Source of the DNA: Clostridiaceae bacterium
GTDB lineage: Bacteria; Bacillota; Clostridia; Acetivibrionales; Acetivibrionaceae
Length of the DNA: 64,000 bases
Direction of reading: 5' to 3'
Assembly: GCA_012519925.1 (NCBI GenBank)
Contig: JAAYPF010000116.1
Location: forward strand, 1-64,000
A model generated the notes under the pieces. That model saw only the letters and a program-made list of their open reading frames with translations, was not told the origin of the DNA and ran no database searches. Each line of letters starts with the position of its first letter. Position 1 is the stretch's first letter. Shown here piece after piece: positions 1 through 64,000 of this stretch. A program made the position numbers and the translations under genes.

Positions 1-140
1 CAGGAAAATGCAGATAAGAAAATATGCAATTTAAAATTCGCATTATTTTATCTGAACTTTTTATGTTTGGATATTTTATTTTGAAGATATTCTTTGTTTT
101 CTGTATAGTTTAAATAGCAGCTTTACACCTAAATTCACGC

Positions 141-172
141 AAAAAAAAGAACCTTGGCATACACCAAAGTCC
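141..172 (-). terminator. Intrinsic terminator of the gpmI operon
   Basis: Minus strand GGACTTTGG-tgtatg-CCAAGGTTC stem followed by TTTTTTTT. Confidence 0.75.
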
Positions 173-192
173 CCTTACTTATGATCACACAC

Positions 193-1728
193 TTACTTAA
201 CTATCAAAGATTCCCCCGTCATTTCAGCAGGCTTATCAAGCTTCATAATATCCAAAATCGTAGGTGCTAAATCCGCCAATCTTCCTTCCTTAAGCTTCAC
301 ATCACCAAGCCCCACCGCTATCAACGGAACAGGATTGGTAGTATGTGCCGTAAAAGCTCCACCCAATTCGTAATCAATCATTTGCTCTGAATTACCATGG
401 TCAGCTGTAATTAGTGCCACTCCATTTTGAGCCTCAATAGCTGATATAACTCTACCCACACATTCATCAACAGCTTCAACAGCAGCTTTAGCTGCGTCAA
501 AAAAGCCAGTATGACCAACCATATCCGAATTGGCATAATTTAAAATTATAACATCATATTCCTTTGAATTAATCCTCTTTACCACTTCATCCGTTACTTC
601 ATACGCACTCATTTCAGGCTTAAGATCATAAGTCGCAACCTTCGGCGAAGGAATAAGTGCCCTGTCTTCTCCCTCGTATACAGCCTCAACCCCTCCGTTA
701 AAGAAGAAGGTAACATGAGCATACTTCTCTGTTTCGGCAATACGAAGCTGTCTGTAACCTTTTCTACTTATGTATTCACCAAAAGTATTTTCGAGGCTTT
801 GTGGCCTATATGCTACTGAGGCATTCTTAATTGTCTTGTCATACTGTGTCATACACACGAACTTAACAGGGAAATAACCATTGCCTCTTTCAAAACCGCT
901 AAAGTCTTCATCAGTAAAAGTCCTTGTAATTTCCCTTGCTCTGTCCGGTCTAAAGTTAAAGAAGATAATAGAATCGTTTGCACTGATAGTAGCAACAGGG
1001 TTACCGTTTTCTTTAATAACAGTGGGCTTGACAAATTCGTCAAACTCTTCTTTTGCATAGGAGTTGGCAACAGCTTCCCCGGCACTTGAAGCTTCAAGAC
1101 CCTTACCGAGAACCATTGCATCATAAGCAAGCTGAACCCTTTCCCATCTGTTATCCCTATCCATTGCATAATATCTTCCCATAACAGAAGCTATTTTACC
1201 AACGCCGATTTCCTTAAGCTTAGCTTCAAGCTGCTCAACAAAGCCTTTAGCACTATCAGGCGGTACATCTCTTCCGTCAAAGAAGCAATGCACAAATACA
1301 TCTTTAAAATTCTGCTTCTTAGCCAATTCAACCAAGGCATATAGATGAGTATTGTGACTGTGTACTCCCCCATCGGATAGAAGTCCAAACAGGTGAAGCT
1401 TAGTGTTGTTCTTTTTACAGCTTTCTATTGCACTAAGAAATTCTTCCTTATCAAAAAAATCACCGTCTTCAATAGATTTTGTTATACGGGTCAATTCCTG
1501 ATAAACAATCCTTCCAGCACCAATATTGGTATGTCCAACTTCCGAGTTGCCCATTTGACCTGTAGGAAGACCAACATCCATTCCACTAGTTCTGACAATT
1601 GTATTTGGGTATTCCTTTAATAATCTGTCTATGTTAGGCTTATTTGCCGATGCTATAGCGTTGCCTTCTGTCTTAGGATTATTCCCAAAACCGTCCAATA
1701 TAATTAAAGCAACCAATTTATCTTTCAT
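193..1728 (-). CDS. gpmI: 2,3-bisphosphoglycerate-independent phosphoglycerate mutase
   Basis: ORF starting MKDKLVALIILDGFGNN, motif GQMGNSEVGHTNIGAGRIVYQ; start refined from 1746 to the internal ATG. Confidence 0.97.
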   Translation of the reverse strand: MKDKLVALIILDGFGNNPKTEGNAIASANKPNIDRLLKEYPNTIVRTSGMDVGLPTGQMGNSEVGHTNIGAGRIVYQELTRITKSIEDGDFFDKEEFLSAIESCKKNNTKLHLFGLLSDGGVHSHNTHLYALVELAKKQNFKDVFVHCFFDGRDVPPDSAKGFVEQLEAKLKEIGVGKIASVMGRYYAMDRDNRWERVQLAYDAMVLGKGLEASSAGEAVANSYAKEEFDEFVKPTVIKENGNPVATISANDSIIFFNFRPDRAREITRTFTDEDFSGFERGNGYFPVKFVCMTQYDKTIKNASVAYRPQSLENTFGEYISRKGYRQLRIAETEKYAHVTFFFNGGVEAVYEGEDRALIPSPKVATYDLKPEMSAYEVTDEVVKRINSKEYDVIILNYANSDMVGHTGFFDAAKAAVEAVDECVGRVISAIEAQNGVALITADHGNSEQMIDYELGGAFTAHTTNPVPLIAVGLGDVKLKEGRLADLAPTILDIMKLDKPAEMTGESLIVK

Positions 1729-1867
1729 AATACACTCTCCAATCAACTTTATTGCTAGGCTTTACTCTTTAATATCTACCAACAAAATAAAAATATTAAT
1801 CACTACATATAATTTAATGACCTATAAATTATTAATCCTTAAGAAATAGTATTACATTTTATACAAT

Positions 1868-1896
1868 AACCCTCCAGCTTATATAACCGGAGGGTT
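1868..1896 (-). terminator. Hairpin between tpiA and gpmI (terminator/attenuator-like, weak U-tract)
   Basis: AACCCTCC...GGAGGGTT inverted repeat extended by wobble pairs. Confidence 0.4.
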
Positions 1897-1925
1897 ACAA
1901 AAAATCAACGAAAATTGAATATTTC

Positions 1926-2681
1926 TTATTTATTGTATTTTGCTATCTTTTCAAAATCATCAAGCTTGAGACTTGCTCCACCAACAAGACCACCGTCAAT
2001 GTTTGGCATAGCAAAAATTGCAGATGCATTGGCAGCATTAACACTTCCGCCGTACTGAATTCTTACAGCCTCAGCGACATCATTGCCATATAATTCTTTA
2101 ACTACTTTCCTAATAATTGCACAAACTTCTTCAGCTTGCTCGTTTGTAGCTGTCTTACCTGTTCCAATAGCCCAGATTGGCTCGTAAGCTATAACAGTTT
2201 CTTTAACTTGCTCAGCTGACAATCCAAGCAATGCAATTTTAACTTGATATCCAACAAGCTCAGCTGTAACGCCCTGCTCTCTTTGTGCAAGAGACTCGCC
2301 TACGCAAATAATAGGCTTCATACCATATTTAAATACTGCATGAGCTTTTTTGTTAACTGTCTCATCAGTTTCAGCAAAATATTGTCTTCTTTCGGAGTGA
2401 CCAATTATAACATAATCAACCCCAAGGTCTGATAACATAGCTCCTGAAACTTCTCCTGTAAATGCACCATTAGCTTCCCAATGCATATTTTGTGCAGCTA
2501 CTTTAATATTTGAACCTTCAACTGCCTTTTTTACTCCAGGAATACAAACGAAAGGTACACCTACAACAACCTCAGCGTCTGCATCTGCCACTTTTGCTTT
2601 TAAAGCTTCTACAAACTCAACAGCCTCTGTAGCTGTCTTATTCATTTTCCAGTTTCCTGCTGCTATTTTTACTCTACTCAT
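1926..2681 (-). CDS. tpiA: Triosephosphate isomerase
   Basis: GNWKMNKT, IIGHSERRQYF, YEPIWAIGTGKTA motifs. Confidence 0.98.
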   Translation of the reverse strand: MSRVKIAAGNWKMNKTATEAVEFVEALKAKVADADAEVVVGVPFVCIPGVKKAVEGSNIKVAAQNMHWEANGAFTGEVSGAMLSDLGVDYVIIGHSERRQYFAETDETVNKKAHAVFKYGMKPIICVGESLAQREQGVTAELVGYQVKIALLGLSAEQVKETVIAYEPIWAIGTGKTATNEQAEEVCAIIRKVVKELYGNDVAEAVRIQYGGSVNAANASAIFAMPNIDGGLVGGASLKLDDFEKIAKYNK

Positions 2682-2699
2682 AATTGTTTACCTCTCCCC

Positions 2700-3890
2700 T
2701 TATTTATCTAAAAGTACATCTATTCCTGGAAGAACTTTTCCTTCAAGGAATTCTAATGATGCTCCACCACCAGTGGAAATATGTGTTATTTTATCAGCAA
2801 AGCCAAGTTGCTCAACAGCTGCTGCTGAGTCTCCACCACCAATTATTGATACTGAACCAGATTCAGCAACCGCCTTTGCAACTTCTTTTGTACCATTCTC
2901 AAAGTTTGCAAACTCAAATACACCCATAGGACCATTCCAAACAACAGTCTTAGCATTTTTGATTGCTGAGGAATACAATTCTATAGTTTTAGGACCTATA
3001 TCCATACCCATCCATCCATCAGGCATGTGGTTTGATTCAACAGCCTTAAATTCCGTATCGTTTTTAAATTCTAAACCTACTAGATTATCTACAGGGATCA
3101 ATAATTTAACGCCCTTACTCTCTGCTTTTTCTAAAAGACTCTTAGCAAGCTCTACTTTATCATCTTCACATATGGAAGTCCCAATATTGTAGCCTTTTGC
3201 TTTAAAGAAGGTGTATGCCATTCCTCCACCAACTATTAATGTATCAACTTTGTCAATAAGATTTTCTATAACAGCAATCTTATCAGAAACTTTAGCTCCA
3301 CCTAAAATTGCTACGAAAGGTCTTTCAGGATTTGATAGTGCTTTGCCCATTACTTCAATTTCTTTCTGAATCAAATAACCGCAAACTGCTGGTAGATGAT
3401 CTGCAAGACCCGCTGTTGACGCATGAGCTCTATGAGCTGTACCAAAAGCGTCATTTACATATATTTCAGCCATACTTGCCAACTCTTTTGCAAAAGCCGA
3501 GTCATTTTTTGTTTCTTCCTTATGGAACCTAACGTTTTCAAGCATTAAGACTTCGCCATCTTTTAGGGCAGCAGCTTTAGTCTTTGCATCTTCTCCAATA
3601 ACGTCTTTAGCCATAATCACTTCTTTACCTAAAAGCTCGCCAAGTCTTACCGCTGTTGGCTTCATGCTGAATTTATCTTCGAATCCATCTTTTGGTCTTC
3701 CAAGATGTGACACCAATATTGTCTTTGCACCTTTTTCAACTAAATACTTAATCGTAGGAAGAGCACCTACTATTCTTTTGTCATCTGTTATTCTTCTATT
3801 TTCATCCAACGGCACATTAAAGTCAACTCTTACAATAACTTTTTTTCCTTTGACATCAATATCTTCAATAGTTTTTTTGTTCATTGCCAT
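2700..3890 (-). CDS. pgk: Phosphoglycerate kinase
   Basis: [35 protein letters not shown] motifs. Confidence 0.98.
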
Positions 3891-3918
3891 TTTTGAACAC
3901 TCTCCTTTTATTTTTCAC

Positions 3919-3954
3919 AAAAAGGTCCGGTTACTAAATAACCGAACCTTTTTT
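3919..3954 (-). terminator. Hairpin between gap and pgk
   Basis: AAAAGGTCCGGTTA / TAACCGAACCTTTT inverted repeat with T-rich flanks. Confidence 0.55.
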
Positions 3955-3970
3955 ATTAAATTACAATCAA

Positions 3971-5002
<1,032 letters not shown>

Positions 5003-5228
5003 TTATATTGAATTAATATATTAGCTTTTGCGTACATGAATGCTGTAAAATTTAATTTATCGATAACATTCTCATGCAACATTTATCATTTTATATTATT
5101 TCATTTTCATTTTCAATACTAAAGTTTAAAATAATTAATTATTTAACAAACTATTATGCCATAAATATTATTTCAATATATATTTTTTTTATGCAAATTA
5201 TAGTAGATAATCTTCAAAAAATATATAA

Positions 5229-6131
5229 TTATAGCTTATAAGATATAGTATATTTATCTATCAACTTAACAGGATTATATGATAATTTAGCCTTTCTCAG
5301 TCCTTCTATACCAAGATCTTGCTCCCTGTTTATATAAGGGACATCCTTCCATCTATTTTCACAGAACTGCTGATTTATAGCATTATATATTCCTCTTATA
5401 TCATCATTCGCTTTTTCAATATGAATAACTGCTGTATCCGCATTTAATAGCTCTCCAATAGTAAACGCCTCATATTTCCCGTTTACTTTAATCAATACCC
5501 CTTCATAGGCAAGCTTTTTAAAGTTACTTAGTGCTTCTAAATTGGCAAGCCTTTCGCAATAAAGCCCCTTATGTTCTTCACATTCCCTTCTTGCACACCA
5601 TTCCTCATTTATCCTTATACATTCACTAATTAAATCCTCCGTTATTTTTACATATTCAAATTCGTAGTTCTTTTTAAAACTATTTAGATGATTCTTCTTA
5701 CCATGAAACTTTTTTCCCCTTAAACCAATTAGATCCTCTGAATTATACAAATAATCGCTACTATTTCTATCCTCCGATATATCAATATCATCTTTAAAGT
5801 AATCCTTAAAATAGTCTAGCTTATCCTCTTCAACTCTCTTAAATATAAGTTTCCAGCCTTTGTCGGAAAAGTATTTCTTTATTTCATCAATTGCCTTTGT
5901 AAAGGTTTCTTTTGTATATCTGCCGATAGGTTCAAAGGCAAAAGGCAAATTGTTTTCCGGTACAGCTATCAGACAGAGCATCCCATCAATTTCTCCAAAC
6001 CTAAATTTATAAGAGTGCCTCCACATGAATATATTAGTAAAATTAAGCTCTGAAATATGCGGAATGTGATCAGTTATGTATTTATCAAATAAATGTTTGT
6101 CATCTATATTAACTTCCCGAAGTTGTAGCAT
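5229..6131 (-). CDS. DUF2156 / phosphatidylglycerol lysyltransferase-like domain protein
   Basis: FEYVKITEDLISECIRINEEW, KVNGKYEAFTIGELL, GIYNAINQQFCEN and NREQDLGIEGLRKAKLSYNPVKLIDKY pattern. Confidence 0.75.
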   Translation of the reverse strand: MLQLREVNIDDKHLFDKYITDHIPHISELNFTNIFMWRHSYKFRFGEIDGMLCLIAVPENNLPFAFEPIGRYTKETFTKAIDEIKKYFSDKGWKLIFKRVEEDKLDYFKDYFKDDIDISEDRNSSDYLYNSEDLIGLRGKKFHGKKNHLNSFKKNYEFEYVKITEDLISECIRINEEWCARRECEEHKGLYCERLANLEALSNFKKLAYEGVLIKVNGKYEAFTIGELLNADTAVIHIEKANDDIRGIYNAINQQFCENRWKDVPYINREQDLGIEGLRKAKLSYNPVKLIDKYTISYKL

Positions 6132-6158
6132 TAAAAACCTCCTCTATCACTAAAACAA

Positions 6159-7244
6159 TTAATCACCAAAACCTACCCCAAGACTTTTTGCAATCTTTAC
6201 AAGTTCCCCTTTCGGATCAACTGTCTTTAAAGTGCCTACCGCCTCCTCTATAGATACCTCTGTAATACAGTTTCCCTTGAGACTTACCATCATACCGAAT
6301 TTCTTCTGATTGATAAGTTCCACTGCATGAACTCCATATCTAGTTGATAGTATTCTATCGTAGGGAACCGGTGCTCCTCCTCTTTGCAAATGACCAAGTA
6401 CAGTTACTCTTGATTCGATGCCGGTAAGTTTTTCAATATCTTCAGCAATTTTGTTGCCCACACCCCCAAGTCTAACCGGGTCAGGACTATCGTTGACCAA
6501 TTTATTGATTACCACATCACCTTCAGTATTTTTTGCTCCCTCTGCCACTACTATAATACTGAAACTCTTACCCCTATTCTTCCTTTCCATTATTTTATGA
6601 GCTACTTTGTTTATGTCATAAGGTATTTCAGGAATAAGAATAACATCTGCTCCTCCAGAAATACCAGCTTGTAACGCTATCCAGCCACCATATCTGCCCA
6701 TGACCTCAAGAATCATTACTCTATGATGGGACTCAGCAGTTGAGTGCAACTTGTCAATTGCCTCTGTAGCAGTATAAACGGCAGTCATAAATCCAAAAGT
6801 TGTATCAGTCCCAGACAAATCGTTATCAATTGTCTTCGGTACTGCTACTCCCTTAATTCCCATTTTCATTAATTCATTTGCAGTACTTAGCGTACCATCG
6901 CCACCTATAAATACCATACAATCAATTCCAAACATTTCAAGGTTCTCTAATATCCTTTGGGACATATCCTTATATTCTGTGTTTCCATCTATATCTACTC
7001 TGTATTTAAGTGGGTTATGCTTGTTTGATGTGCCTAAAATTGTACCGCCTCTGTCAAGAAGTCCTGAAACATCATTCAATTCAAGTTTAACAAACTTATT
7101 CTCCACCAAACCTTTAAAGCCATCTTTAAAGCCTATAACTTCATAACCATATTTAACAATTGCAGTTTTAACCACAGCTCTTAATACGGGATTTAAACCT
7201 GGACAATCGCCACCACCCGTTAGTACTCCTATTCTCTTTATCAT
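6159..7244 (-). CDS. pfkA: 6-phosphofructokinase
   Basis: IGVLTGGGDCPGLNPVLRAVV, GGDGTLS, PKTIDNDL, LGHLQRGG. Confidence 0.95.
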   Translation of the reverse strand: MIKRIGVLTGGGDCPGLNPVLRAVVKTAIVKYGYEVIGFKDGFKGLVENKFVKLELNDVSGLLDRGGTILGTSNKHNPLKYRVDIDGNTEYKDMSQRILENLEMFGIDCMVFIGGDGTLSTANELMKMGIKGVAVPKTIDNDLSGTDTTFGFMTAVYTATEAIDKLHSTAESHHRVMILEVMGRYGGWIALQAGISGGADVILIPEIPYDINKVAHKIMERKNRGKSFSIIVVAEGAKNTEGDVVINKLVNDSPDPVRLGGVGNKIAEDIEKLTGIESRVTVLGHLQRGGAPVPYDRILSTRYGVHAVELINQKKFGMMVSLKGNCITEVSIEEAVGTLKTVDPKGELVKIAKSLGVGFGD

Positions 7245-7333
7245 GTTGTTGCCTCCATTTCTACTTCTTTATTGACCTTTACACTAGTGCAAGATTATTT
7301 TACCGATTGCTAAGGAATAACGAAAAATACCTT

Positions 7334-8446
7334 CTATTCTACCATCGTAATTATTGAAACCAAAAATTCCGCTGCTTTTTCTAGATCATCAATACAAATC
7401 TGCTCCTCAACACTGTGCACCTTATCCATACCTACACTTACATTCACAGCTTTTATACCTTTGCTGTTTATTATGTTTGTATCACTGCCACCGCCTGTTG
7501 CTTCCGTCAGAAGCTCAACCCCTACTTTATTGGAAGCTCTCCTTAGAATTTTTATTATATCATCATTCTCACTTACACTAAAGGAAGGGTATAATAGTTC
7601 TGATTTGAAAACAACCTCTCCTCCAATCTTTTGTGCAGCATTATGGAAGCACTCTTTCATATGCTCTGTCTGCCTTTCAAGCTTTTTCATATCAAGACTT
7701 CTAGCTTCTGCCTTTATCTCAACTTTGTCACATATTATATTTGTTGCTTGTCCCCCAGTTATCACTCCTACATTTGCAGTGGTTTCAGCATCAATTCTAC
7801 CAAGCCTCATTCCCGATATTGCTTCTGAAGCAATCTGAATTGCACTTATTCCCTTTTCTGGCTCCATTCCCGCATGGGCAGCTTTACCAGTTATTGTTAC
7901 ATCGATTTTGTTTTGTGCTGGAGCTGTAACAGCTACATGTCCAATACTGCCTCCATCATCCATTACAAATGCATACTTAGCATTAATTTTGCTCATATCA
8001 AGGTTCTTAGCCCCCCACAATCCACCTTCTTCTGCAACGGTAAAGACAATAATTATATCTCCGTGTGATATGCTATTTTCTTTTAAAACTCTTACTGCTT
8101 CAAGGATGCATTCTATTCCAGCAACATCATCTCCGCCTAATATAGTATTTCCATCAGACCTTATATATTTTCCGTCCACTACAGGCTTTTTGCCTATTCC
8201 CGGCGTCACAGTATCCATATGTGCCATCAATAAGACAGCAGGTACATTTTTATTCCCCTCAACCTTACAAATCAGATTTCCCGAATTTCCGCCTATTTTC
8301 TTTCCAGTATCGTCTTCCTCAACTGCAAATCCCAAATCGTTAAGTTTTGCTTTCAAATAGCCTGCCATTTCCTTTTCTTCAAAAGTTAAACTGTCAATTT
8401 TTACAAGTTCAAGGAATTCCTCAACCATTCTCTGTCTATTAACCAT
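7334..8446 (-). CDS. M20 family (peptidase T-like) metallopeptidase
   Basis: LMAHMDTVTPG, FTVAEEGGLWGAKNL, TGGGSDTNIIN. Confidence 0.88.
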   Translation of the reverse strand: MVNRQRMVEEFLELVKIDSLTFEEKEMAGYLKAKLNDLGFAVEEDDTGKKIGGNSGNLICKVEGNKNVPAVLLMAHMDTVTPGIGKKPVVDGKYIRSDGNTILGGDDVAGIECILEAVRVLKENSISHGDIIIVFTVAEEGGLWGAKNLDMSKINAKYAFVMDDGGSIGHVAVTAPAQNKIDVTITGKAAHAGMEPEKGISAIQIASEAISGMRLGRIDAETTANVGVITGGQATNIICDKVEIKAEARSLDMKKLERQTEHMKECFHNAAQKIGGEVVFKSELLYPSFSVSENDDIIKILRRASNKVGVELLTEATGGGSDTNIINSKGIKAVNVSVGMDKVHSVEEQICIDDLEKAAEFLVSIITMVE

Positions 8447-8497
8447 ATACTCACCTCGTATCTAAATTATTCAAACGTCTCTAAGGAAACCAATTTC

Positions 8498-9013
8498 TTA
8501 CCACTCATACATTGTCAGCTTACCATAAGCCGTCATCCCACTAAAATTATTTTGCCTTAATACTTCAAAAACTATTATTGCAACGGAATTAGATAAATTG
8601 AGAGATCTTATTTTACCTTTCATTGGAATTCTTATACAATTATCCTTATTTTCTAACAATAGATCCTCTGGTAAACCTTTAGTCTCTTTTCCGAAAACCA
8701 GAAAGCAATCCTCTGGATAATTAATATCAGCATAGGTTTTTACAGCCTTTGTTGTTGCATAATAAAATGAAGAACTGGCATACTTACTCCTTAACTGTTC
8801 AAAACTATCATAATATGAAATATCTACTTCATCCCAGTAATCAAGACCTGCTCTCTTTAAATATTTATCTTCAACAGAAAACCCCAAAGGCTTTATCATA
8901 TGCATTTTTGCACCAACTGCAGCACATGTCCTAACTATATTACCTGTATTTTGAGGTATTTCAGGTTCAACTAATACTATATTTATAGCCAATTTAACTC
9001 CTCCTAAAACCAC
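8498..9013 (-). CDS. trmL: tRNA (cytidine(34)-2'-O)-methyltransferase (SPOUT family)
   Basis: NIVLVEPEIPQNTGNIVRTCAA, FGKETKGLP, RIPM...RSLNLSNSVAI. Confidence 0.93.
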   Translation of the reverse strand: MVLGGVKLAINIVLVEPEIPQNTGNIVRTCAAVGAKMHMIKPLGFSVEDKYLKRAGLDYWDEVDISYYDSFEQLRSKYASSSFYYATTKAVKTYADINYPEDCFLVFGKETKGLPEDLLLENKDNCIRIPMKGKIRSLNLSNSVAIIVFEVLRQNNFSGMTAYGKLTMYEW

Positions 9014-9136
9014 TTATAATTTCTTATAGTTTACTTCTAAATCACATTTTTTAGAATTACCTTATAGATTATATATTAAAAACATATTACTTAAAAGCAC
9101 AAGAAATATAAAACAATAATAATCCCCTAGCATCAA

Positions 9137-9166
9137 AAAAGATGGTTCTTTTGCAAACCATCTTTT
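9137..9166 (-). terminator. Intrinsic terminator downstream of cheX
   Basis: AAAAGATGGTT / AACCATCTTTT perfect arms, T-tract on minus strand. Confidence 0.8.
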
Positions 9167-9197
9167 ACGAACATGGAATTAATTATTAATGATACAA

Positions 9198-9662
9198 CTA
9201 CTCTATTACTGAAATATCTATCTCCATTTTATCTTCATTGTTAAATAAAAGAGGCACACATATAGTTTTCATTTTAGTCGGAGAAATTTGCAAATTATCT
9301 CCCATTAAAAACGAAGGCGGTGTAATTTCTATTCCTATTCCTTTAGCATATAAGAGAGTTGCAGCATTTCCAAGTATCATATTTGTAAGCTCTGATATTG
9401 CACTTTTAGATATCTCATCTAGTTCATTTACTTTCATACCACCCATCATAGCAGATGCTATATCAAGAGCAACTTTCTTCGTCATCGAAAATACAGCTTG
9501 ACCTCTTATCTTGCCCGTTAAGCCAACAATAATCACAACACTGTCACTTACAAACGGAGAATTTTTCAACGAAACTTTCCCGAGTCTTGCATCAATACTC
9601 GCCGTTTGCTTTAGCACCGTTTGACTTGCTTCTATGAATGGATTTATGTATTCCACATTCAT
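9198..9662 (-). CDS. cheX: CheX-like chemotaxis phosphatase (CheC/CheX/FliY family)
   Basis: MNVEYINPFIEASQTVLKQ, SELTNMILGNAATLL. Confidence 0.85.
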   Translation of the reverse strand: MNVEYINPFIEASQTVLKQTASIDARLGKVSLKNSPFVSDSVVIIVGLTGKIRGQAVFSMTKKVALDIASAMMGGMKVNELDEISKSAISELTNMILGNAATLLYAKGIGIEITPPSFLMGDNLQISPTKMKTICVPLLFNNEDKMEIDISVIE

Positions 9663-9743
9663 AAACTAATACCACCTTCTCTACCTAGTTTGAAATAAAA
9701 AAAACGTAAAGCATATTAAAGTCTTGCTTTATCAATAAAGTAT

Positions 9744-9848
9744 TTAGGTAATCTAAAAAACAACTGGTCAACTGCCCTTTTTGAAAGAATTTGTTTTGAT
9801 AGATTACGTAACCTAATTAAGGTATAGGTTGTTTTTGAAATGACCTTA
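9744..9848 (+). repeat. F2 dispersed repeat, internally deleted copy
   Basis: TTAGGTAATCTAAAAAACAACTGGTCAACTG... ...GTTTTTGAAATGACCTTA ends shared with other copies. Confidence 0.75.
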
Positions 9849-10236
9849 TGTAGTACACTCCTCTTTTCAGAAAGTATATTTTTATTAGTGTAGTTGCACT
9901 TTATATTCTTTTAGCAACATTAATTAATATGAAAAGATGTAGCATTGTCTTTTAATTCCTTTAAAATGCCAATGAAATGAGTATAGCCATATTATTTTTA
10001 ATTATTCTATAGATATAACATAAAATCCTTCTTTTCTATCACACAAATTTCACAACATTTTATACTTTATCAATTTTTTATTCAAATTCTAAAGACAAAC
10101 CGCCTAAAACGTGCTTTATATTGCAAACTTTAAAATTCTTCCAATAGATTTTATTATAGCAATCATAGTTTTGAATAAAATACCTGTCATAAGGAATAAT
10201 ACTCCTGTAAATAAAAAATGGAAGGATACATTTACT

Positions 10237-11265
10237 ATGGAGTTATTTTCCCCTGAAAGAGTGTTTTTTGACACTACTTCCTTAAAATATCCATTAGGGC
10301 AGAAGCTATTACAGTATTTTGAGGAAAAAAATGTTGAAATTATTAAAGCACCCATCCAAAGGGTATTTCATTTTATTCCAGGCGAATCAGAAAACGATAA
10401 ATACTCACATGCTAAAAAAACCCTCGTGATTACTACAAAAAAATCACTCAATCTTGATATATGCAAACCTTCAGCAGATTATGAGTTTTCACTTGTGACC
10501 AACTGCCCGGGAAATTGTGAATACTGCTACCTTCATACAACACAATCCTTTAAACCATATATGAGAGTTTATGTTAACATTGAAGATATCTTTGAAACCA
10601 TAAAAAAATATATCAACAAAAATAGTAATAATATAACAACCTTTGAGGTGGCTAGTGCCGGGGATCCTCTTGCGGTCGAACATATTACAGGAAACCTTGC
10701 AAGAACAATAGAATTCTTTGGTAAACTTGATAATGGAAGACTTCGAGTTGTCACGAAATTTGACAATGTTGATTCACTTCTAGACATTGAACATAGAGGG
10801 CACACCCGTTTTAGATTTAGCATAAACTCAAGATATGTTATTGATACTTTCGAACACAATACCGCCAACTTTAGTGAAAGAATTGAAGCTGCAACCAAAA
10901 TATTCAATGCTGGTTATCCACTCGGATTTATTGTAGCTCCTATTATGGTTTACGACAATTGGAAAGAGCAGTATAAAGAGTTGTTTGAAACCCTAGGTCA
11001 AAAACTGAACTTTAGCAATAATAAAGCTCCCGTTACCTTTGAACTGATTCAACATAGATTTACAACAACGGCTAAAAACGTTATTACTAAAAGATTTCCC
11101 AATACAAAACTTGATATGGATGAAACAAAAAGAAGCTTAAAATGGGGGATGTACGGTAGATATAAGTATGTCTACCCTCGAGAGATTTCAGACGAAATAA
11201 AGGAATACATCTCTACACTTATAAAAAATAATTTTTCTGATTCAATAATTGAGTATTATACCTAA
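10237..11265 (+). CDS. splB: Spore photoproduct lyase (radical SAM)
   Basis: Radical SAM CxxxCxxC as NCPGNCEYCYLHTT; ATG at 10237 (MELFSPERVFFD) preferred over 10111. Confidence 0.95.
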   Translation: MELFSPERVFFDTTSLKYPLGQKLLQYFEEKNVEIIKAPIQRVFHFIPGESENDKYSHAKKTLVITTKKSLNLDICKPSADYEFSLVTNCPGNCEYCYLHTTQSFKPYMRVYVNIEDIFETIKKYINKNSNNITTFEVASAGDPLAVEHITGNLARTIEFFGKLDNGRLRVVTKFDNVDSLLDIEHRGHTRFRFSINSRYVIDTFEHNTANFSERIEAATKIFNAGYPLGFIVAPIMVYDNWKEQYKELFETLGQKLNFSNNKAPVTFELIQHRFTTTAKNVITKRFPNTKLDMDETKRSLKWGMYGRYKYVYPREISDEIKEYISTLIKNNFSDSIIEYYT

Positions 11266-11358
11266 TGAATAGCTCAAATATCACTTTAGATTTTTCCAAT
11301 GGATTTTTAGCTTATTGTATGCCCTAGCATAGTCGCAACAACTTAGAGCATAGAATAT

Positions 11359-11396
11359 AGAATTCAGAATATTAATTGCTCCTTATTCTGAATTCT
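11359..11396. repeat. F3 palindromic repeat, copy 1 (possible bidirectional terminator)
   Basis: Perfect 13-bp arms AGAATTCAGAATA / TATTCTGAATTCT between convergent splB and spoVAEa; related sequence at 26828. Confidence 0.75.
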
Positions 11397-11431
11397 TCTT
11401 CTATACTTCTTATAATTTGGCTAGATTTATT

Positions 11432-11995
11432 TTAATGTAACATATGTTTTCTTCTTAATATTTCTTGTAATGCCATTGTAGTTATTGGTGATCCTTTTGT
11501 AATCTCATCCATCGAATCCATTTTCCCAGGATCTCCAATTCCCACGATAACCATATCCTTAATATCTTTTAATATACTCAAGGTATCGCCACATATTTTT
11601 GCATCTTCAATATTGTTACCACATTTATCCACACCGTTTTCAATCACTTTGCCTTCTTTTGTTATTGAACAGCTTATGGGAATTCCTTTACAATCTTTGC
11701 CCTTTGACGAAACAGCTACTACACCCAAAACATCAATGCTTTCGTCGTTAAGGATTGTCTCCATAGCAAGTTCCCCTTCCCCTTTTCCTTTAGTTCCACG
11801 ATCATCCACCATAACAACTACAGGGTCATGGGGTGCAGTTTTTATAAGATTTACAATTTCTTCTCCCGACAAAACAGTGGGATTTCCCCATGAAGCAGTA
11901 ATACATCTGCCTCCAATATTGGAAGTTGCCAATTCAACTGCACTTCTAGCAACAGCATCGCCATCTGTAACCAGTATTACTTTTCGTTTTTCCAT
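11432..11995 (-). CDS. spoVAEA: Stage V sporulation protein AE (SpoVAEa type)
   Basis: KVILVTDGDAVARSAVELATSNIGGRCITASWGNPT; follows spoVAEb. Confidence 0.85.
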   Translation of the reverse strand: MEKRKVILVTDGDAVARSAVELATSNIGGRCITASWGNPTVLSGEEIVNLIKTAPHDPVVVMVDDRGTKGKGEGELAMETILNDESIDVLGVVAVSSKGKDCKGIPISCSITKEGKVIENGVDKCGNNIEDAKICGDTLSILKDIKDMVIVGIGDPGKMDSMDEITKGSPITTMALQEILRRKHMLH

Positions 11996-12008
11996 GCTAT
12001 CAGCTCCT

Positions 12009-12389
12009 CTACCTCTTTGCTTTTGGTCTAAATGCAACTGAAGTTAGGTATCCAAAAAAAATTGCTGCTGTTATACCTGTCGCAGCCGCTTTTACTCCTC
12101 CAGTAAACGCACCTAAAAGGCCTGTACTTTCCACATCCTTAAACGTGCCTTTTACAAGGTTGTACCCAAAACCCGTTAGTGGGACAGTAGCACCTGCACC
12201 ACCAATGTCAACCAACTTTTGATATATCCCAAGGGAGCCAAGAATTGCTCCTGCTGTTACAAATATTACAAGTATTCTAGCTGTAGTCAGCTTTGTTTTA
12301 TCAATAAGAATTTGACCAATAGCACAAATTATACCTCCTACAATAAAAGCATTTATATAAGTTAAAATGTTTTCACCCATTTTTATCAC
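12009..12389 (-). CDS. spoVAEB: Stage V sporulation protein AE (SpoVAEb)
   Basis: TYINAFIVGGIICAIGQILIDKTKLTTARILV, GAGATVPLTGFG. Confidence 0.9.
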   Translation of the reverse strand: MIKMGENILTYINAFIVGGIICAIGQILIDKTKLTTARILVIFVTAGAILGSLGIYQKLVDIGGAGATVPLTGFGYNLVKGTFKDVESTGLLGAFTGGVKAAATGITAAIFFGYLTSVAFRPKAKR

Positions 12390-12442
12390 CTATTTTTCCC
12401 GATATTGTATCTCGTTATTTCCGACTTTGTTCATAGCTTCTT

Positions 12443-13474
12443 CTATGAAAGGGTGTTTGAAATACTTACTGCATGTGCCACAGAAGGAATAGATTCCCCC
12501 TGCTGAGAGCTTGTTGTACTAAGCAGTGCACCAGTAGCAACAAACAAGACATTATTTAAAACACCTTCCATAAGCTTTTTATAAATAAAACCAGCAAATA
12601 CTGTCGCCGAACATCCACAACCACTTCCCCCTGCATGAGCATCCTGCCTTTCTCGATCAAATATCATCAAACCACAGTCATTATATATATTACTTATGTT
12701 GTATCCCTTTTCTTGTATAAGCTCATCGCATATTTCCTTTCCAATCGCACCAAGATCTCCTGTAACAATCAGATCATAGCTTTCCGGTGTAAAACCTGTA
12801 TCTTTAAAATGTGTAACAATTGTATCCATTGCAGCTGGTGCCATAGCAGCACCCATATTGTTTACATCTTTTATACCCATATCAACAATTTTACCCGTTG
12901 TGATATGGGTAATATAAGGACCACTTCCTTCATTAGAAAGAACTACTCCACCCGAGCCTGTAACCGTCCATTGAGCAGTAGGAGGTCTTTGAGTTCCTAA
13001 TTCTAAAGGAAATCTAAATTGCTTTTCAGCAGAACAGAAATGACTTGAGGTTAGACAAACAACATTTTTTGCAAATTCCCCGTCTATCAATAACGAACCT
13101 ATACTCATTGATTCAGCCATCGTAGAACAGGCTCCATAAACACCCAAAAAAGGAACCCCCGACTCCCTTAATCCAAAATTAGCAGCTAAACACTGGTTAA
13201 GTAAGTCTCCCGCAACGATATAATCCAAGTCATCTGTTGTTTTATTAGCTTTCTTCAATACCTTTGAAAAGGTCTCCCTCATTAATTTGCTCTCAGCCTT
13301 TTCCCAGCTTTTTTCTCCAAAATTCTCATCTTCTATAATTTCATCAAAATACAATCTAAGAGGCCCCTCTCCTTCTTTTGGACCAACAATGGACGCAGTC
13401 GCAATAACACTTGGGGGATTCTGTAATTTTACCGTCTGTTTTCCTATCTTTTTATTTGCCATAAAACACCTCAA
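12443..13474 (-). CDS. spoVAD: Stage V sporulation protein AD (thiolase-fold)
   Basis: GPLRLYFDEIIEDENFGEKSWEKAESKL, GVYGACSTMAESM. Confidence 0.93.
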   Translation of the reverse strand: MRCFMANKKIGKQTVKLQNPPSVIATASIVGPKEGEGPLRLYFDEIIEDENFGEKSWEKAESKLMRETFSKVLKKANKTTDDLDYIVAGDLLNQCLAANFGLRESGVPFLGVYGACSTMAESMSIGSLLIDGEFAKNVVCLTSSHFCSAEKQFRFPLELGTQRPPTAQWTVTGSGGVVLSNEGSGPYITHITTGKIVDMGIKDVNNMGAAMAPAAMDTIVTHFKDTGFTPESYDLIVTGDLGAIGKEICDELIQEKGYNISNIYNDCGLMIFDRERQDAHAGGSGCGCSATVFAGFIYKKLMEGVLNNVLFVATGALLSTTSSQQGESIPSVAHAVSISNTLS

Positions 13475-13926
13475 ATTAACATAAAATGAATTATTCCTGC
13501 AATTACAGATGTAGAAATTCCATATACAAGCACTGGTCCTGCAATAACGAACATCTTTGCCCCAACACCCATTATATAACCTTCACTTTTAAACTCCATC
13601 GCTGGTGATACTATAGAATTAGCAAAACCTGTTATAGGTACTATAGAACCCGCTCCCGCAAATCGCCCTATGTCGTCATAAACATTTAAACCAGTGAGTA
13701 ATGCTCCGAATAATATCATCAACAAAGAAGTTATTCCGGCAGTCTCGTCTTGACCTAGACCTCTCATTTTGAGTAGATTAGTAATAAACTGACCTACTAT
13801 ACAAATGAGTCCACCTACAATAAATGCCCTAATCATATTTCTCAAGAGTTTTGAATTGGGTGATTTCTCGTCAACATATTTCTGATATTCCTTTTTTGTT
13901 AAAGTTTTCTGCATTTGTACCTCCAT
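13471..13926 (-). CDS. spoVAC: Stage V sporulation protein AC
   Basis: RAFIVGGLICIVGQ, GAGSIVPITGFANSIVSPAMEFKSEG. Confidence 0.93.
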   Translation of the reverse strand: MEVQMQKTLTKKEYQKYVDEKSPNSKLLRNMIRAFIVGGLICIVGQFITNLLKMRGLGQDETAGITSLLMILFGALLTGLNVYDDIGRFAGAGSIVPITGFANSIVSPAMEFKSEGYIMGVGAKMFVIAGPVLVYGISTSVIAGIIHFMLI

Positions 13927-14039
13927 TTAGATTATTTTGTGCTATTAGGGCAATTTCTATAATACCCCTACAATTTTCCACAAATTCCATAAGATAAAAT
14001 CCTTAATAGGCAATTTCAAAGTCTTTTAAAATCGACTTA

Positions 14040-14207
14040 TTACACAATCAATGTATGGTGGTAAAAATTACTTTCCCACACAAAAACACCCTTAGAAGGG
14101 ATTTTACTGGATTTTGGCATTAAACAAACAATTAGAAAAAATAAAGTAATAATAATCAAGCTAATAAAAAATATCAATCCTTTGTGTCTTAGCAGGACTT
14201 TTGTCAT
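14040..14207 (-). CDS. Small single-pass membrane protein (55 aa), hypothetical
   Basis: MTKVLLRHKGLIFFISLIIITLFFLIVCLMPKSSK...; AGGAG upstream of ATG 14207; longer ORF start at 14321 rejected. Confidence 0.5.
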   Translation of the reverse strand: MTKVLLRHKGLIFFISLIIITLFFLIVCLMPKSSKIPSKGVFVWESNFYHHTLIV

Positions 14208-14300
14208 AATATAGCTCACTCCTAAAAGGTATTGTTTTATAAAAGAATATCTACAACCGTATAATTGCGAAGGATTATATTTATTAGTATTGTAAAAATA

Positions 14301-14330
14301 AAAAACAATATGCAAAATCATATTGTTTTT
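14301..14330 (-). terminator. Intrinsic terminator of sigF
   Basis: AAAAACAATATG-caaaat-CATATTGTTTTT inverted repeat. Confidence 0.75.
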
Positions 14331-14378
14331 TATTTCTTAAAGGTTTTTGTATGAAATTTTAAGAGGGGCTAACCTTCT

Positions 14379-15119
14379 CTACAAATACTTTATTTTTCTT
14401 TTGATTTCATTTAATATCTTCTTTTCAATTCGTGATACTTGCACTTGTGATATTCCAAGCATTTTTGCAATTTGTACTTGGGTTTTTTCTTTAAAATATC
14501 TTAGCACTATTATTTGTTTTTCTCGCGGATTTAGTGTGTTAAGCACCATTCTTAGGTCAATCTTGTCAACAAGATCCACTTCTTCATCGTTACTCTCATT
14601 ATTAAGCTTATCAATTAAAAGAACCGTCGAGCTATCACTATCTCCAACAGTATTATATAAGGATTCCGGCGAACAATTGGCTTCCATTGCCATTACTAGT
14701 TCTTCCACTGGAATATCTAATCGAATAGAAATCTCATTTAACGAAGGTTCTCTCCTCAATTCTTTCGTCATAACCTCTTTTGTAACTCTAATTTTATTAG
14801 CCAATTCTTTTAGAGAACGGCTTACCTTAATTATCCCGTCATCCCTTATAAACCTTTTTATTTCCCCTATAATCATAGGTACGGCATAAGTAGAAAATTT
14901 TACATCAAAGGAGTCATCAAACTTATTTATTGCCTTTATAAGACCAATACAACCTATCTGGTAAATGTCCTCGGTTTCATAGCCACGATTTTGAAATCGC
15001 TTAACAATACTCCATACTAGACCTACATTTCTTTCCACCAATATAGATTGAGCTTGTTTGTCCCCTAGTTTAGCCTTCTTTACTAATTCGAGAGTTTCCA
15101 TATCAAATAATTCATCCAT
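14379..15119 (-). CDS. sigF: RNA polymerase sporulation sigma factor SigF
   Basis: YQIGCIGLIKAINKFD, FSTYAVPMIIGEIKRFIRDDG, LGISQVQVSRIEKKI. Confidence 0.95.
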   Translation of the reverse strand: MDELFDMETLELVKKAKLGDKQAQSILVERNVGLVWSIVKRFQNRGYETEDIYQIGCIGLIKAINKFDDSFDVKFSTYAVPMIIGEIKRFIRDDGIIKVSRSLKELANKIRVTKEVMTKELRREPSLNEISIRLDIPVEELVMAMEANCSPESLYNTVGDSDSSTVLLIDKLNNESNDEEVDLVDKIDLRMVLNTLNPREKQIIVLRYFKEKTQVQIAKMLGISQVQVSRIEKKILNEIKRKIKYL

Positions 15120-15469
15120 ATTAACTCCTATAACTGCATAAGTTTTTTTAAATATTTACAATCCTTCTCATAAATTTTGTATATTACCAATTTTATTCCG
15201 AAATGCTTATAACAAAAGCGTTACAAGGCATTTCGTAAGAAGATATTCTTCCACTGTTTGCCACAGCTGAATTTATTAATTACAACTCACACTGCGGTAT
15301 GTATATTAACAAACATTGCCATATAAGATTATTCAATACTAATTATTTCCATCATAATAACTTCTATTCATTTAATCATGTTATTTCCAAGAATAAACTT
15401 TTCTTTTTCCTTAAGGCTTATTCTAATAATTTTTATCTACTAAATTGACCAGTGTACTTATTCAACTAC

Positions 15470-15907
15470 CTATTCCTTACTTAAGGAATTAAATTTTTTA
15501 TACATAAACACTTTAGTGCCTTTACCAACTTCCGATATGACCTCTACTTTATCCATAAAGCTTTCCATAACTGTAAAGCCCATTCCCGATCTTTCCATCT
15601 CTGGCTTTGATGTATACATGGGTTGCCTCGCTAAATCGACATCCGAAATCCCCTCGCCGTCATCCTCTACAAATATCTCCACAGCATCACTAAACAAAAT
15701 ACATTTCATTCTAACTAAGCCGTTTGAATTCTCATATCCATGTATAATTGCATTGGTTACAGCTTCAGACACAGCCGTTTTAACATCTGCCATTTCTTCT
15801 ACAGTCGGGTCTATTTGTGATACAAAAGCTGCTGCTACTACTCTAGCAAAACCCTCATTGTTTGATTTACTTGAAAACTCTAATTTCATCTGATTTATAG
15901 GCTGCAT
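15470..15907 (-). CDS. spoIIAB: Anti-sigma F factor SpoIIAB
   Basis: VKTAVSEAVTNAIIHGYEN, VEDDGEGISD, RSGMGFTVMESFMD. Confidence 0.96.
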   Translation of the reverse strand: MQPINQMKLEFSSKSNNEGFARVVAAAFVSQIDPTVEEMADVKTAVSEAVTNAIIHGYENSNGLVRMKCILFSDAVEIFVEDDGEGISDVDLARQPMYTSKPEMERSGMGFTVMESFMDKVEVISEVGKGTKVFMYKKFNSLSKE

Positions 15908-15919
15908 TTTAATTCCCCT

Positions 15920-16255
15920 TTACATTTTATTCATTGCCACATCTATATTATCATAAGTGGGTATAACTTTTAGTAATCCCGACATCTCAAAAATACGCAT
16001 CATTTGGTCGTTAACATTTATAACTGAAAGTTTTCCGTTTAATTTGCTGACGTTTTTATATCTTCCCATTATTACACCAATTCCCGAACTATCCATAAAA
16101 GATACCTTTGAAAAGTCAAGTATTACGTTTTTAGTTGTAGCTTTAATCAGCTCAGAATCAATTTTTCCTCTGATGTATTCCGCTGAATGATGATCAAGCT
16201 CACCAATTATCCCCGCAATCAATGTACTTCCCTTATAAGAAATTTTCACCTTCAA
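15920..16255 (-). CDS. spoIIAA: Anti-sigma F factor antagonist SpoIIAA
   Basis: STAS domain, LDFSKVSFMDSSGIGVIMGRYK. Confidence 0.95.
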   Translation of the reverse strand: MKVKISYKGSTLIAGIIGELDHHSAEYIRGKIDSELIKATTKNVILDFSKVSFMDSSGIGVIMGRYKNVSKLNGKLSVINVNDQMMRIFEMSGLLKVIPTYDNIDVAMNKM

Positions 16256-16518
16256 TTTTTATCCTCCTTTTGTCCGCTTATTCATTAAGTTGTATCAAGT
16301 TTTCCTATTTCGCATAATTATGAGCTTAAAGTCATTACAAAGTTTCTTATAGTCACCAAATTCAAATACATAAAATACTTTTAAAAATATATTCATCATT
16401 TTTAGCTCATGATTGTGAAATATTGTAATTATACTCATTCTTTATTTCCCAAACTTCTCCTTTAATTTTCTATTTTATAGCGAAAAAAATTTACAATCCT
16501 ATCTCAAAACTAGCTAAG

Positions 16519-16583
16519 TAAAAACTACAGGGCATCGAGCCCCGTAGTTTTTGCCTCTTTCACTTCGTTCGAAAGATGCGTAA
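16519..16583 (-). repeat. F1 repeat unit (locus a, copy distal to HPr)
   Basis: TAAAAACTACAGGGCATCGAGCCCCGTAGTTTTTGCCTCTTTCACTTCGTTCGAAAGATGCGTAA. Confidence 0.9.
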
Positions 16584-16648
16584 TAAAAACTACAGGACAT
16601 CGAGTCACTTCGTTTTTGCCTCTTTCACTTCGTTCGAAAGATGCATAA
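16584..16648 (-). repeat. F1 repeat unit (locus a, copy next to HPr terminator); 65-bp tandem duplicate
   Basis: TAAAAACTACAGGACATCGAGTCACTTCGTTTTTGCCTCTTTCACTTCGTTCGAAAGATGCATAA. Confidence 0.9.
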
Positions 16649-16649
16649 A

Positions 16650-16680
16650 ACAAAAAGAACCGCTAATAAAGAAACGGTCC
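16650..16680 (-). terminator. Intrinsic terminator of the HPr gene
   Basis: Minus strand GGACCG...CGGTTC followed by TTTTTGTTTT. Confidence 0.7.
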
Positions 16681-16720
16681 TCCCTTTTTATGTATATATA
16701 TTTTTTATACACCTTATAGA

Positions 16721-16984
16721 TTATTCACCAAAACCTGACGTAACAAGGTCAACAATCTCTTTCATTGCAAGTTCTTCATCTTCTCCATCGGCTATAATAG
16801 TTATTTCTGTTCCCTTAGAAACCGCTAAGGAAATAAGGCCCATTATACTCTTGGCATTTACCTTTTTGTGATCCATATTAATCCATATATTGGCAGTGAA
16901 TTTCCCAGCTGTTTGAACAAATAATGCAGCAGGTCTTGCATGTAAACCTGTTGGATTAGTTATTTCAATAGTCTTCTCAACCAC
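16721..16984 (-). CDS. ptsH: HPr family phosphocarrier protein
   Basis: NPTGLHARPAALFVQTAGKF, KSIMGLISLAVSKG. Confidence 0.92.
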   Translation of the reverse strand: MVEKTIEITNPTGLHARPAALFVQTAGKFTANIWINMDHKKVNAKSIMGLISLAVSKGTEITIIADGEDEELAMKEIVDLVTSGFGE

Positions 16985-17956
16985 TCATAACTCTCCTTTC
17001 AATGTTCTAGTATTTTCAGCAATTTCATCTAGCTTTCTAAGCCTGTGATTTACTCCCGATTTACCTAGGCAAGGACTTAACATTTCTCCTAACTCTTTTA
17101 GACTAGCATCACTGTATTCAAGCCTTAGTTCGGCTATTTCTCTAAGATTTTTGGGCAAATTATCGAAGCCTAAGTTATCTCTAATATATTTAATATTATC
17201 AACCTGCCTTATAGAGGCATCTACCGTTTTTTGCAGGTTAGCTGTTTCACAATTTACTATGCGATTAACATTATTGCGCATTTCTTTCATTATTCGGACA
17301 TTTTCCAGTTCTAAAAGTGCACTATGTGCCCCAATTATATTGAGAAAATCTACAATATTCTCTCCTTCTTTCAAATACACCACATAGTATCCCTTTCGTT
17401 TAATAATCTTTGCATTTAGTCCAAAATACACCATCAAATCGTTTACTTCCTGAGCAATTTGATTTTGGTGGCTAATTATCTCTAAATGATACGTTTTTTC
17501 AGGGTCACTCATTGAACCCGCCGCAAGGAAAGCACTCCTAAGATAGGCTTTTTTACAGCATTTCTTTTTTTTGTCCAAATCATAGGCTAAATAATCAATT
17601 TGTGCATCCTTTACATTCTCAATGTTAATATCCCTCAGTACCTTATTTAACCCCATTGAACATGTCAAAACCAATATATACAACACATTCTTTTTTAGCT
17701 TCTTGCTTCTTCTTACACTTATTTCAGCATTAAAACCATACAAGGTTTTAAATAATGAAAATATACGTCTAGCAAAAGCAGCATTCTCTGTTGAGATTTT
17801 TAAATATACTTCATTCTGATTTACAATCTTAACCAAACCACTTATTCTTATAGCTGCTGCCAATTCATTAAGTTTACAGCATTTTCTCTTTGCATCGGTT
17901 CTGCAAAGTTCATTTTTAACTGATGATGAAAATGACAAATTGCACACCTCAATCAA
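16985..17956 (-). CDS. whiA: DNA-binding protein WhiA
   Basis: [52 protein letters not shown]. Confidence 0.95.
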
Positions 17957-18013
17957 AACATATTGTAATGAAATTATATCTCATTTTTGCCCAAAAAACC
18001 AGCATAACTTATT

Positions 18014-18173
18014 TTAGGTGATTCCAAAAAAACAACTGGTCAATGGGTGTTTCAAAAAAGTTGATTTACATTTTTTGCGTTGCAAAATAATGTTCCTATG
18101 TTTGAAGCTCTATAGCTTCATTAATGGGTTTGAACCATATATATTGACTAACGAATTTTTTTGAAACACCTTA
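18014..18173 (+). repeat. F2 dispersed repeat, near full-length (~160 bp)
   Basis: TTAGGTGATTCCAAAAAAACAACTGGTCAATGGGTGTTTC ... TTTTTTTGAAACACCTTA. Confidence 0.9.
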
Positions 18174-18205
18174 GGCGATTTCAATATAATATTGAAATCG
18201 CCTAA
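18171..18205. repeat. 35-bp perfect palindrome adjacent to F2 end
   Basis: TTAGGCGATTTCAATAT-a-ATATTGAAATCGCCTAA, 17-bp arms. Confidence 0.85.
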
Positions 18206-18213
18206 AATTTTGC

Positions 18214-20178
18214 TCAATCCTTTATATCTTCTACGTATGCCCTTAATATTTCCGACACGCTCCATGCCTGAGCAAAGCACCCCCTAGGAATTAATGGTTC
18301 ATCGCCATCAAATATCTCCGAAATTGAACCTATACAAGCATCCATCAAATGATCCTTGATAGACTCTATAAAATACATTGCCGTTTTCTTTGCTTCCTGC
18401 GAATAATTATTCACTTTCATATATGCTGTTATAAAATGTCCTAAAGGCCAAGTCCACACTGTCCCTTGATGATATGAGCCATCTCTTCTGTACCGATCCC
18501 CTATATATATTCCAACATATTCTCTGCATTTTGGTGAAAGGCTTCTAAGACCATTAGCTGTATAGAGTTCCTTGTATACCTTGTTCACTACGGCTTTTGC
18601 CCTTTCCCCTTCAATAACAGGATAGGAAAGACTTACTGACATGATCTGATTAGGGCGCACCTTGCCATCCTTGTAGGTTGAGGTCAAACAATCATACAAA
18701 CATTTTTGGTCTTCATTCCAAAAACTCACCTCAAAAGACTTTTTAACCTGCTTCGCTAAGTCACTATAGTGTTTACAACTTTCTCCGTAATTCTCCGAAA
18801 GTACAGCCATTATTCTTAAAGCATTGTACCATAAGGCATTAATTTCTACAGCTTTTCCATGCCTTGGGGTAACAACCCAATCTCCAACCTTAGCATCCAT
18901 CCACGTAAGTTGTGTATGCTCATTACCTGCCGTAATCAAATAGTCACTATCCATTTTGATGTCAAACTTCGTACCTTTTTCAAAGCAACTTATTATATCC
19001 TTAAGTCCATCATATATATTCTCTTTGACAAAATCATAATCCTTTGTATAGTTTATATACTTATTTACTGCTTCAAAATACCACATAGGAGCATCCACAC
19101 TATTATATGGAGGTTCATTTCCTTCATCGGGAAACATATTCGGTATTAGGCCATCTTTTACGTATTTTGAGAAAGTATAGAGTATTTCTTTTGCATCATC
19201 AAACCTTTTAGTTGCAAGAGTTATACCAGGAAGTGCAATCATAGTATCCCTTCCCCAATCAGTAAACCACGGATATCCTGCAATTATAGTTTTAGCATTT
19301 GTCGATTCCCTATGCACAATAAAATTATCCGCACTCTTAACAAGGGTTTGAGAGAATTCATCCTCATATCCAGCCCTTTCCACTAAAGAGTTAAGCCGTT
19401 CAATCTCATTGTTTATAATCTTGAGACCATTTTTTGAATTAAGGTCTTTTTCCACTGTTGCAATTACTGTTATATACTTTTCTTGATTAGGTTTAATATC
19501 TATATCAAAATATCCCGGAATATAGTGGTCTTCTATTGAACCAAGACCCCTCTCCCTTTCTATTGCATATTCCATATTATAAAACCAACTATAGTCAATC
19601 GACTTAAACCCACCTTCACTGCAATACAAGCTGATGTCAATATCATAATGTTGCGGCTTTAGTGTAATCAAATCTTCCTCAACCACAGTTTTGTTAAAAT
19701 TCAGGTATTCTTTCTTTGAACTGTAGTGGTAATCCCTGAAATTGACTAAAGGAGTCAATCTTAAGTTCGCACTCTCTTGTTCATTTCTTACATAATATAC
19801 GATTGCCACAGTGTTTTCGCCATATACCATGCTCACTGTTTTTTCAATATATATTTCTCCTATCCTATATATATACTTAGGAAGAGGCTCTCTTTCGAAG
19901 CACTCCAAATGATGATAGCCCTTCATGACAAAACCGGGAACTTCATAGGAAAATAAGTCATAAGATTCATCTCCAACAGTCACACTCTCATCAATTTTAG
20001 ACAAGATCAGATGCCTGTTGACTGGAGGTTTCAACGCTGCAACTAAAAGACCGTGATACCTTCTTGTGTTGGCCCCAATAACTGTTGAAGATGCAAATCC
20101 TCCAATTCCATTAGTTAGCAACCATTCTTTCTGAATACCCTGTTCAAAAGATCTCCAACTCGATTTGCCATATTTCAT
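18214..20178 (-). CDS. Glycogen debranching enzyme (amylo-alpha-1,6-glucosidase)
   Basis: KEWLLTNGIGGFASSTVIGANTRRYHGLLVAA, AGYPWFTDWGRDTMIALPG, GSYHQGTVWTWPLG. Confidence 0.93.
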   Translation of the reverse strand: MKYGKSSWRSFEQGIQKEWLLTNGIGGFASSTVIGANTRRYHGLLVAALKPPVNRHLILSKIDESVTVGDESYDLFSYEVPGFVMKGYHHLECFEREPLPKYIYRIGEIYIEKTVSMVYGENTVAIVYYVRNEQESANLRLTPLVNFRDYHYSSKKEYLNFNKTVVEEDLITLKPQHYDIDISLYCSEGGFKSIDYSWFYNMEYAIERERGLGSIEDHYIPGYFDIDIKPNQEKYITVIATVEKDLNSKNGLKIINNEIERLNSLVERAGYEDEFSQTLVKSADNFIVHRESTNAKTIIAGYPWFTDWGRDTMIALPGITLATKRFDDAKEILYTFSKYVKDGLIPNMFPDEGNEPPYNSVDAPMWYFEAVNKYINYTKDYDFVKENIYDGLKDIISCFEKGTKFDIKMDSDYLITAGNEHTQLTWMDAKVGDWVVTPRHGKAVEINALWYNALRIMAVLSENYGESCKHYSDLAKQVKKSFEVSFWNEDQKCLYDCLTSTYKDGKVRPNQIMSVSLSYPVIEGERAKAVVNKVYKELYTANGLRSLSPKCREYVGIYIGDRYRRDGSYHQGTVWTWPLGHFITAYMKVNNYSQEAKKTAMYFIESIKDHLMDACIGSISEIFDGDEPLIPRGCFAQAWSVSEILRAYVEDIKD

Positions 20179-20312
20179 GCCATATCCTCCTTTTTTTGAA
20201 ACGTGATATAAATCAGTCCCCCAATATGCAATTTATATTTAAGAGTTTTTTTGGCGATATAACTTTACCAAAATAGGATTCTTATAAATTCCTATATTCC
20301 AAAAAAACTTCT

Positions 20313-21593
20313 TTAGCATACTTTGATTGCCGCCTCCTTCGCAGTATACTCTTCTCTATCACATAAACAAGCACTCTCACATAGAGTCATAATTGTTTTT
20401 GACAGCCTCTTTGTATCATGTCTAATATAATTATTATTTATACAAACAAAATCGTCATACAAAACTTTTATTCCCTGTCTTTCGAGTACTTCTGCATCTA
20501 CTTTTACTGCAGTTGCCCCATCTTCATTATATTTCTTTTTCAACTCCTCAGGAATTTGAGCAGAATTTACAATACAATATTCAATAAGTCCTTTGCACGA
20601 ATGCTTTTCAATAGCCTTTACATGATCCCAAACACTGTAATTTTCTGTTTCTCCCGGTTGTGTCATCACATTACATACATAAGTCTTAATAGCGTTGGAT
20701 TTTCTTATAGCATCCACTATACCGGGGACAAGAAGGTTAGGAATTATACTAGTATAAAGGCTTCCAGGACCTAACACAATCATATCGGCATCAAGTATAG
20801 CATCAATTGCTTCTTGTAATGGTTTTATCAATAGAGGCTCAAGATAAACACTTTTTATTTTTCCCTTATGAAAACTATTATGTTTACCAATCCTTGACTC
20901 TCCCTCTACTATATAGCCATCCTCAAGTTCTGCACACAACTTCACATCTTGTAATGTAACGGGTAAAACTCTTCCCGTAACGGCTAAAACATCACTCATT
21001 TTTTTAACTGCCTCTTCAAAGCTTCCAGATATACCATCCATAGCAGCTAAAAAAAGGTTTCCGAAAGATTGACCCTTTAGCATACCATCGGTAAACCTGT
21101 ACTGCAGAAGCTTTTCCATAAGCGGTTCAGTATCTGCTAATGCCAAAATACAGTTACGAATATCCCCTGGGGGCAACATACCTAAATCCTGCCTTAATAT
21201 CCCAGAACCTCCACCATCATCAGCGACCGTCACAATTGCGGTCAAATTTGAACTATACGACTTTAAACCTCTCAGCATGGTGGAAAGACCTGTTCCGCCA
21301 CCAATTACAACGATCTTAGGTCCTTTTGCTATCCCTTCTGCTTCACCATCCGATAGTTTTGGTGTACCCTCTTTGCATCGGCTTCTAACAATATAATTCT
21401 TTAAGCATCGAAGGGCAATGTACAATAAGACACTCCCTAGCAATACTAGAATTAATGAAAAAAACCTTTCAAAAATACCACGATACTTAAAAAACACAAA
21501 AATCCCAAATAGAACATCAACCAACCCTGAAAAACTCAACAGCAAATATATACGACTTCTTCTATTACATCTCACTAAATTGAGAAGTCTCAT
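20313..21593 (-). CDS. yvcK: Gluconeogenesis factor YvcK family protein
   Basis: [45 protein letters not shown]. Confidence 0.95.
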
Positions 21594-22465
21594 TTCTTTG
21601 CCCCCCTGCTATCCTTTTCTATATCTCTGTGTTCGATAACCACTCTATGTTCTTTACCGGAAAGATGGGCATATAAAGCCTCAGAAATAGCAACAGATCT
21701 ATGCCTACCTCCAGTACAACCTATTCCTACAACAAGTTGAGACTTTCCTTCCTTCACATAACTAGGCAGCAAGAACTCTAGCATATCATAAAGCTTTGAT
21801 AAAAATACTATGGTCTCGTTAAATCCCAAAACATACTCCCTAACTGCATCATTTTTTCCTGTCTGCCTTTTCATACTGTCTATATAATAGGGATTTGGTA
21901 TAAACCTTACATCAAAGACTAGATCACAGTCTATAGGAATTCCATACTTAAAACCGAAGGATATTATATTTATTATCATTCCGTCAAATTTTTTACCCTC
22001 GACGAATATATTGGATATCTCTTCTTTAAGCTGTCTTGGAGTTAGATTTGAAGTGTCCACTATATAAGTTGCAATTCTCTTTATTTCACTTAAAAGCTCT
22101 CTTTCCTGATTTATGCCTTTTATCAACCTGCCTTCAGGAGCAAGAGGATGAATTCTTCTGCTCTCCTTAAACCTTTTTATAAGCACTTTATCCGATGCTT
22201 CTAAAAACAATATCTCATAGGACAATCCGGCTTCTTTTAAGGCATCAAGCTCAGGAAATAGAGCATTAAAAAGCTCACCACCCCGGATATCTATAACCAA
22301 CGCTATTTTATTTATCTTTCCTCTACTTTGAACACAAATCTCGGCAAATTTAGGTATTAATACAGGAGGCAGGTTGTCAACACAAAAAAAACCTAAATCC
22401 TCCAAATATTTCACAACCAAGCTTTTGCCTGCTCCCGATACTCCTGTTATAATTAAAAATCTCAT
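21590..22465 (-). CDS. rapZ: RNase adapter RapZ/YvcJ
   Basis: [65 protein letters not shown]. Confidence 0.96.
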
Positions 22466-22477
22466 TTGTACCTCCTA

Positions 22478-22633
22478 TAAGGTCATTTCAAAAACAACCT
22501 TTTCAATATTAAGGCGTAAATTCCATCATGAAAGATAAATAGCTCTAAAACAGAACATCATTTTGCTAAGCAAAACAAACGCGAATCAGATTTTTGAAAC
22601 ACCCACTTGATCAGTTGTTTTTTGAATTACTGT
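22478..22633 (-). repeat. F2 dispersed repeat, near full-length, between murB and rapZ
   Basis: TAAGGTCATTTCAAAAACAACC ... TTTTTGAAACACCCACTTGATCAGTTGTTTTTTGAATTAC. Confidence 0.85.
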
Positions 22634-22653
22634 ATACAATAAAAAGTATAATT

Positions 22654-23568
22654 TTATTGTTCTCCTACAATCCTTATTTCTGTTTGTAGTTCAACATTGA
22701 ATTTGTCCTTAACTGTTTTCTGTATATGTCTTACCAAATCCATTACATCCTTTGAGGTTGCATTTCCTTTATTTACAATAAATCCACAATGTTTATCCGA
22801 CACTTGAGCACCACCTATACAGTAGCCCCTGAGACCGGAATCTTCAATCAACTTACCCGCAAAATACCCTTCCGGTCTTTTAAACACACTCCCTGCACTA
22901 GGCAACTCTAGAGGTTGCTTATCCTGACGCCTTCCTGTAAAATCATCAATTAATGCTTTAATAGCAGCTCTGTCACCCTTTTTCAGCTTAATGACAGACC
23001 TCACTACAATACCGGACTGCTTTTGAATAAAGCTGGTTCTATATCCAAATTCATGCTCATTTTCTCGAACCTTTTTTAGATTTCCCTCTCTATCTATAAA
23101 CTCTGTTTCCAATACAACATCCTTCATTTCTCCACCATAAGCTCCGGCATTCATAGCAACGGCACCACCTAGTGTCCCAGGTATACCGGATGCAAATTCT
23201 AAACCTTCAAGCTCATTTTCAAGAGCAACGTTAGAAAGCTTTGAAAGTAATATACCACCATAAGCTTCAATACAATCCTCTTTTACCAAACAACTGTTCA
23301 AATTATCATATAGCTTGACAACTACTCCTCTTATTCCCTTATCCGATATCAGAAGGTTTGTTCCATTACCCATTATGAAAATCGGCATTTTTTCTATATT
23401 GCATAACCTTATCACTTCACATAAACTTTGCACTGAAGGAGGTGTAACCAAACAATCCGCAGGTCCTCCAATTTTAAAAGAAGTATGCTCCTTCATAGGT
23501 TCATCCTCTTTTACATTTTCTTTACCTGCAATATCCTCTAAAAGCTTTATATATTTTTCCTTTTCCAA
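22654..23568 (-). CDS. murB: UDP-N-acetylenolpyruvoylglucosamine reductase
   Basis: [46 protein letters not shown]. Confidence 0.97.
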
Positions 23569-23630
23569 TTATTCCAGCTCCTTATTTTTGCTACAACATC
23601 CCTATATATATTCTACTTTCTTTAATTCCT

Positions 23631-24368
23631 TTATAGAATTAAATCAGACATTCTTATTCTTTTCCTTTTATTGTTAATATATTCAATAAAGTTAGATGCC
23701 TTTGTATTCATAATGAGTTCTTCCGGCATATCAATCCTTTCAAGTAAAGTATATACCTCATCAAACTTCCCTACATCAAAGCTTATATGTGCATCACTTC
23801 CACATACTATTTTTACACCCTGCTTTTTGCACTCAAGGGCAAAATTCAAGCAGTTTTCTTCACAACCATACCTTACAGTAAAAGAATTATTATTTATTTC
23901 AATAAACTTGCCGTATTTCTTTGCTGCTGAGACCACCTTTTCAATATCTACTTCAAATTCTGGAGTACCGGGATGCCCAATAGCATCGACAAAAGGATTT
24001 TTCATAAGATTTAAATAGGCATTGGTATGCTCTTCTATTGAAGCGGGCTCAATACATATATCATGAAAACTCGCTATAACAAAATCAAGTCTTTTCAAGC
24101 ACACTTTTGGCATATCCAAATTTCCATTATAGTCTATTATATTGGCCTCCACACCTTTTAAAATTCTGACTCCGTACAACACATCTGGAATTGCTCGCAT
24201 ATTAGTAAAATGATAGTAATAAGGAGCACCTTTCAAAGCTGGACCATGATCGGTGATTGCAAACATTTCAATATCATTGACATAGGCTTCCCTTGCCATT
24301 TCCTGTACAGTACTGTAAGCATGTCCGCTTGCTACTGTATGAGTATGCGTATCTACAACAAATTTCAA
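23631..24368 (-). CDS. PHP domain phosphatase/phosphoesterase (YcdX-like)
   Basis: VDTHTHTVASGHAYST, AITDHGPALKGAP, CGSDAHISFDVG. Confidence 0.92.
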   Translation of the reverse strand: MKFVVDTHTHTVASGHAYSTVQEMAREAYVNDIEMFAITDHGPALKGAPYYYHFTNMRAIPDVLYGVRILKGVEANIIDYNGNLDMPKVCLKRLDFVIASFHDICIEPASIEEHTNAYLNLMKNPFVDAIGHPGTPEFEVDIEKVVSAAKKYGKFIEINNNSFTVRYGCEENCLNFALECKKQGVKIVCGSDAHISFDVGKFDEVYTLLERIDMPEELIMNTKASNFIEYINNKRKRIRMSDLIL

Positions 24369-24384
24369 TTTCTTCCCCCCTATT

Positions 24385-25317
24385 TTATTCCTGTGTAGCC
24401 TTATTAATTTCCCCTAAAACTCTTTCGTTTAAGACTTTAGCCGCATTGTATCCCATTTTCTTTTGTCTGTTGTTCATTGCTGCCACTTCGGCAATAATAG
24501 CTAGGTTTCTACCAGGTCTTACGGGGATTACAAGACAAGGTACATTTATACCAAGAATATCTGTGTATTCATCCACAAGCCCTAAACGGTCATAATTTTT
24601 CTTTTCATTCCAAAACTCTAATTGTATAACTAAATTTATGTTTTCAGTTACTTTTACCGAACCTACACCGTAAAGGTTTTTGACATCTAGAATCCCAATA
24701 CCTCTTATTTCTATAAAGTGCCTTATAATATCAGGAGCTGTTCCCACAAGCGATTTATCCGATACTCTTCTTATCTCAACAACATCATCCGCTACAAGTC
24801 TGTGCCCTCTCTTGACAAGCTCTAAGGCCGTCTCGCTTTTACCAACTCCGCTTTCTCCAAGAATTAAGATACCCTCACCATATACTTCAACAAATACTCC
24901 ATGCTTAGTTATTCTTGGTGCCAACTGCACATTAAGGTATCTAATTAGTCCGCTTAAAAATCTAGAAGTAATGTCATTCGTTCTAAGGACAGGGATATCA
25001 TACTTGCGAGATACATCTATCATCTCAGGGAAAACCTCTAACCCTCTAGCAACAACCATACATGGAAAACCACATTTAAAAAACTCATCTAACCTTGAGT
25101 AACGCTCTTCTTTCGTCATAGCTGACAAATAAGTTGTCTCAACTTTTCCTATTATCTGAATTCTATCAGTACCGAAATACTCAAGATAACCCACAAGCTG
25201 CAGACCGGGGCGGTTTATATCCGAGGAAGTAATTAAAATATCGTCAAGTCTTTTACAATTCGATATATCTTCAAGCTGAAATTCATCTATAACCTCTCTT
25301 AAAGTAACAGAAAACAT
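24385..25317 (-). CDS. hprK: HPr kinase/phosphorylase
   Basis: GVFVEVYGEGILILGESGVGKSETALELVKRGHRLVADD; start refined to MFSVTLREV. Confidence 0.97.
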   Translation of the reverse strand: MFSVTLREVIDEFQLEDISNCKRLDDILITSSDINRPGLQLVGYLEYFGTDRIQIIGKVETTYLSAMTKEERYSRLDEFFKCGFPCMVVARGLEVFPEMIDVSRKYDIPVLRTNDITSRFLSGLIRYLNVQLAPRITKHGVFVEVYGEGILILGESGVGKSETALELVKRGHRLVADDVVEIRRVSDKSLVGTAPDIIRHFIEIRGIGILDVKNLYGVGSVKVTENINLVIQLEFWNEKKNYDRLGLVDEYTDILGINVPCLVIPVRPGRNLAIIAEVAAMNNRQKKMGYNAAKVLNERVLGEINKATQE

Positions 25318-25468
25318 ATATATCCCTCCTATTCTTATACACAATTATTATAACATATTAATTATTTATTCCAATAAAAATCTGTTGGGGTTTATATGGA
25401 ATAAGAAAGTAGTAGTGATTGTATAAAATTAGTGGGTTTTAGAAGAATTTTGTGAGATTATATTGAAA

Positions 25469-25498
25469 AACGCCGTATGGGTAAATCCATACGGCGTT
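25469..25498 (-). terminator. Intrinsic terminator of tRNA-Gly operon
   Basis: AACGCCGTATGG-gtaaat-CCATACGGCGTT; T-rich on minus-strand 3' side. Confidence 0.8.
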
Positions 25499-25502
25499 AA
25501 AA

Positions 25503-25576
25503 TGGAGCGGGTGATGGGAATCGAACCCACGCAATCAGCTTGGAAGGCTGATGTTCTACCATTGAACTACACCCGC
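25503..25576 (-). tRNA. tRNA-Gly (anticodon TCC), CCA encoded
   Basis: GCGGGTGTAGTTCAATGGTAGAACATCAGCCTTCCAAGCTGATTGCGTGGGTTCGATTCCCATCACCCGCTCCA folds as a cloverleaf. Confidence 0.96.
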
Positions 25577-25618
25577 AAATTCAGCAGGGTGTTTACTAAA
25601 ACACCCTACATGATAAGT

Positions 25619-25693
25619 TGGAGCGGGTTACGAGATTTGAACTCGCGACTTTCACCTTGGCAAGGTGACACTCTACCGCTGAGTTAAACCCGC
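25619..25693 (-). tRNA. tRNA-Gly (anticodon GCC), CCA encoded
   Basis: GCGGGTTTAACTCAGCGGTAGAGTGTCACCTTGCCAAGGTGAAAGTCGCGAGTTCAAATCTCGTAACCCGCTCCA. Confidence 0.96.
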
Positions 25694-25715
25694 ACATCAA
25701 CAATTCGCAAAAGTA

Positions 25716-25744
25716 ATTATACAAGGTTATAGATAGTTTGTCAA
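25716..25744 (-). promoter_or_regulatory. Sigma-A type promoter for tRNA-Gly operon
   Basis: Minus strand TTGACA-17 nt-TATAAT. Confidence 0.85.
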
Positions 25745-26105
25745 TACCTTTTTTGTGGCATTTTTATACACCAAAGCATTTAGCTCCTTAATCCTTCCTC
25801 ATCATACCATTAGTATCCCTTGAAGAATCTCTAATCTCTATTATTGTATCAAGAATAAAAAATAGAACAATGTAAATAAACAAGTTGTAGCTTTTTATTC
25901 TTTTGCACTTGCAGCTACCTTTACAATATGTTATTATTTTTATACAGTAAGTTTTTAATTGGATTCGTTGTATTTTTTTGTCTTGTTATTAATGATATTA
26001 TGATATATTATTATACTATAAGCTATTTCTAAATTGTTTTATCTTATTAGCACTAATAGGTCTTTTCATGCATTTTACTTCAATAATAGTAATGGAGTGA
26101 TATTA

Positions 26106-26729
26106 ATGGAAATTAAGGCAGGAGACATTGTATCTGTTCGTCATTTCTCCGGAACGAAGCTATTTAAAAGTCATGTACTGGAATCTCAAAATGAAGTATT
26201 AAAAGTAAGGCTTTTTGAAGACTTAACGCTCCTCAACTGTTCACAGGGTGATCCTTTAGTGCTCGGTTCGGAGTTAGAAAATGAAATCTATATTTCAAGC
26301 TGTACAATTCTCAATTTAGAAAAGGAACACAATACAATTGAAATTAAAATTGATAATTGTGAAACTACTACTAACAAAAGACTCTTTGTAAGGTTTCCAG
26401 TATCGCTTTATGCCGAGGCAAGAATTGGAGAATCACAAAAAAAGCATCTTGCCATTGTTAAAAATATTAGCTATACCGGAATGATGATATTTTCAAAAAC
26501 AGATTTCCCTCTTTATCAAGAACTTAAATTCGAGATACATGCGGGTTCCGGCGTTACAATTAATCTTAAAGCCTCTATAATAAGAAAGGTAAAGGATACA
26601 TATAACTACGAGTATGGGCTCAAGATTGTATATACTGATATACATACACCTAATCTTTTAAAGAAATACTTAGTATTGCTGAAAAAAGAGCAGGAAGAAT
26701 CCATTAGAAAGTTTAAAGAGCTAAAATAA
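26106..26729 (+). CDS. PilZ domain (c-di-GMP binding, YcgR-like) protein
   Basis: NKRLFVRFPVSLYAEARI ... VKNISYTGMMIFSKTDF; start 26106 with GGAGTG upstream. Confidence 0.82.
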   Translation: MEIKAGDIVSVRHFSGTKLFKSHVLESQNEVLKVRLFEDLTLLNCSQGDPLVLGSELENEIYISSCTILNLEKEHNTIEIKIDNCETTTNKRLFVRFPVSLYAEARIGESQKKHLAIVKNISYTGMMIFSKTDFPLYQELKFEIHAGSGVTINLKASIIRKVKDTYNYEYGLKIVYTDIHTPNLLKKYLVLLKKEQEESIRKFKELK

Positions 26730-26827
26730 ATGTCAATTGCGATAGCAAAACAAATTGATTTTTCTAAACTTTTTACTCTAAGAAAGTTATAGCAATGCTT
26801 AGATTGAGCATCTTGAATTCTGGATTC

Positions 26828-26862
26828 AGAATTCAGAATAAGGAAAAATTAATATTCTGAAT
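26828..26862. repeat. F3 palindromic repeat, copy 2
   Basis: AGAATTCAGAATAAGGAAAAATTAATATTCTGAAT, closely matches reverse complement of 11359-11396. Confidence 0.75.
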
Positions 26863-26947
26863 ACTGAATGCCATGGTTCTAAATTCTTCTAATTTGCCGC
26901 AATATAAATGTTGTAAATTAGCAAAGAAAGAAATAATATCCTAACGC

Positions 26948-27424
26948 TTATAAAGATTTTAACAGGTTGGCCATTTCTATTGCAGTAACAGCTGCATCAT
27001 ATCCTTTATTACCTGCCTTTGTGCCTGCTCTTTCAATAGCTTGCTCAATTGTATCTGTAGTCAATACTCCAAAAATAACAGGCAATCCCGAATCTAAAGA
27101 TACTTTTGCAACACCTTTTGACACTTCACTAGATACATAATCAAAATGCGGTGTTGAACCTCTTATCACAGCTCCAACACATATTATAGCATCAAATTTC
27201 TTTGAGGCTGCCATTTTTGAAGCTACCAAAGGTATTTCAAAAGCTCCAGGCACCCACGAAACCTCTATATTTGACTCTTCTGCTCCATGTCTTAATAGAG
27301 CATCAATTGCACCTCCTAAAAGCTTACTGCTGATAAATTCATTAAAACGACCTACTACTATTCCATAGTTTAAGCCACTTGCAATAAGTTTTCCTTCATT
27401 TGTCTTAATTCCCATTCTAATCAT
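26948..27424 (-). CDS. ribH: 6,7-dimethyl-8-ribityllumazine synthase
   Basis: [46 protein letters not shown]. Confidence 0.97.
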
Positions 27425-27456
27425 CCTCCCGAGATCGTATGTTTTAATATTTTAGT

Positions 27457-27532
27457 TTAGGTGTTTCAAAAAACTGATTTTGTTAGGTATAGACCATCAA
27501 TTCCGACTAAAGAGTTTCTTTGAAATACCTTA
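27457..27532 (+). repeat. F2 dispersed repeat, internally deleted, between ribBA and ribH
   Basis: TTAGGTGTTTCAAAAAACTGATTT ... GACTAAAGAGTTTCTTTGAAATACCTTA. Confidence 0.65.
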
Positions 27533-27556
27533 CTTTTTGAAACTGCCAATACTTCC

Positions 27557-28759
27557 TTACAGATCCTTTAGCATATGACCCATTTTATCTTTTTTAGTTT
27601 TTAAATAAAACTTGTTAACTTCATTTTCTTTTATTTGAAGCGGGACCCTTTCAACCATTTCAAGTCCATGACCTGCAAGTCCAACTAGTTTTTTAGGGTT
27701 GTTAGTAAGTAATCGGATCTTTCTAATACCAAGATCGTATAATATTTGGGCTCCTATTCCGTAATCCCTCATATCTTCAGGAAATCCTAAAAGCACATTA
27801 GCCTCAACCGTATCTTTACCTTCATCTTGAAGCTCATAGGCACGAACCTTGTTTACAAGACCTATTCCTCTGCCTTCCTGCCGCATATAGAGCAAAACAC
27901 CTTTTCCTGCTGCTGCTATCTCCCTTAACGCTGCTTCAAGCTGTTCTCCACAATCACATCTCAAAGAATGGAAGGCGTCTCCTGTTAGGCATTCCGAATG
28001 CACCCTTACTAAAATCGGTTCATTCTCACTAGCAACATCTCCCATAACTAATGCCACATGATGTTCACCGTTTATTTCATTTTCAAAAGCTACAATTTTA
28101 AATTCACCATATTTGGTAGGTAGTTTTGCCTCGGATGCTTTGCTTATAAGCTTTTCGTTATTTCTTCGGTAACTTATAAGATCGGCAATGGTGACAATTT
28201 TCAAGTTATGTTTTTTCGCAAATTCCATCAATTGCGGTGCCCTTGCCATTGTTCCATCTTCATTCATAATCTCGCAAATAACACCTGCAGGGTACAAACC
28301 TGCCAATTTAGCAAAATCGACAGCTGCCTCAGTATGTCCCGTTCTCTTCAAAACTCCACCGTCTTTTGCGACCAACGGAAACACGTGCCCCGGGCGAACA
28401 AAATCAGCAGGTTTGGCCTCTTGATTTGTAAGCTCCTTTATTGTTTTTGATCTTTCAAATACAGAAATACCTGTAGTAGATGTTTTATGATCTACTGTCA
28501 CCGTAAAAGCTGTTTTCATTTGATCTGTATTTTTTTCCACCATTATATTAATTCCAAGCTCTTTAGCCCGAGATTCTGTAATGGGTGAACAAATCAGACC
28601 TCTTCCATACTTCGCCATAAAATTAATGTCTTCCGGGGTTACCAACTCCGCAGCCATTATAAAATCTCCCTCATTTTCTCTATCTTCATCATCAATAACA
28701 ATTATCATTTTACCTTGTTTAATTTCTTCTATCGCAGCTTCAATTGTATCAAATTTCAT
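27557..28759 (-). CDS. ribBA: Bifunctional 3,4-dihydroxy-2-butanone-4-phosphate synthase / GTP cyclohydrolase II
   Basis: [63 protein letters not shown]. Confidence 0.97.
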
Positions 28760-28780
28760 AAACACACCTCCAAAAATCTA

Positions 28781-28916
28781 TAAGGTTATTTCAAAAAACA
28801 AAAACTCCGAGTCATCAAGCCCCACCGTTTTTGCCTCTTTCACTTCGTTCGAAAGAAGCGTAATCAAATCAATTTTTCCAAAGGATAATTGACCACCTGT
28901 TTTTTTTAAACACCTA
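28781..28916 (-). repeat. F2 dispersed repeat carrying a nested F1 element, between ribE and ribBA
   Basis: TAAGGTTATTTCAAAAAACA ... ATAATTGACCACCTGTTTTTTTTAAACACCTA with F1 core inside. Confidence 0.8.
28800..28863 (-). repeat. F1 repeat unit (locus b), nested in F2
   Basis: AAAAACTCCGAGTCATCAAGCCCCACCGTTTTTGCCTCTTTCACTTCGTTCGAAAGAAGCGTAA. Confidence 0.9.
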
Positions 28917-28917
28917 C

Positions 28918-29574
28918 CTAAGCAAATCCGTTTTTTCTTAAAAAATCAAGGGATATATCCCTGCATTTGTTATTTTCTTCTAAGTTATTGTGAAAGATCA
29001 GTTTTTCAATATACTTTCCGAGCATATCACATTCAATATTTATCTTACTTCCAACTTCTTTTGACCCTAAAGTCGTAACTCCAGCTGTAAGCGGTATAAG
29101 TGAAACTTTAAAACACTTCTCATCTATAAAAGCAACGGTTAGACTAGTACCATCTAATGCCACTGAACCTTTCATAACAATATATTTTAAGACCTCCCTG
29201 GTCGCTTCTATTGTTAGCCAAATTGCATTGTCCTCCTGCGTTTTATCAACTATCACGCCTGTACCGTCAATATGCCCAGATACAATATGTCCTCCAAATC
29301 GATCGGACAACCTCAATGCACGCTCAAGATTAACTTCATCTCCCACCTTAAGATTTCCCAATCCGGTTTTTCTCATTGTTTCTGGCATTACGTCAGCTGT
29401 AAATTCATCACTTCTTTTATTAACTACAGTAAGGCATATTCCGTTTACCGCAATGCTATCTCCTAGTTTTACATCGTCCATTATTTCATTACATTGTATT
29501 GAAAGCCTTATGGATTTGCTTCCGTGGACAATCCCTCTTACTTTTCCAACCTCTTCAATTATACCAGTAAACAT
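28918..29574 (-). CDS. ribE: Riboflavin synthase alpha chain
   Basis: MFTGIIEEVGKV, VNGICLTVV, GGHIVSGHIDGTG, VALDGTSLTV. Confidence 0.97.
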   Translation of the reverse strand: MFTGIIEEVGKVRGIVHGSKSIRLSIQCNEIMDDVKLGDSIAVNGICLTVVNKRSDEFTADVMPETMRKTGLGNLKVGDEVNLERALRLSDRFGGHIVSGHIDGTGVIVDKTQEDNAIWLTIEATREVLKYIVMKGSVALDGTSLTVAFIDEKCFKVSLIPLTAGVTTLGSKEVGSKINIECDMLGKYIEKLIFHNNLEENNKCRDISLDFLRKNGFA

Positions 29575-29676
29575 ATTACACACTCCAAAAAATTATAAAG
29601 GTTATATATTTAGCAAAACCTAAAAACAACGAAAACGTTTATTGCAAAATATATAGTTTTTGATAAGACAAATCAT

Positions 29677-30771
29677 TTACAAATAGCCTTCCACGAGTAT
29701 ATCTTCCCCAAATTTTGATAAAGAAACATCTTTTAACGTTGATGCTTCACTCATTAATTGTATACCTTTTCCCTCAACAGGCGTAACAGCATCTTTTCCG
29801 CCTAATATCTTAGGAGCAATAAAAAACATAGCCTTATCCACGATACCAGCATCAAGTGCTGCTGCATTTAGCGTCCCTCCACCTTCTAAAAGCACACTAT
29901 CAATCTCAAGTGCATATAACTTTTGTGAAAGTCTTTTAAGATCTACACGCCCATCCTTACCCTCTGCTTTTATTATCTTTACACCCTTCTCAATAAGCTG
30001 CTTTTCCTTATCCTTAGCTATATTATTTGTGGTTGCTAAAATAACCTCTGCTTTTGAGTCCTTAGATAAAACTCTACTATCTAGAGGAATGCTCCCCTTG
30101 CTGTCAACAATTATTCTTGTAGGATCAGTTCCAACTCTGTCTACAAGCCTTGTGGTAAGCATAGGATCATCCTTTATTACTGTATTTATTCCAACCATTA
30201 TAGCTGCAACCCTATCCCGTAATAAATGAACATGATTTCTCGATGCTTCCGAAGTTACCCACTTTGAATCCCCGTTTGTCGAAGCAATTTTCCCATCAAG
30301 AGTCATTGCTGTTTTTAGAATTACAAAAGGCTTCTTTTTTACTACATAGTTTATAAATATTTCATTGAGTTTTTTAGCTTCCTCCTCAGCAACTCCTACT
30401 TCAACCCCAACTCCAGCATCCCTAAGCATTTCAATTCCTTTCCCCGATACTTTCGGATTAGGATCAATCATTGCTATTACAACCTTTGCAATGTTCGATT
30501 CAATTATCGCCTTTGCACAGGGTGGAGTCCTTCCATAATGGGAACATGGTTCGAGATTAACATAGAGAGTTCCCCCAGACACATCCTCTATAGCATTACT
30601 AAAGGCGGCTACCTCTGCATGAGCACAGCCTATAGCTTCATGGAACCCCTCCGCAATCACTCTATCGTCTTTAACAATTACAGCACCCACCAACGGATTC
30701 GGATTTGTCCTACCCCATCCTTTTTGGGCAAGTTCTATAGCTCTTCTCATATAGTAATCATGCTTGTTCAA
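29677..30771 (-). CDS. ribD: Bifunctional diaminohydroxyphosphoribosylaminopyrimidine deaminase / reductase
   Basis: RTNPNPLVGAVIVKD, HAEVAAF, VNLEPCSHYGRTPPCAKAII. Confidence 0.97.
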   Translation of the reverse strand: MNKHDYYMRRAIELAQKGWGRTNPNPLVGAVIVKDDRVIAEGFHEAIGCAHAEVAAFSNAIEDVSGGTLYVNLEPCSHYGRTPPCAKAIIESNIAKVVIAMIDPNPKVSGKGIEMLRDAGVGVEVGVAEEEAKKLNEIFINYVVKKKPFVILKTAMTLDGKIASTNGDSKWVTSEASRNHVHLLRDRVAAIMVGINTVIKDDPMLTTRLVDRVGTDPTRIIVDSKGSIPLDSRVLSKDSKAEVILATTNNIAKDKEKQLIEKGVKIIKAEGKDGRVDLKRLSQKLYALEIDSVLLEGGGTLNAAALDAGIVDKAMFFIAPKILGGKDAVTPVEGKGIQLMSEASTLKDVSLSKFGEDILVEGYL

Positions 30772-30889
30772 AATAAATCACCTTTTACCTATTTAATTTC
30801 CCACTAAATAATCTAAATAAGTTGCAATATCCAAAATATGTGTAGAATGTTTATTGCAACATATGTAGAAAGATAAATTTCCTTAACGC

Positions 30890-30916
30890 AAAAAAACCCT
30901 AGATTACTCTCCAGGG
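30890..30916 (-). terminator. Terminator in the expression platform of the FMN riboswitch
   Basis: Minus strand CCCTGGA-gagtaa-TCTAGGG followed by TTTTTTT. Confidence 0.8.
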
Positions 30917-30950
30917 ATAATTTACCACTCACATAAGGAATAATAACTTA

Positions 30951-31100
30951 TCTTCTTCCATCCAGACTTTTTGTGTATATAGACCTAAACACAATATACT
31001 GTCGGCTCTGGAATTTGACCAGATCTGCCATTAGGCTCGCGGGCTTGCAAACATTTCAGTGCCTACCGCCGGTAAGGATTCTCACCTATCCCTGAAGATA
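30951..31100 (-). ncRNA. FMN riboswitch (RFN element) upstream of ribD
   Basis: Minus strand: TATCTTCAGGGATAGGTGAGAATCCTTACCGGCGGTA...AGCCCGCGAGCC...GAGCCGACAGT...AGTCTGGATGGAAGAAGATA, matching conserved RFN boxes. Confidence 0.95.
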
Positions 31101-31125
31101 ATATACTTAATTTCAATTTACATAG

Positions 31126-31155
31126 AATATATCATACTGCCTATTTAAGTGTCAA
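31126..31155 (-). promoter_or_regulatory. Promoter of the riboflavin operon leader
   Basis: Minus strand TTGACA-18 nt-TATATT just upstream of the riboswitch. Confidence 0.7.
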
Positions 31156-31188
31156 TAAATTCTATGCCTATCAAATATTTTATTGTAC

Positions 31189-31587
31189 CTAAATAACTTT
31201 TACGTAAACCTCTCTATTACGAGGACCGTCGAACTCACAAAAATATATTCCCTGCCATTGACCAAGAACAAGCCGTGCATTCTCAATTATTACCTGCTGT
31301 GAAAAACCAAACATACTTGCTTTTATGTGGGCAGCCGAATTTCCTTCAAAATGCTTGTATCCATCTTCAAAGGGTACTATTTTGTTGATTTGCATTAAAA
31401 TATCATCTACAACATCGGGATCTGCATTTTCATTAATAGTAATTCCTGCCGTAGTATGTGGAACAAATATTTGGCAAATTCCTGATTTTTTCCCCTCTTC
31501 TCTTACAATATCCTGTATTTTTGATGTTATATCAACCATAGCCGTCCTTGACGGAGTTTTAACCTTTATTATTTGCAAAAATATCAC
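31189..31587 (-). CDS. YjbQ family (UPF0047) protein, secondary thiamine-phosphate synthase-like
   Basis: FVPHTTAGITINENADPDVVDDI, HIKASMFGFSQQVIIENARLVLGQWQGIYFCEFDGPR. Confidence 0.93.
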   Translation of the reverse strand: MIFLQIIKVKTPSRTAMVDITSKIQDIVREEGKKSGICQIFVPHTTAGITINENADPDVVDDILMQINKIVPFEDGYKHFEGNSAAHIKASMFGFSQQVIIENARLVLGQWQGIYFCEFDGPRNREVYVKVI

Positions 31588-31651
31588 CCCAATTAATAGT
31601 ATATTACTTCAAAAAAGGGATGTAAAGCTTATGTATAAAAAACCTTACCAT

Positions 31652-31852
31652 CTAGATAAGTTTTAAACTCTTCATAACCTCAATAAATTTTTCTGTATTA
31701 ATTGGTTTAACCGCATATGCCTCACAGTCGTTATTATAGGTTTTAGAAATTGTCCCGAGGTCATTTAAAGCGGTAGTAATGATAACCTTGCACTTTTTAG
31801 ACTCTTCTATGCCCAACTGTCTCAGAATAATTTCCCAGTATATAATTTGCAG
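31652..31852 (-). pseudogene. C-terminal half of a CheY-like receiver domain (truncated)
   Basis: Minus-strand reading LQIIYWEIILRQLGIEESKKCKVIITTALNDLGTISKTYNNDCEAYAVKPINTEKFIEVMKSLKLI*; no start codon or phosphoacceptor Asp; stop codon immediately upstream. Confidence 0.7.
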
Positions 31853-31874
31853 CTATGCTTCAATATGCTATAAT
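31847..31874 (+). promoter_or_regulatory. Putative promoter of metF
   Basis: TTGCAG-16 nt-TATAAT. Confidence 0.55.
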
Positions 31875-31908
31875 GGCTTTATCATATAATTAGTTTAGGA
31901 GGTTATAA

Positions 31909-32775
31909 ATGAAAATTTTAGATTTGTTCAAAGAAAAAAAAACAGTAATCTCTTTTGAAATTTTTCCACCTAAATTTGATACTCCTATTGAAACTATTTT
32001 TGATACACTAGAGCAGTTTAAAAATTTGACCCCTCACTTCATAAGTGTTACCTATGGAGCAGGAGGTAGTGCAAAAGACAGAACTATAGAAATAGCATCA
32101 AAAATAAAAAACGAGTATTCCATTGAAAGCATGGCACACTTTACCTGTGTAGGACATTCAAAAGAGGAGATCGACAAACTCCTCCAATCCTTACATGACA
32201 ATAATCTAGAGAATATATTAGCACTACGTGGGGACCCTCCAATAGACCAGCCGGATTTTGACTTTAGCAAGAATACATTTGAATATGCAAATGAGTTAAT
32301 ATCTTACATTAGAAGTAAAAATGATTTTTGCATTTCAGCCGCAGCTTACGTTGAAGGTCATGTAAATAGTGCCCGACTTAAGGATGACTTAAGATATCTT
32401 AAGCAAAAAGTTGATACTGGTGTCGACTTTCTTGTAACACAACTGTTTTTTGAAAATAGGATCTTCTATGATTTTCTCGATAAAACAGCGGTCATTGGTA
32501 TAAATTGTCCTATAACGGCAGGTATAATGCCAGTATTTAAAGCCGATCAAATTAAGCGAATTGCTTCAATGTGCGGTGCATCAATACCTGCTAAGCTAGT
32601 ATTGATGATGGATAAATACTGTAATAATGCTGAAGATATGAGAAAAGCCGGTATTGAATACGCAAGTAAGCAAATCAGAGATTTAATTGATAATGGTGTT
32701 GACGGAATACATCTTCTGACAATGAACAGACCAAAATCCAGCAAAGAAATACTGGAGAATGTAGGAGTTCTGTAG
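31909..32775 (+). CDS. metF: Methylenetetrahydrofolate reductase
   Basis: ISFEIFPPKFDTP, SVTYGAGGSAKDRT, ALRGDPP, GVDFLVTQLFFEN. Confidence 0.95.
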   Translation: MKILDLFKEKKTVISFEIFPPKFDTPIETIFDTLEQFKNLTPHFISVTYGAGGSAKDRTIEIASKIKNEYSIESMAHFTCVGHSKEEIDKLLQSLHDNNLENILALRGDPPIDQPDFDFSKNTFEYANELISYIRSKNDFCISAAAYVEGHVNSARLKDDLRYLKQKVDTGVDFLVTQLFFENRIFYDFLDKTAVIGINCPITAGIMPVFKADQIKRIASMCGASIPAKLVLMMDKYCNNAEDMRKAGIEYASKQIRDLIDNGVDGIHLLTMNRPKSSKEILENVGVL

Positions 32776-32781
32776 ATCCTT

Positions 32782-32823
32782 TATCGAAAAAGTTTGCATC
32801 TATTTCGCAAACTTTTTTCGATA
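32782..32823 (+). terminator. Intrinsic terminator of metF
   Basis: TATCGAAAAAGTTTGC / GCAAACTTTTTTCGATA. Confidence 0.75.
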
Positions 32824-32926
32824 GAGAATTATATTGAACTTAGTGCTATAATTTCACATTATGAATAAATGATAATAAAAATGAATTATTAGTGTTTTCT
32901 AGAAACACTGAGAAATCACCTCTTGT

Positions 32927-33808
32927 CTATGCCATAGCGTTTATAAGTTCTTCAAAGCTTATTTCACTATCAAATTTTGACATGTTATCTATAATCTCCT
33001 GCTCTGTAAAAATTTTAGCCAATCTCATATCTTCATCTAGTACATATATAATATGAAACCTGTCAAAGTCCATATCTTTAACAATATCTCCTAAACGCAT
33101 AGTTTTGATAACCACTAGTTCTCTTCCTGGATACACTCCTTTTCGCAAGAACCTCGACCGTTTATAAACAAGGTTTTTGATGTTCATAAAATATACCTCC
33201 GACTCCTCATACTTTAAGCAATAAAAAATGTAACTACCTAAAAATATAAGACTAAAGTTGAATATATTACCATGCAACTGAATTATTCCCACAAGAATTA
33301 TGAATAATCCCATCCCTTTTGTAACTCTTCTTGTGTACTTGTGTGCTTTAAACAATCCTATTTGGGAAATAAGAATATCTCTAAATATCTTTCCCCCGTC
33401 AAGAGGTATAATCGGAATCATATTAAATACAGCAAGGAATACATTTGTTAAGATAAAAAAACTCATATTATCTGATCTAGGCAAATAATATGTGCTTAAT
33501 AAAAAACACAGTAAAGATATCAGTATATTTGATAATGGACCGCTTATGTTGATGAGAAAATTATTTGTATCTTTATAAATATTTTTACAAAAAACCGCAT
33601 TTAACCCTATAGGAAATACTCTCAACTTATGTGGCTTTTCACCTTGGACCAATGAAACAAATATATGAGATGCTTCATGAACTATAAGAGCAATGTAGGT
33701 TAACATATATTTGTAGTGATAATCAAAAAAGTACATTAATATTATTACAACTAAAAGTGTGGGATCAATCTCAATTTTAAGAGGCTTTTTTAGTACTCGA
33801 ACTAAAAT
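32927..33808 (-). CDS. spoIVFB: SpoIVFB-like site-2 protease (M50); N-terminal extent uncertain (first ATG at 33736)
   Basis: HEASH zinc motif in IALIVHEASHIFVSL, NMIPIIPLDGGKIFRD; in-frame upstream PLKIEIDPTLLVVIIL without ATG/GTG/TTG. Confidence 0.8.
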   Translation of the reverse strand: MLVRVLKKPLKIEIDPTLLVVIILMYFFDYHYKYMLTYIALIVHEASHIFVSLVQGEKPHKLRVFPIGLNAVFCKNIYKDTNNFLINISGPLSNILISLLCFLLSTYYLPRSDNMSFFILTNVFLAVFNMIPIIPLDGGKIFRDILISQIGLFKAHKYTRRVTKGMGLFIILVGIIQLHGNIFNFSLIFLGSYIFYCLKYEESEVYFMNIKNLVYKRSRFLRKGVYPGRELVVIKTMRLGDIVKDMDFDRFHIIYVLDEDMRLAKIFTEQEIIDNMSKFDSEISFEELINAMA

Positions 33809-33922
33809 TTAGAACTTCACCACCTCTCTTATTTATATTGGCAATCTTCTAAGGGATTAGCACTGCAAAACAGTATATCGCCACAAAGCTAAAAAATAAT
33901 AAAAATCCTTCAATCGCCTTAT

Positions 33923-34882
33923 TTATTCACTATCTGAAAGTGTAATATAGTCTAGTGGATTAACTGTTGTATTATCCTTTCGTACCTCAAAATGTAAATG
34001 CGGACCGTTCGCTGCCCCTGTAGCACCAACTTCTGCAATAACATCGCCTTTACTTACCTTTTGACCTTTGCTCACGAGTAGTTTCGAGCAATGAGCATAT
34101 AAAGTAGTCAATCCATCAATATGTTTTAACTTTACATAATTACCATAGCTTGCTTCTTGATCAGCTTCTATTACTTCTCCATCATATGAAGCTTTTATAG
34201 GTGTTCCGCTTTGTGCTTCAATATCAATTCCTTTGTGAAACAAGGTTGTATTTTTTATGGGGTGTAGCCTTTCTCCATAAAAGGATCCAATTATACCCCC
34301 TACAGGGATTAGAAAGGAATATCCGGCGTTCCCGAATATCTTTTCGTTTTCTGACCCATTCTGTTGTCTAGTAATTTCAGACTCAAACGTTTGAGAATCA
34401 TCATTTTCGTATTCCATACTTTCAACTAACGATCCTTCTTCTGTATACAATGCACTTACAGGCTCAAGTTCTTCATTATATCTTTCCTGATTTCCGTTGT
34501 CCGTCAATATACTTGCATCTAGTACATTACTTTCTAATCCCTCACTTCCATCTAATGAATAATCTGCTTCATCACTATTCTCTGTTTCCTCAGCAAGATT
34601 ATTAAATACATAATGTATATCACTAAAGGTATCTTTAAGGTCAATATTATAGGACATAACACCTTTCAGTTTATTTTGCAAAAAAACAGCTTGTGGTATC
34701 TTTATTTTTGTTAAAGACATTATAAGTAAAAACACTGCAAAACATATCAATGTTTGTCGGATAGTTTTTGTAATAAACTTCTGTGCAAATCTATTTTTAT
34801 CCCTCTTACTTTTTCTTGTCTTTCTTTTTGGCTGGCTCGATAAGTGTCTTTGGTACCTTGGTCTATAAACTATATCATCCAC
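33923..34882 (-). CDS. SpoIVFA-like M23 family peptidase
   Basis: Single N-terminal TM plus LytM domain: FHKGIDIEAQSGTPIKASYDGEVIEA, TLYAHCSKLLV, GPHLHFEVRK. Confidence 0.87.
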   Translation of the reverse strand: MDDIVYRPRYQRHLSSQPKRKTRKSKRDKNRFAQKFITKTIRQTLICFAVFLLIMSLTKIKIPQAVFLQNKLKGVMSYNIDLKDTFSDIHYVFNNLAEETENSDEADYSLDGSEGLESNVLDASILTDNGNQERYNEELEPVSALYTEEGSLVESMEYENDDSQTFESEITRQQNGSENEKIFGNAGYSFLIPVGGIIGSFYGERLHPIKNTTLFHKGIDIEAQSGTPIKASYDGEVIEADQEASYGNYVKLKHIDGLTTLYAHCSKLLVSKGQKVSKGDVIAEVGATGAANGPHLHFEVRKDNTTVNPLDYITLSDSE

Positions 34883-35104
34883 CGATAAAACACCTCTTTT
34901 TCCTAAATCTGTATCTTATATTTCCTTTCAATGCTTCGTAAAGAGAAGAAAAAAGTCTTTATACCAACTTTACAATATACTAGATTATATTTTGGAATAG
35001 AATAAAATATTACTTTATATGTTGAGAAAAAAATAAACCTCCATAAAATGAAGGCTATAATCTTTGCTATAACTATTTATTATTGAATATGTAACAACTA
35101 AACA

Positions 35105-35500
35105 CTATTTTCCTATTATTTCCCTCCAATCCAAATCTCCTCTTTCAAGACCTCGGATTAATATTTCAGCTGTACCTAAATTTGTAGCAAAGGGAATATT
35201 ATTTATATCGCAGGATCTCAAAAGTGAACTTATGTCCGGTTCATGAGACTGAGCAGTAACAGGGTCTCTAAAAAAAAGCACAAGGTCAAGCTCATTGTAT
35301 GCAGCTCTAGCACTAATCTGCTGTTCTCCCATTAACCCCGGCGAAAACTTTTGCACATTCAGACCTGTAGCCTCAACAATTATAGCCCCTGTTGTACCTG
35401 TAGCAAATAAAGTATGATTTTTCAATATACTCCTATAAGCTATACAAAAGGAAGCCATTAATTCTTTTTTTTTGTCGTGTGCTATCAATGCTATATTCAT
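35105..35500 (-). CDS. mgsA: Methylglyoxal synthase
   Basis: [52 protein letters not shown]. Confidence 0.95.
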
Positions 35501-35625
35501 ACTACACCCTTCCATCTTACCTGAATATCATCCCTTAAATTGAAGTCAGAAACAAAAAGTGCTCTTTAACATAATAAATACCAGTAATGCTAAAAAGCAC
35601 TTCATTGAAAATTATTAAGCATAGC

Positions 35626-35910
35626 TTATTTTCCGCTGTTTTTTACATTTTTTATCGGAATGTTCGCTACCAAAGCGGGAACAATACGGTCCCCCTCTTC
35701 ACTTTTTGTTCTGGTCATTTGTATATCAAGTGTGTTTTCATCTATATCCATATAATTGGATATAACTTTAATGATTTCTCCTTTAACCATCTCCAAAAAC
35801 TGAGGAGAGACATTTGCTCTGTCATGGATTAGTACTAGCTTCAGTCGTTCCTTTGCAAAGTCTTTTGACGCTTTAGACCTGCCAAATATCTTCGATAAAT
35901 CTAGCAACAT
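35626..35910 (-). CDS. minE: Cell division topological specificity factor MinE
   Basis: SKDFAKERLKLVLIHDRANVSPQFLEMVKGEIIKVISNYMDID. Confidence 0.96.
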   Translation of the reverse strand: MLLDLSKIFGRSKASKDFAKERLKLVLIHDRANVSPQFLEMVKGEIIKVISNYMDIDENTLDIQMTRTKSEEGDRIVPALVANIPIKNVKNSGK

Positions 35911-35926
35911 AATTCTCCTCCCTTAA

Positions 35927-36727
35927 TTAGTTTGCTCTCAAACCAAATAGTTTTTTAATTTTAAACATAAATCCTTCGTCGCTTTCAAGATTGATAATAG
36001 GAACATTTTCGCCAAGTATTCTGCGTGTCATACTTCTATAAGCCTCTCCTGCAAGAGACTTATTATCTGTAACAGCCGGTTCACCTCTGTTTGTAGATAC
36101 AATTATCTTTTCATCATCGGGAACTACTCCTATTAGGTCGATAGCAAGTATATCAATAATGTCGTCAATTGACATCATGTCTCCGCGTTTTACCATATCA
36201 TGTCTAACTCTGTTGATAAGCAATTTGGGATTTCTCAACTCATTAGCTTCGAGTAACCCTATAATCCTATCTGCATCTCTTACTGCTGAAACTTCAGGTG
36301 TAGTAACAACTATAGCCCTGTCTGCACCAGCAATGGCATTCTTAAAGCCCTGCTCTATACCAGCGGGACAATCTACCAAAATAAAATCAAACTCCTCTCT
36401 CAAATCATTTGTTAATTTGGTCATTTGTTCGGGAGACACTGACGATTTGTCTCTTGTCTGGGCAGCAGGCAGTAAATGAAGACCGTCATATCTCTTATCC
36501 TTTATCAAAGCCTGTTTTACTCTGCAAGTCCCTTCAATTACGTCAACAAGATCATATACAATTCTGTTCTCCAACCCCATAACTACATCTAGATTTCTAA
36601 GTCCTATATCCGTATCAAGCAAAACAACTCTTTTACCTTGAAGTGCCAATCCTGTACCAATATTAGCAGTCGTTGTAGTTTTTCCTACACCGCCTTTGCC
36701 TGAAGTTATTACAATAACCTCTCCCAT
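35927..36727 (-). CDS. minD: Septum site-determining protein MinD
   Basis: VITSGKGGVGKTTTTANIG, C-terminal FMFKIKKLFG amphipathic helix. Confidence 0.97.
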   Translation of the reverse strand: MGEVIVITSGKGGVGKTTTTANIGTGLALQGKRVVLLDTDIGLRNLDVVMGLENRIVYDLVDVIEGTCRVKQALIKDKRYDGLHLLPAAQTRDKSSVSPEQMTKLTNDLREEFDFILVDCPAGIEQGFKNAIAGADRAIVVTTPEVSAVRDADRIIGLLEANELRNPKLLINRVRHDMVKRGDMMSIDDIIDILAIDLIGVVPDDEKIIVSTNRGEPAVTDNKSLAGEAYRSMTRRILGENVPIINLESDEGFMFKIKKLFGLRAN

Positions 36728-37002
36728 ATTTGTGCCTACCTCCCGACATAGATTCAGAAAAATGCTATTTCATTGTAAAAAAACAGCTATTTTTTTAATA
36801 AATTTCATTTGAATAAGATGTATTAAAATAAGTACATCAGTATAAAAAACAATTTTGTATTATGTTAAATAAATACATGTTGTATATAAATTCAATTTTT
36901 ATCATTAATAACACTATATATTTCTTTTAGTCATTTGTCAATTGTTCATTATATAGTACATTTGAATTATATGAATTTTTTTAGGTATTTTATCAAAAAA
37001 TA

Positions 37003-37161
37003 TTAGATTATTCCAAAAAAACAACTGTTCAAAGGATGTTTAATAAAAAGCCGATTTATATTTTTGCATTACAAAATAATGTTCCTCTATTTGAAGCTTT
37101 ATAGCTTCATTATTCGATTGAAACCATATATATTGAATAATGATTTTTTTAAAACACCTTA
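37003..37161 (+). repeat. F2 dispersed repeat, near full-length, between minC and minD
   Basis: TTAGATTATTCCAAAAAAACAACTGTTCAAAGGATGTTT ... GAAGCTTTATAGCTTC ... TTTTTTTAAAACACCTTA. Confidence 0.9.
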
Positions 37162-37839
37162 TCTTGCGGGTAGATAGCTCTCAATGTACACAATATCATC
37201 CTTAATATATGCTAGTTCTGGTACAAACTGTCCGCTAGTATCCTTTTCGTCAGGAGAGCGTGTTATAACATCTGCAATCCTTAATTGAGTAGGCTGAAGA
37301 TTAAGAGCTACAACAATCGCTTGTTTATTTCCATTAGCTCCCGCATGTACTATCCCCCTTAAGGATCCCATTACAACTACATTTCCCATGGCAACTATTT
37401 CCGCTCCAGGATTAACATCACCTATCACTACAATATTTCCATCAAAATTGATAAGCTGCCCTGACCTTACAGTACCTCTATAAAATTTGGTTATTCCTTC
37501 TTCTAATCCTTTAAAATAGAAATTACTCATCCGAATCTTTGCATGTGGCTGAGGCACTGGCTCTACTTCTTGCTTAATAGGTTCTTCCATATCCATCTCA
37601 ATACCAGTTATTTCTGCTCCACTTTTTGTTTGAAGCAGCTGAAATACTTTTTCTTCTTCAGCAGAGGATAGCTTTTTACCACGGTACTTTACCATAAGCT
37701 TTGCACCCCTAAAAAACTTTCCTGCCGACAGGATTTTCCCCTCCATTTGACTCAATATCTCATCAAAGTCTACTTCTTCTTTCATAATAATAGTTAGACA
37801 GTTTAATGAACCTTTAAAAACCACACTGCCTTCATTCAT
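37159..37839 (-). CDS. minC: Septum site-determining protein MinC
   Basis: TVRSGQLINFDGNIVVIGDVNPGAEIVAMGNVVVMGSLRGIVHAG. Confidence 0.96.
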   Translation of the reverse strand: MNEGSVVFKGSLNCLTIIMKEEVDFDEILSQMEGKILSAGKFFRGAKLMVKYRGKKLSSAEEEKVFQLLQTKSGAEITGIEMDMEEPIKQEVEPVPQPHAKIRMSNFYFKGLEEGITKFYRGTVRSGQLINFDGNIVVIGDVNPGAEIVAMGNVVVMGSLRGIVHAGANGNKQAIVVALNLQPTQLRIADVITRSPDEKDTSGQFVPELAYIKDDIVYIESYLPAR

Positions 37840-37972
37840 TTAACCTAACCCCCATTGTACTAGTATATTAGAAACAGTAAAACTAACTTCCTTGTAAGAA
37901 ACATGACTTGTAGCGATAACCTAAGAAAAAACAATCAAACTACAAAAACAGGAAGTTGTTTCTTGTTATTTC

Positions 37973-40099
37973 TTACCTTGTGAATTTTACCTCTTCTACA
38001 GCAATTTGATCATCGGTATATTTGTCACTATTTAAGCCAAAGTACTCTCTTAGCACATCCTTTGCAACTGGAATTGAGTTCTTTCCCCACACACCATGTT
38101 CAATAACCACAACTACTGCTATTTCTGGCTTTTCAGCCGGTGCATAGGCAATAAACAAGCTATTCGATGAACTTCCTTGAGATTCTTTCCCCGTTTCAGG
38201 CGTTCCGGTTTTTGATGCAACAGTAAAAGGAAAGTCTCTAAACTCAGATGCTGCAGTACCTTCAATACCAGTTGAAACCTCTATCATCCCCCTATTTATT
38301 GCCTCAATTGTTTCTTTACTAACAGGAACAGCTTCATATTCTGGCTTAGTTTCCATGACTATCGAACCATCATATCTTTTAACACTTTTTATCAAATGTG
38401 GTTTATATCTCTTTCCTCCATTTGCAAGGGTGCTAACATAACTTGCCATTTGAATCGGAGTAAACATGTTGTCAAATTGGCCTATTGCTGACTGTGCCGT
38501 ATCTGCTGGTCTCCATATATCATTCCTGCGTTCCTTTTTCGTCTCTCTATTAGCTCTTATACCCTTTGCCTCTTCATTTGGAATTTCAATTCCGGTTAGT
38601 TCTCCAAGTCCAAATAATTTAGCCCATTTATCAATTTTATCAATTCCAGTATCACGTCCAAGTATATGGAAATATATATTGCAGGAGGTAGCTAGAGCTT
38701 CTTTGAGATTTATACTTCCACAGCCTCCATATCCATTTCTATAATCCAAACAAAAGAATCTCATTCCTCCAATATCTTCATATCCTCTGTCATAAATCTT
38801 TGTATCTGGTCGTATTACACCTTCTTCAAGTGCAGCTATAGCTGTAAGAGGTTTGTAAACAGATCCTGGTGTGTATATTCCTCCAATAGCTCTGTTGAGC
38901 ATAGGTCTATTTTTCTCGTCAAACATAAACTCGCTTTTTTTCTTTTCAGCTTCCGGATCATCACATCCCGGTAGGAAAATACTCGGATCATAAGTTGGAT
39001 AACTTGCCATAGCCAAGATTTCACCGTTATTGACATCCATGGCAACAACCGCACCGGCATAAGCATCTCCAAAATTCTTCCTATTATCAGCCTTTGACCT
39101 TACTAATTCGATATTTCGTTCTAAGGATTCCATAGCAACTTTCTGAAGCCTTGAGTTGATAGTAAGATAGACATTGTTGCCCGGTATTGCCGGTTCGCTA
39201 CTGAGTTCTGAAGTAAGTCTTCCGCTTGTATCTACTTCTACTCTTTTCTTACCATTAATTCCCCTCAAGTAATTCTCCGCAGCTTTCTCAATACCTACCT
39301 TACCTATTGTGTCATTTAATTTATATCCTAAATCCCTATTAGCCGCATATTCCTCATCACTAAGCATGCCTATATAACCCAATATATGAGCAATATTAGA
39401 GGGCTCTACATATTTCCTCTCTGGTTCAATATCAATCAATACCCCAGGAAATTCATGACTCCTCTCCTCAATCTGAGCTACTGTTTTTATATCTACATCC
39501 TTTGCAATACGAAGGGGGTTAACTGCCGTATAACCCTTTATAAGCATATCATACCTTACGCACATTATTTTATAAGCTTCTTCGTCAGTATACTTCTCAT
39601 CAATACTAAATTTCTTTTCCCTGAAATATCTAAACACATCTTCTGGAGTCTTCAATAGTTCCATATCTTTCTCTTTCAAGACCATCTCAGACTTCCACTT
39701 TTCCAATGCTTTTTCCGATTTTGTCAAGTTACTGCCATATGCAATAGGATCGTATGTCAAGTATTTAATAAGACCTGACTCTAGCGAGTCACCATTGCTT
39801 TCAAAAATTCGTGCTAGTTTAAAAATCATTTCGTTTACTTGAGCTTCTTTAAGATTTGTCTTTGCCACATGAACAGTATAACCAATCCTGTTTGTAGCTA
39901 TTGGTATTCCATTGGTGTCTGCTATTATACCCCTTGAGGCAATAATCTCCCTCTCCTGAAGAAGCCTCTGTTGAGAGTTCTGGTCATTCTCTTTTCCGTT
40001 TATAATCTGAAGGTTTACCAGCTGAATCACAATTACAACAAAAACCAATAAATACATAATCCCCAGCAACACAAATCTCTCATTTGACCTTTTTTCCAT
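37973..40099 (-). CDS. mrdA: Penicillin-binding protein 2 (elongasome type)
   Basis: YTPGSVYKPLTAIAAL (SxxK), SCN, ASKTGTPETG (KTG). Confidence 0.93.
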   Translation of the reverse strand: MEKRSNERFVLLGIMYLLVFVVIVIQLVNLQIINGKENDQNSQQRLLQEREIIASRGIIADTNGIPIATNRIGYTVHVAKTNLKEAQVNEMIFKLARIFESNGDSLESGLIKYLTYDPIAYGSNLTKSEKALEKWKSEMVLKEKDMELLKTPEDVFRYFREKKFSIDEKYTDEEAYKIMCVRYDMLIKGYTAVNPLRIAKDVDIKTVAQIEERSHEFPGVLIDIEPERKYVEPSNIAHILGYIGMLSDEEYAANRDLGYKLNDTIGKVGIEKAAENYLRGINGKKRVEVDTSGRLTSELSSEPAIPGNNVYLTINSRLQKVAMESLERNIELVRSKADNRKNFGDAYAGAVVAMDVNNGEILAMASYPTYDPSIFLPGCDDPEAEKKKSEFMFDEKNRPMLNRAIGGIYTPGSVYKPLTAIAALEEGVIRPDTKIYDRGYEDIGGMRFFCLDYRNGYGGCGSINLKEALATSCNIYFHILGRDTGIDKIDKWAKLFGLGELTGIEIPNEEAKGIRANRETKKERRNDIWRPADTAQSAIGQFDNMFTPIQMASYVSTLANGGKRYKPHLIKSVKRYDGSIVMETKPEYEAVPVSKETIEAINRGMIEVSTGIEGTAASEFRDFPFTVASKTGTPETGKESQGSSSNSLFIAYAPAEKPEIAVVVVIEHGVWGKNSIPVAKDVLREYFGLNSDKYTDDQIAVEEVKFTR

Positions 40100-40137
40100 A
40101 ACCTCACCGCCAGCATAAATTTCCCAAGCTTTTTTCT

Positions 40138-40653
40138 TTAATACCTTCTGGAGTTTTTGTCATATTCCTCAAACCGAATATGCAACTTAATAACTATTAT
40201 AAATATAAATATAGAAATTACACTGTTATAAACTGCTTCAATTAGAATTATGTTCTTTATCGGGTCGACAAAATGTAGTGGTCCTCTTAAGAAGGTTGAA
40301 AAAAAGTAAACTGAATACTCATACACAAAAGTAGATACAAAAGTTAGAAAAATAGCAATAAGAACATTCTCTCTATAAAGCCTTTTATTGATTGAGCCAA
40401 TTATAAATCCTAAATAAAGCCCCATCAAAGCATAGAATCCAATAACTGTGCCTGAAACCGCATCCTGCATAAGCCCACAAAAGAAACCCACAATTGCACC
40501 TTCTGTATTATTTCTTAAGAGAGCTACAATGATAATTAGTACGATAGTAATATTTGGCTTAACACCATAAATTTTTATAGAATCTCCAAGGGTAGATTGA
40601 ATTAAAACTGATAAAAAAACAAGGATAGTATAGGCAATTATTTTTAATTTCAT
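40138..40653 (-). CDS. mreD: Rod shape-determining protein MreD
   Basis: Polytopic membrane protein with GAIVGFFCGLMQDAVSG; follows mreC. Confidence 0.88.
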   Translation of the reverse strand: MKLKIIAYTILVFLSVLIQSTLGDSIKIYGVKPNITIVLIIIVALLRNNTEGAIVGFFCGLMQDAVSGTVIGFYALMGLYLGFIIGSINKRLYRENVLIAIFLTFVSTFVYEYSVYFFSTFLRGPLHFVDPIKNIILIEAVYNSVISIFIFIIVIKLHIRFEEYDKNSRRY

Positions 40654-41510
40654 TTGTTTTCTTCGCTCGTTTCATTATTATTGATATCTTTTTCTTTTAA
40701 AATAAATACCTCTTCGAGACGCTTGAAATCCACTGAAGGTTCAATAATAGCATACCTGTCCAATTCATTCGTTCTTTGCCTTACTTCCTTTACTCTGCCA
40801 ATAACAATCCCTTTTGGATAGATTCCTCCCACTCCCGAAGTTTCAACTTTATCACCAGCTGAAACGTCTGCATCAGCAGGTATATAACTCATAATACAAA
40901 GACCCTGGTCTTTAAGTTTTCTATCTCCTTTTACTACTACTATATCACTAGTCTTCGATAGTCTTGCACTGATAGAACTCTCTTCATCTATTATTGCAAT
41001 AACCTTTGATGACATCAGGTCTGATTGCATTACTCTTCCCACAAGCCCTCTGCTTGTTACTATCGGATAATCATTTGCTATTCCGTCCTTTGTACCTCTG
41101 TCTATGATAAAGATATCAAACCAATTACCCATATCCTTTGCTATTATGTTAGCACCAACCATTTCCATATTGTTGTATTGATCTTTAATGTCTAAAGTTC
41201 TTCTAAGTTCATCATTCTTTATTTTAAGTTCGAGAAGCTTTTCATTTTCATATACTAATTCAACTACCGTTTTCTTCAAAGACTCATTCTCTTCCCTTAA
41301 TTTATTGATATCTTCAAAATGGGCAAAAAAATCATTTATTTTTTTATCGGTAAAATTAATAAATCTTTGAAAAGGAGATAAAATAGTACTAAAAATATCT
41401 CCTACATAGTTAATTTTATTATTTTGTATAGATGATATTCCCATCACAACTAAAAGCACTATCGTAACAAATAAAAGTATAAATTTCTTGTTCTTAAAAG
41501 GACGCAACAA
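40650..41510 (-). CDS. mreC: Rod shape-determining protein MreC
   Basis: TM + coiled coil, IIDRGTKDGI, GLVGRV, DKVETSGVGGIYPKGIVIGRV. Confidence 0.94.
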   Translation of the reverse strand: MLRPFKNKKFILLFVTIVLLVVMGISSIQNNKINYVGDIFSTILSPFQRFINFTDKKINDFFAHFEDINKLREENESLKKTVVELVYENEKLLELKIKNDELRRTLDIKDQYNNMEMVGANIIAKDMGNWFDIFIIDRGTKDGIANDYPIVTSRGLVGRVMQSDLMSSKVIAIIDEESSISARLSKTSDIVVVKGDRKLKDQGLCIMSYIPADADVSAGDKVETSGVGGIYPKGIVIGRVKEVRQRTNELDRYAIIEPSVDFKRLEEVFILKEKDINNNETSEENK

Positions 41511-41527
41511 AATACATTATCTCCCTT

Positions 41528-42550
41528 CTATCTTAGTTTTTTAGGAGAAATAAGCACCTTTTTCAATGTTTCTATCTCTTCTAACACCTTACCCGAACCC
41601 ATTACTACACAATCAAGAGGATTTTCAGCTATAGTCACGGGCATTCCTGTCTCACCTCTAATTAATCTGTCTAGCCCACTTAGAAGTGCACCGCCTCCAG
41701 TTAGCATTATACCTCTGTCCATAATATCAGCGGCAAGTTCGGGAGGAGTTTTCTCAAGAGTGTACTTTATCGAATCAACTATTGAATTTATAGGCTCTCT
41801 TAGAGCGTCTGCAACTTCTGTTGAAGTTATTGTTATGTTTTTGGGGAGTCCAGATATGAGATCCCTTCCTCTAATTTCCATAGACTCCTCTTTAGGCTTA
41901 GGGTAAGCTGCTCCAATAGTCATTTTTATTTCTTCTGCCGTTCTTTCACCTATCATCAAATTATACTCTTTTTTTACATAATGTACAATAGATTCGTCCA
42001 ATTCATCACCAGCTATCCTTAGGGATTTGCTGGTAACAATTCCTCCGAGGGATATAACAGCCACTTCACTTGTACCTCCACCAATGTCCACGACCATACT
42101 CCCCGATGGCTCTTCAACTGGAAGGTTCGCACCAATTGCAGCTGCCATAGGCTCTTCTATTAGGTATGCCTCTTTAGCACCAGCCGCAAGGGATGCCTCC
42201 TCTACAGCTCTTTTCTCTACTTCCGTAACACCAGAAGGAACACAAATTACTACTCTAGGTTTCCCTATTACTCCCTTAGAAAAAGCCTTCTTAATAAAAT
42301 ATTTGAGCATTGCCTGCGTAATATCAAAATCAGCTATAACACCGTCCTTCATTGGTCTAATCGCTATTATGTTCCCCGGCGTTCTCCCAATCATTTCCTT
42401 TGCAGCATCACCTACTGCAAGGATATCGTTTGACTTTTTATTTATTGCAACAACAGAGGGTTCCCTAACTACAATACCCTTTCCTTTTAAGTGTACCAAT
42501 GTATTGGCCGTTCCTAAATCTATGCCAATGTCTCTAGAAAATATACTCAT
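41528..42550 (-). CDS. mreB: Rod shape-determining protein MreB
   Basis: [56 protein letters not shown]. Confidence 0.97.
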
Positions 42551-42648
42551 TAAAAAATTCTCCTCTCAACCTGTTTTACAGATTTCCCTGTTAGCCGGCA
42601 CTTCACAACAAATTAATACATAGATATTAACGTGTCATAAAATTCGCC

Positions 42649-43242
42649 TTACTTTAATACATACACTTCAAAATTCTTTAAAACATCACAAAGCTTTGAA
42701 ATAGGTAAACCTACTACGTTAAAGTAGCAGCCTTCAATTCTATCAATAAGTACAGCCCCCAGACCTTGTATGCCATAGGCACCGGCTTTATCTAAGGGCT
42801 CTCCCGAGTCTATATAGGCATTAATTACATCATCCTTTAATTCTTTCATCTTAACTCGAGTCGTTTCAATGCTCTTATCATATCTAAAACTGTTAATATC
42901 AATAACAGCTACGCCTGTCATAACTTCGTGCCAACTTCCGCTAAGGCTTTTAAGCATATTAAAGGCATCCTCTTTATCCCGTGGCTTACCTAAAATTGTG
43001 CCCTCCCGAACTACAACCGTATCGGCTCCAATTACTATAGTCTCTCTATTCAAACTTGAATCTTCAGCTACTACCCTTGCCTTTTCAAAGGCAAGATGCT
43101 GAACAAGTTCCGATGCCTTAAGTCCTCTAGAATTACTCTCATCAACGTCCGACGTCTTTATAACAAAATCCAATCCCAATTGTTTAAGTAATTCAGACCT
43201 TCTTGGCGATTGGGATGCAAGCACAATTTGCATCATTTTCAC
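42649..43242 (-). CDS. maf: Maf family nucleotide pyrophosphatase
   Basis: VLASQSPRRSELLKQLGLDF, IGADTVVV, GAYGIQGLGAVLIDRIEGCYFNVVGLP. Confidence 0.96.
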   Translation of the reverse strand: MKMMQIVLASQSPRRSELLKQLGLDFVIKTSDVDESNSRGLKASELVQHLAFEKARVVAEDSSLNRETIVIGADTVVVREGTILGKPRDKEDAFNMLKSLSGSWHEVMTGVAVIDINSFRYDKSIETTRVKMKELKDDVINAYIDSGEPLDKAGAYGIQGLGAVLIDRIEGCYFNVVGLPISKLCDVLKNFEVYVLK

Positions 43243-43457
43243 CCCATATTAAATGCACTTATTTTTATCATAACTATTATACCCATACCATGTACCCTTT
43301 TTCAACAAAATATAATTATTTTGCCGAACTTTTTACAATTTTCATTCCAAAAAATGACTTAAAAATCATCTTCCAAAAATCTTGAATTTTTCAACTCAAA
43401 GTTTTTATTTGTCATGCTTAAGTATAGTATGCAATTTTCTTCCTGTCCTAATACATT

Positions 43458-44390
43458 TTATTGCTTGTAATTATCCGTAACTTGTTTATTAGTCTCCAGA
43501 TTTTTACTTTCTACAAACTCTGGGGCTAACAAATTCCCTTTTATCTTAGGTACAACAGAATTTAAGTTATCAATTATTTTACTCATTTCACCAACAGTAA
43601 GCTCATTTATCTCCTTCTCTTTAAAGCCCATTTCTTTCAAAATACCCTTTATCACTACACTACTTTCGGAATCGAGCCCCAAGTTTTTTAATTTCTGCTT
43701 AAGATAATTAATTTGTCTCACAGTTGCCATCTTTTTATTTGGTATATTTTCCTTTTTTACTTCTTGATCTTTTTGAATCCTGCTCTCTACCATACTAAAT
43801 TCTTCATCTAGCATTCTTGCTTCTTCAGGATATAACCAATCGTTTTCACCCATCAGCTTCCTGATAATTCTGTCACAAGCACCTGTTATAGTCTTTTCCA
43901 AACCAAATTCCTTATCCTCAAGAAGTTCCTTTCCTATATCAAACAATTCCCAATCACTCAGTGAAAAATTCGGATTCTCTTTTATTTTTGGTCTTCTATT
44001 ATGATAAATAGTCTTCCCATTTTCATCTTTAACCATATTTCTATTTTCAATTTTTTGAGCAAGATACTTTTGAAACCTGTTAAAATAATCAATTTGCTTC
44101 CCGTCAACAATTATCTGTCCAGAAGATATGTCACTTCCTTGAACTTTAATAACAAAAGCAGGAAGTGCAATTTCACCAATTCCAGGGAATTGTGCACTTT
44201 TTTCAGTCAACTTAACAATATCTATATCTTCAATTGAAATACCTTTCTCCTTTGCTTTCTTAAAAAGTCCTTCTGCCTTCATTCTCAATTCTCCACCAAT
44301 TCCCTTATAATAATCCTTATCCTTGCTATATACAATCTCCTGAGGTGTCTCCTTATTTAAATTCTCCGTTGCATTCATTTCAGAAGTCAT
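43458..44390 (-). CDS. Hypothetical protein of unknown function (310 aa)
   Basis: Long ORF with FPGIGEIALPAFVIKVQG..., MGENDWLYPEEARMLDEEFS, ATVRQINYLKQKLKNLGLD; no family confidently recognised. Confidence 0.75.
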   Translation of the reverse strand: MTSEMNATENLNKETPQEIVYSKDKDYYKGIGGELRMKAEGLFKKAKEKGISIEDIDIVKLTEKSAQFPGIGEIALPAFVIKVQGSDISSGQIIVDGKQIDYFNRFQKYLAQKIENRNMVKDENGKTIYHNRRPKIKENPNFSLSDWELFDIGKELLEDKEFGLEKTITGACDRIIRKLMGENDWLYPEEARMLDEEFSMVESRIQKDQEVKKENIPNKKMATVRQINYLKQKLKNLGLDSESSVVIKGILKEMGFKEKEINELTVGEMSKIIDNLNSVVPKIKGNLLAPEFVESKNLETNKQVTDNYKQ

Positions 44391-44753
44391 TTTACCATCT
44401 CCTATGTTTTTATATACATTATTATTAGTTATTTCTATAGAATCTAAATTGGTTTATATTTCTTAAAAGCCCATTAAAAAATACACATTTATTTTTTCCT
44501 CAATTATTGTTTTACTTTAATTGCTTTCGTTTTTCTCTGTTTTTTAGGAAATAAATAGTGTTTATAAAAAAAGTGTTTATAAAATATAGGAATTTTCCGA
44601 TTAATATAATGAATCTTTAGGTTTTCATATTATTTGCACAATATTTATATTTAATTGCCTTTTGTTAATTTTTTTATACTTCTCATTTTGTTATATAGGA
44701 AGTATAATATAATATAGGTAGACAATTATGTAAATGATTGATGGTGATAAGAG

Positions 44754-45380
44754 ATGAAAATAGAAAAAATTAACGATAACAAAATTAAAGTTACAATTAC
44801 ATTAAGCGATTTACAGGAGCGAAATATAGACTTTGAAGCTCTTAACTATAATTCTCCTGCCACCCAGGAATTGTTTTGGGATATGATGGAACAGGCTGAA
44901 ATTCAGTTTGGTTTTAACACCTCTGAATCACAGCTCGCTATTGAGGCATCACCGGATGAATGTGACGGCTTTGTTATATTTATAACCAAACTTGATGACG
45001 ATGGAGATTTTGAATCCATTCAAAAGTATATTAAAAATAGATTTAAGAGATCCGACTTAAGAGTAAAAAAGAAAAGTCGTAAGGTATGTTCATCTATTGT
45101 AATATACTCTTTTGAAGACCTTGAGCACCTTATAAGCTTGTGTAGCACGCTAAAAAGTATATATACCGGTGAAAGTTCATTGTATAAGCTAAAAAGCACC
45201 TATTATATGGTACTTACCAAAAATACCTTCTCAGTAGATAATGTTAAATATTTTGAATCTTTACTTAATGAGTACGGAAAGAAAGTGTCAAACACTGCTT
45301 ATTATGAAGGTTATTTAGAAGAGCATGCACAAAAAATAGCTGAATTTAATGCTTTAGAAATTATTTCCTCTTATTTCTAA
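44754..45380 (+). CDS. mecA: Adaptor protein MecA
   Basis: MKIEKINDNKIKVTITLSDLQERNIDFEALNYNSPATQELFWDMMEQAEIQFGF. Confidence 0.93.
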   Translation: MKIEKINDNKIKVTITLSDLQERNIDFEALNYNSPATQELFWDMMEQAEIQFGFNTSESQLAIEASPDECDGFVIFITKLDDDGDFESIQKYIKNRFKRSDLRVKKKSRKVCSSIVIYSFEDLEHLISLCSTLKSIYTGESSLYKLKSTYYMVLTKNTFSVDNVKYFESLLNEYGKKVSNTAYYEGYLEEHAQKIAEFNALEIISSYF

Positions 45381-45428
45381 CTAAATTTCAATAAGTCTAT
45401 TATTAACGCAACCCTTTATAAGAATTTA

Positions 45429-45471
45429 AAAATCTCGAAAGTAATATTTTGATTTTTACTTCGAGATTTTT
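45429..45471 (+). terminator. Intrinsic terminator of mecA
   Basis: AAAATCTCGAAaGTAA...TTACTTCGAGATTTTT. Confidence 0.75.
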
Positions 45472-45477
45472 ATTTAT

Positions 45478-45541
45478 TATGCTTCTTTCGAACGAAGTGA
45501 AATAGGCAAAAACGAAGGGGCTCGATGCATCTTCGTTTTTA
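45478..45541 (+). repeat. F1 repeat unit (locus c), immediately after the mecA terminator
   Basis: TATGCTTCTTTCGAACGAAGTGAAATAGGCAAAAACGAAGGGGCTCGATGCATCTTCGTTTTTA. Confidence 0.9.
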
Positions 45542-45569
45542 TTAATAAACATATAGTTCCACCTCATTA

Positions 45570-45620
45570 AAACAATCTTTTTTCAACCATCCATTGACCA
45601 CTTCTTTTTATGATCACCTA
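45570..45620 (-). repeat. F2 half copy next to F1 locus c
   Basis: Minus strand TAGGTGATCATAAAAAGAAGTGGTCAATGGATGGTTGAAAAAAG. Confidence 0.65.
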
Positions 45621-45775
45621 AACAAAAAGACACCTTTACTTTTTAATTTATATAATTTAATATAAATTAAAGTATATATGTTACAATATCTAAACATATA
45701 CTTAGTCAATATTTAATTTATTCCCCAACATTCTTTAGCTTTAATATGTGGGAATTAGAATAGGTAGGTTAAAAA

Positions 45776-46321
45776 ATGTCACCAAGGAAAATAGTCCCAA
45801 ACAAATTCGAACAATTTTTGCAAAACAGAAATAGTTTAATTGAGCAGTATTCAAAAGGGGACCTCTCAAAAGATGAGTTTATTGAGGCAAACTATAGATG
45901 CATTAATTCCTTAGATATTAAGCCCTTCCGTAGAATAGACAATGTAAAGAAAGCTTTATACAATTATCAATATTACAATGTACTTGCTAAATATTACCAA
46001 AAGAGAGCCCATGATCTTAATAAAAAAAATAGTTCGAGAGAAGATTTTCTTGAACAATCAAACTACTACTATTCCAAAAAAGATACTGTTACATTAAAAC
46101 TCTTGGATTTAATTGATTTCATAGGCGTTGAAGCCTATTTTGTAAAAGTCAAATCTCCAACACTAAAAAAAAGACTTTTCGAAATTGTATTGTCGGAGTA
46201 CGATAATATAATTCTGCATTCTGTAAATGAATGTATATTAAACAGACTTAGAGAGGAAAAGGTCTTTATAGATGAGGTAAGAAAATCTTTAGTAGACAGC
46301 TATATAAATCAAAAATACTAA
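45776..46321 (+). CDS. DUF6648-like conserved protein of Clostridia (family name from memory)
   Basis: KFEQFLQNRNSLIEQYSKGDLSKDEFIEANYRCINSLDIKPFRRID. Confidence 0.65.
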   Translation: MSPRKIVPNKFEQFLQNRNSLIEQYSKGDLSKDEFIEANYRCINSLDIKPFRRIDNVKKALYNYQYYNVLAKYYQKRAHDLNKKNSSREDFLEQSNYYYSKKDTVTLKLLDLIDFIGVEAYFVKVKSPTLKKRLFEIVLSEYDNIILHSVNECILNRLREEKVFIDEVRKSLVDSYINQKY

Positions 46322-46412
46322 CTTTTACTACAGTTTCTAATTAGGTAGGTTACTAAGTAAGTTAATAATATCGAAAAACCCATTTATTCTCGTATTTTAA
46401 TTGTAACTAATG

Positions 46413-48101
46413 TTAATTAATATCAGACACTTCTAAAATAAAAAAAGTGACATCATCCTTTAAAGCATATTTTCCTGTAAACTCAAATAAACTTCTGCAA
46501 ATCGACTTATTAATATCTTTACAGCTTTTATTACTATTAGTTTTTAACAAATCTATAAGCCTCTCCTTGCTGTAAAAATCCCCTTCAGTATTCCTTGCCT
46601 CAATTAACCCATCAGTATAGAAAAACACTTTATCTTTTGGATCGAGCACTAAAACATTATCTTTGTACTCCCCGTCATAATACTCTGCGAATTTACAGAT
46701 AGGAAAACCGGTTATGTTAATTTCTTCAACTATTCCGCTTTCTTTTATAACTAAAGGTTCTACATTGTGCCCTGCGGACGAATATATTAGTTCCCTTTTT
46801 TTTACATTATACAATCCATATATCATTACAATATAAACTTCCTCACTAAAGTTTGTCTTATTAAAAGATTTATATATGCTGTTTAGAACTTCTGAAGGAT
46901 TAATTGTACCTGACTGGGCATCAATAAGTGTTCTAACTGTCTGGTTTACAAATACTGTTAACATTGCCGCTGGTACACCATGCCCTGACACATCACCGAT
47001 AAACAAGGCAACATTTTCTTCATCACGCTTGAAAACACTATAAAAGTCGCCACTAACCATATCCGCTGCAAAATATCTACTGTCAAATATCACCTCCTTA
47101 TATTTGGGCAACCTTGAAGGATACATTGCCTTTTGGATATCCTTTGCATATCGTAAATCTTCCATCAACTGCTCATTTAGTTTTCTAAGTTCTTGGGTTC
47201 TCTTTTGCACAATCAAGTCTAGGTTGTCAGCATAACTCTTTATCTTGTATTTAGCTTCATAGAGTTCAATATATGGTCTTCTTATATTAGTTATAAAAAT
47301 CACTCTAAAAATCACAAAAAATGCTAAAAACTTATAAATATGACCTAAATAATTATATATATCATAAACACTTGAGTATTGCGTAAATGCCATCTCGCTG
47401 TATATACTCAATACCATTGAAAAAGCTGAAACCAGTTCGAGAGTCTCTTTCTTCAAAAAATATCTGTGAACAAATTTAACTCCACTGATAAAAAACAAGA
47501 AAATAATAACTAACTCAGAATTCTTTTTAAACTCTGTAAGACCTGTTCCTTCCTCATACATAGTTGGAAAAATATCAGGAAACCAAGTAACCGCTATCAA
47601 AATAGCTATACTTACACAAAACGGAACAATAAGGAAAACATTCTTATTAATCTTCTTAGTTGTTTTCCCGATATAACCAGCAAATATAAAACCTGTCGAA
47701 AAAATGAATCTAGAAATAATCCAAAATATTGTAGCTCTGTTAGCAGTGGTGTTTGCAATAAAAAAATCTGGCATTCCCTTATAACTTAATGTGTGAAAGG
47801 CATCAACAAGAGCAACTGTAAGAAAAACACTTCCAAGATAAATAGATTTGAATCTGGCTGTCTGATCATAGGAATAATACGCCACCAAAAAAACCGATAC
47901 AGATACAAGTATACTTGCAAATTCAAATAAATTATGCCATGTAAGATAGGTTGCCACTCCCATGATTTTAGCAAATTCAACCTCTAAATAATATACCATA
48001 TAAAAAGGTATAAGAGGCAAGATGCATAATATAGCAAATATAACAATTACATTGTAAGTATAGTTACTAAAGGTCTTTCTGCTAAGTTTATTAAGCCTCA
48101 T
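46413..48101 (-). CDS. MASE3-like membrane sensor with PP2C/SpoIIE family phosphatase domain
   Basis: N-terminal TM helices with DAFHTLSYKGMP; C-terminal AADMVSGDFYSVF, LFIGDVSGHGVPAAMLT, FYTDGLIEARN. Confidence 0.87.
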   Translation of the reverse strand: MRLNKLSRKTFSNYTYNVIVIFAILCILPLIPFYMVYYLEVEFAKIMGVATYLTWHNLFEFASILVSVSVFLVAYYSYDQTARFKSIYLGSVFLTVALVDAFHTLSYKGMPDFFIANTTANRATIFWIISRFIFSTGFIFAGYIGKTTKKINKNVFLIVPFCVSIAILIAVTWFPDIFPTMYEEGTGLTEFKKNSELVIIFLFFISGVKFVHRYFLKKETLELVSAFSMVLSIYSEMAFTQYSSVYDIYNYLGHIYKFLAFFVIFRVIFITNIRRPYIELYEAKYKIKSYADNLDLIVQKRTQELRKLNEQLMEDLRYAKDIQKAMYPSRLPKYKEVIFDSRYFAADMVSGDFYSVFKRDEENVALFIGDVSGHGVPAAMLTVFVNQTVRTLIDAQSGTINPSEVLNSIYKSFNKTNFSEEVYIVMIYGLYNVKKRELIYSSAGHNVEPLVIKESGIVEEINITGFPICKFAEYYDGEYKDNVLVLDPKDKVFFYTDGLIEARNTEGDFYSKERLIDLLKTNSNKSCKDINKSICRSLFEFTGKYALKDDVTFFILEVSDIN

Positions 48102-48223
48102 AAATGCACCACATTCAAATTCATATATTTTCTATTCTTTTGAATCCCATTTTACCATTTATAAAAAGACTAAGCAAACAAAATATCTTATATTTTAAAT
48201 AATAAAAAACATACTGCATAAAA

Positions 48224-48258
48224 AACCGCAGTTTTACTCAATTAGTAAAACTGCGGTT
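48224..48258 (-). terminator. Intrinsic terminator of lon
   Basis: AACCGCAGTTTTACT / AGTAAAACTGCGGTT perfect 15-bp arms, T-tract on minus. Confidence 0.88.
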
Positions 48259-48284
48259 GAAGAACTATATTTCGAAAATTATAA

Positions 48285-50720
48285 TTACTGTTCAATTATA
48301 GTCTGGGTTTCTTCATGGATTTGAGAAGAGTTTTTGACAACATCAAGCTTCTCATCGCCCTGAACCTTCTTTAAACTTCTCAACTTAGTTTTTGCAAGAG
48401 CTGTATTTAGTACAGTATCCATTTCCTCAGCTATAACGAATTTTATTTTTTTCCTTACAACTTCTGGTATATCCTCAAGATCCTTTTTATTCTCAACAGG
48501 AATTATTACAGTGTCAATTCCTGCTCTGTGTGCTGCAAGTACCTTTTCCTTGAGACCACCTATAGGAAGAACACGACCTCTCAAAGTAATTTCTCCAGTC
48601 ATAGCCACATTTCTCTTTACAGGAATTCCAGTCAAGGCAGATACCATAGCAGTCGCAAGTGTTATACCTGCAGAAGGTCCATCCTTTGGAATTGCACCCT
48701 CCGGCACATGTATATGAATATCATATTTACTATAGAACTCTTTTTCAATCATATATTGTTCTGCCTTCGAACGGATAAAACTCATAGCCGCCCTTGCAGA
48801 TTCCTTCATAACATCTCCAAGTTGACCTGTTAGTTCCAATTTACCGCTACCATCCATTAGATTTACTTCTATAGATAGAGTATCTCCTCCAACAGGAGTC
48901 CATGCTAGACCTGTCGCTATACCTATTTCATCCTTTTCATTGGCTTTTTCGTATCTAAATTTCTTAGTTCCTAAAAGCTTTTCCAAATTTGCTGAAGTAA
49001 CCTTAAAGGATTGTCGTTTTGAAGAGACAAGTTTTTTTGCCACCTTTCTACATACTGTAGCAATCTGCCTTTCTAGATTTCTTACCCCTGCTTCTCTCGT
49101 GTAGCAGTTTATAATATCTCTAACAACCTGCTCATCTATTTTCACACTTCCTTTTTTAAGTCCATGCTCTTCAATCTGTTTTGGGAAAAGATATCTAGTT
49201 GCTATATTAACTTTTTCTTCTTCTGTATAACTTGTAAGAGTTATAACCTCCATCCTGTCTAAAAGCGGTCTAGGAATAGTATCAAGACTATTCGCCGTAG
49301 TAAGAAACAATACATCAGACAGGTCAAAGGGAAGCTCTATATAGTGATCTCTGAAAGCAAAGTTTTGCTCACCATCTAACACTTCAAGCATGGCTGAAGC
49401 CGGGTCACCCCTGAAATCATTACTCATTTTATCTATTTCATCTAGTAGAATAAGCGGATTTTTTGAATCAGCTTGCTTTAAAGCTGAAATAATCCTTCCC
49501 GGCATTGCTCCAACATAAGTTCTTCGGTGTCCTCTTATTTCTGCCTCATCTCTCACTCCACCAAGAGACATTCTGACATAATTTCTATTTAAAGCACGAG
49601 CAATTGATTTTGCTATTGAAGTCTTACCTACTCCAGGAGGTCCTACTAAGCACAGTATTGGTCCCTTTAAGTCGTTTTTTAGTTTTCTTATGGCAAGATA
49701 CTCAATAATTCTTTCTTTCACCTTCTCAAGTCCATAATGGTCCTCGTCTAAAATTGCCTCCGCTCTTTCTAAATCTATTATCTCCTCAGTCTTCTTGTTC
49801 CACGGAATATCAAATATCCAGTCTAAATAGTTCCTGATTACCGACCCTTCGGCTGAACCTGAAGGCATCTTTAATAACCTGTCCAATTCTTTGAGCACCT
49901 TTTTTTCTATCTCTTCACTAAAATTGCCTTCTTTAAGTTTTCTCTTGTACTCCTCTACTTCACCAGTTATACCCTCTTTATCTCCTAACTCAGTCTGTAT
50001 AGCCTTTAATTGCTCTCTAAGATAATATTCCTTCTGCATCTTGTCCATCTGTTTTCTGACTTTAATATTAATGTCCTTTTCAATCTGCATAATGTCTATT
50101 TCTTTAACTAATATCTCTAAAAGTTTTTGTAGACGTACTTTAGGTTGGAACTCATCAAGTATTTCCTGTTTATGTTCAACCTTTAATGACAGATTTGAAG
50201 TTATAATATCCGAAAGCTGATCCGAGTCATCAATACTCATAACAGATAAAACTGTCTCAGGTGAAATCTTGTTATTGTACTTAGAATACTCTTCAAAAGT
50301 AGATACTACTCTTCTCTTAAGAGCTTCTACCTCTATCATACTTTCATCATCATCAACATATATTTTTTCAACCACTTCAGCCATAAAGAACGGTTCTGTC
50401 TGAGTAAAGTCAGATATTTCGGCCCTGCTTATTCCTTCAACCAATACTCTTATGGTATCACCAGGAAGCTTTAACAACTGCTTAACCTTAGATATTGTTC
50501 CAATTCTGTAAACATCGTCAGCATTTGGTGAATCATTTTTTGCATCTCTTTGGGTAACAAGAAAAATAAGCTGATTGTTTATCATAGCTTCTTCTAAAGC
50601 CTTTATCGACTTCACTCTGCCCACATCAAAATGAAGTATCATATAAGGAAATACTGTAAGACCTCTTAGAGGCAGCAAAGGTAATTCCTGTTTCTTTACA
50701 ACCTTTCTTGCTTCAGACAT
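48285..50720 (-). CDS. lon: ATP-dependent protease Lon
   Basis: [72 protein letters not shown]. Confidence 0.98.
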
Positions 50721-51257
50721 TTAACCATCCCCTTACCCTAAATTTATAAAAACTTTTTGTTTCAATTCCATACACCACTACATTTTTACACACATTACAA
50801 ACTCAGTAATAAAATACTTTATGTCGAAAAACAATTCTAATATTTGCCTCATCAGAATTTACAACTTTGATTGCAGTTCCTGCTGCGACATTTTTCTAAC
50901 TTTTCCACATCTTAGTACAAATCACTTGACACATTTTGTTTTTTAATGTTGCTACTTATTTATACCCAAAGAAGTGCATTCAAAACTTTAACATGTGCCT
51001 GACATTACAAGAAACGAATCTTCACTATTATAACCTCTAAACTTTTCAATTTCAATGATTTTATATGGAATTAAAGGGAACTACTGCTTGACAGCAATAA
51101 ATTTTATCCAAAAAACGAATTGCCACTAGTTGGATGAAAATTATTATTTCACAATTATTATATAATACATTGAAAAAATCATAAATAGGTCTAATTACCT
51201 CTTTTTTATGTTAACATAAAAATCCCAGGCTTTTTTGGAAAAAAATAACGCAACCCG

Positions 51258-51286
51258 TTGAACGAATATAATTATTTATGTATAAT
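51258..51286 (+). promoter_or_regulatory. Putative argJ promoter
   Basis: TTGAAC-17 nt-TATAAT. Confidence 0.65.
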
Positions 51287-51324
51287 ACAACTTGATAAAT
51301 CTAAATTAAATTGGAGTGATAAAA

Positions 51325-52530
51325 ATGATAAATGTAATAGATGGCGGAGTAACTGCACCAAAAGGCTTTAAAGCAGCAGGTGTTCCCTGCGGATTAAAAA
51401 ATAATGGTAAAAAGGATTTTGCTGTGGTGTGTTCTAATGATATAGCGGTTGCTTCAGGTGTTTTTACTACTAATGCAGTAAAAGGTCATTCCCTTCAGTT
51501 GACCATGAATCACATTAAAAGCGGATATGCCCAATCGGTTATAATAAACAGTGGTAATGCTAACGCATGTATAGGAGAACAAGGATATAAAGATGCCTTA
51601 GAAATGGCTCAGCTTACTGCTCAACTCCTTCAATGTGATGTAGAAAATGTACTTATCGGCTCTACTGGAGTAATTGGTATACCTCTAAATATGCCAAATA
51701 TCCGTGCTGGCATAAGAACTTCCATAGCAGCCTTATCTACCGAAGGAGGACATGATGCCTCTGAGGCTATTATGACAACAGACCTTGTCTCTAAAGAAAT
51801 TGCCGTGGACTTTGAAATCCAAGGTGAAAGAGTAAGAATCGGGGGCATGGCAAAAGGTTCAGGAATGATACATCCTAATATGGCTACAATGATCGGGGTA
51901 ATAACTACCGATGTAAATATCTCAAGTGGTCTTTTAGATAAAGCACTCAAAGAAGTAGTAGGACATACGTTTAACAGAGTATCGGTTGACGGAGACACAA
52001 GCGTCTGTGATATGGTAGTTATATTAGCCAACGGTGAAGCAGACAATGCAGGAATTCTAAAAGAAGATAACGAATACAAAACCTTTAAATCTGCCTTAGA
52101 ATATGTTTGCAAACATCTTTCGAGAATGATTGCAAAAGACGGAGAAGGAGCTACTAAGCTTATTGAGGTCACTGTTGATGGTGCCATAGACTCCGACGAC
52201 GCTTATAAGGTTGTAAGTGCAGTTGCAAAATCACCCTTGGTAAAAACAGCAATTTTTGGTGAAGATGCCAACTGGGGACGTATTATAACCGCAGTAGGCT
52301 ATTCAGGTGCTGATTTTGATCCAAATCTTATAGATATACATATTGGAGATTTAATGGTATGTCGAAACGGTGTTGCCCTTAAATTTGATGAAGATAAAGC
52401 AAAACAGATATTAAAAGAAAATGAAGTTAAGATTAAAATAAACTTGAAAAAAGGTATTTCAAGCGACAGAATATGGACTTGCGACTTCTCCTATGATTAT
52501 GTAAAAATAAACGGCAGCTATAGATCTTAA
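51325..52530 (+). CDS. argJ: Glutamate N-acetyltransferase / amino-acid acetyltransferase
   Basis: PKGFKAAGVPCGLKNNGKKDFAVV, AKGSGMIHPNMATMIG, DANWGRIITAVGYSG; start refined by GGAGTG RBS. Confidence 0.95.
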   Translation: MINVIDGGVTAPKGFKAAGVPCGLKNNGKKDFAVVCSNDIAVASGVFTTNAVKGHSLQLTMNHIKSGYAQSVIINSGNANACIGEQGYKDALEMAQLTAQLLQCDVENVLIGSTGVIGIPLNMPNIRAGIRTSIAALSTEGGHDASEAIMTTDLVSKEIAVDFEIQGERVRIGGMAKGSGMIHPNMATMIGVITTDVNISSGLLDKALKEVVGHTFNRVSVDGDTSVCDMVVILANGEADNAGILKEDNEYKTFKSALEYVCKHLSRMIAKDGEGATKLIEVTVDGAIDSDDAYKVVSAVAKSPLVKTAIFGEDANWGRIITAVGYSGADFDPNLIDIHIGDLMVCRNGVALKFDEDKAKQILKENEVKIKINLKKGISSDRIWTCDFSYDYVKINGSYRS

Positions 52531-52547
52531 ATGACTATTTATTTATC

Positions 52548-52703
52548 TTAGGTGTTTAAAAATAGTCCTTAATCAACATAGATAGTTCTAACCAAATAAT
52601 AAAGTAATAAAGCTTCAAACATAGGAACATTATTTTGCAAAGCAAAAATGTAAATCAGCTATTTTTGAGTGCCTAGCGGCCAGTTACTTTTTGGAATTAC
52701 CGT
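52548..52703 (-). repeat. F2 dispersed repeat, near full-length, between argJ and cheW
   Basis: TTAGGTGTTTAAAAATAG ... AAGCTTCAAACATAGGAACATTATTTTGCAAAGCAAAAATGTAAATC ... TTTTTGGAATTACC. Confidence 0.85.
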
Positions 52704-52975
52704 GAATTAAATAAACTTTTCATTGCCCATTAACAAATTAATTGATATAATAGTGTTAAGGGCAATTTTATTTCCCTTTTTGTTTTCAAAAGACATCATA
52801 AGCAAATCCTAATAAGCCTGTTTCGGAAATTTATATTGAATTTTCTCAAAAATTATGTAAAACTATTTAGCATTTCCTTTTTTTATAATAGCTTTCTTAT
52901 TACTTATATTATACCTAACAATACTTATTTGTTTATAATTAGTACCAACATCAACAATACTATGGAGGGATTTGT

Positions 52976-53431
52976 ATGGCTTCACAATATGTTGTATTTA
53001 AGTTGGATGATGAACGCTTTGCAGTAGAAATCGAACGAGTTTTAGAAATAATTCACACGCAATCGGTATTTAAGGTTCCTAATTCTCCCCCTTATATTGA
53101 CGGATTAATTAATTTAAGAGGAAAAGTTTACACCTTGTTTAACCTTAGGAAAAAGTTTGAACTTCCGTCTAATGAGGCTAATACAAAAGAATCGAAAGTG
53201 CTAATTGTAAATATTGATTCTAATTATATCGGTATGTCTGTTGATGCTGTAAATGAAATCATTCAAATTGAAGATAGCTCAATAGAAGAAACACCCCCTA
53301 CTCTTGCTAGCAATGCTAAGAATTATATAAAAGGTGTAGCAAAGGTAAACGAAAACCTTGTTCTTTTACTGAATCTAGAAGCACTAATTGAATCATCATC
53401 TGACATAATTACATCCCTTAGTGTAAAGTAA
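52976..53431 (+). CDS. cheW: CheW-like chemotaxis coupling protein
   Basis: YVVFKLDDERFAVEIERVLEIIH, PPYIDGLINLRGKVYTLFNLRKKF. Confidence 0.92.
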   Translation: MASQYVVFKLDDERFAVEIERVLEIIHTQSVFKVPNSPPYIDGLINLRGKVYTLFNLRKKFELPSNEANTKESKVLIVNIDSNYIGMSVDAVNEIIQIEDSSIEETPPTLASNAKNYIKGVAKVNENLVLLLNLEALIESSSDIITSLSVK

Positions 53432-53446
53432 AAGAAAATTTAACTA

Positions 53447-53974
53447 CTATTTCCTTACACCACAAATATGCAAAAATCTTATATCTGACCATATATAGTT
53501 AGTAAGAGGATAGTCAATCCTATCAACTGAGTGAGTAGTTATAAGTATGTTTTCTAAGCTAGAGCCAGTCTTTATAACAACAAGAGAATGATTAAAATTT
53601 GGCTTTCCGTCAAAAGATAGCTGTATTATGTCGCCTGGCATTATATCATTTACATCTGTTTCTTCTGCAAAGGGACCATTTTCTTTGTTGCTAGTTAAAA
53701 AGTTATAAAGGTAGTTGACTCCAGTCCATGAAGCTGTTCTTTTTTGCGAATTTATATAGTACCATCCATATATCGGAGTGTAGTTCATCACTGCTCCCCC
53801 AGCAAAAATTGCTTGTGATGCAAAATTAGTACAATCACCGCCAAGCTTATCAAAATTATAATACTGAGGATTGCGTCTAAGGGCCCATTCAATAGCATAC
53901 TGAACAGCTTTTTCCCTATTATATTTATCAATTTTTGATTTTCTCACCTGCATAACTTTACCATTACTCCCCAC
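53447..53974 (-). CDS. Amidase_6-type (amidase-like domain) protein
   Basis: YNREKAVQYAIEWALRRNPQYYNFDKLGGDCTNFASQAIFAGG, DIIQLSF...NHSLVVI. Confidence 0.85.
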   Translation of the reverse strand: MGSNGKVMQVRKSKIDKYNREKAVQYAIEWALRRNPQYYNFDKLGGDCTNFASQAIFAGGAVMNYTPIYGWYYINSQKRTASWTGVNYLYNFLTSNKENGPFAEETDVNDIMPGDIIQLSFDGKPNFNHSLVVIKTGSSLENILITTHSVDRIDYPLTNYIWSDIRFLHICGVRK

Positions 53975-54258
53975 TTAGCAACTTGTCGGTTTGTTTAAAT
54001 GTTGCTTTTCTTTATACTATGCAGCAAATTATTAAATAGTTAATAATTACTCTAGAATAATAATTATTCTCTCTATATTTTTTATCCATTTTTGGCATAT
54101 TGTTGCACAAGTGAAATATATTGATTTATTTATTATGATTATGATATAATTAAATTAGTATCGAGATTTAATATATTTAGACTCATTGTTCTCCTTAATA
54201 GGTTGGAAGAATATGTCTAGAATAGGTTAAATCCAAATTATTAAGGAGGATTATAAAT

Positions 54259-54447
54259 ATGCCCGACAAGACTCTTACATGCAAGGATTGTAATTCTGAG
54301 TTTGTATTTACTGAAGGTGAACAAGCATTTTATCAGGAAAAAGGATTCCAAAACGAACCCCAAAGATGTCCCTCATGCAGACAGGCAAAAAAGCAACAAA
54401 GAAGGAACTTTGGTGGAGGTAACAGAGATTTTAACAGCAAGTGGTAA
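54259..54447 (+). CDS. Small zinc-ribbon protein
   Basis: TCKDCNSEFVFTEGEQAFYQEKGFQNEPQRCPSCRQAKK; AAGGAGG RBS. Confidence 0.88.
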   Translation: MPDKTLTCKDCNSEFVFTEGEQAFYQEKGFQNEPQRCPSCRQAKKQQRRNFGGGNRDFNSKW

Positions 54448-54449
54448 GT

Positions 54450-54475
54450 AAAAGGGGCATTTAGCCCCTTTTTTA
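54450..54475 (+). terminator. Intrinsic terminator of zinc-ribbon gene
   Basis: AAAGGGGC / GCCCCTTT followed by TTTTT. Confidence 0.85.
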
Positions 54476-54541
54476 TTACGCTTCTTTCGAACGAAGTGAA
54501 AGAAACAAAAACGAAGGAGCTCGATGCCCCGTAGTCTTTTA
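54476..54541 (+). repeat. F1 repeat unit (locus d, copy 1)
   Basis: TTACGCTTCTTTCGAACGAAGTGAAAGAAACAAAAACGAAGGAGCTCGATGCCCCGTAGTCTTTTA. Confidence 0.9.
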
Positions 54542-54607
54542 TTACGCTCCTTTCGAATGAAGCGAAAGGAGCAAAAACGAAGGGGCTCGATGCCCTAGAG
54601 TTTTTTT
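54542..54607 (+). repeat. F1 repeat unit (locus d, copy 2), 66-bp tandem duplicate
   Basis: TTACGCTCCTTTCGAATGAAGCGAAAGGAGCAAAAACGAAGGGGCTCGATGCCCTAGAGTTTTTTT. Confidence 0.9.
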
Positions 54608-54992
54608 ATTTCTTTTTGCCACCTTGAAAAAAAGAAATGACCACTTTCATTACTTCTCCTGCTATGCTTAGAACATCAAATAAACTTTCTGTACTTTCAG
54701 AAACTGTTGTAACTGTCTCACATATGTAATCTTCAACAGCCTCAACTGTTTGCTCTGCTTTACTTATTCCATCTTTCAAACTTGTTGAAATATCATTAAT
54801 ATTATTTACCACTTCAGGCAATGCGTCTGCGGTCTTATTAATATTATTGGTATTATCTGATACGAGCTTGTCTATACGTTTGACAAACTTAATAATACTA
54901 ATTAGTGCAATAATTAACAAAACGAAAACTACTGCACCTAAAGAATACATAAGAAAGTCAGCAATTTCCCTTATACTAACAAGTCTATCCAT
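54606..54992 (-). CDS. YtxG/DUF948-like membrane protein
   Basis: Single TM followed by helical region (NNINKTADALPEVVNNINDISTSLKDGISKAEQTVEAVEDY); next to ytxH-like gene. Confidence 0.65.
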   Translation of the reverse strand: MDRLVSIREIADFLMYSLGAVVFVLLIIALISIIKFVKRIDKLVSDNTNNINKTADALPEVVNNINDISTSLKDGISKAEQTVEAVEDYICETVTTVSESTESLFDVLSIAGEVMKVVISFFQGGKKK

Positions 54993-55066
54993 TTTTCACC
55001 CCCGCAATGTGACCTAAAAAATACAAGATAAAGAAAAAAACAAATCGCTCAATTTGTTTTTTTCAA

Positions 55067-55224
55067 TAAGGTGGTTCCAAAAAATAACTGGTCAATTACC
55101 CTTTAAAAATATAATATATACACTTTTGCTTAACAAAATAATATTCTTCAGTCTGAAGGCTTTTAGCTTCCATGATAGGCTTCATGACTTAATCATTATA
55201 CAGGTTATCTTTTGAAATGACCTA
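55067..55224 (+). repeat. F2 dispersed repeat, near full-length, between ytxH-like and ytxG-like genes
   Basis: TAAGGTGGTTCCAAAAAATAACTGGTCAATTACCC ... CTTTTGAAATGACCTA. Confidence 0.85.
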
Positions 55225-55241
55225 ATTAAACTATATTGCAA

Positions 55242-55619
55242 TTAATTTTCTGACACTTCATCCTCAGGCTGTTCTTGAGTTTCCTGAGATTCCTGAGATT
55301 CTTGAGCCTTTTCGCTATTCTTTTTGTTTTTTAGTTCTGTAACTTTCTCTTTTACTAAGCCTGCTGCTTTTTTTGTACCTTTTGACACTTTCTCAGCAGT
55401 TTTTTTCGTACCCTCAGCAACTTTCTCCGCTGCTTCTTTAACGTTATCAGCAAGCTCCTCTCTTGTTTCCTTACCAGATTTAGGTGCTAGCAACACTCCC
55501 GCTGTTAAACCAACTGCGGCTCCCACACCTGCTCCCACAGCGATATTCTTTGTAGCCTTTTTCCTAGCAGCCTTTTTTTTCTCTTTTTTCTTGTTTTCGA
55601 GCAAATCCTTTATATTCAT
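55242..55619 (-). CDS. YtxH domain-containing protein
   Basis: NIAVGAGVGAAVGLTAGVLLAPKSGKETREEL plus Lys/Ala-rich tail. Confidence 0.82.
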   Translation of the reverse strand: MNIKDLLENKKKEKKKAARKKATKNIAVGAGVGAAVGLTAGVLLAPKSGKETREELADNVKEAAEKVAEGTKKTAEKVSKGTKKAAGLVKEKVTELKNKKNSEKAQESQESQETQEQPEDEVSEN

Positions 55620-55768
55620 AATCAAGCACCTCCTGTATTATTTCGTAAAATAATATAACTCAATACTAATATTATACGCTATTATTCAATAAATTCCAAG
55701 TCCATTTGTTGAATAATCAAGTATCATTTTTATAGGACTGATTTACTATAAGCATAATCCCGTACTTA

Positions 55769-57322
55769 TCAAACAATATCCTTGTATTGCTCTTTTGGCA
55801 GGTATATATCTGAAAACTCAATTAAAGCTCTTTCGACACCCTCATTCTTCATATTGACAGAATTATCTTTTATTATATCCATTTCTTCATCACTTAAGAT
55901 TTTTACTGGGAAAGACAATATAAATTCAGTACCAATACCTACTTCGCTAAGAACTGTTATTTTACCGTTATGCATTTCAACCAATGATTTGACGATAGAT
56001 AATCCTATTCCACTCCCTTCTGAATCTTTAATTAGGGATGAATTAACTTGTCTGAACCTATCAAAAATAATATCCAATTTACTTTTTTCAATTCCAATTC
56101 CGGTATCCTTTACTGAAACTTTTACAGTGTCTACAAGGTCATGCACTGTAATTATTATTTCTCCACCGGGCTTTGTAAATTTTATTGAGTTAGAAATTAA
56201 GTTTAGCAATATCCTTTCGAATTTTTCCACATCCAAAGCCATAACTTTTTCCTGCACGTCTGATAAAAATGTAAGTTTGATTTGTTTGATAGAGACAAAC
56301 TCATTAACAGAATTCACTATTTGTCCAACAATCTCGATAATGTTCTCATTCTTCATTTGCAACTTGAGAAATCCCGAGTCTATCCTAGTAACATCAATTA
56401 GATTGTTTATAAGCTTCAGAAGCCGAAAACAATTCTGTCTAATATTTCTCATGTATTTGTTTACTTTCACTAAGCTGATTGTATCTTCACCCATTTTTTC
56501 ATATGAAGACAACACCTGAACCACTGAAAGAATTACATTAAGTGGAGTACGAAACTCATGTGATACATTTGTAAAAAATTCAGTCTTAAGCTTGTTATAT
56601 TCAATTGCTTCATTCAATAAGCTTTTATTAACTTCCATAGTATTTTTCAAAGCAACTTCTGTCAGTTTTCGTTCATTGATATCAGTGACTGTTCCAAGCA
56701 TTCTCAACGGTCTGCCATCATTATCCCAAATTGCTTGTCCTCTTAGTTGAATCCATATACTCTCACCACTCTTAGTTACTGCTCTGACTTCCAATTTGTA
56801 TTTTGGTATTTCACCTTCAAGATATTGTTTTATAGAATCTCTTAATGTTTTGATATCCTCTGAATGTATATACCTATCAAAATCACTGATTTTGTTGGTC
56901 ATTTCATTATCCTCGTATCCTAGAAGTCTCTTCCACTTTTCAGGGTACAGGATTTTATCATTCAAAATATCCCAATCCCATAATCCATCTGTAGTATTAT
57001 TTATAACCAGCCTATATCTTTCCTCGCTAATTTTAAGTTTCTCTTTCGATTTATTTAATTCCTTTATGCTGCTATCAATCAATATATAAAGCAAAAAGGC
57101 AGTACATATAACGTAGAACCATCCTTTATATATTGATGCCTGTACTAGCATACTATAATCCTCAACAAGTAATCGCATAACCTTATCAAAAAGCATAACC
57201 CACATTGAACCTACAATTATATATATTATTACAATATTAAAAGCATTGAGATGTTTTACTATATTGCCAAATAGATTCTTACACAAACTGTATGCTGTTA
57301 TCGGCTTTGTAATGTGTTTCAT
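55769..57322 (-). CDS. PAS domain sensor histidine kinase
   Basis: PAS (NTTDGLWDWDILNDKILY), HisKA (FFTNVSHEFRTPLNVILS), HATPase (VKDTGIGIEKSKLDIIFDRF, GSGIGLSIVKSLVEMHNG). Confidence 0.93.
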   Translation of the reverse strand: MKHITKPITAYSLCKNLFGNIVKHLNAFNIVIIYIIVGSMWVMLFDKVMRLLVEDYSMLVQASIYKGWFYVICTAFLLYILIDSSIKELNKSKEKLKISEERYRLVINNTTDGLWDWDILNDKILYPEKWKRLLGYEDNEMTNKISDFDRYIHSEDIKTLRDSIKQYLEGEIPKYKLEVRAVTKSGESIWIQLRGQAIWDNDGRPLRMLGTVTDINERKLTEVALKNTMEVNKSLLNEAIEYNKLKTEFFTNVSHEFRTPLNVILSVVQVLSSYEKMGEDTISLVKVNKYMRNIRQNCFRLLKLINNLIDVTRIDSGFLKLQMKNENIIEIVGQIVNSVNEFVSIKQIKLTFLSDVQEKVMALDVEKFERILLNLISNSIKFTKPGGEIIITVHDLVDTVKVSVKDTGIGIEKSKLDIIFDRFRQVNSSLIKDSEGSGIGLSIVKSLVEMHNGKITVLSEVGIGTEFILSFPVKILSDEEMDIIKDNSVNMKNEGVERALIEFSDIYLPKEQYKDIV

Positions 57323-57589
57323 CAGATTATTCCTTCTTCTATTTATTTTTTCTAGTAACCATATTCTATTATCTCAAAAATTACCAAAGGTGTTTTCTAT
57401 ATAACTTTACATCGCCATTTCAATCCTTTCTGACAAGGTTTTGTGTACTAATTATTGTATCGGTTATTTTTGAATATACTGATAAAAAATTCTTTATATA
57501 AAACATTTTATCACATGCTGTACCATTTTTAAACTTAATTTTATATAGTTCTCAAAATTTTCTTCTTGACATTATTCATTTTAGATAAC

Positions 57590-57659
57590 TAATAAAATCA
57601 CCCGGTCAGATGTCATCATAAAAATTAGCTTAATAAGCTTTACAGCTTAATTATTGTAT
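57590..57659 (+). repeat. Diverged F2 remnant adjoining F1 locus e
   Basis: TTAGATAACTAATAAAATCACCCGGTCAGATGTC... GCTTTACAGCTTAATTATTG resembles F2 internal GAAGCTTTATAGCTTCATTATT. Confidence 0.4.
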
Positions 57660-57697
57660 AGTTCTTGCCTCTTTTACTTCGTTCGAAAGAAGCGTAG
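57660..57697 (-). repeat. F1 repeat, partial (locus e)
   Basis: AGTTCTTGCCTCTTTTACTTCGTTCGAAAGAAGCGTAG. Confidence 0.8.
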
Positions 57698-57698
57698 A

Positions 57699-57738
57699 AA
57701 AAAAGAAGTGCGATTCTAAAAAAATCGCACTTCTTTTT
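57699..57738 (-). terminator. Intrinsic terminator downstream of the LiaF-like gene
   Basis: AAAAAGAAGTGCGATT / AATCGCACTTCTTTTTT. Confidence 0.85.
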
Positions 57739-57836
57739 TGTTTCTAATGCCCTTTGCTAAATTACATCACTACCAAATTTCATTGCTTTTGTGTTTATGT
57801 TAATTACCCTACACAAAATAGTATAGCATCCATTTG

Positions 57837-58769
57837 TTATTTATTTATACCGTTTATCTTTAGACTCCCTGCATTTATCTCCACTTCTATATCAATCTTG
57901 TTTTGTGCCTTTTTATAATTTTTTGAAAGGTAATACGAACCTTCTCTTTGCATTTCTATATCTTTAATATTTGTTGAGTTAGCTGCACCATCAACTTTAA
58001 CCCTAACGCCTGAATCTATAGGAACAAATATTTCAACCTTAGATGCGTCGGCATCGATTTGAACTTTTGTATCCTCATACTTCTGTCCTAAAGTAAGTTT
58101 GAGACTACCTGCTGCACCTTTAATATCCAATTTGTTAACATTTAATTCGGTAAAGTCCAGATCTGAATCTGTTGCATCAATTTTCATATCAATATTCCAA
58201 ACAATATCGGAATTAATGTTTAAATAACACTTCCTATCAACAGGAATTTCTCCTGTCGACAAAAAAGTTTGAAAAAAATCTTGAAAAATCTTTTTGTCAT
58301 TTGTTTTTAGTTTTACATTCGCTTTTTTATAATCATTTTTGTAGTCAACAGTATGCTCAATATCTATATTCTTCACTATTCCATCTATCAAATTCGATTC
58401 GGTTGAGCCCATTATAAGATTAAGAGCCGAGGCATTTATCTTAAGTTCTCCTTTTTCAGTTTCAATATTGTGTTCAATTATATAAGTTTGATTGCTGCTA
58501 TTAGCTTCCCTTTCTACATTCTTATCGAAATAATATCCATAGGATATCATGATTGCAAAAAACGCCAACCATGTCACTATTTTGACAAAAGAATACTTCT
58601 TAAATAATATATTTGTTCCAACAACAATTAATATTAAAGAAATTGTTAATTCTATATTATTTGTAAACACCATGAAAACAGACCAATCAATAATTTCCAT
58701 CTGTACTAAAAATATCAGCAAACCTACCACTATAAGAAACATTCCAAACCCTATACCTTTTCTAGTCAT
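57837..58769 (-). CDS. LiaF-like / toast-rack-domain membrane protein
   Basis: N-terminal TM helices (GIGFGMFLIVVGLLIFLVQM) and C-terminal beta-repeat domain (KLDIKGAAGSLKLTLG, DASKVEIFVPIDSGVRVKVDG). Confidence 0.75.
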   Translation of the reverse strand: MTRKGIGFGMFLIVVGLLIFLVQMEIIDWSVFMVFTNNIELTISLILIVVGTNILFKKYSFVKIVTWLAFFAIMISYGYYFDKNVEREANSSNQTYIIEHNIETEKGELKINASALNLIMGSTESNLIDGIVKNIDIEHTVDYKNDYKKANVKLKTNDKKIFQDFFQTFLSTGEIPVDRKCYLNINSDIVWNIDMKIDATDSDLDFTELNVNKLDIKGAAGSLKLTLGQKYEDTKVQIDADASKVEIFVPIDSGVRVKVDGAANSTNIKDIEMQREGSYYLSKNYKKAQNKIDIEVEINAGSLKINGINK

Positions 58770-58771
58770 GT

Positions 58772-59236
58772 CTATTTCCTCCTACTCCGGAATACAATAA
58801 GTAGTCCAATAATTACAAGAAATATAGGCATAATATCTTTAAAATCAGGTATAAATCGCTTAATTAAAATTATTACTCCAAGTAATATTAGACTTATACC
58901 TACAAAGGTACTGCTTTTTCCAGGATTATGTTCAATTGAGGTCATGTCATCGCCCATAACATTGGTAAAATCTTTATCAACATCATACTCATCCATATTA
59001 TCTTCTGCATTCATATTTTTATCATCATCATAAAACCCCTTAGGAATATACCCTGCATTTTCCGGCATTACAAATATAGCTATTATATATGCAATAGGAC
59101 CTATCCCTCCAAAAAAGGTTGCGAACACAAAACCAAGTCTTATAATAGTAGAGTCAATATTTAAATACTCAGCTATTCCTCCACATACTCCAGCTACAAC
59201 TTTATCATGTTTAGAACGTTTCATTTTGTTTCCCAT
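58772..59236 (-). CDS. PspC domain protein
   Basis: RSKHDKVVAGVCGGIAEYLNIDSTIIRLGFVFATFFGGIGPIAYIIAIFVMP. Confidence 0.93.
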   Translation of the reverse strand: MGNKMKRSKHDKVVAGVCGGIAEYLNIDSTIIRLGFVFATFFGGIGPIAYIIAIFVMPENAGYIPKGFYDDDKNMNAEDNMDEYDVDKDFTNVMGDDMTSIEHNPGKSSTFVGISLILLGVIILIKRFIPDFKDIMPIFLVIIGLLIVFRSRRK

Positions 59237-59295
59237 AAGTATCTTTCCTCCTCAAATTCTGTAATTCAATTACTAAAAACTCGATATATATCTAC

Positions 59296-59355
59296 AACGC
59301 AATAAAATCAGCTTTTTTAAAACATCTATTGACCAATTATTTTTTGTAGTCAGCT
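59296..59355 (-). repeat. F2 half copy
   Basis: Minus strand TAAGCTGACTACAAAAAATAATTGGTCAATAGATGTTTTAAAAAAGCTGATTTTATT. Confidence 0.65.
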
Positions 59356-59535
59356 TAATCAAATCCTCAAAAGTGGTAATTGCATATTTTTTTATAAATA
59401 AACATGCTTCTCAATATATAATACGGACCGCAAAAAAAAAAGTCTTATAAACATAAAGAAATAAATCAAGGTATTTTTCGAATCATTTAACCAAAAATCC
59501 TTTTCTAATAAATATTAAACTGTTATCATAACAAT

Positions 59536-59585
59536 AAGGTGATTCCTAAAATATTTATGCTCAATTGCGGTTCTTTGAAATTCTA
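59536..59585 (+). repeat. F2 half copy, degenerate
   Basis: TAAGGTGATTCCTAAAATATTTATGCTCAATTGCGGTTCTTTGAAA. Confidence 0.45.
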
Positions 59586-59665
59586 TTCAAACCCATTTAA
59601 AATAAAGTTATTTGAGTAGATATTCCTTGAGCGTTATAATAATACTATTTAAGAGGTTTAGTTAA

Positions 59666-60226
59666 ATGAACAAAACAGATAGACAGGAACTTTCAGAGAT
59701 ATTTATTACCTTTTTTAAAATAGGTGCTTTTACTATAGGTGGAGGCTATGCAATGCTTCCATTAATAGAAAAAGAAGTAGTAGACAATAAGAAATGGGTT
59801 CAAGAAGAAGAAATGATAGATATATTTGCTATTGTCCAGTCGGTTCCAGGAGTAATTTCTATAAACACTTCAATGTTTGTAGGCTATAAAAAAGCTAAGC
59901 TTAAAGGTGCCCTATGTGCAGCTATCGGTGTTATACTCCCCTCCTTTTTAATCATTTTAGCTATTTACTATGCACTATCTGGCATAAAGGATAATATATA
60001 TCTTCAAAAAGCCTTTGAAGGGGTAAGAGCAGGAGTTACAGCACTTATATTTTTGACAGCAATAAAACTAACTAAAAAGACAATAAAAAGCTATATATCT
60101 GCCATAATAGCCGTTATAGCTTTTATATTGATGGTGTTTTTTGAAGTACATGTCATACTATTAATAGTAGCTGGGGGAATTTTAGGGTATATAATGTACT
60201 TTGCAAGGAAGGTGAAAAAACTTTGA
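59666..60226 (+). CDS. Chromate transporter, half-size subunit
   Basis: FITFFKIGAFTIGGGYAMLPLIEKEVV, IVQSVPGVISINTSMFVGYKKA. Confidence 0.93.
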   Translation: MNKTDRQELSEIFITFFKIGAFTIGGGYAMLPLIEKEVVDNKKWVQEEEMIDIFAIVQSVPGVISINTSMFVGYKKAKLKGALCAAIGVILPSFLIILAIYYALSGIKDNIYLQKAFEGVRAGVTALIFLTAIKLTKKTIKSYISAIIAVIAFILMVFFEVHVILLIVAGGILGYIMYFARKVKKL

Positions 60227-60828
60227 TTCAATTAATTCTTTTTTGGATCTTTTTTAAAATAGGTCTATTCAGCTTTGGTGGTGGCTATGCAATGATTCCC
60301 CTAATACAAAAAGAAATTGAACAAAAGGGCTGGATAAATGCAAAAGAGTATGCAGATATTATTGCAATTTCACAGATGACTCCCGGTCCTCTTGCTATAA
60401 ATGCTGCCACTTATGTAGGTGCTAATGTTTCGGGAATTATAGGCTCACTATTTGCAACCGCAGGAGTAGCATTACCTTCTTTTATTTTAATAGTAATTAT
60501 CGCACACTTTTTTATTCAATTTAAGGATAATGCGGTTGTAGAATCAATACTAAAAGGTGTAAGACCTGTAACAATAGCTATGGTTGCTTCTGCCGTTATA
60601 TTTATGGCTGAAACCTCCATATTTAAGTCAGGTATTTCTTTTTATTCATTAAAATCATTGTTAACCTTCGGCCTATCAAATTCCGATTATATTGATATAT
60701 GGAGCATTGTGGTTTTTTCCATAATCCTTATTTCTTCAGTTAAATTTAAAATACACCCAATATGGGCTGTTGCTGTATCTGCGGTTTTAGGAATGTGTCC
60801 ATTACTAATAAACCTTCTACTTTCTTAG
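60223..60828 (+). CDS. Chromate transporter, half-size subunit
   Basis: FWIFFKIGLFSFGGGYAMIPLIQKEIE, ISQMTPGPLAINAATYVG; TTG start overlaps preceding stop. Confidence 0.93.
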   Translation: MIQLILFWIFFKIGLFSFGGGYAMIPLIQKEIEQKGWINAKEYADIIAISQMTPGPLAINAATYVGANVSGIIGSLFATAGVALPSFILIVIIAHFFIQFKDNAVVESILKGVRPVTIAMVASAVIFMAETSIFKSGISFYSLKSLLTFGLSNSDYIDIWSIVVFSIILISSVKFKIHPIWAVAVSAVLGMCPLLINLLLS

Positions 60829-60924
60829 CAAAATTGTTTCATACTTAGATTTGTTACAAAAAAGATTTTGCTAAAATTTAGGTAAAGTACCTTGAATAAT
60901 AAAAACCAATAAAGGAGACTTGAA

Positions 60925-62367
60925 ATGATTCTTCCATTTTTACTAATGGCCCTTTTTGTTTTATTTTCAAATTATACCCTATCCGATGGTGATACTTTTT
61001 TTCATATAAAAGTTGGAGAGTATATCTCTAAAAATGGATTTCCAACTAAAGATCCTTTTTCCTTTCATGATTTAAGTTATACACCTCATGAATGGCTTTC
61101 AGACTTTATCTTCTACAAGATTTTTAATTGTTTTGGATATCTCGGTCTTGCCGTGTTTCTTTGTCTGTTAATGTCTATACTTATTTTTATTCTTTATAAA
61201 ACAATTAATCTTTTAAACGGCAAGACAAATTACCTGTCTTTTACTTTAGCGTTTGGAAGTGCCTATATATTGGATATATTTAACTTCGTTGTAGTACGAC
61301 CTCACTTTTTTAGCTTTATTATATCTGTACTCCAAATTTATTTTTTGGAAGCTTATTTAAGAAGCGAGCGAAAATTATGCTTAGCTATTATTCCGTTTTT
61401 ATCATTACTTCTAGCAAACTTACATATAGGTACCTTCCCACTGTTTTTGGTGTTATTTTTGCCTTACCTTGCTGACAATCTTTTCAAGATCAATAAAGAA
61501 AAAATCTACTCCGAAGGTAATATCAAACATTTTAGATTAATCTTACTTACAATGTTAGGTTCTATAGTCGCATCCTTTATTAATCCTTATGGAATTAAAA
61601 AATTATTGTATTTCTCCATAATATTTAATTCGGATACCCAAACTGTTATTGAGTGGTCAAGCCCATCTTTTAAAGGTTTTCAAGGTATTATAATATTCTC
61701 AACTTTTCTTATCGGGCTATGTCTAATGATTTTTTGCAAATCAAGACTCCGTGTAAAAAACATATTATTGTATTTCGGTCTTATGTTCATGGCCTTATAT
61801 AGCATAAGATTTTATTCATATTTCATTTTAGTGACCGGACCAATTTTAGGAGAAACAATCTACGAAAACTATAAAGTTAACCCTATAAAACTTTTTACTG
61901 GAAAAGCAAAAGAAGTATTCTTTTCTTTTGCAATGATAACAGTAGTTTTAGTCTCGATATTTTTCAAGTTTTCGTATAACTTCGAAGCAGTTAACTTTGA
62001 AAATTTCCCCGAAAACGCAGTCAAATATCTTAAAGAAAACACTTCCTATAATAATATTCGCCTTTATAATGATTACATATACGGCGGGTATATCATGCTA
62101 AACGGCATTAAAGTTTTTATAGATTCTAGGCAAGATCTCTATCTTGATGTCTATAACAGTAATTGTGAAGTATATTCCGATTATCTTAATCTAACTCGCG
62201 GCAAAGTCCATTACAAGGATATACTAAAAAAATACAACTTTGAATATTTAATAATAACAAAGAACACTTTACTAGAAAACTACCTATCTTTTGATAAAGA
62301 GTATATACAAATACTCTCGGATAAAGACAGTGTATTGTACAAGAAAATAGAATGGGCTAAAGACTGA
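60925..62367 (+). CDS. Polytopic membrane protein with C-terminal soluble domain, possibly GT-C-like
   Basis: Many TM segments, FHIKVGEYISKNGFPTKDPFSFHDLSYTPHEWLSDFIFYKIF, C-terminal NIRLYNDYIYGGYIMLNGIKVFIDSRQDLY. Confidence 0.7.
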   Translation: MILPFLLMALFVLFSNYTLSDGDTFFHIKVGEYISKNGFPTKDPFSFHDLSYTPHEWLSDFIFYKIFNCFGYLGLAVFLCLLMSILIFILYKTINLLNGKTNYLSFTLAFGSAYILDIFNFVVVRPHFFSFIISVLQIYFLEAYLRSERKLCLAIIPFLSLLLANLHIGTFPLFLVLFLPYLADNLFKINKEKIYSEGNIKHFRLILLTMLGSIVASFINPYGIKKLLYFSIIFNSDTQTVIEWSSPSFKGFQGIIIFSTFLIGLCLMIFCKSRLRVKNILLYFGLMFMALYSIRFYSYFILVTGPILGETIYENYKVNPIKLFTGKAKEVFFSFAMITVVLVSIFFKFSYNFEAVNFENFPENAVKYLKENTSYNNIRLYNDYIYGGYIMLNGIKVFIDSRQDLYLDVYNSNCEVYSDYLNLTRGKVHYKDILKKYNFEYLIITKNTLLENYLSFDKEYIQILSDKDSVLYKKIEWAKD

Positions 62368-62401
62368 TTTTATAAGCTTGCAAGAAATTTATAAAAAACT
62401 A

Positions 62402-62430
62402 TAGACAACCGAACATATGTTTGGTATACT
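62402..62430 (+). promoter_or_regulatory. ssb promoter containing a LexA/SOS box
   Basis: TAGACA-17 nt-TATACT; CGAACATATGTTTG at 62410-62423 fits the Gram-positive CGAAC-N4-GTTYG box. Confidence 0.75.
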
Positions 62431-62464
62431 GATTATAGAAAGTTTTAGAAAGTAGGTTGATTTT

Positions 62465-62878
62465 ATGAACAAAATTATGCTAATCGGAAGACTAACTCAG
62501 GATCCTGAAGTGAGGCTGACTACTACCAATAAGTCTCTTTGCCAATTTAGACTCGCTGTAAACAGAAAATATTCAAAGCAGGGCGAGCCATCCCAAGCTG
62601 ATTTCTTTCCTATAGTTGCTTGGGAGAAAACCTCCGAATTTTGCAGTAACTATTTCCGAAAAGGACAGAAAGTTGCAATTATTGGAAGATTGCATAACAG
62701 AACCTGGGATGATTCAGAAGGTAAAAGACACTATATTACTGAAATTATTGCAGAAGAAGTATCCTTTGCAGACAGTAAAAGGTCTTCAGACCAAACTGAT
62801 AGTGCCGATACATCAGTTTTTCAATCAGCTAACGAGGAATTCAACTCTCAAAATAATATAAATGAACTTCCATTTTAA
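62465..62878 (+). CDS. ssb: Single-stranded DNA-binding protein
   Basis: MNKIMLIGRLTQDPEVRLTTTNKSLCQFRLAVNRKY..., acidic tail ending NELPF. Confidence 0.95.
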   Translation: MNKIMLIGRLTQDPEVRLTTTNKSLCQFRLAVNRKYSKQGEPSQADFFPIVAWEKTSEFCSNYFRKGQKVAIIGRLHNRTWDDSEGKRHYITEIIAEEVSFADSKRSSDQTDSADTSVFQSANEEFNSQNNINELPF

Positions 62879-62890
62879 ATGGTACACTAA

Positions 62891-62928
62891 AAAAGCTTTG
62901 GAGCATCTAAGTCATGCCCAAAGCTTTT
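62891..62928. terminator. Bidirectional terminator between ssb and exoA
   Basis: AAAAGCTTTGGaGCAT / ATGCcCAAAGCTTTT. Confidence 0.85.
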
Positions 62929-62949
62929 ATCTATCATATTATTTTTTAT

Positions 62950-63702
62950 CTAAAGAATAATACCAACGGGACAGTGATCCGACCCCATAACTTCCGAATA
63001 AATCAGAGAATCCTTAAGCCGGCTTTTTAAACTATCGGATATAAGGAAATAATCTATTCTCCACCCTGCGTTATTTTGCCTTGCATTAAACATATAGGAC
63101 CACCATGTATATGCTCCCGTCTTATCTGGATAAAGATATCTAAAGGTATCTACAAAGCCACTATTTATATAATTATCAAACTTACTTCTTTCCTCATCAG
63201 TAAATCCTGCATTTTTTCTGTTAGACTTAGGATTCTTAAGATCAATTTCCTTATGTGCAACATTCAGATCACCACAAACAATAATAGGTTTGTTTTTTTC
63301 AAGAATTTTTAGATAAGACAAAAAATCATCTTCCCATTTCATACGGTATTCAAGCCTTGCAAGACCCTTTTGCGAATTTGGAGTGTATACCGTAATAACA
63401 TAGTAGTCATCAAATTCTAGAGTAATAACTCTACCTTCATTGTTATGTTCCTCTATTCCTATTCCATACGAGACATTAACAGGCTTTGCTTTTGTAAAAA
63501 CTGCCACGCCAGAATACCCCTTTTTTTGTGCGTAATTCCAATACTGATAATAGCCCTCAGCAGTTATTTCAATTTGACCTTCCTGTACTTTCGTCTCCTG
63601 AATACAAATTATATCGGCGTCTTCCCTTTCGAAGAACTCCATAAAACCTTTACCCATTGCTGCCCTGATTCCATTCACATTCCACGATATCATCTTTGCC
63701 AT
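62950..63702 (-). CDS. exoA: Exodeoxyribonuclease III
   Basis: [52 protein letters not shown]. Confidence 0.96.
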
Positions 63703-63742
63703 TATCCCATAACTCCTTTAAGCCTCTTATAAATAAAATATT

Positions 63743-64000
63743 TTAAGGATTTAAATTAGATCCATAGCACACAATTCCTCTTTCAGAATCAACAGTAACT
63801 ACTGACCCATTCTTAAGTATCTTTGTGGCGTTTTCCGCTCCAATTATAACAGGTATTTCCAACGCTAGTCCCACTGTGGCCGCATGTGAATTCGAACCTC
63901 CCTCTTCCACAACTAAAGCTGAGGATCTTTTAATAATTGGAAGCATTTCATTAGTGGTATAAGGCACAACTAATATATTATCCTCTGAGAAATTTTCATT
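63743..64000 (-). CDS. pyk: Pyruvate kinase C-terminal PEP-utilising domain (partial, 5' part beyond window)
   Basis: Open to window edge: NENFSEDNILVVPYTTNEMLPIIKRSSALVVEEGGSNSHAATVGLALEIPVIIGAENATKILKNGSVVTVD. Confidence 0.85.
   Translation of the reverse strand, partial: NENFSEDNILVVPYTTNEMLPIIKRSSALVVEEGGSNSHAATVGLALEIPVIIGAENATKILKNGSVVTVDSERGIVCYGSNLNP

Follow-up and report, generated by a model that had tools for sequence, protein, structure and literature searches.

Group IIC introns are known to target transcription terminators (PMC7161350, citing Robart et al. 2007); they recognise the terminator stem-loop, and hairpin-TTTTTTATTTTTT is one of their in vitro substrates (PMC7161350). 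In IS200/IS605 elements, the cleavage site is paired by a short guide located just 5' of a hairpin; this site adjoins the element at its left end and terminates it at its right end (PMC6006769). Movement of short hairpin repeats in trans was proposed for REPINs, and REP sequences are tied to Y1 proteins (PMC3116915).

The ~65-bp non-coding repeat described here (E1) resembles group IIC introns in its location directly 3' of terminator stem-loops, its fixed polarity and its T-rich site (PMC7161350), whereas the introns represent another size class and contain a ribozyme and, in most cases, a reverse transcriptase. An earlier note on this DNA had set aside group II introns and integron attC sites because of their size, which is reasonable, and the target preference of group IIC introns mentioned there is a true analogy (PMC7161350). 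Compared by layout only, attC cassettes share with E1 the single polarity, a 3' hairpin and tandem arrays after hairpins; E1, however, contains no cassette gene. IS200/IS605 elements and their PATE-like derivatives likewise form no target-site duplication and insert in fixed polarity on the 3' side of a short motif; they carry subterminal hairpins with a guide just 5', and the family's resident members lie behind terminators. In contrast to these, E1 is gene-free, and the IS200-type elements resident in the family have hairpins other than those of E1. With REP/REPIN sequences and their RAYT (TnpA-REP) proteins, E1 has in common that it is short, intergenic, palindromic, high-copy and tandem-clustered, but it is composed of two unlike hairpins in direct order and has no GTAG tag. 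MITEs are also short, non-coding, multi-copy and intergenic, and some carry E1; the E1 consensus itself has no terminal inverted repeats, which were found only as the ends of host elements carrying E1. Literature searches, covering few subscription journals, retrieved no description of E1 or of a tiny terminator-targeting hairpin repeat, and to our knowledge terminator targeting by such a repeat has not been reported.

Structure and distribution of the E1 repeat

The analysed window (64,000 nucleotides; contig JAAYPF010000116.1, positions 1 to 64,000) is part of a 3.9-Mb draft genome of a relative of Acetivibrio/Herbivorax (mecA best matches, 62–68 %). Seven E1 units were detected at five loci, bearing out the five loci with a shared two-hairpin repeat of the earlier note; the E1 core pattern was found 5 times in the window versus 0.01 times expected by chance from shuffles. 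The following features were identified:

54259-54447: gene of a 62-aa CxxC protein (direct reading)
54450..54474, plus strand: insertion target, the intrinsic terminator belonging to the gene of the 62-aa CxxC (zinc-ribbon-like) protein (AAAAGGGGC-ATTTA-GCCCCTTTTTT, direct reading)
54475..54540, plus strand: E1 unit 1 of a tandem pair (CM R1, 80.5 bits)
54541..54607, plus strand: second E1 unit of the pair, adjoining unit 1 right after its terminal hairpin (CM R1, 89.7 bits)
45433..45475, plus strand: mecA terminator (AAATCTCGAAAGTAA..TTTACTTCGAGATTTTTATTT; gene, MecA PF05389)
45476..45542, plus strand: E1 unit after mecA (CM R1, 79.9 bits)
16652..16682, minus strand: terminator of the HPr gene (direct reading; gene, HPr PF00381)
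16583..16649, minus strand: E1 unit 1 after HPr (CM R1, 87.3 bits)
16518..16584, minus strand: E1 unit 2 after HPr, tandem with period 65 (CM R1, 88.6 bits)
57699..57740, minus strand: terminator of the LiaF-like gene (GAAGTGCGATT..AATCGCACTTC and T tract; gene, PF09922)
57618..57698, minus strand: degenerate E1 with intact H1, H2 replaced by other sequence ending TTTTTAT (CM R1, 39 bits, and reading)
28798..28864, minus strand: E1 unit embedded in a MITE-like repeat and lacking an upstream terminator (CM R1, 81.7 bits)
28779..28920, minus strand: putative MITE-like inverted-repeat element carrying the E1 of the fifth locus (ends TTAGGTG..TTT / GAAA..CCTTA)

Reading of the sequence shows a terminator directly upstream of E1 at four loci, as had been noted, and the names given to the neighbouring genes (MecA, HPr, LiaF-like) agree with the assignments listed. 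At the fifth locus, co-orientation with transcription was confirmed; this copy is located between the riboflavin synthase gene and the next co-directional gene. The copies at 18011-18190 and 37000-37155 served as the comparison by which identity and extent of the surrounding 28779-28920 element are predicted. A MITE-like family of ~150–190 bp, whose ends resemble TTAGGTG.TTTC / GAAACACCTTA, is present in the window at 18011-18190, 37000-37155, 52550-52664, 55063-55225 and 28779-28920. The riboflavin genes are preceded by an FMN riboswitch (30946-31103, minus strand), the same gene cluster containing the E1 of the fifth locus.

E1 is composed of two abutting hairpins, H1 being directly followed by H2 (consensus of 26 units, ATTACGCTTCTTTCGAACGAAGTGAAAGAGGCAAAAACGAAGGGGCTCGATGCCCCGTAGTTTTTAT). 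The stem arms of H1 read GCnTCTTTC and GAAAGAGGC; H2 reads AAAAAC...GGGGC-TCGAT-GCCCC...GTTTTT with TCGAT as loop, and resembles an intrinsic terminator in form whichever way it is read. Covariation support for this fold is modest (pair counts, 26 close copies), and H1 and H2 are foldable in most distant homologues tested.

The covariance-model search of genome and relatives envisaged in the earlier note yielded 148 matches at E ≤ 1 in the draft genome, ~130 of them strong-scoring, and at least 106, 102, 94, 90, 56 and 51 matches in six relatives of the same family, these being lower bounds since scoring was confined to 150 candidates. Across a class-wide sample of 291 genomes, E1 was found only in the source family and in three further genomes, the latter having divergent forms; in these forms the stem sequences are changed, while the two-hairpin fold and the TCGAT loop are kept. 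Neither plasmids nor viral contigs gave a match to E1, and in Rfam the window copies had weak sub-gathering matches only and none at the gathering score, in line with the previous impression that no known family is involved.

Placement behind terminators and empty orthologous sites

Placement was evaluated for first-in-array copies only (n=116), using a simple, self-made terminator scanner by which long loops are missed. The foot of the best terminator hairpin lies 0–14 nt upstream of E1 in 81 of the 116 copies, with a sharp peak at 3–5 nt, compared to 22 of 1888 random positions (1.2 %) under the same rule and 1 of 116 on the opposite strand, as seen from the right side of E1. The upstream gene is transcribed towards E1 in 88 of 116 cases (median distance from the stop codon, ~70 bp), and one copy is located inside a long ORF. 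Within an unbiased 800 kb of genome G008, 22 of 36 E1 left ends qualified versus 164 of 4000 random intergenic positions, and E1 occupies 15 of 289 terminator-like sites. By the strict rule, ~30 % of the first copies have no terminator; some of these reside inside inverted-repeat elements or behind hairpins missed by the scanner. The order terminator, then element, earlier held to apply always, is thus upheld as a strong bias and has to be reworded as "mostly" on the genome-wide scale. Biased orientation and the distance peak were found in place of the random orientation and lacking enrichment 3' of terminators that had been named beforehand as the contrary outcome. Selection against insertions elsewhere may sharpen the pattern.

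At the E1 borders, the target consists of T4-6, A or G, and TT, just 3' of the terminator hairpin. Since a hairpin precedes 80 of 100 E1 borders but only 74 of 353 (21 %) E1-free intergenic T4-8[AG]TT sites, the T tract alone does not account for the placement. The A–G correlation between left and right borders (p=0.006) includes tandem copies and was for this reason not counted as evidence of duplication.

Copy sets of E1 are near-identical within a species and species-specific. The genomes G012 and G008 form a close pair with flanks ~80–93 % identical; among eight G012 E1 loci with a G008 orthologue, two are occupied in both genomes, whereas at six, all with a full-length copy in G012, G008 has an empty site that retains the T tract and the terminator hairpin. 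A seventh empty site, for a full-length G012 copy (L126/L337), also has an intact terminator, and in the reverse case a 3'-truncated G008 copy faces an empty, terminator-bearing G012 site. E1 is therefore a mobile sequence that inserts where a terminator already existed, and the site-directed insertion suggested by the earlier note is thereby supported; the processing or termination role offered there as the other option may apply in addition. At L383/L400, the empty site reads GAAGAGTTTTATT and ATTCCGTTA on either side of the junction, the occupied site GAAGAGTTTTTATTT, then E1 ending in GAGCTTTT, then ATTCGTTAC; target-site duplication is absent. A 4-bp ATTT ambiguity remains at L379/L414. 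Apart from this ambiguity, E1 displays the traits of IS200/IS605 derivatives, i.e., no target-site duplication, location 3' of a fixed motif and single polarity. Behind its own mecA terminator, Acetivibrio mesophilus possesses an E1-like copy; divergence among the mecA orthologues of named genomes is too great for clean empty sites. The hairpin and T tract at the end of E1 constitute a new target, which explains the tandem arrays with a period of 65 bp. Copies of E1 and of a second repeat, F2, that are truncated at the 3' side retain the terminator-side end, which may be due to selection protecting the terminator or to truncated synthesis primed from the T tract.

Other elements at the same site

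F2 comprises ~124 bp and is unrelated to E1 in sequence. With a 124-nt query, 36 matches were obtained (18 at ≥94 % identity; e.g., G000:C31:9684-9807, loci L289-L318), nearly always directly behind a terminator and in the polarity of E1, the 3' end being GGGGCGTAGCCCCTTTTGTT. Four E1 copies are located directly behind the F2 terminal hairpin. Within the family, F2 is essentially limited to the source genome. Thirteen of the 36 matches end early on the 3' side and none is without the 5' side. Long elements with E1 or F2 ends were in no case gene-bearing; 3'-truncated copies were the only ones found.

By score, 9 of 10 loci of IS200-type Y1 elements (G002, G013, G008 and G005) are situated behind terminators, as is the tenth by eye; one of these elements directly follows an E1 copy (L326). 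Their ends (ACCACCCG..CGGGTGGT) are unlike the E1 hairpins, and no E1-like ends were detected in these resident elements, a 16.5-bit match representing an internal H1-like hairpin only. The IS200-type element of G002, for which nine equal-scoring transposase genes were recorded, has a length of 756 bp and lies behind terminators (L242, L249, L255, L261, L265); its internal hairpin GGCTTGAACGAAGTGAAAGCC has a 14-nt core identical to H1 of E1.

An element of ~315 bp with inverted ends in the source genome carries an E1 copy without terminator. In G028, a distant Clostridia genome, an E1-like two-hairpin module was observed in two different larger inverted-repeat elements (L319, L328, L333; L322, L324). 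RAYT genes of E1-bearing genomes adjoin GGGACGGTTCT repeats and not E1: eight RAYT-like loci were examined for association and one E1 was found, ~0.9 kb from the RAYT gene (G010). RAYT-like transposases of 255–291 aa (L257, L247, L264, L267) adjoin GGGACGGTTCT / AGAACCGTCCCC repeats that are separate from E1.

Mode of insertion and alternative explanations

E1 is probably a short non-autonomous mobile element which, in fixed orientation, enters the T tract 3' of terminator hairpins. Insertion proceeds one way, at the motif T4-6, A or G, TT behind the hairpin, presumably on the sense strand in single-stranded form; here the terminator would fold as a hairpin and the T tract would be cut. H2 at the 3' end rebuilds the target, allowing a further E1, F2 or IS200-type element to land behind, and the site at the rear of terminators would represent a safe haven, genes being spared and a second terminator added. 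The leading guess, put forward tentatively, is that an IS200/IS605-type Y1 (HUH) transposase catalyses this reaction in trans: E1 has a guide-like layout (AAAAAC-H2-GTTTTTATT, A-rich 5' and T-rich 3' of H2, matching the guide/cleavage layout of IS200/IS605), and the resident IS200-type elements have the same target. No autonomous element with E1 ends was found, Y1 genes do not correlate with E1 copy number, and two genomes with at least 56 and 102 E1 matches (G001 and G012, the latter 87 % complete) gave no Y1 match. Possibly, although this is rather doubtful, E1 and F2 use a general route open to any DNA with a terminator-like hairpin at its end, which would insert behind any terminator without a transposase of its own, via an unrecognised single-strand enzyme with hairpin plus T tract as attachment site or via polymerase template switching at terminator hairpins.

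That terminators are struck solely for a T-rich motif, the hairpin being irrelevant, appears unlikely: T4-6[AG]TT is indeed common to the borders, but the hairpin excess at occupied over unoccupied sites (80 % versus 21 %) speaks against it, and survival bias could explain part of this difference. Enzyme-free spread, in which a DNA polymerase stalled at the terminator hairpin switches template via T-tract microhomology, copies E1 and returns at the E1 hairpin and T tract, would account for the short T-tract sequence shared by both borders, the lack of a clear target-site duplication (L383), truncation confined to the 3' side (F2, 13 of 36 versus 0 at 5'), the alike behaviour of two unrelated elements and the lack of a correlated transposase. 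More than 100 clean copies, however, require an efficient process, selection protecting the upstream terminator could equally cause the truncation bias, and such events are, as far as we know, rare in bacteria, making this route quite improbable.

Equally improbable is movement through a reverse transcriptase, either of a group IIC intron-like element or of another retroelement, copying an H2-ended RNA or an antisense RNA into the T tract behind terminators. Group IIC introns use the same kind of site (PMC7161350), and 3'-truncated copies with intact terminator-side ends are expected if the T tract primes synthesis; on the other hand, the truncated end is wrong for reverse transcription of sense RNA, the 65 nt of E1 hold no ribozyme or other intron domains, and no RVT_1 match was obtained in G009 and G010 despite at least 51 and 90 E1 matches, RVT_1 and E1 copy number being uncorrelated. 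Very unlikely is a functional host part, such as a backup terminator or a signal for RNA 3'-end processing, retained behind terminators by selection rather than by targeting. The terminator-like form of H2 both ways, the position 3' of genes and the presence of the fold in distant families would agree with it; against it stand the empty orthologous sites, the near-identical, species-specific copy sets, nesting with F2 and IS200, the copies within inverted-repeat elements, and the small share of terminator-like sites occupied in G008.

Judged from sequence comparison, E1 would thus represent a non-autonomous mobile repeat, and terminator targeting by so small a hairpin repeat appears to be undescribed. 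IS200-type elements and no fewer than two short repeats unrelated to each other converge on one safe haven in a single bacterial family, in which sister species hold the empty sites. E1 may therefore serve as a tractable system for studying what moves REP-like repeats and how mobile DNA finds harmless sites, and for asking whether stacked terminators alter gene expression.
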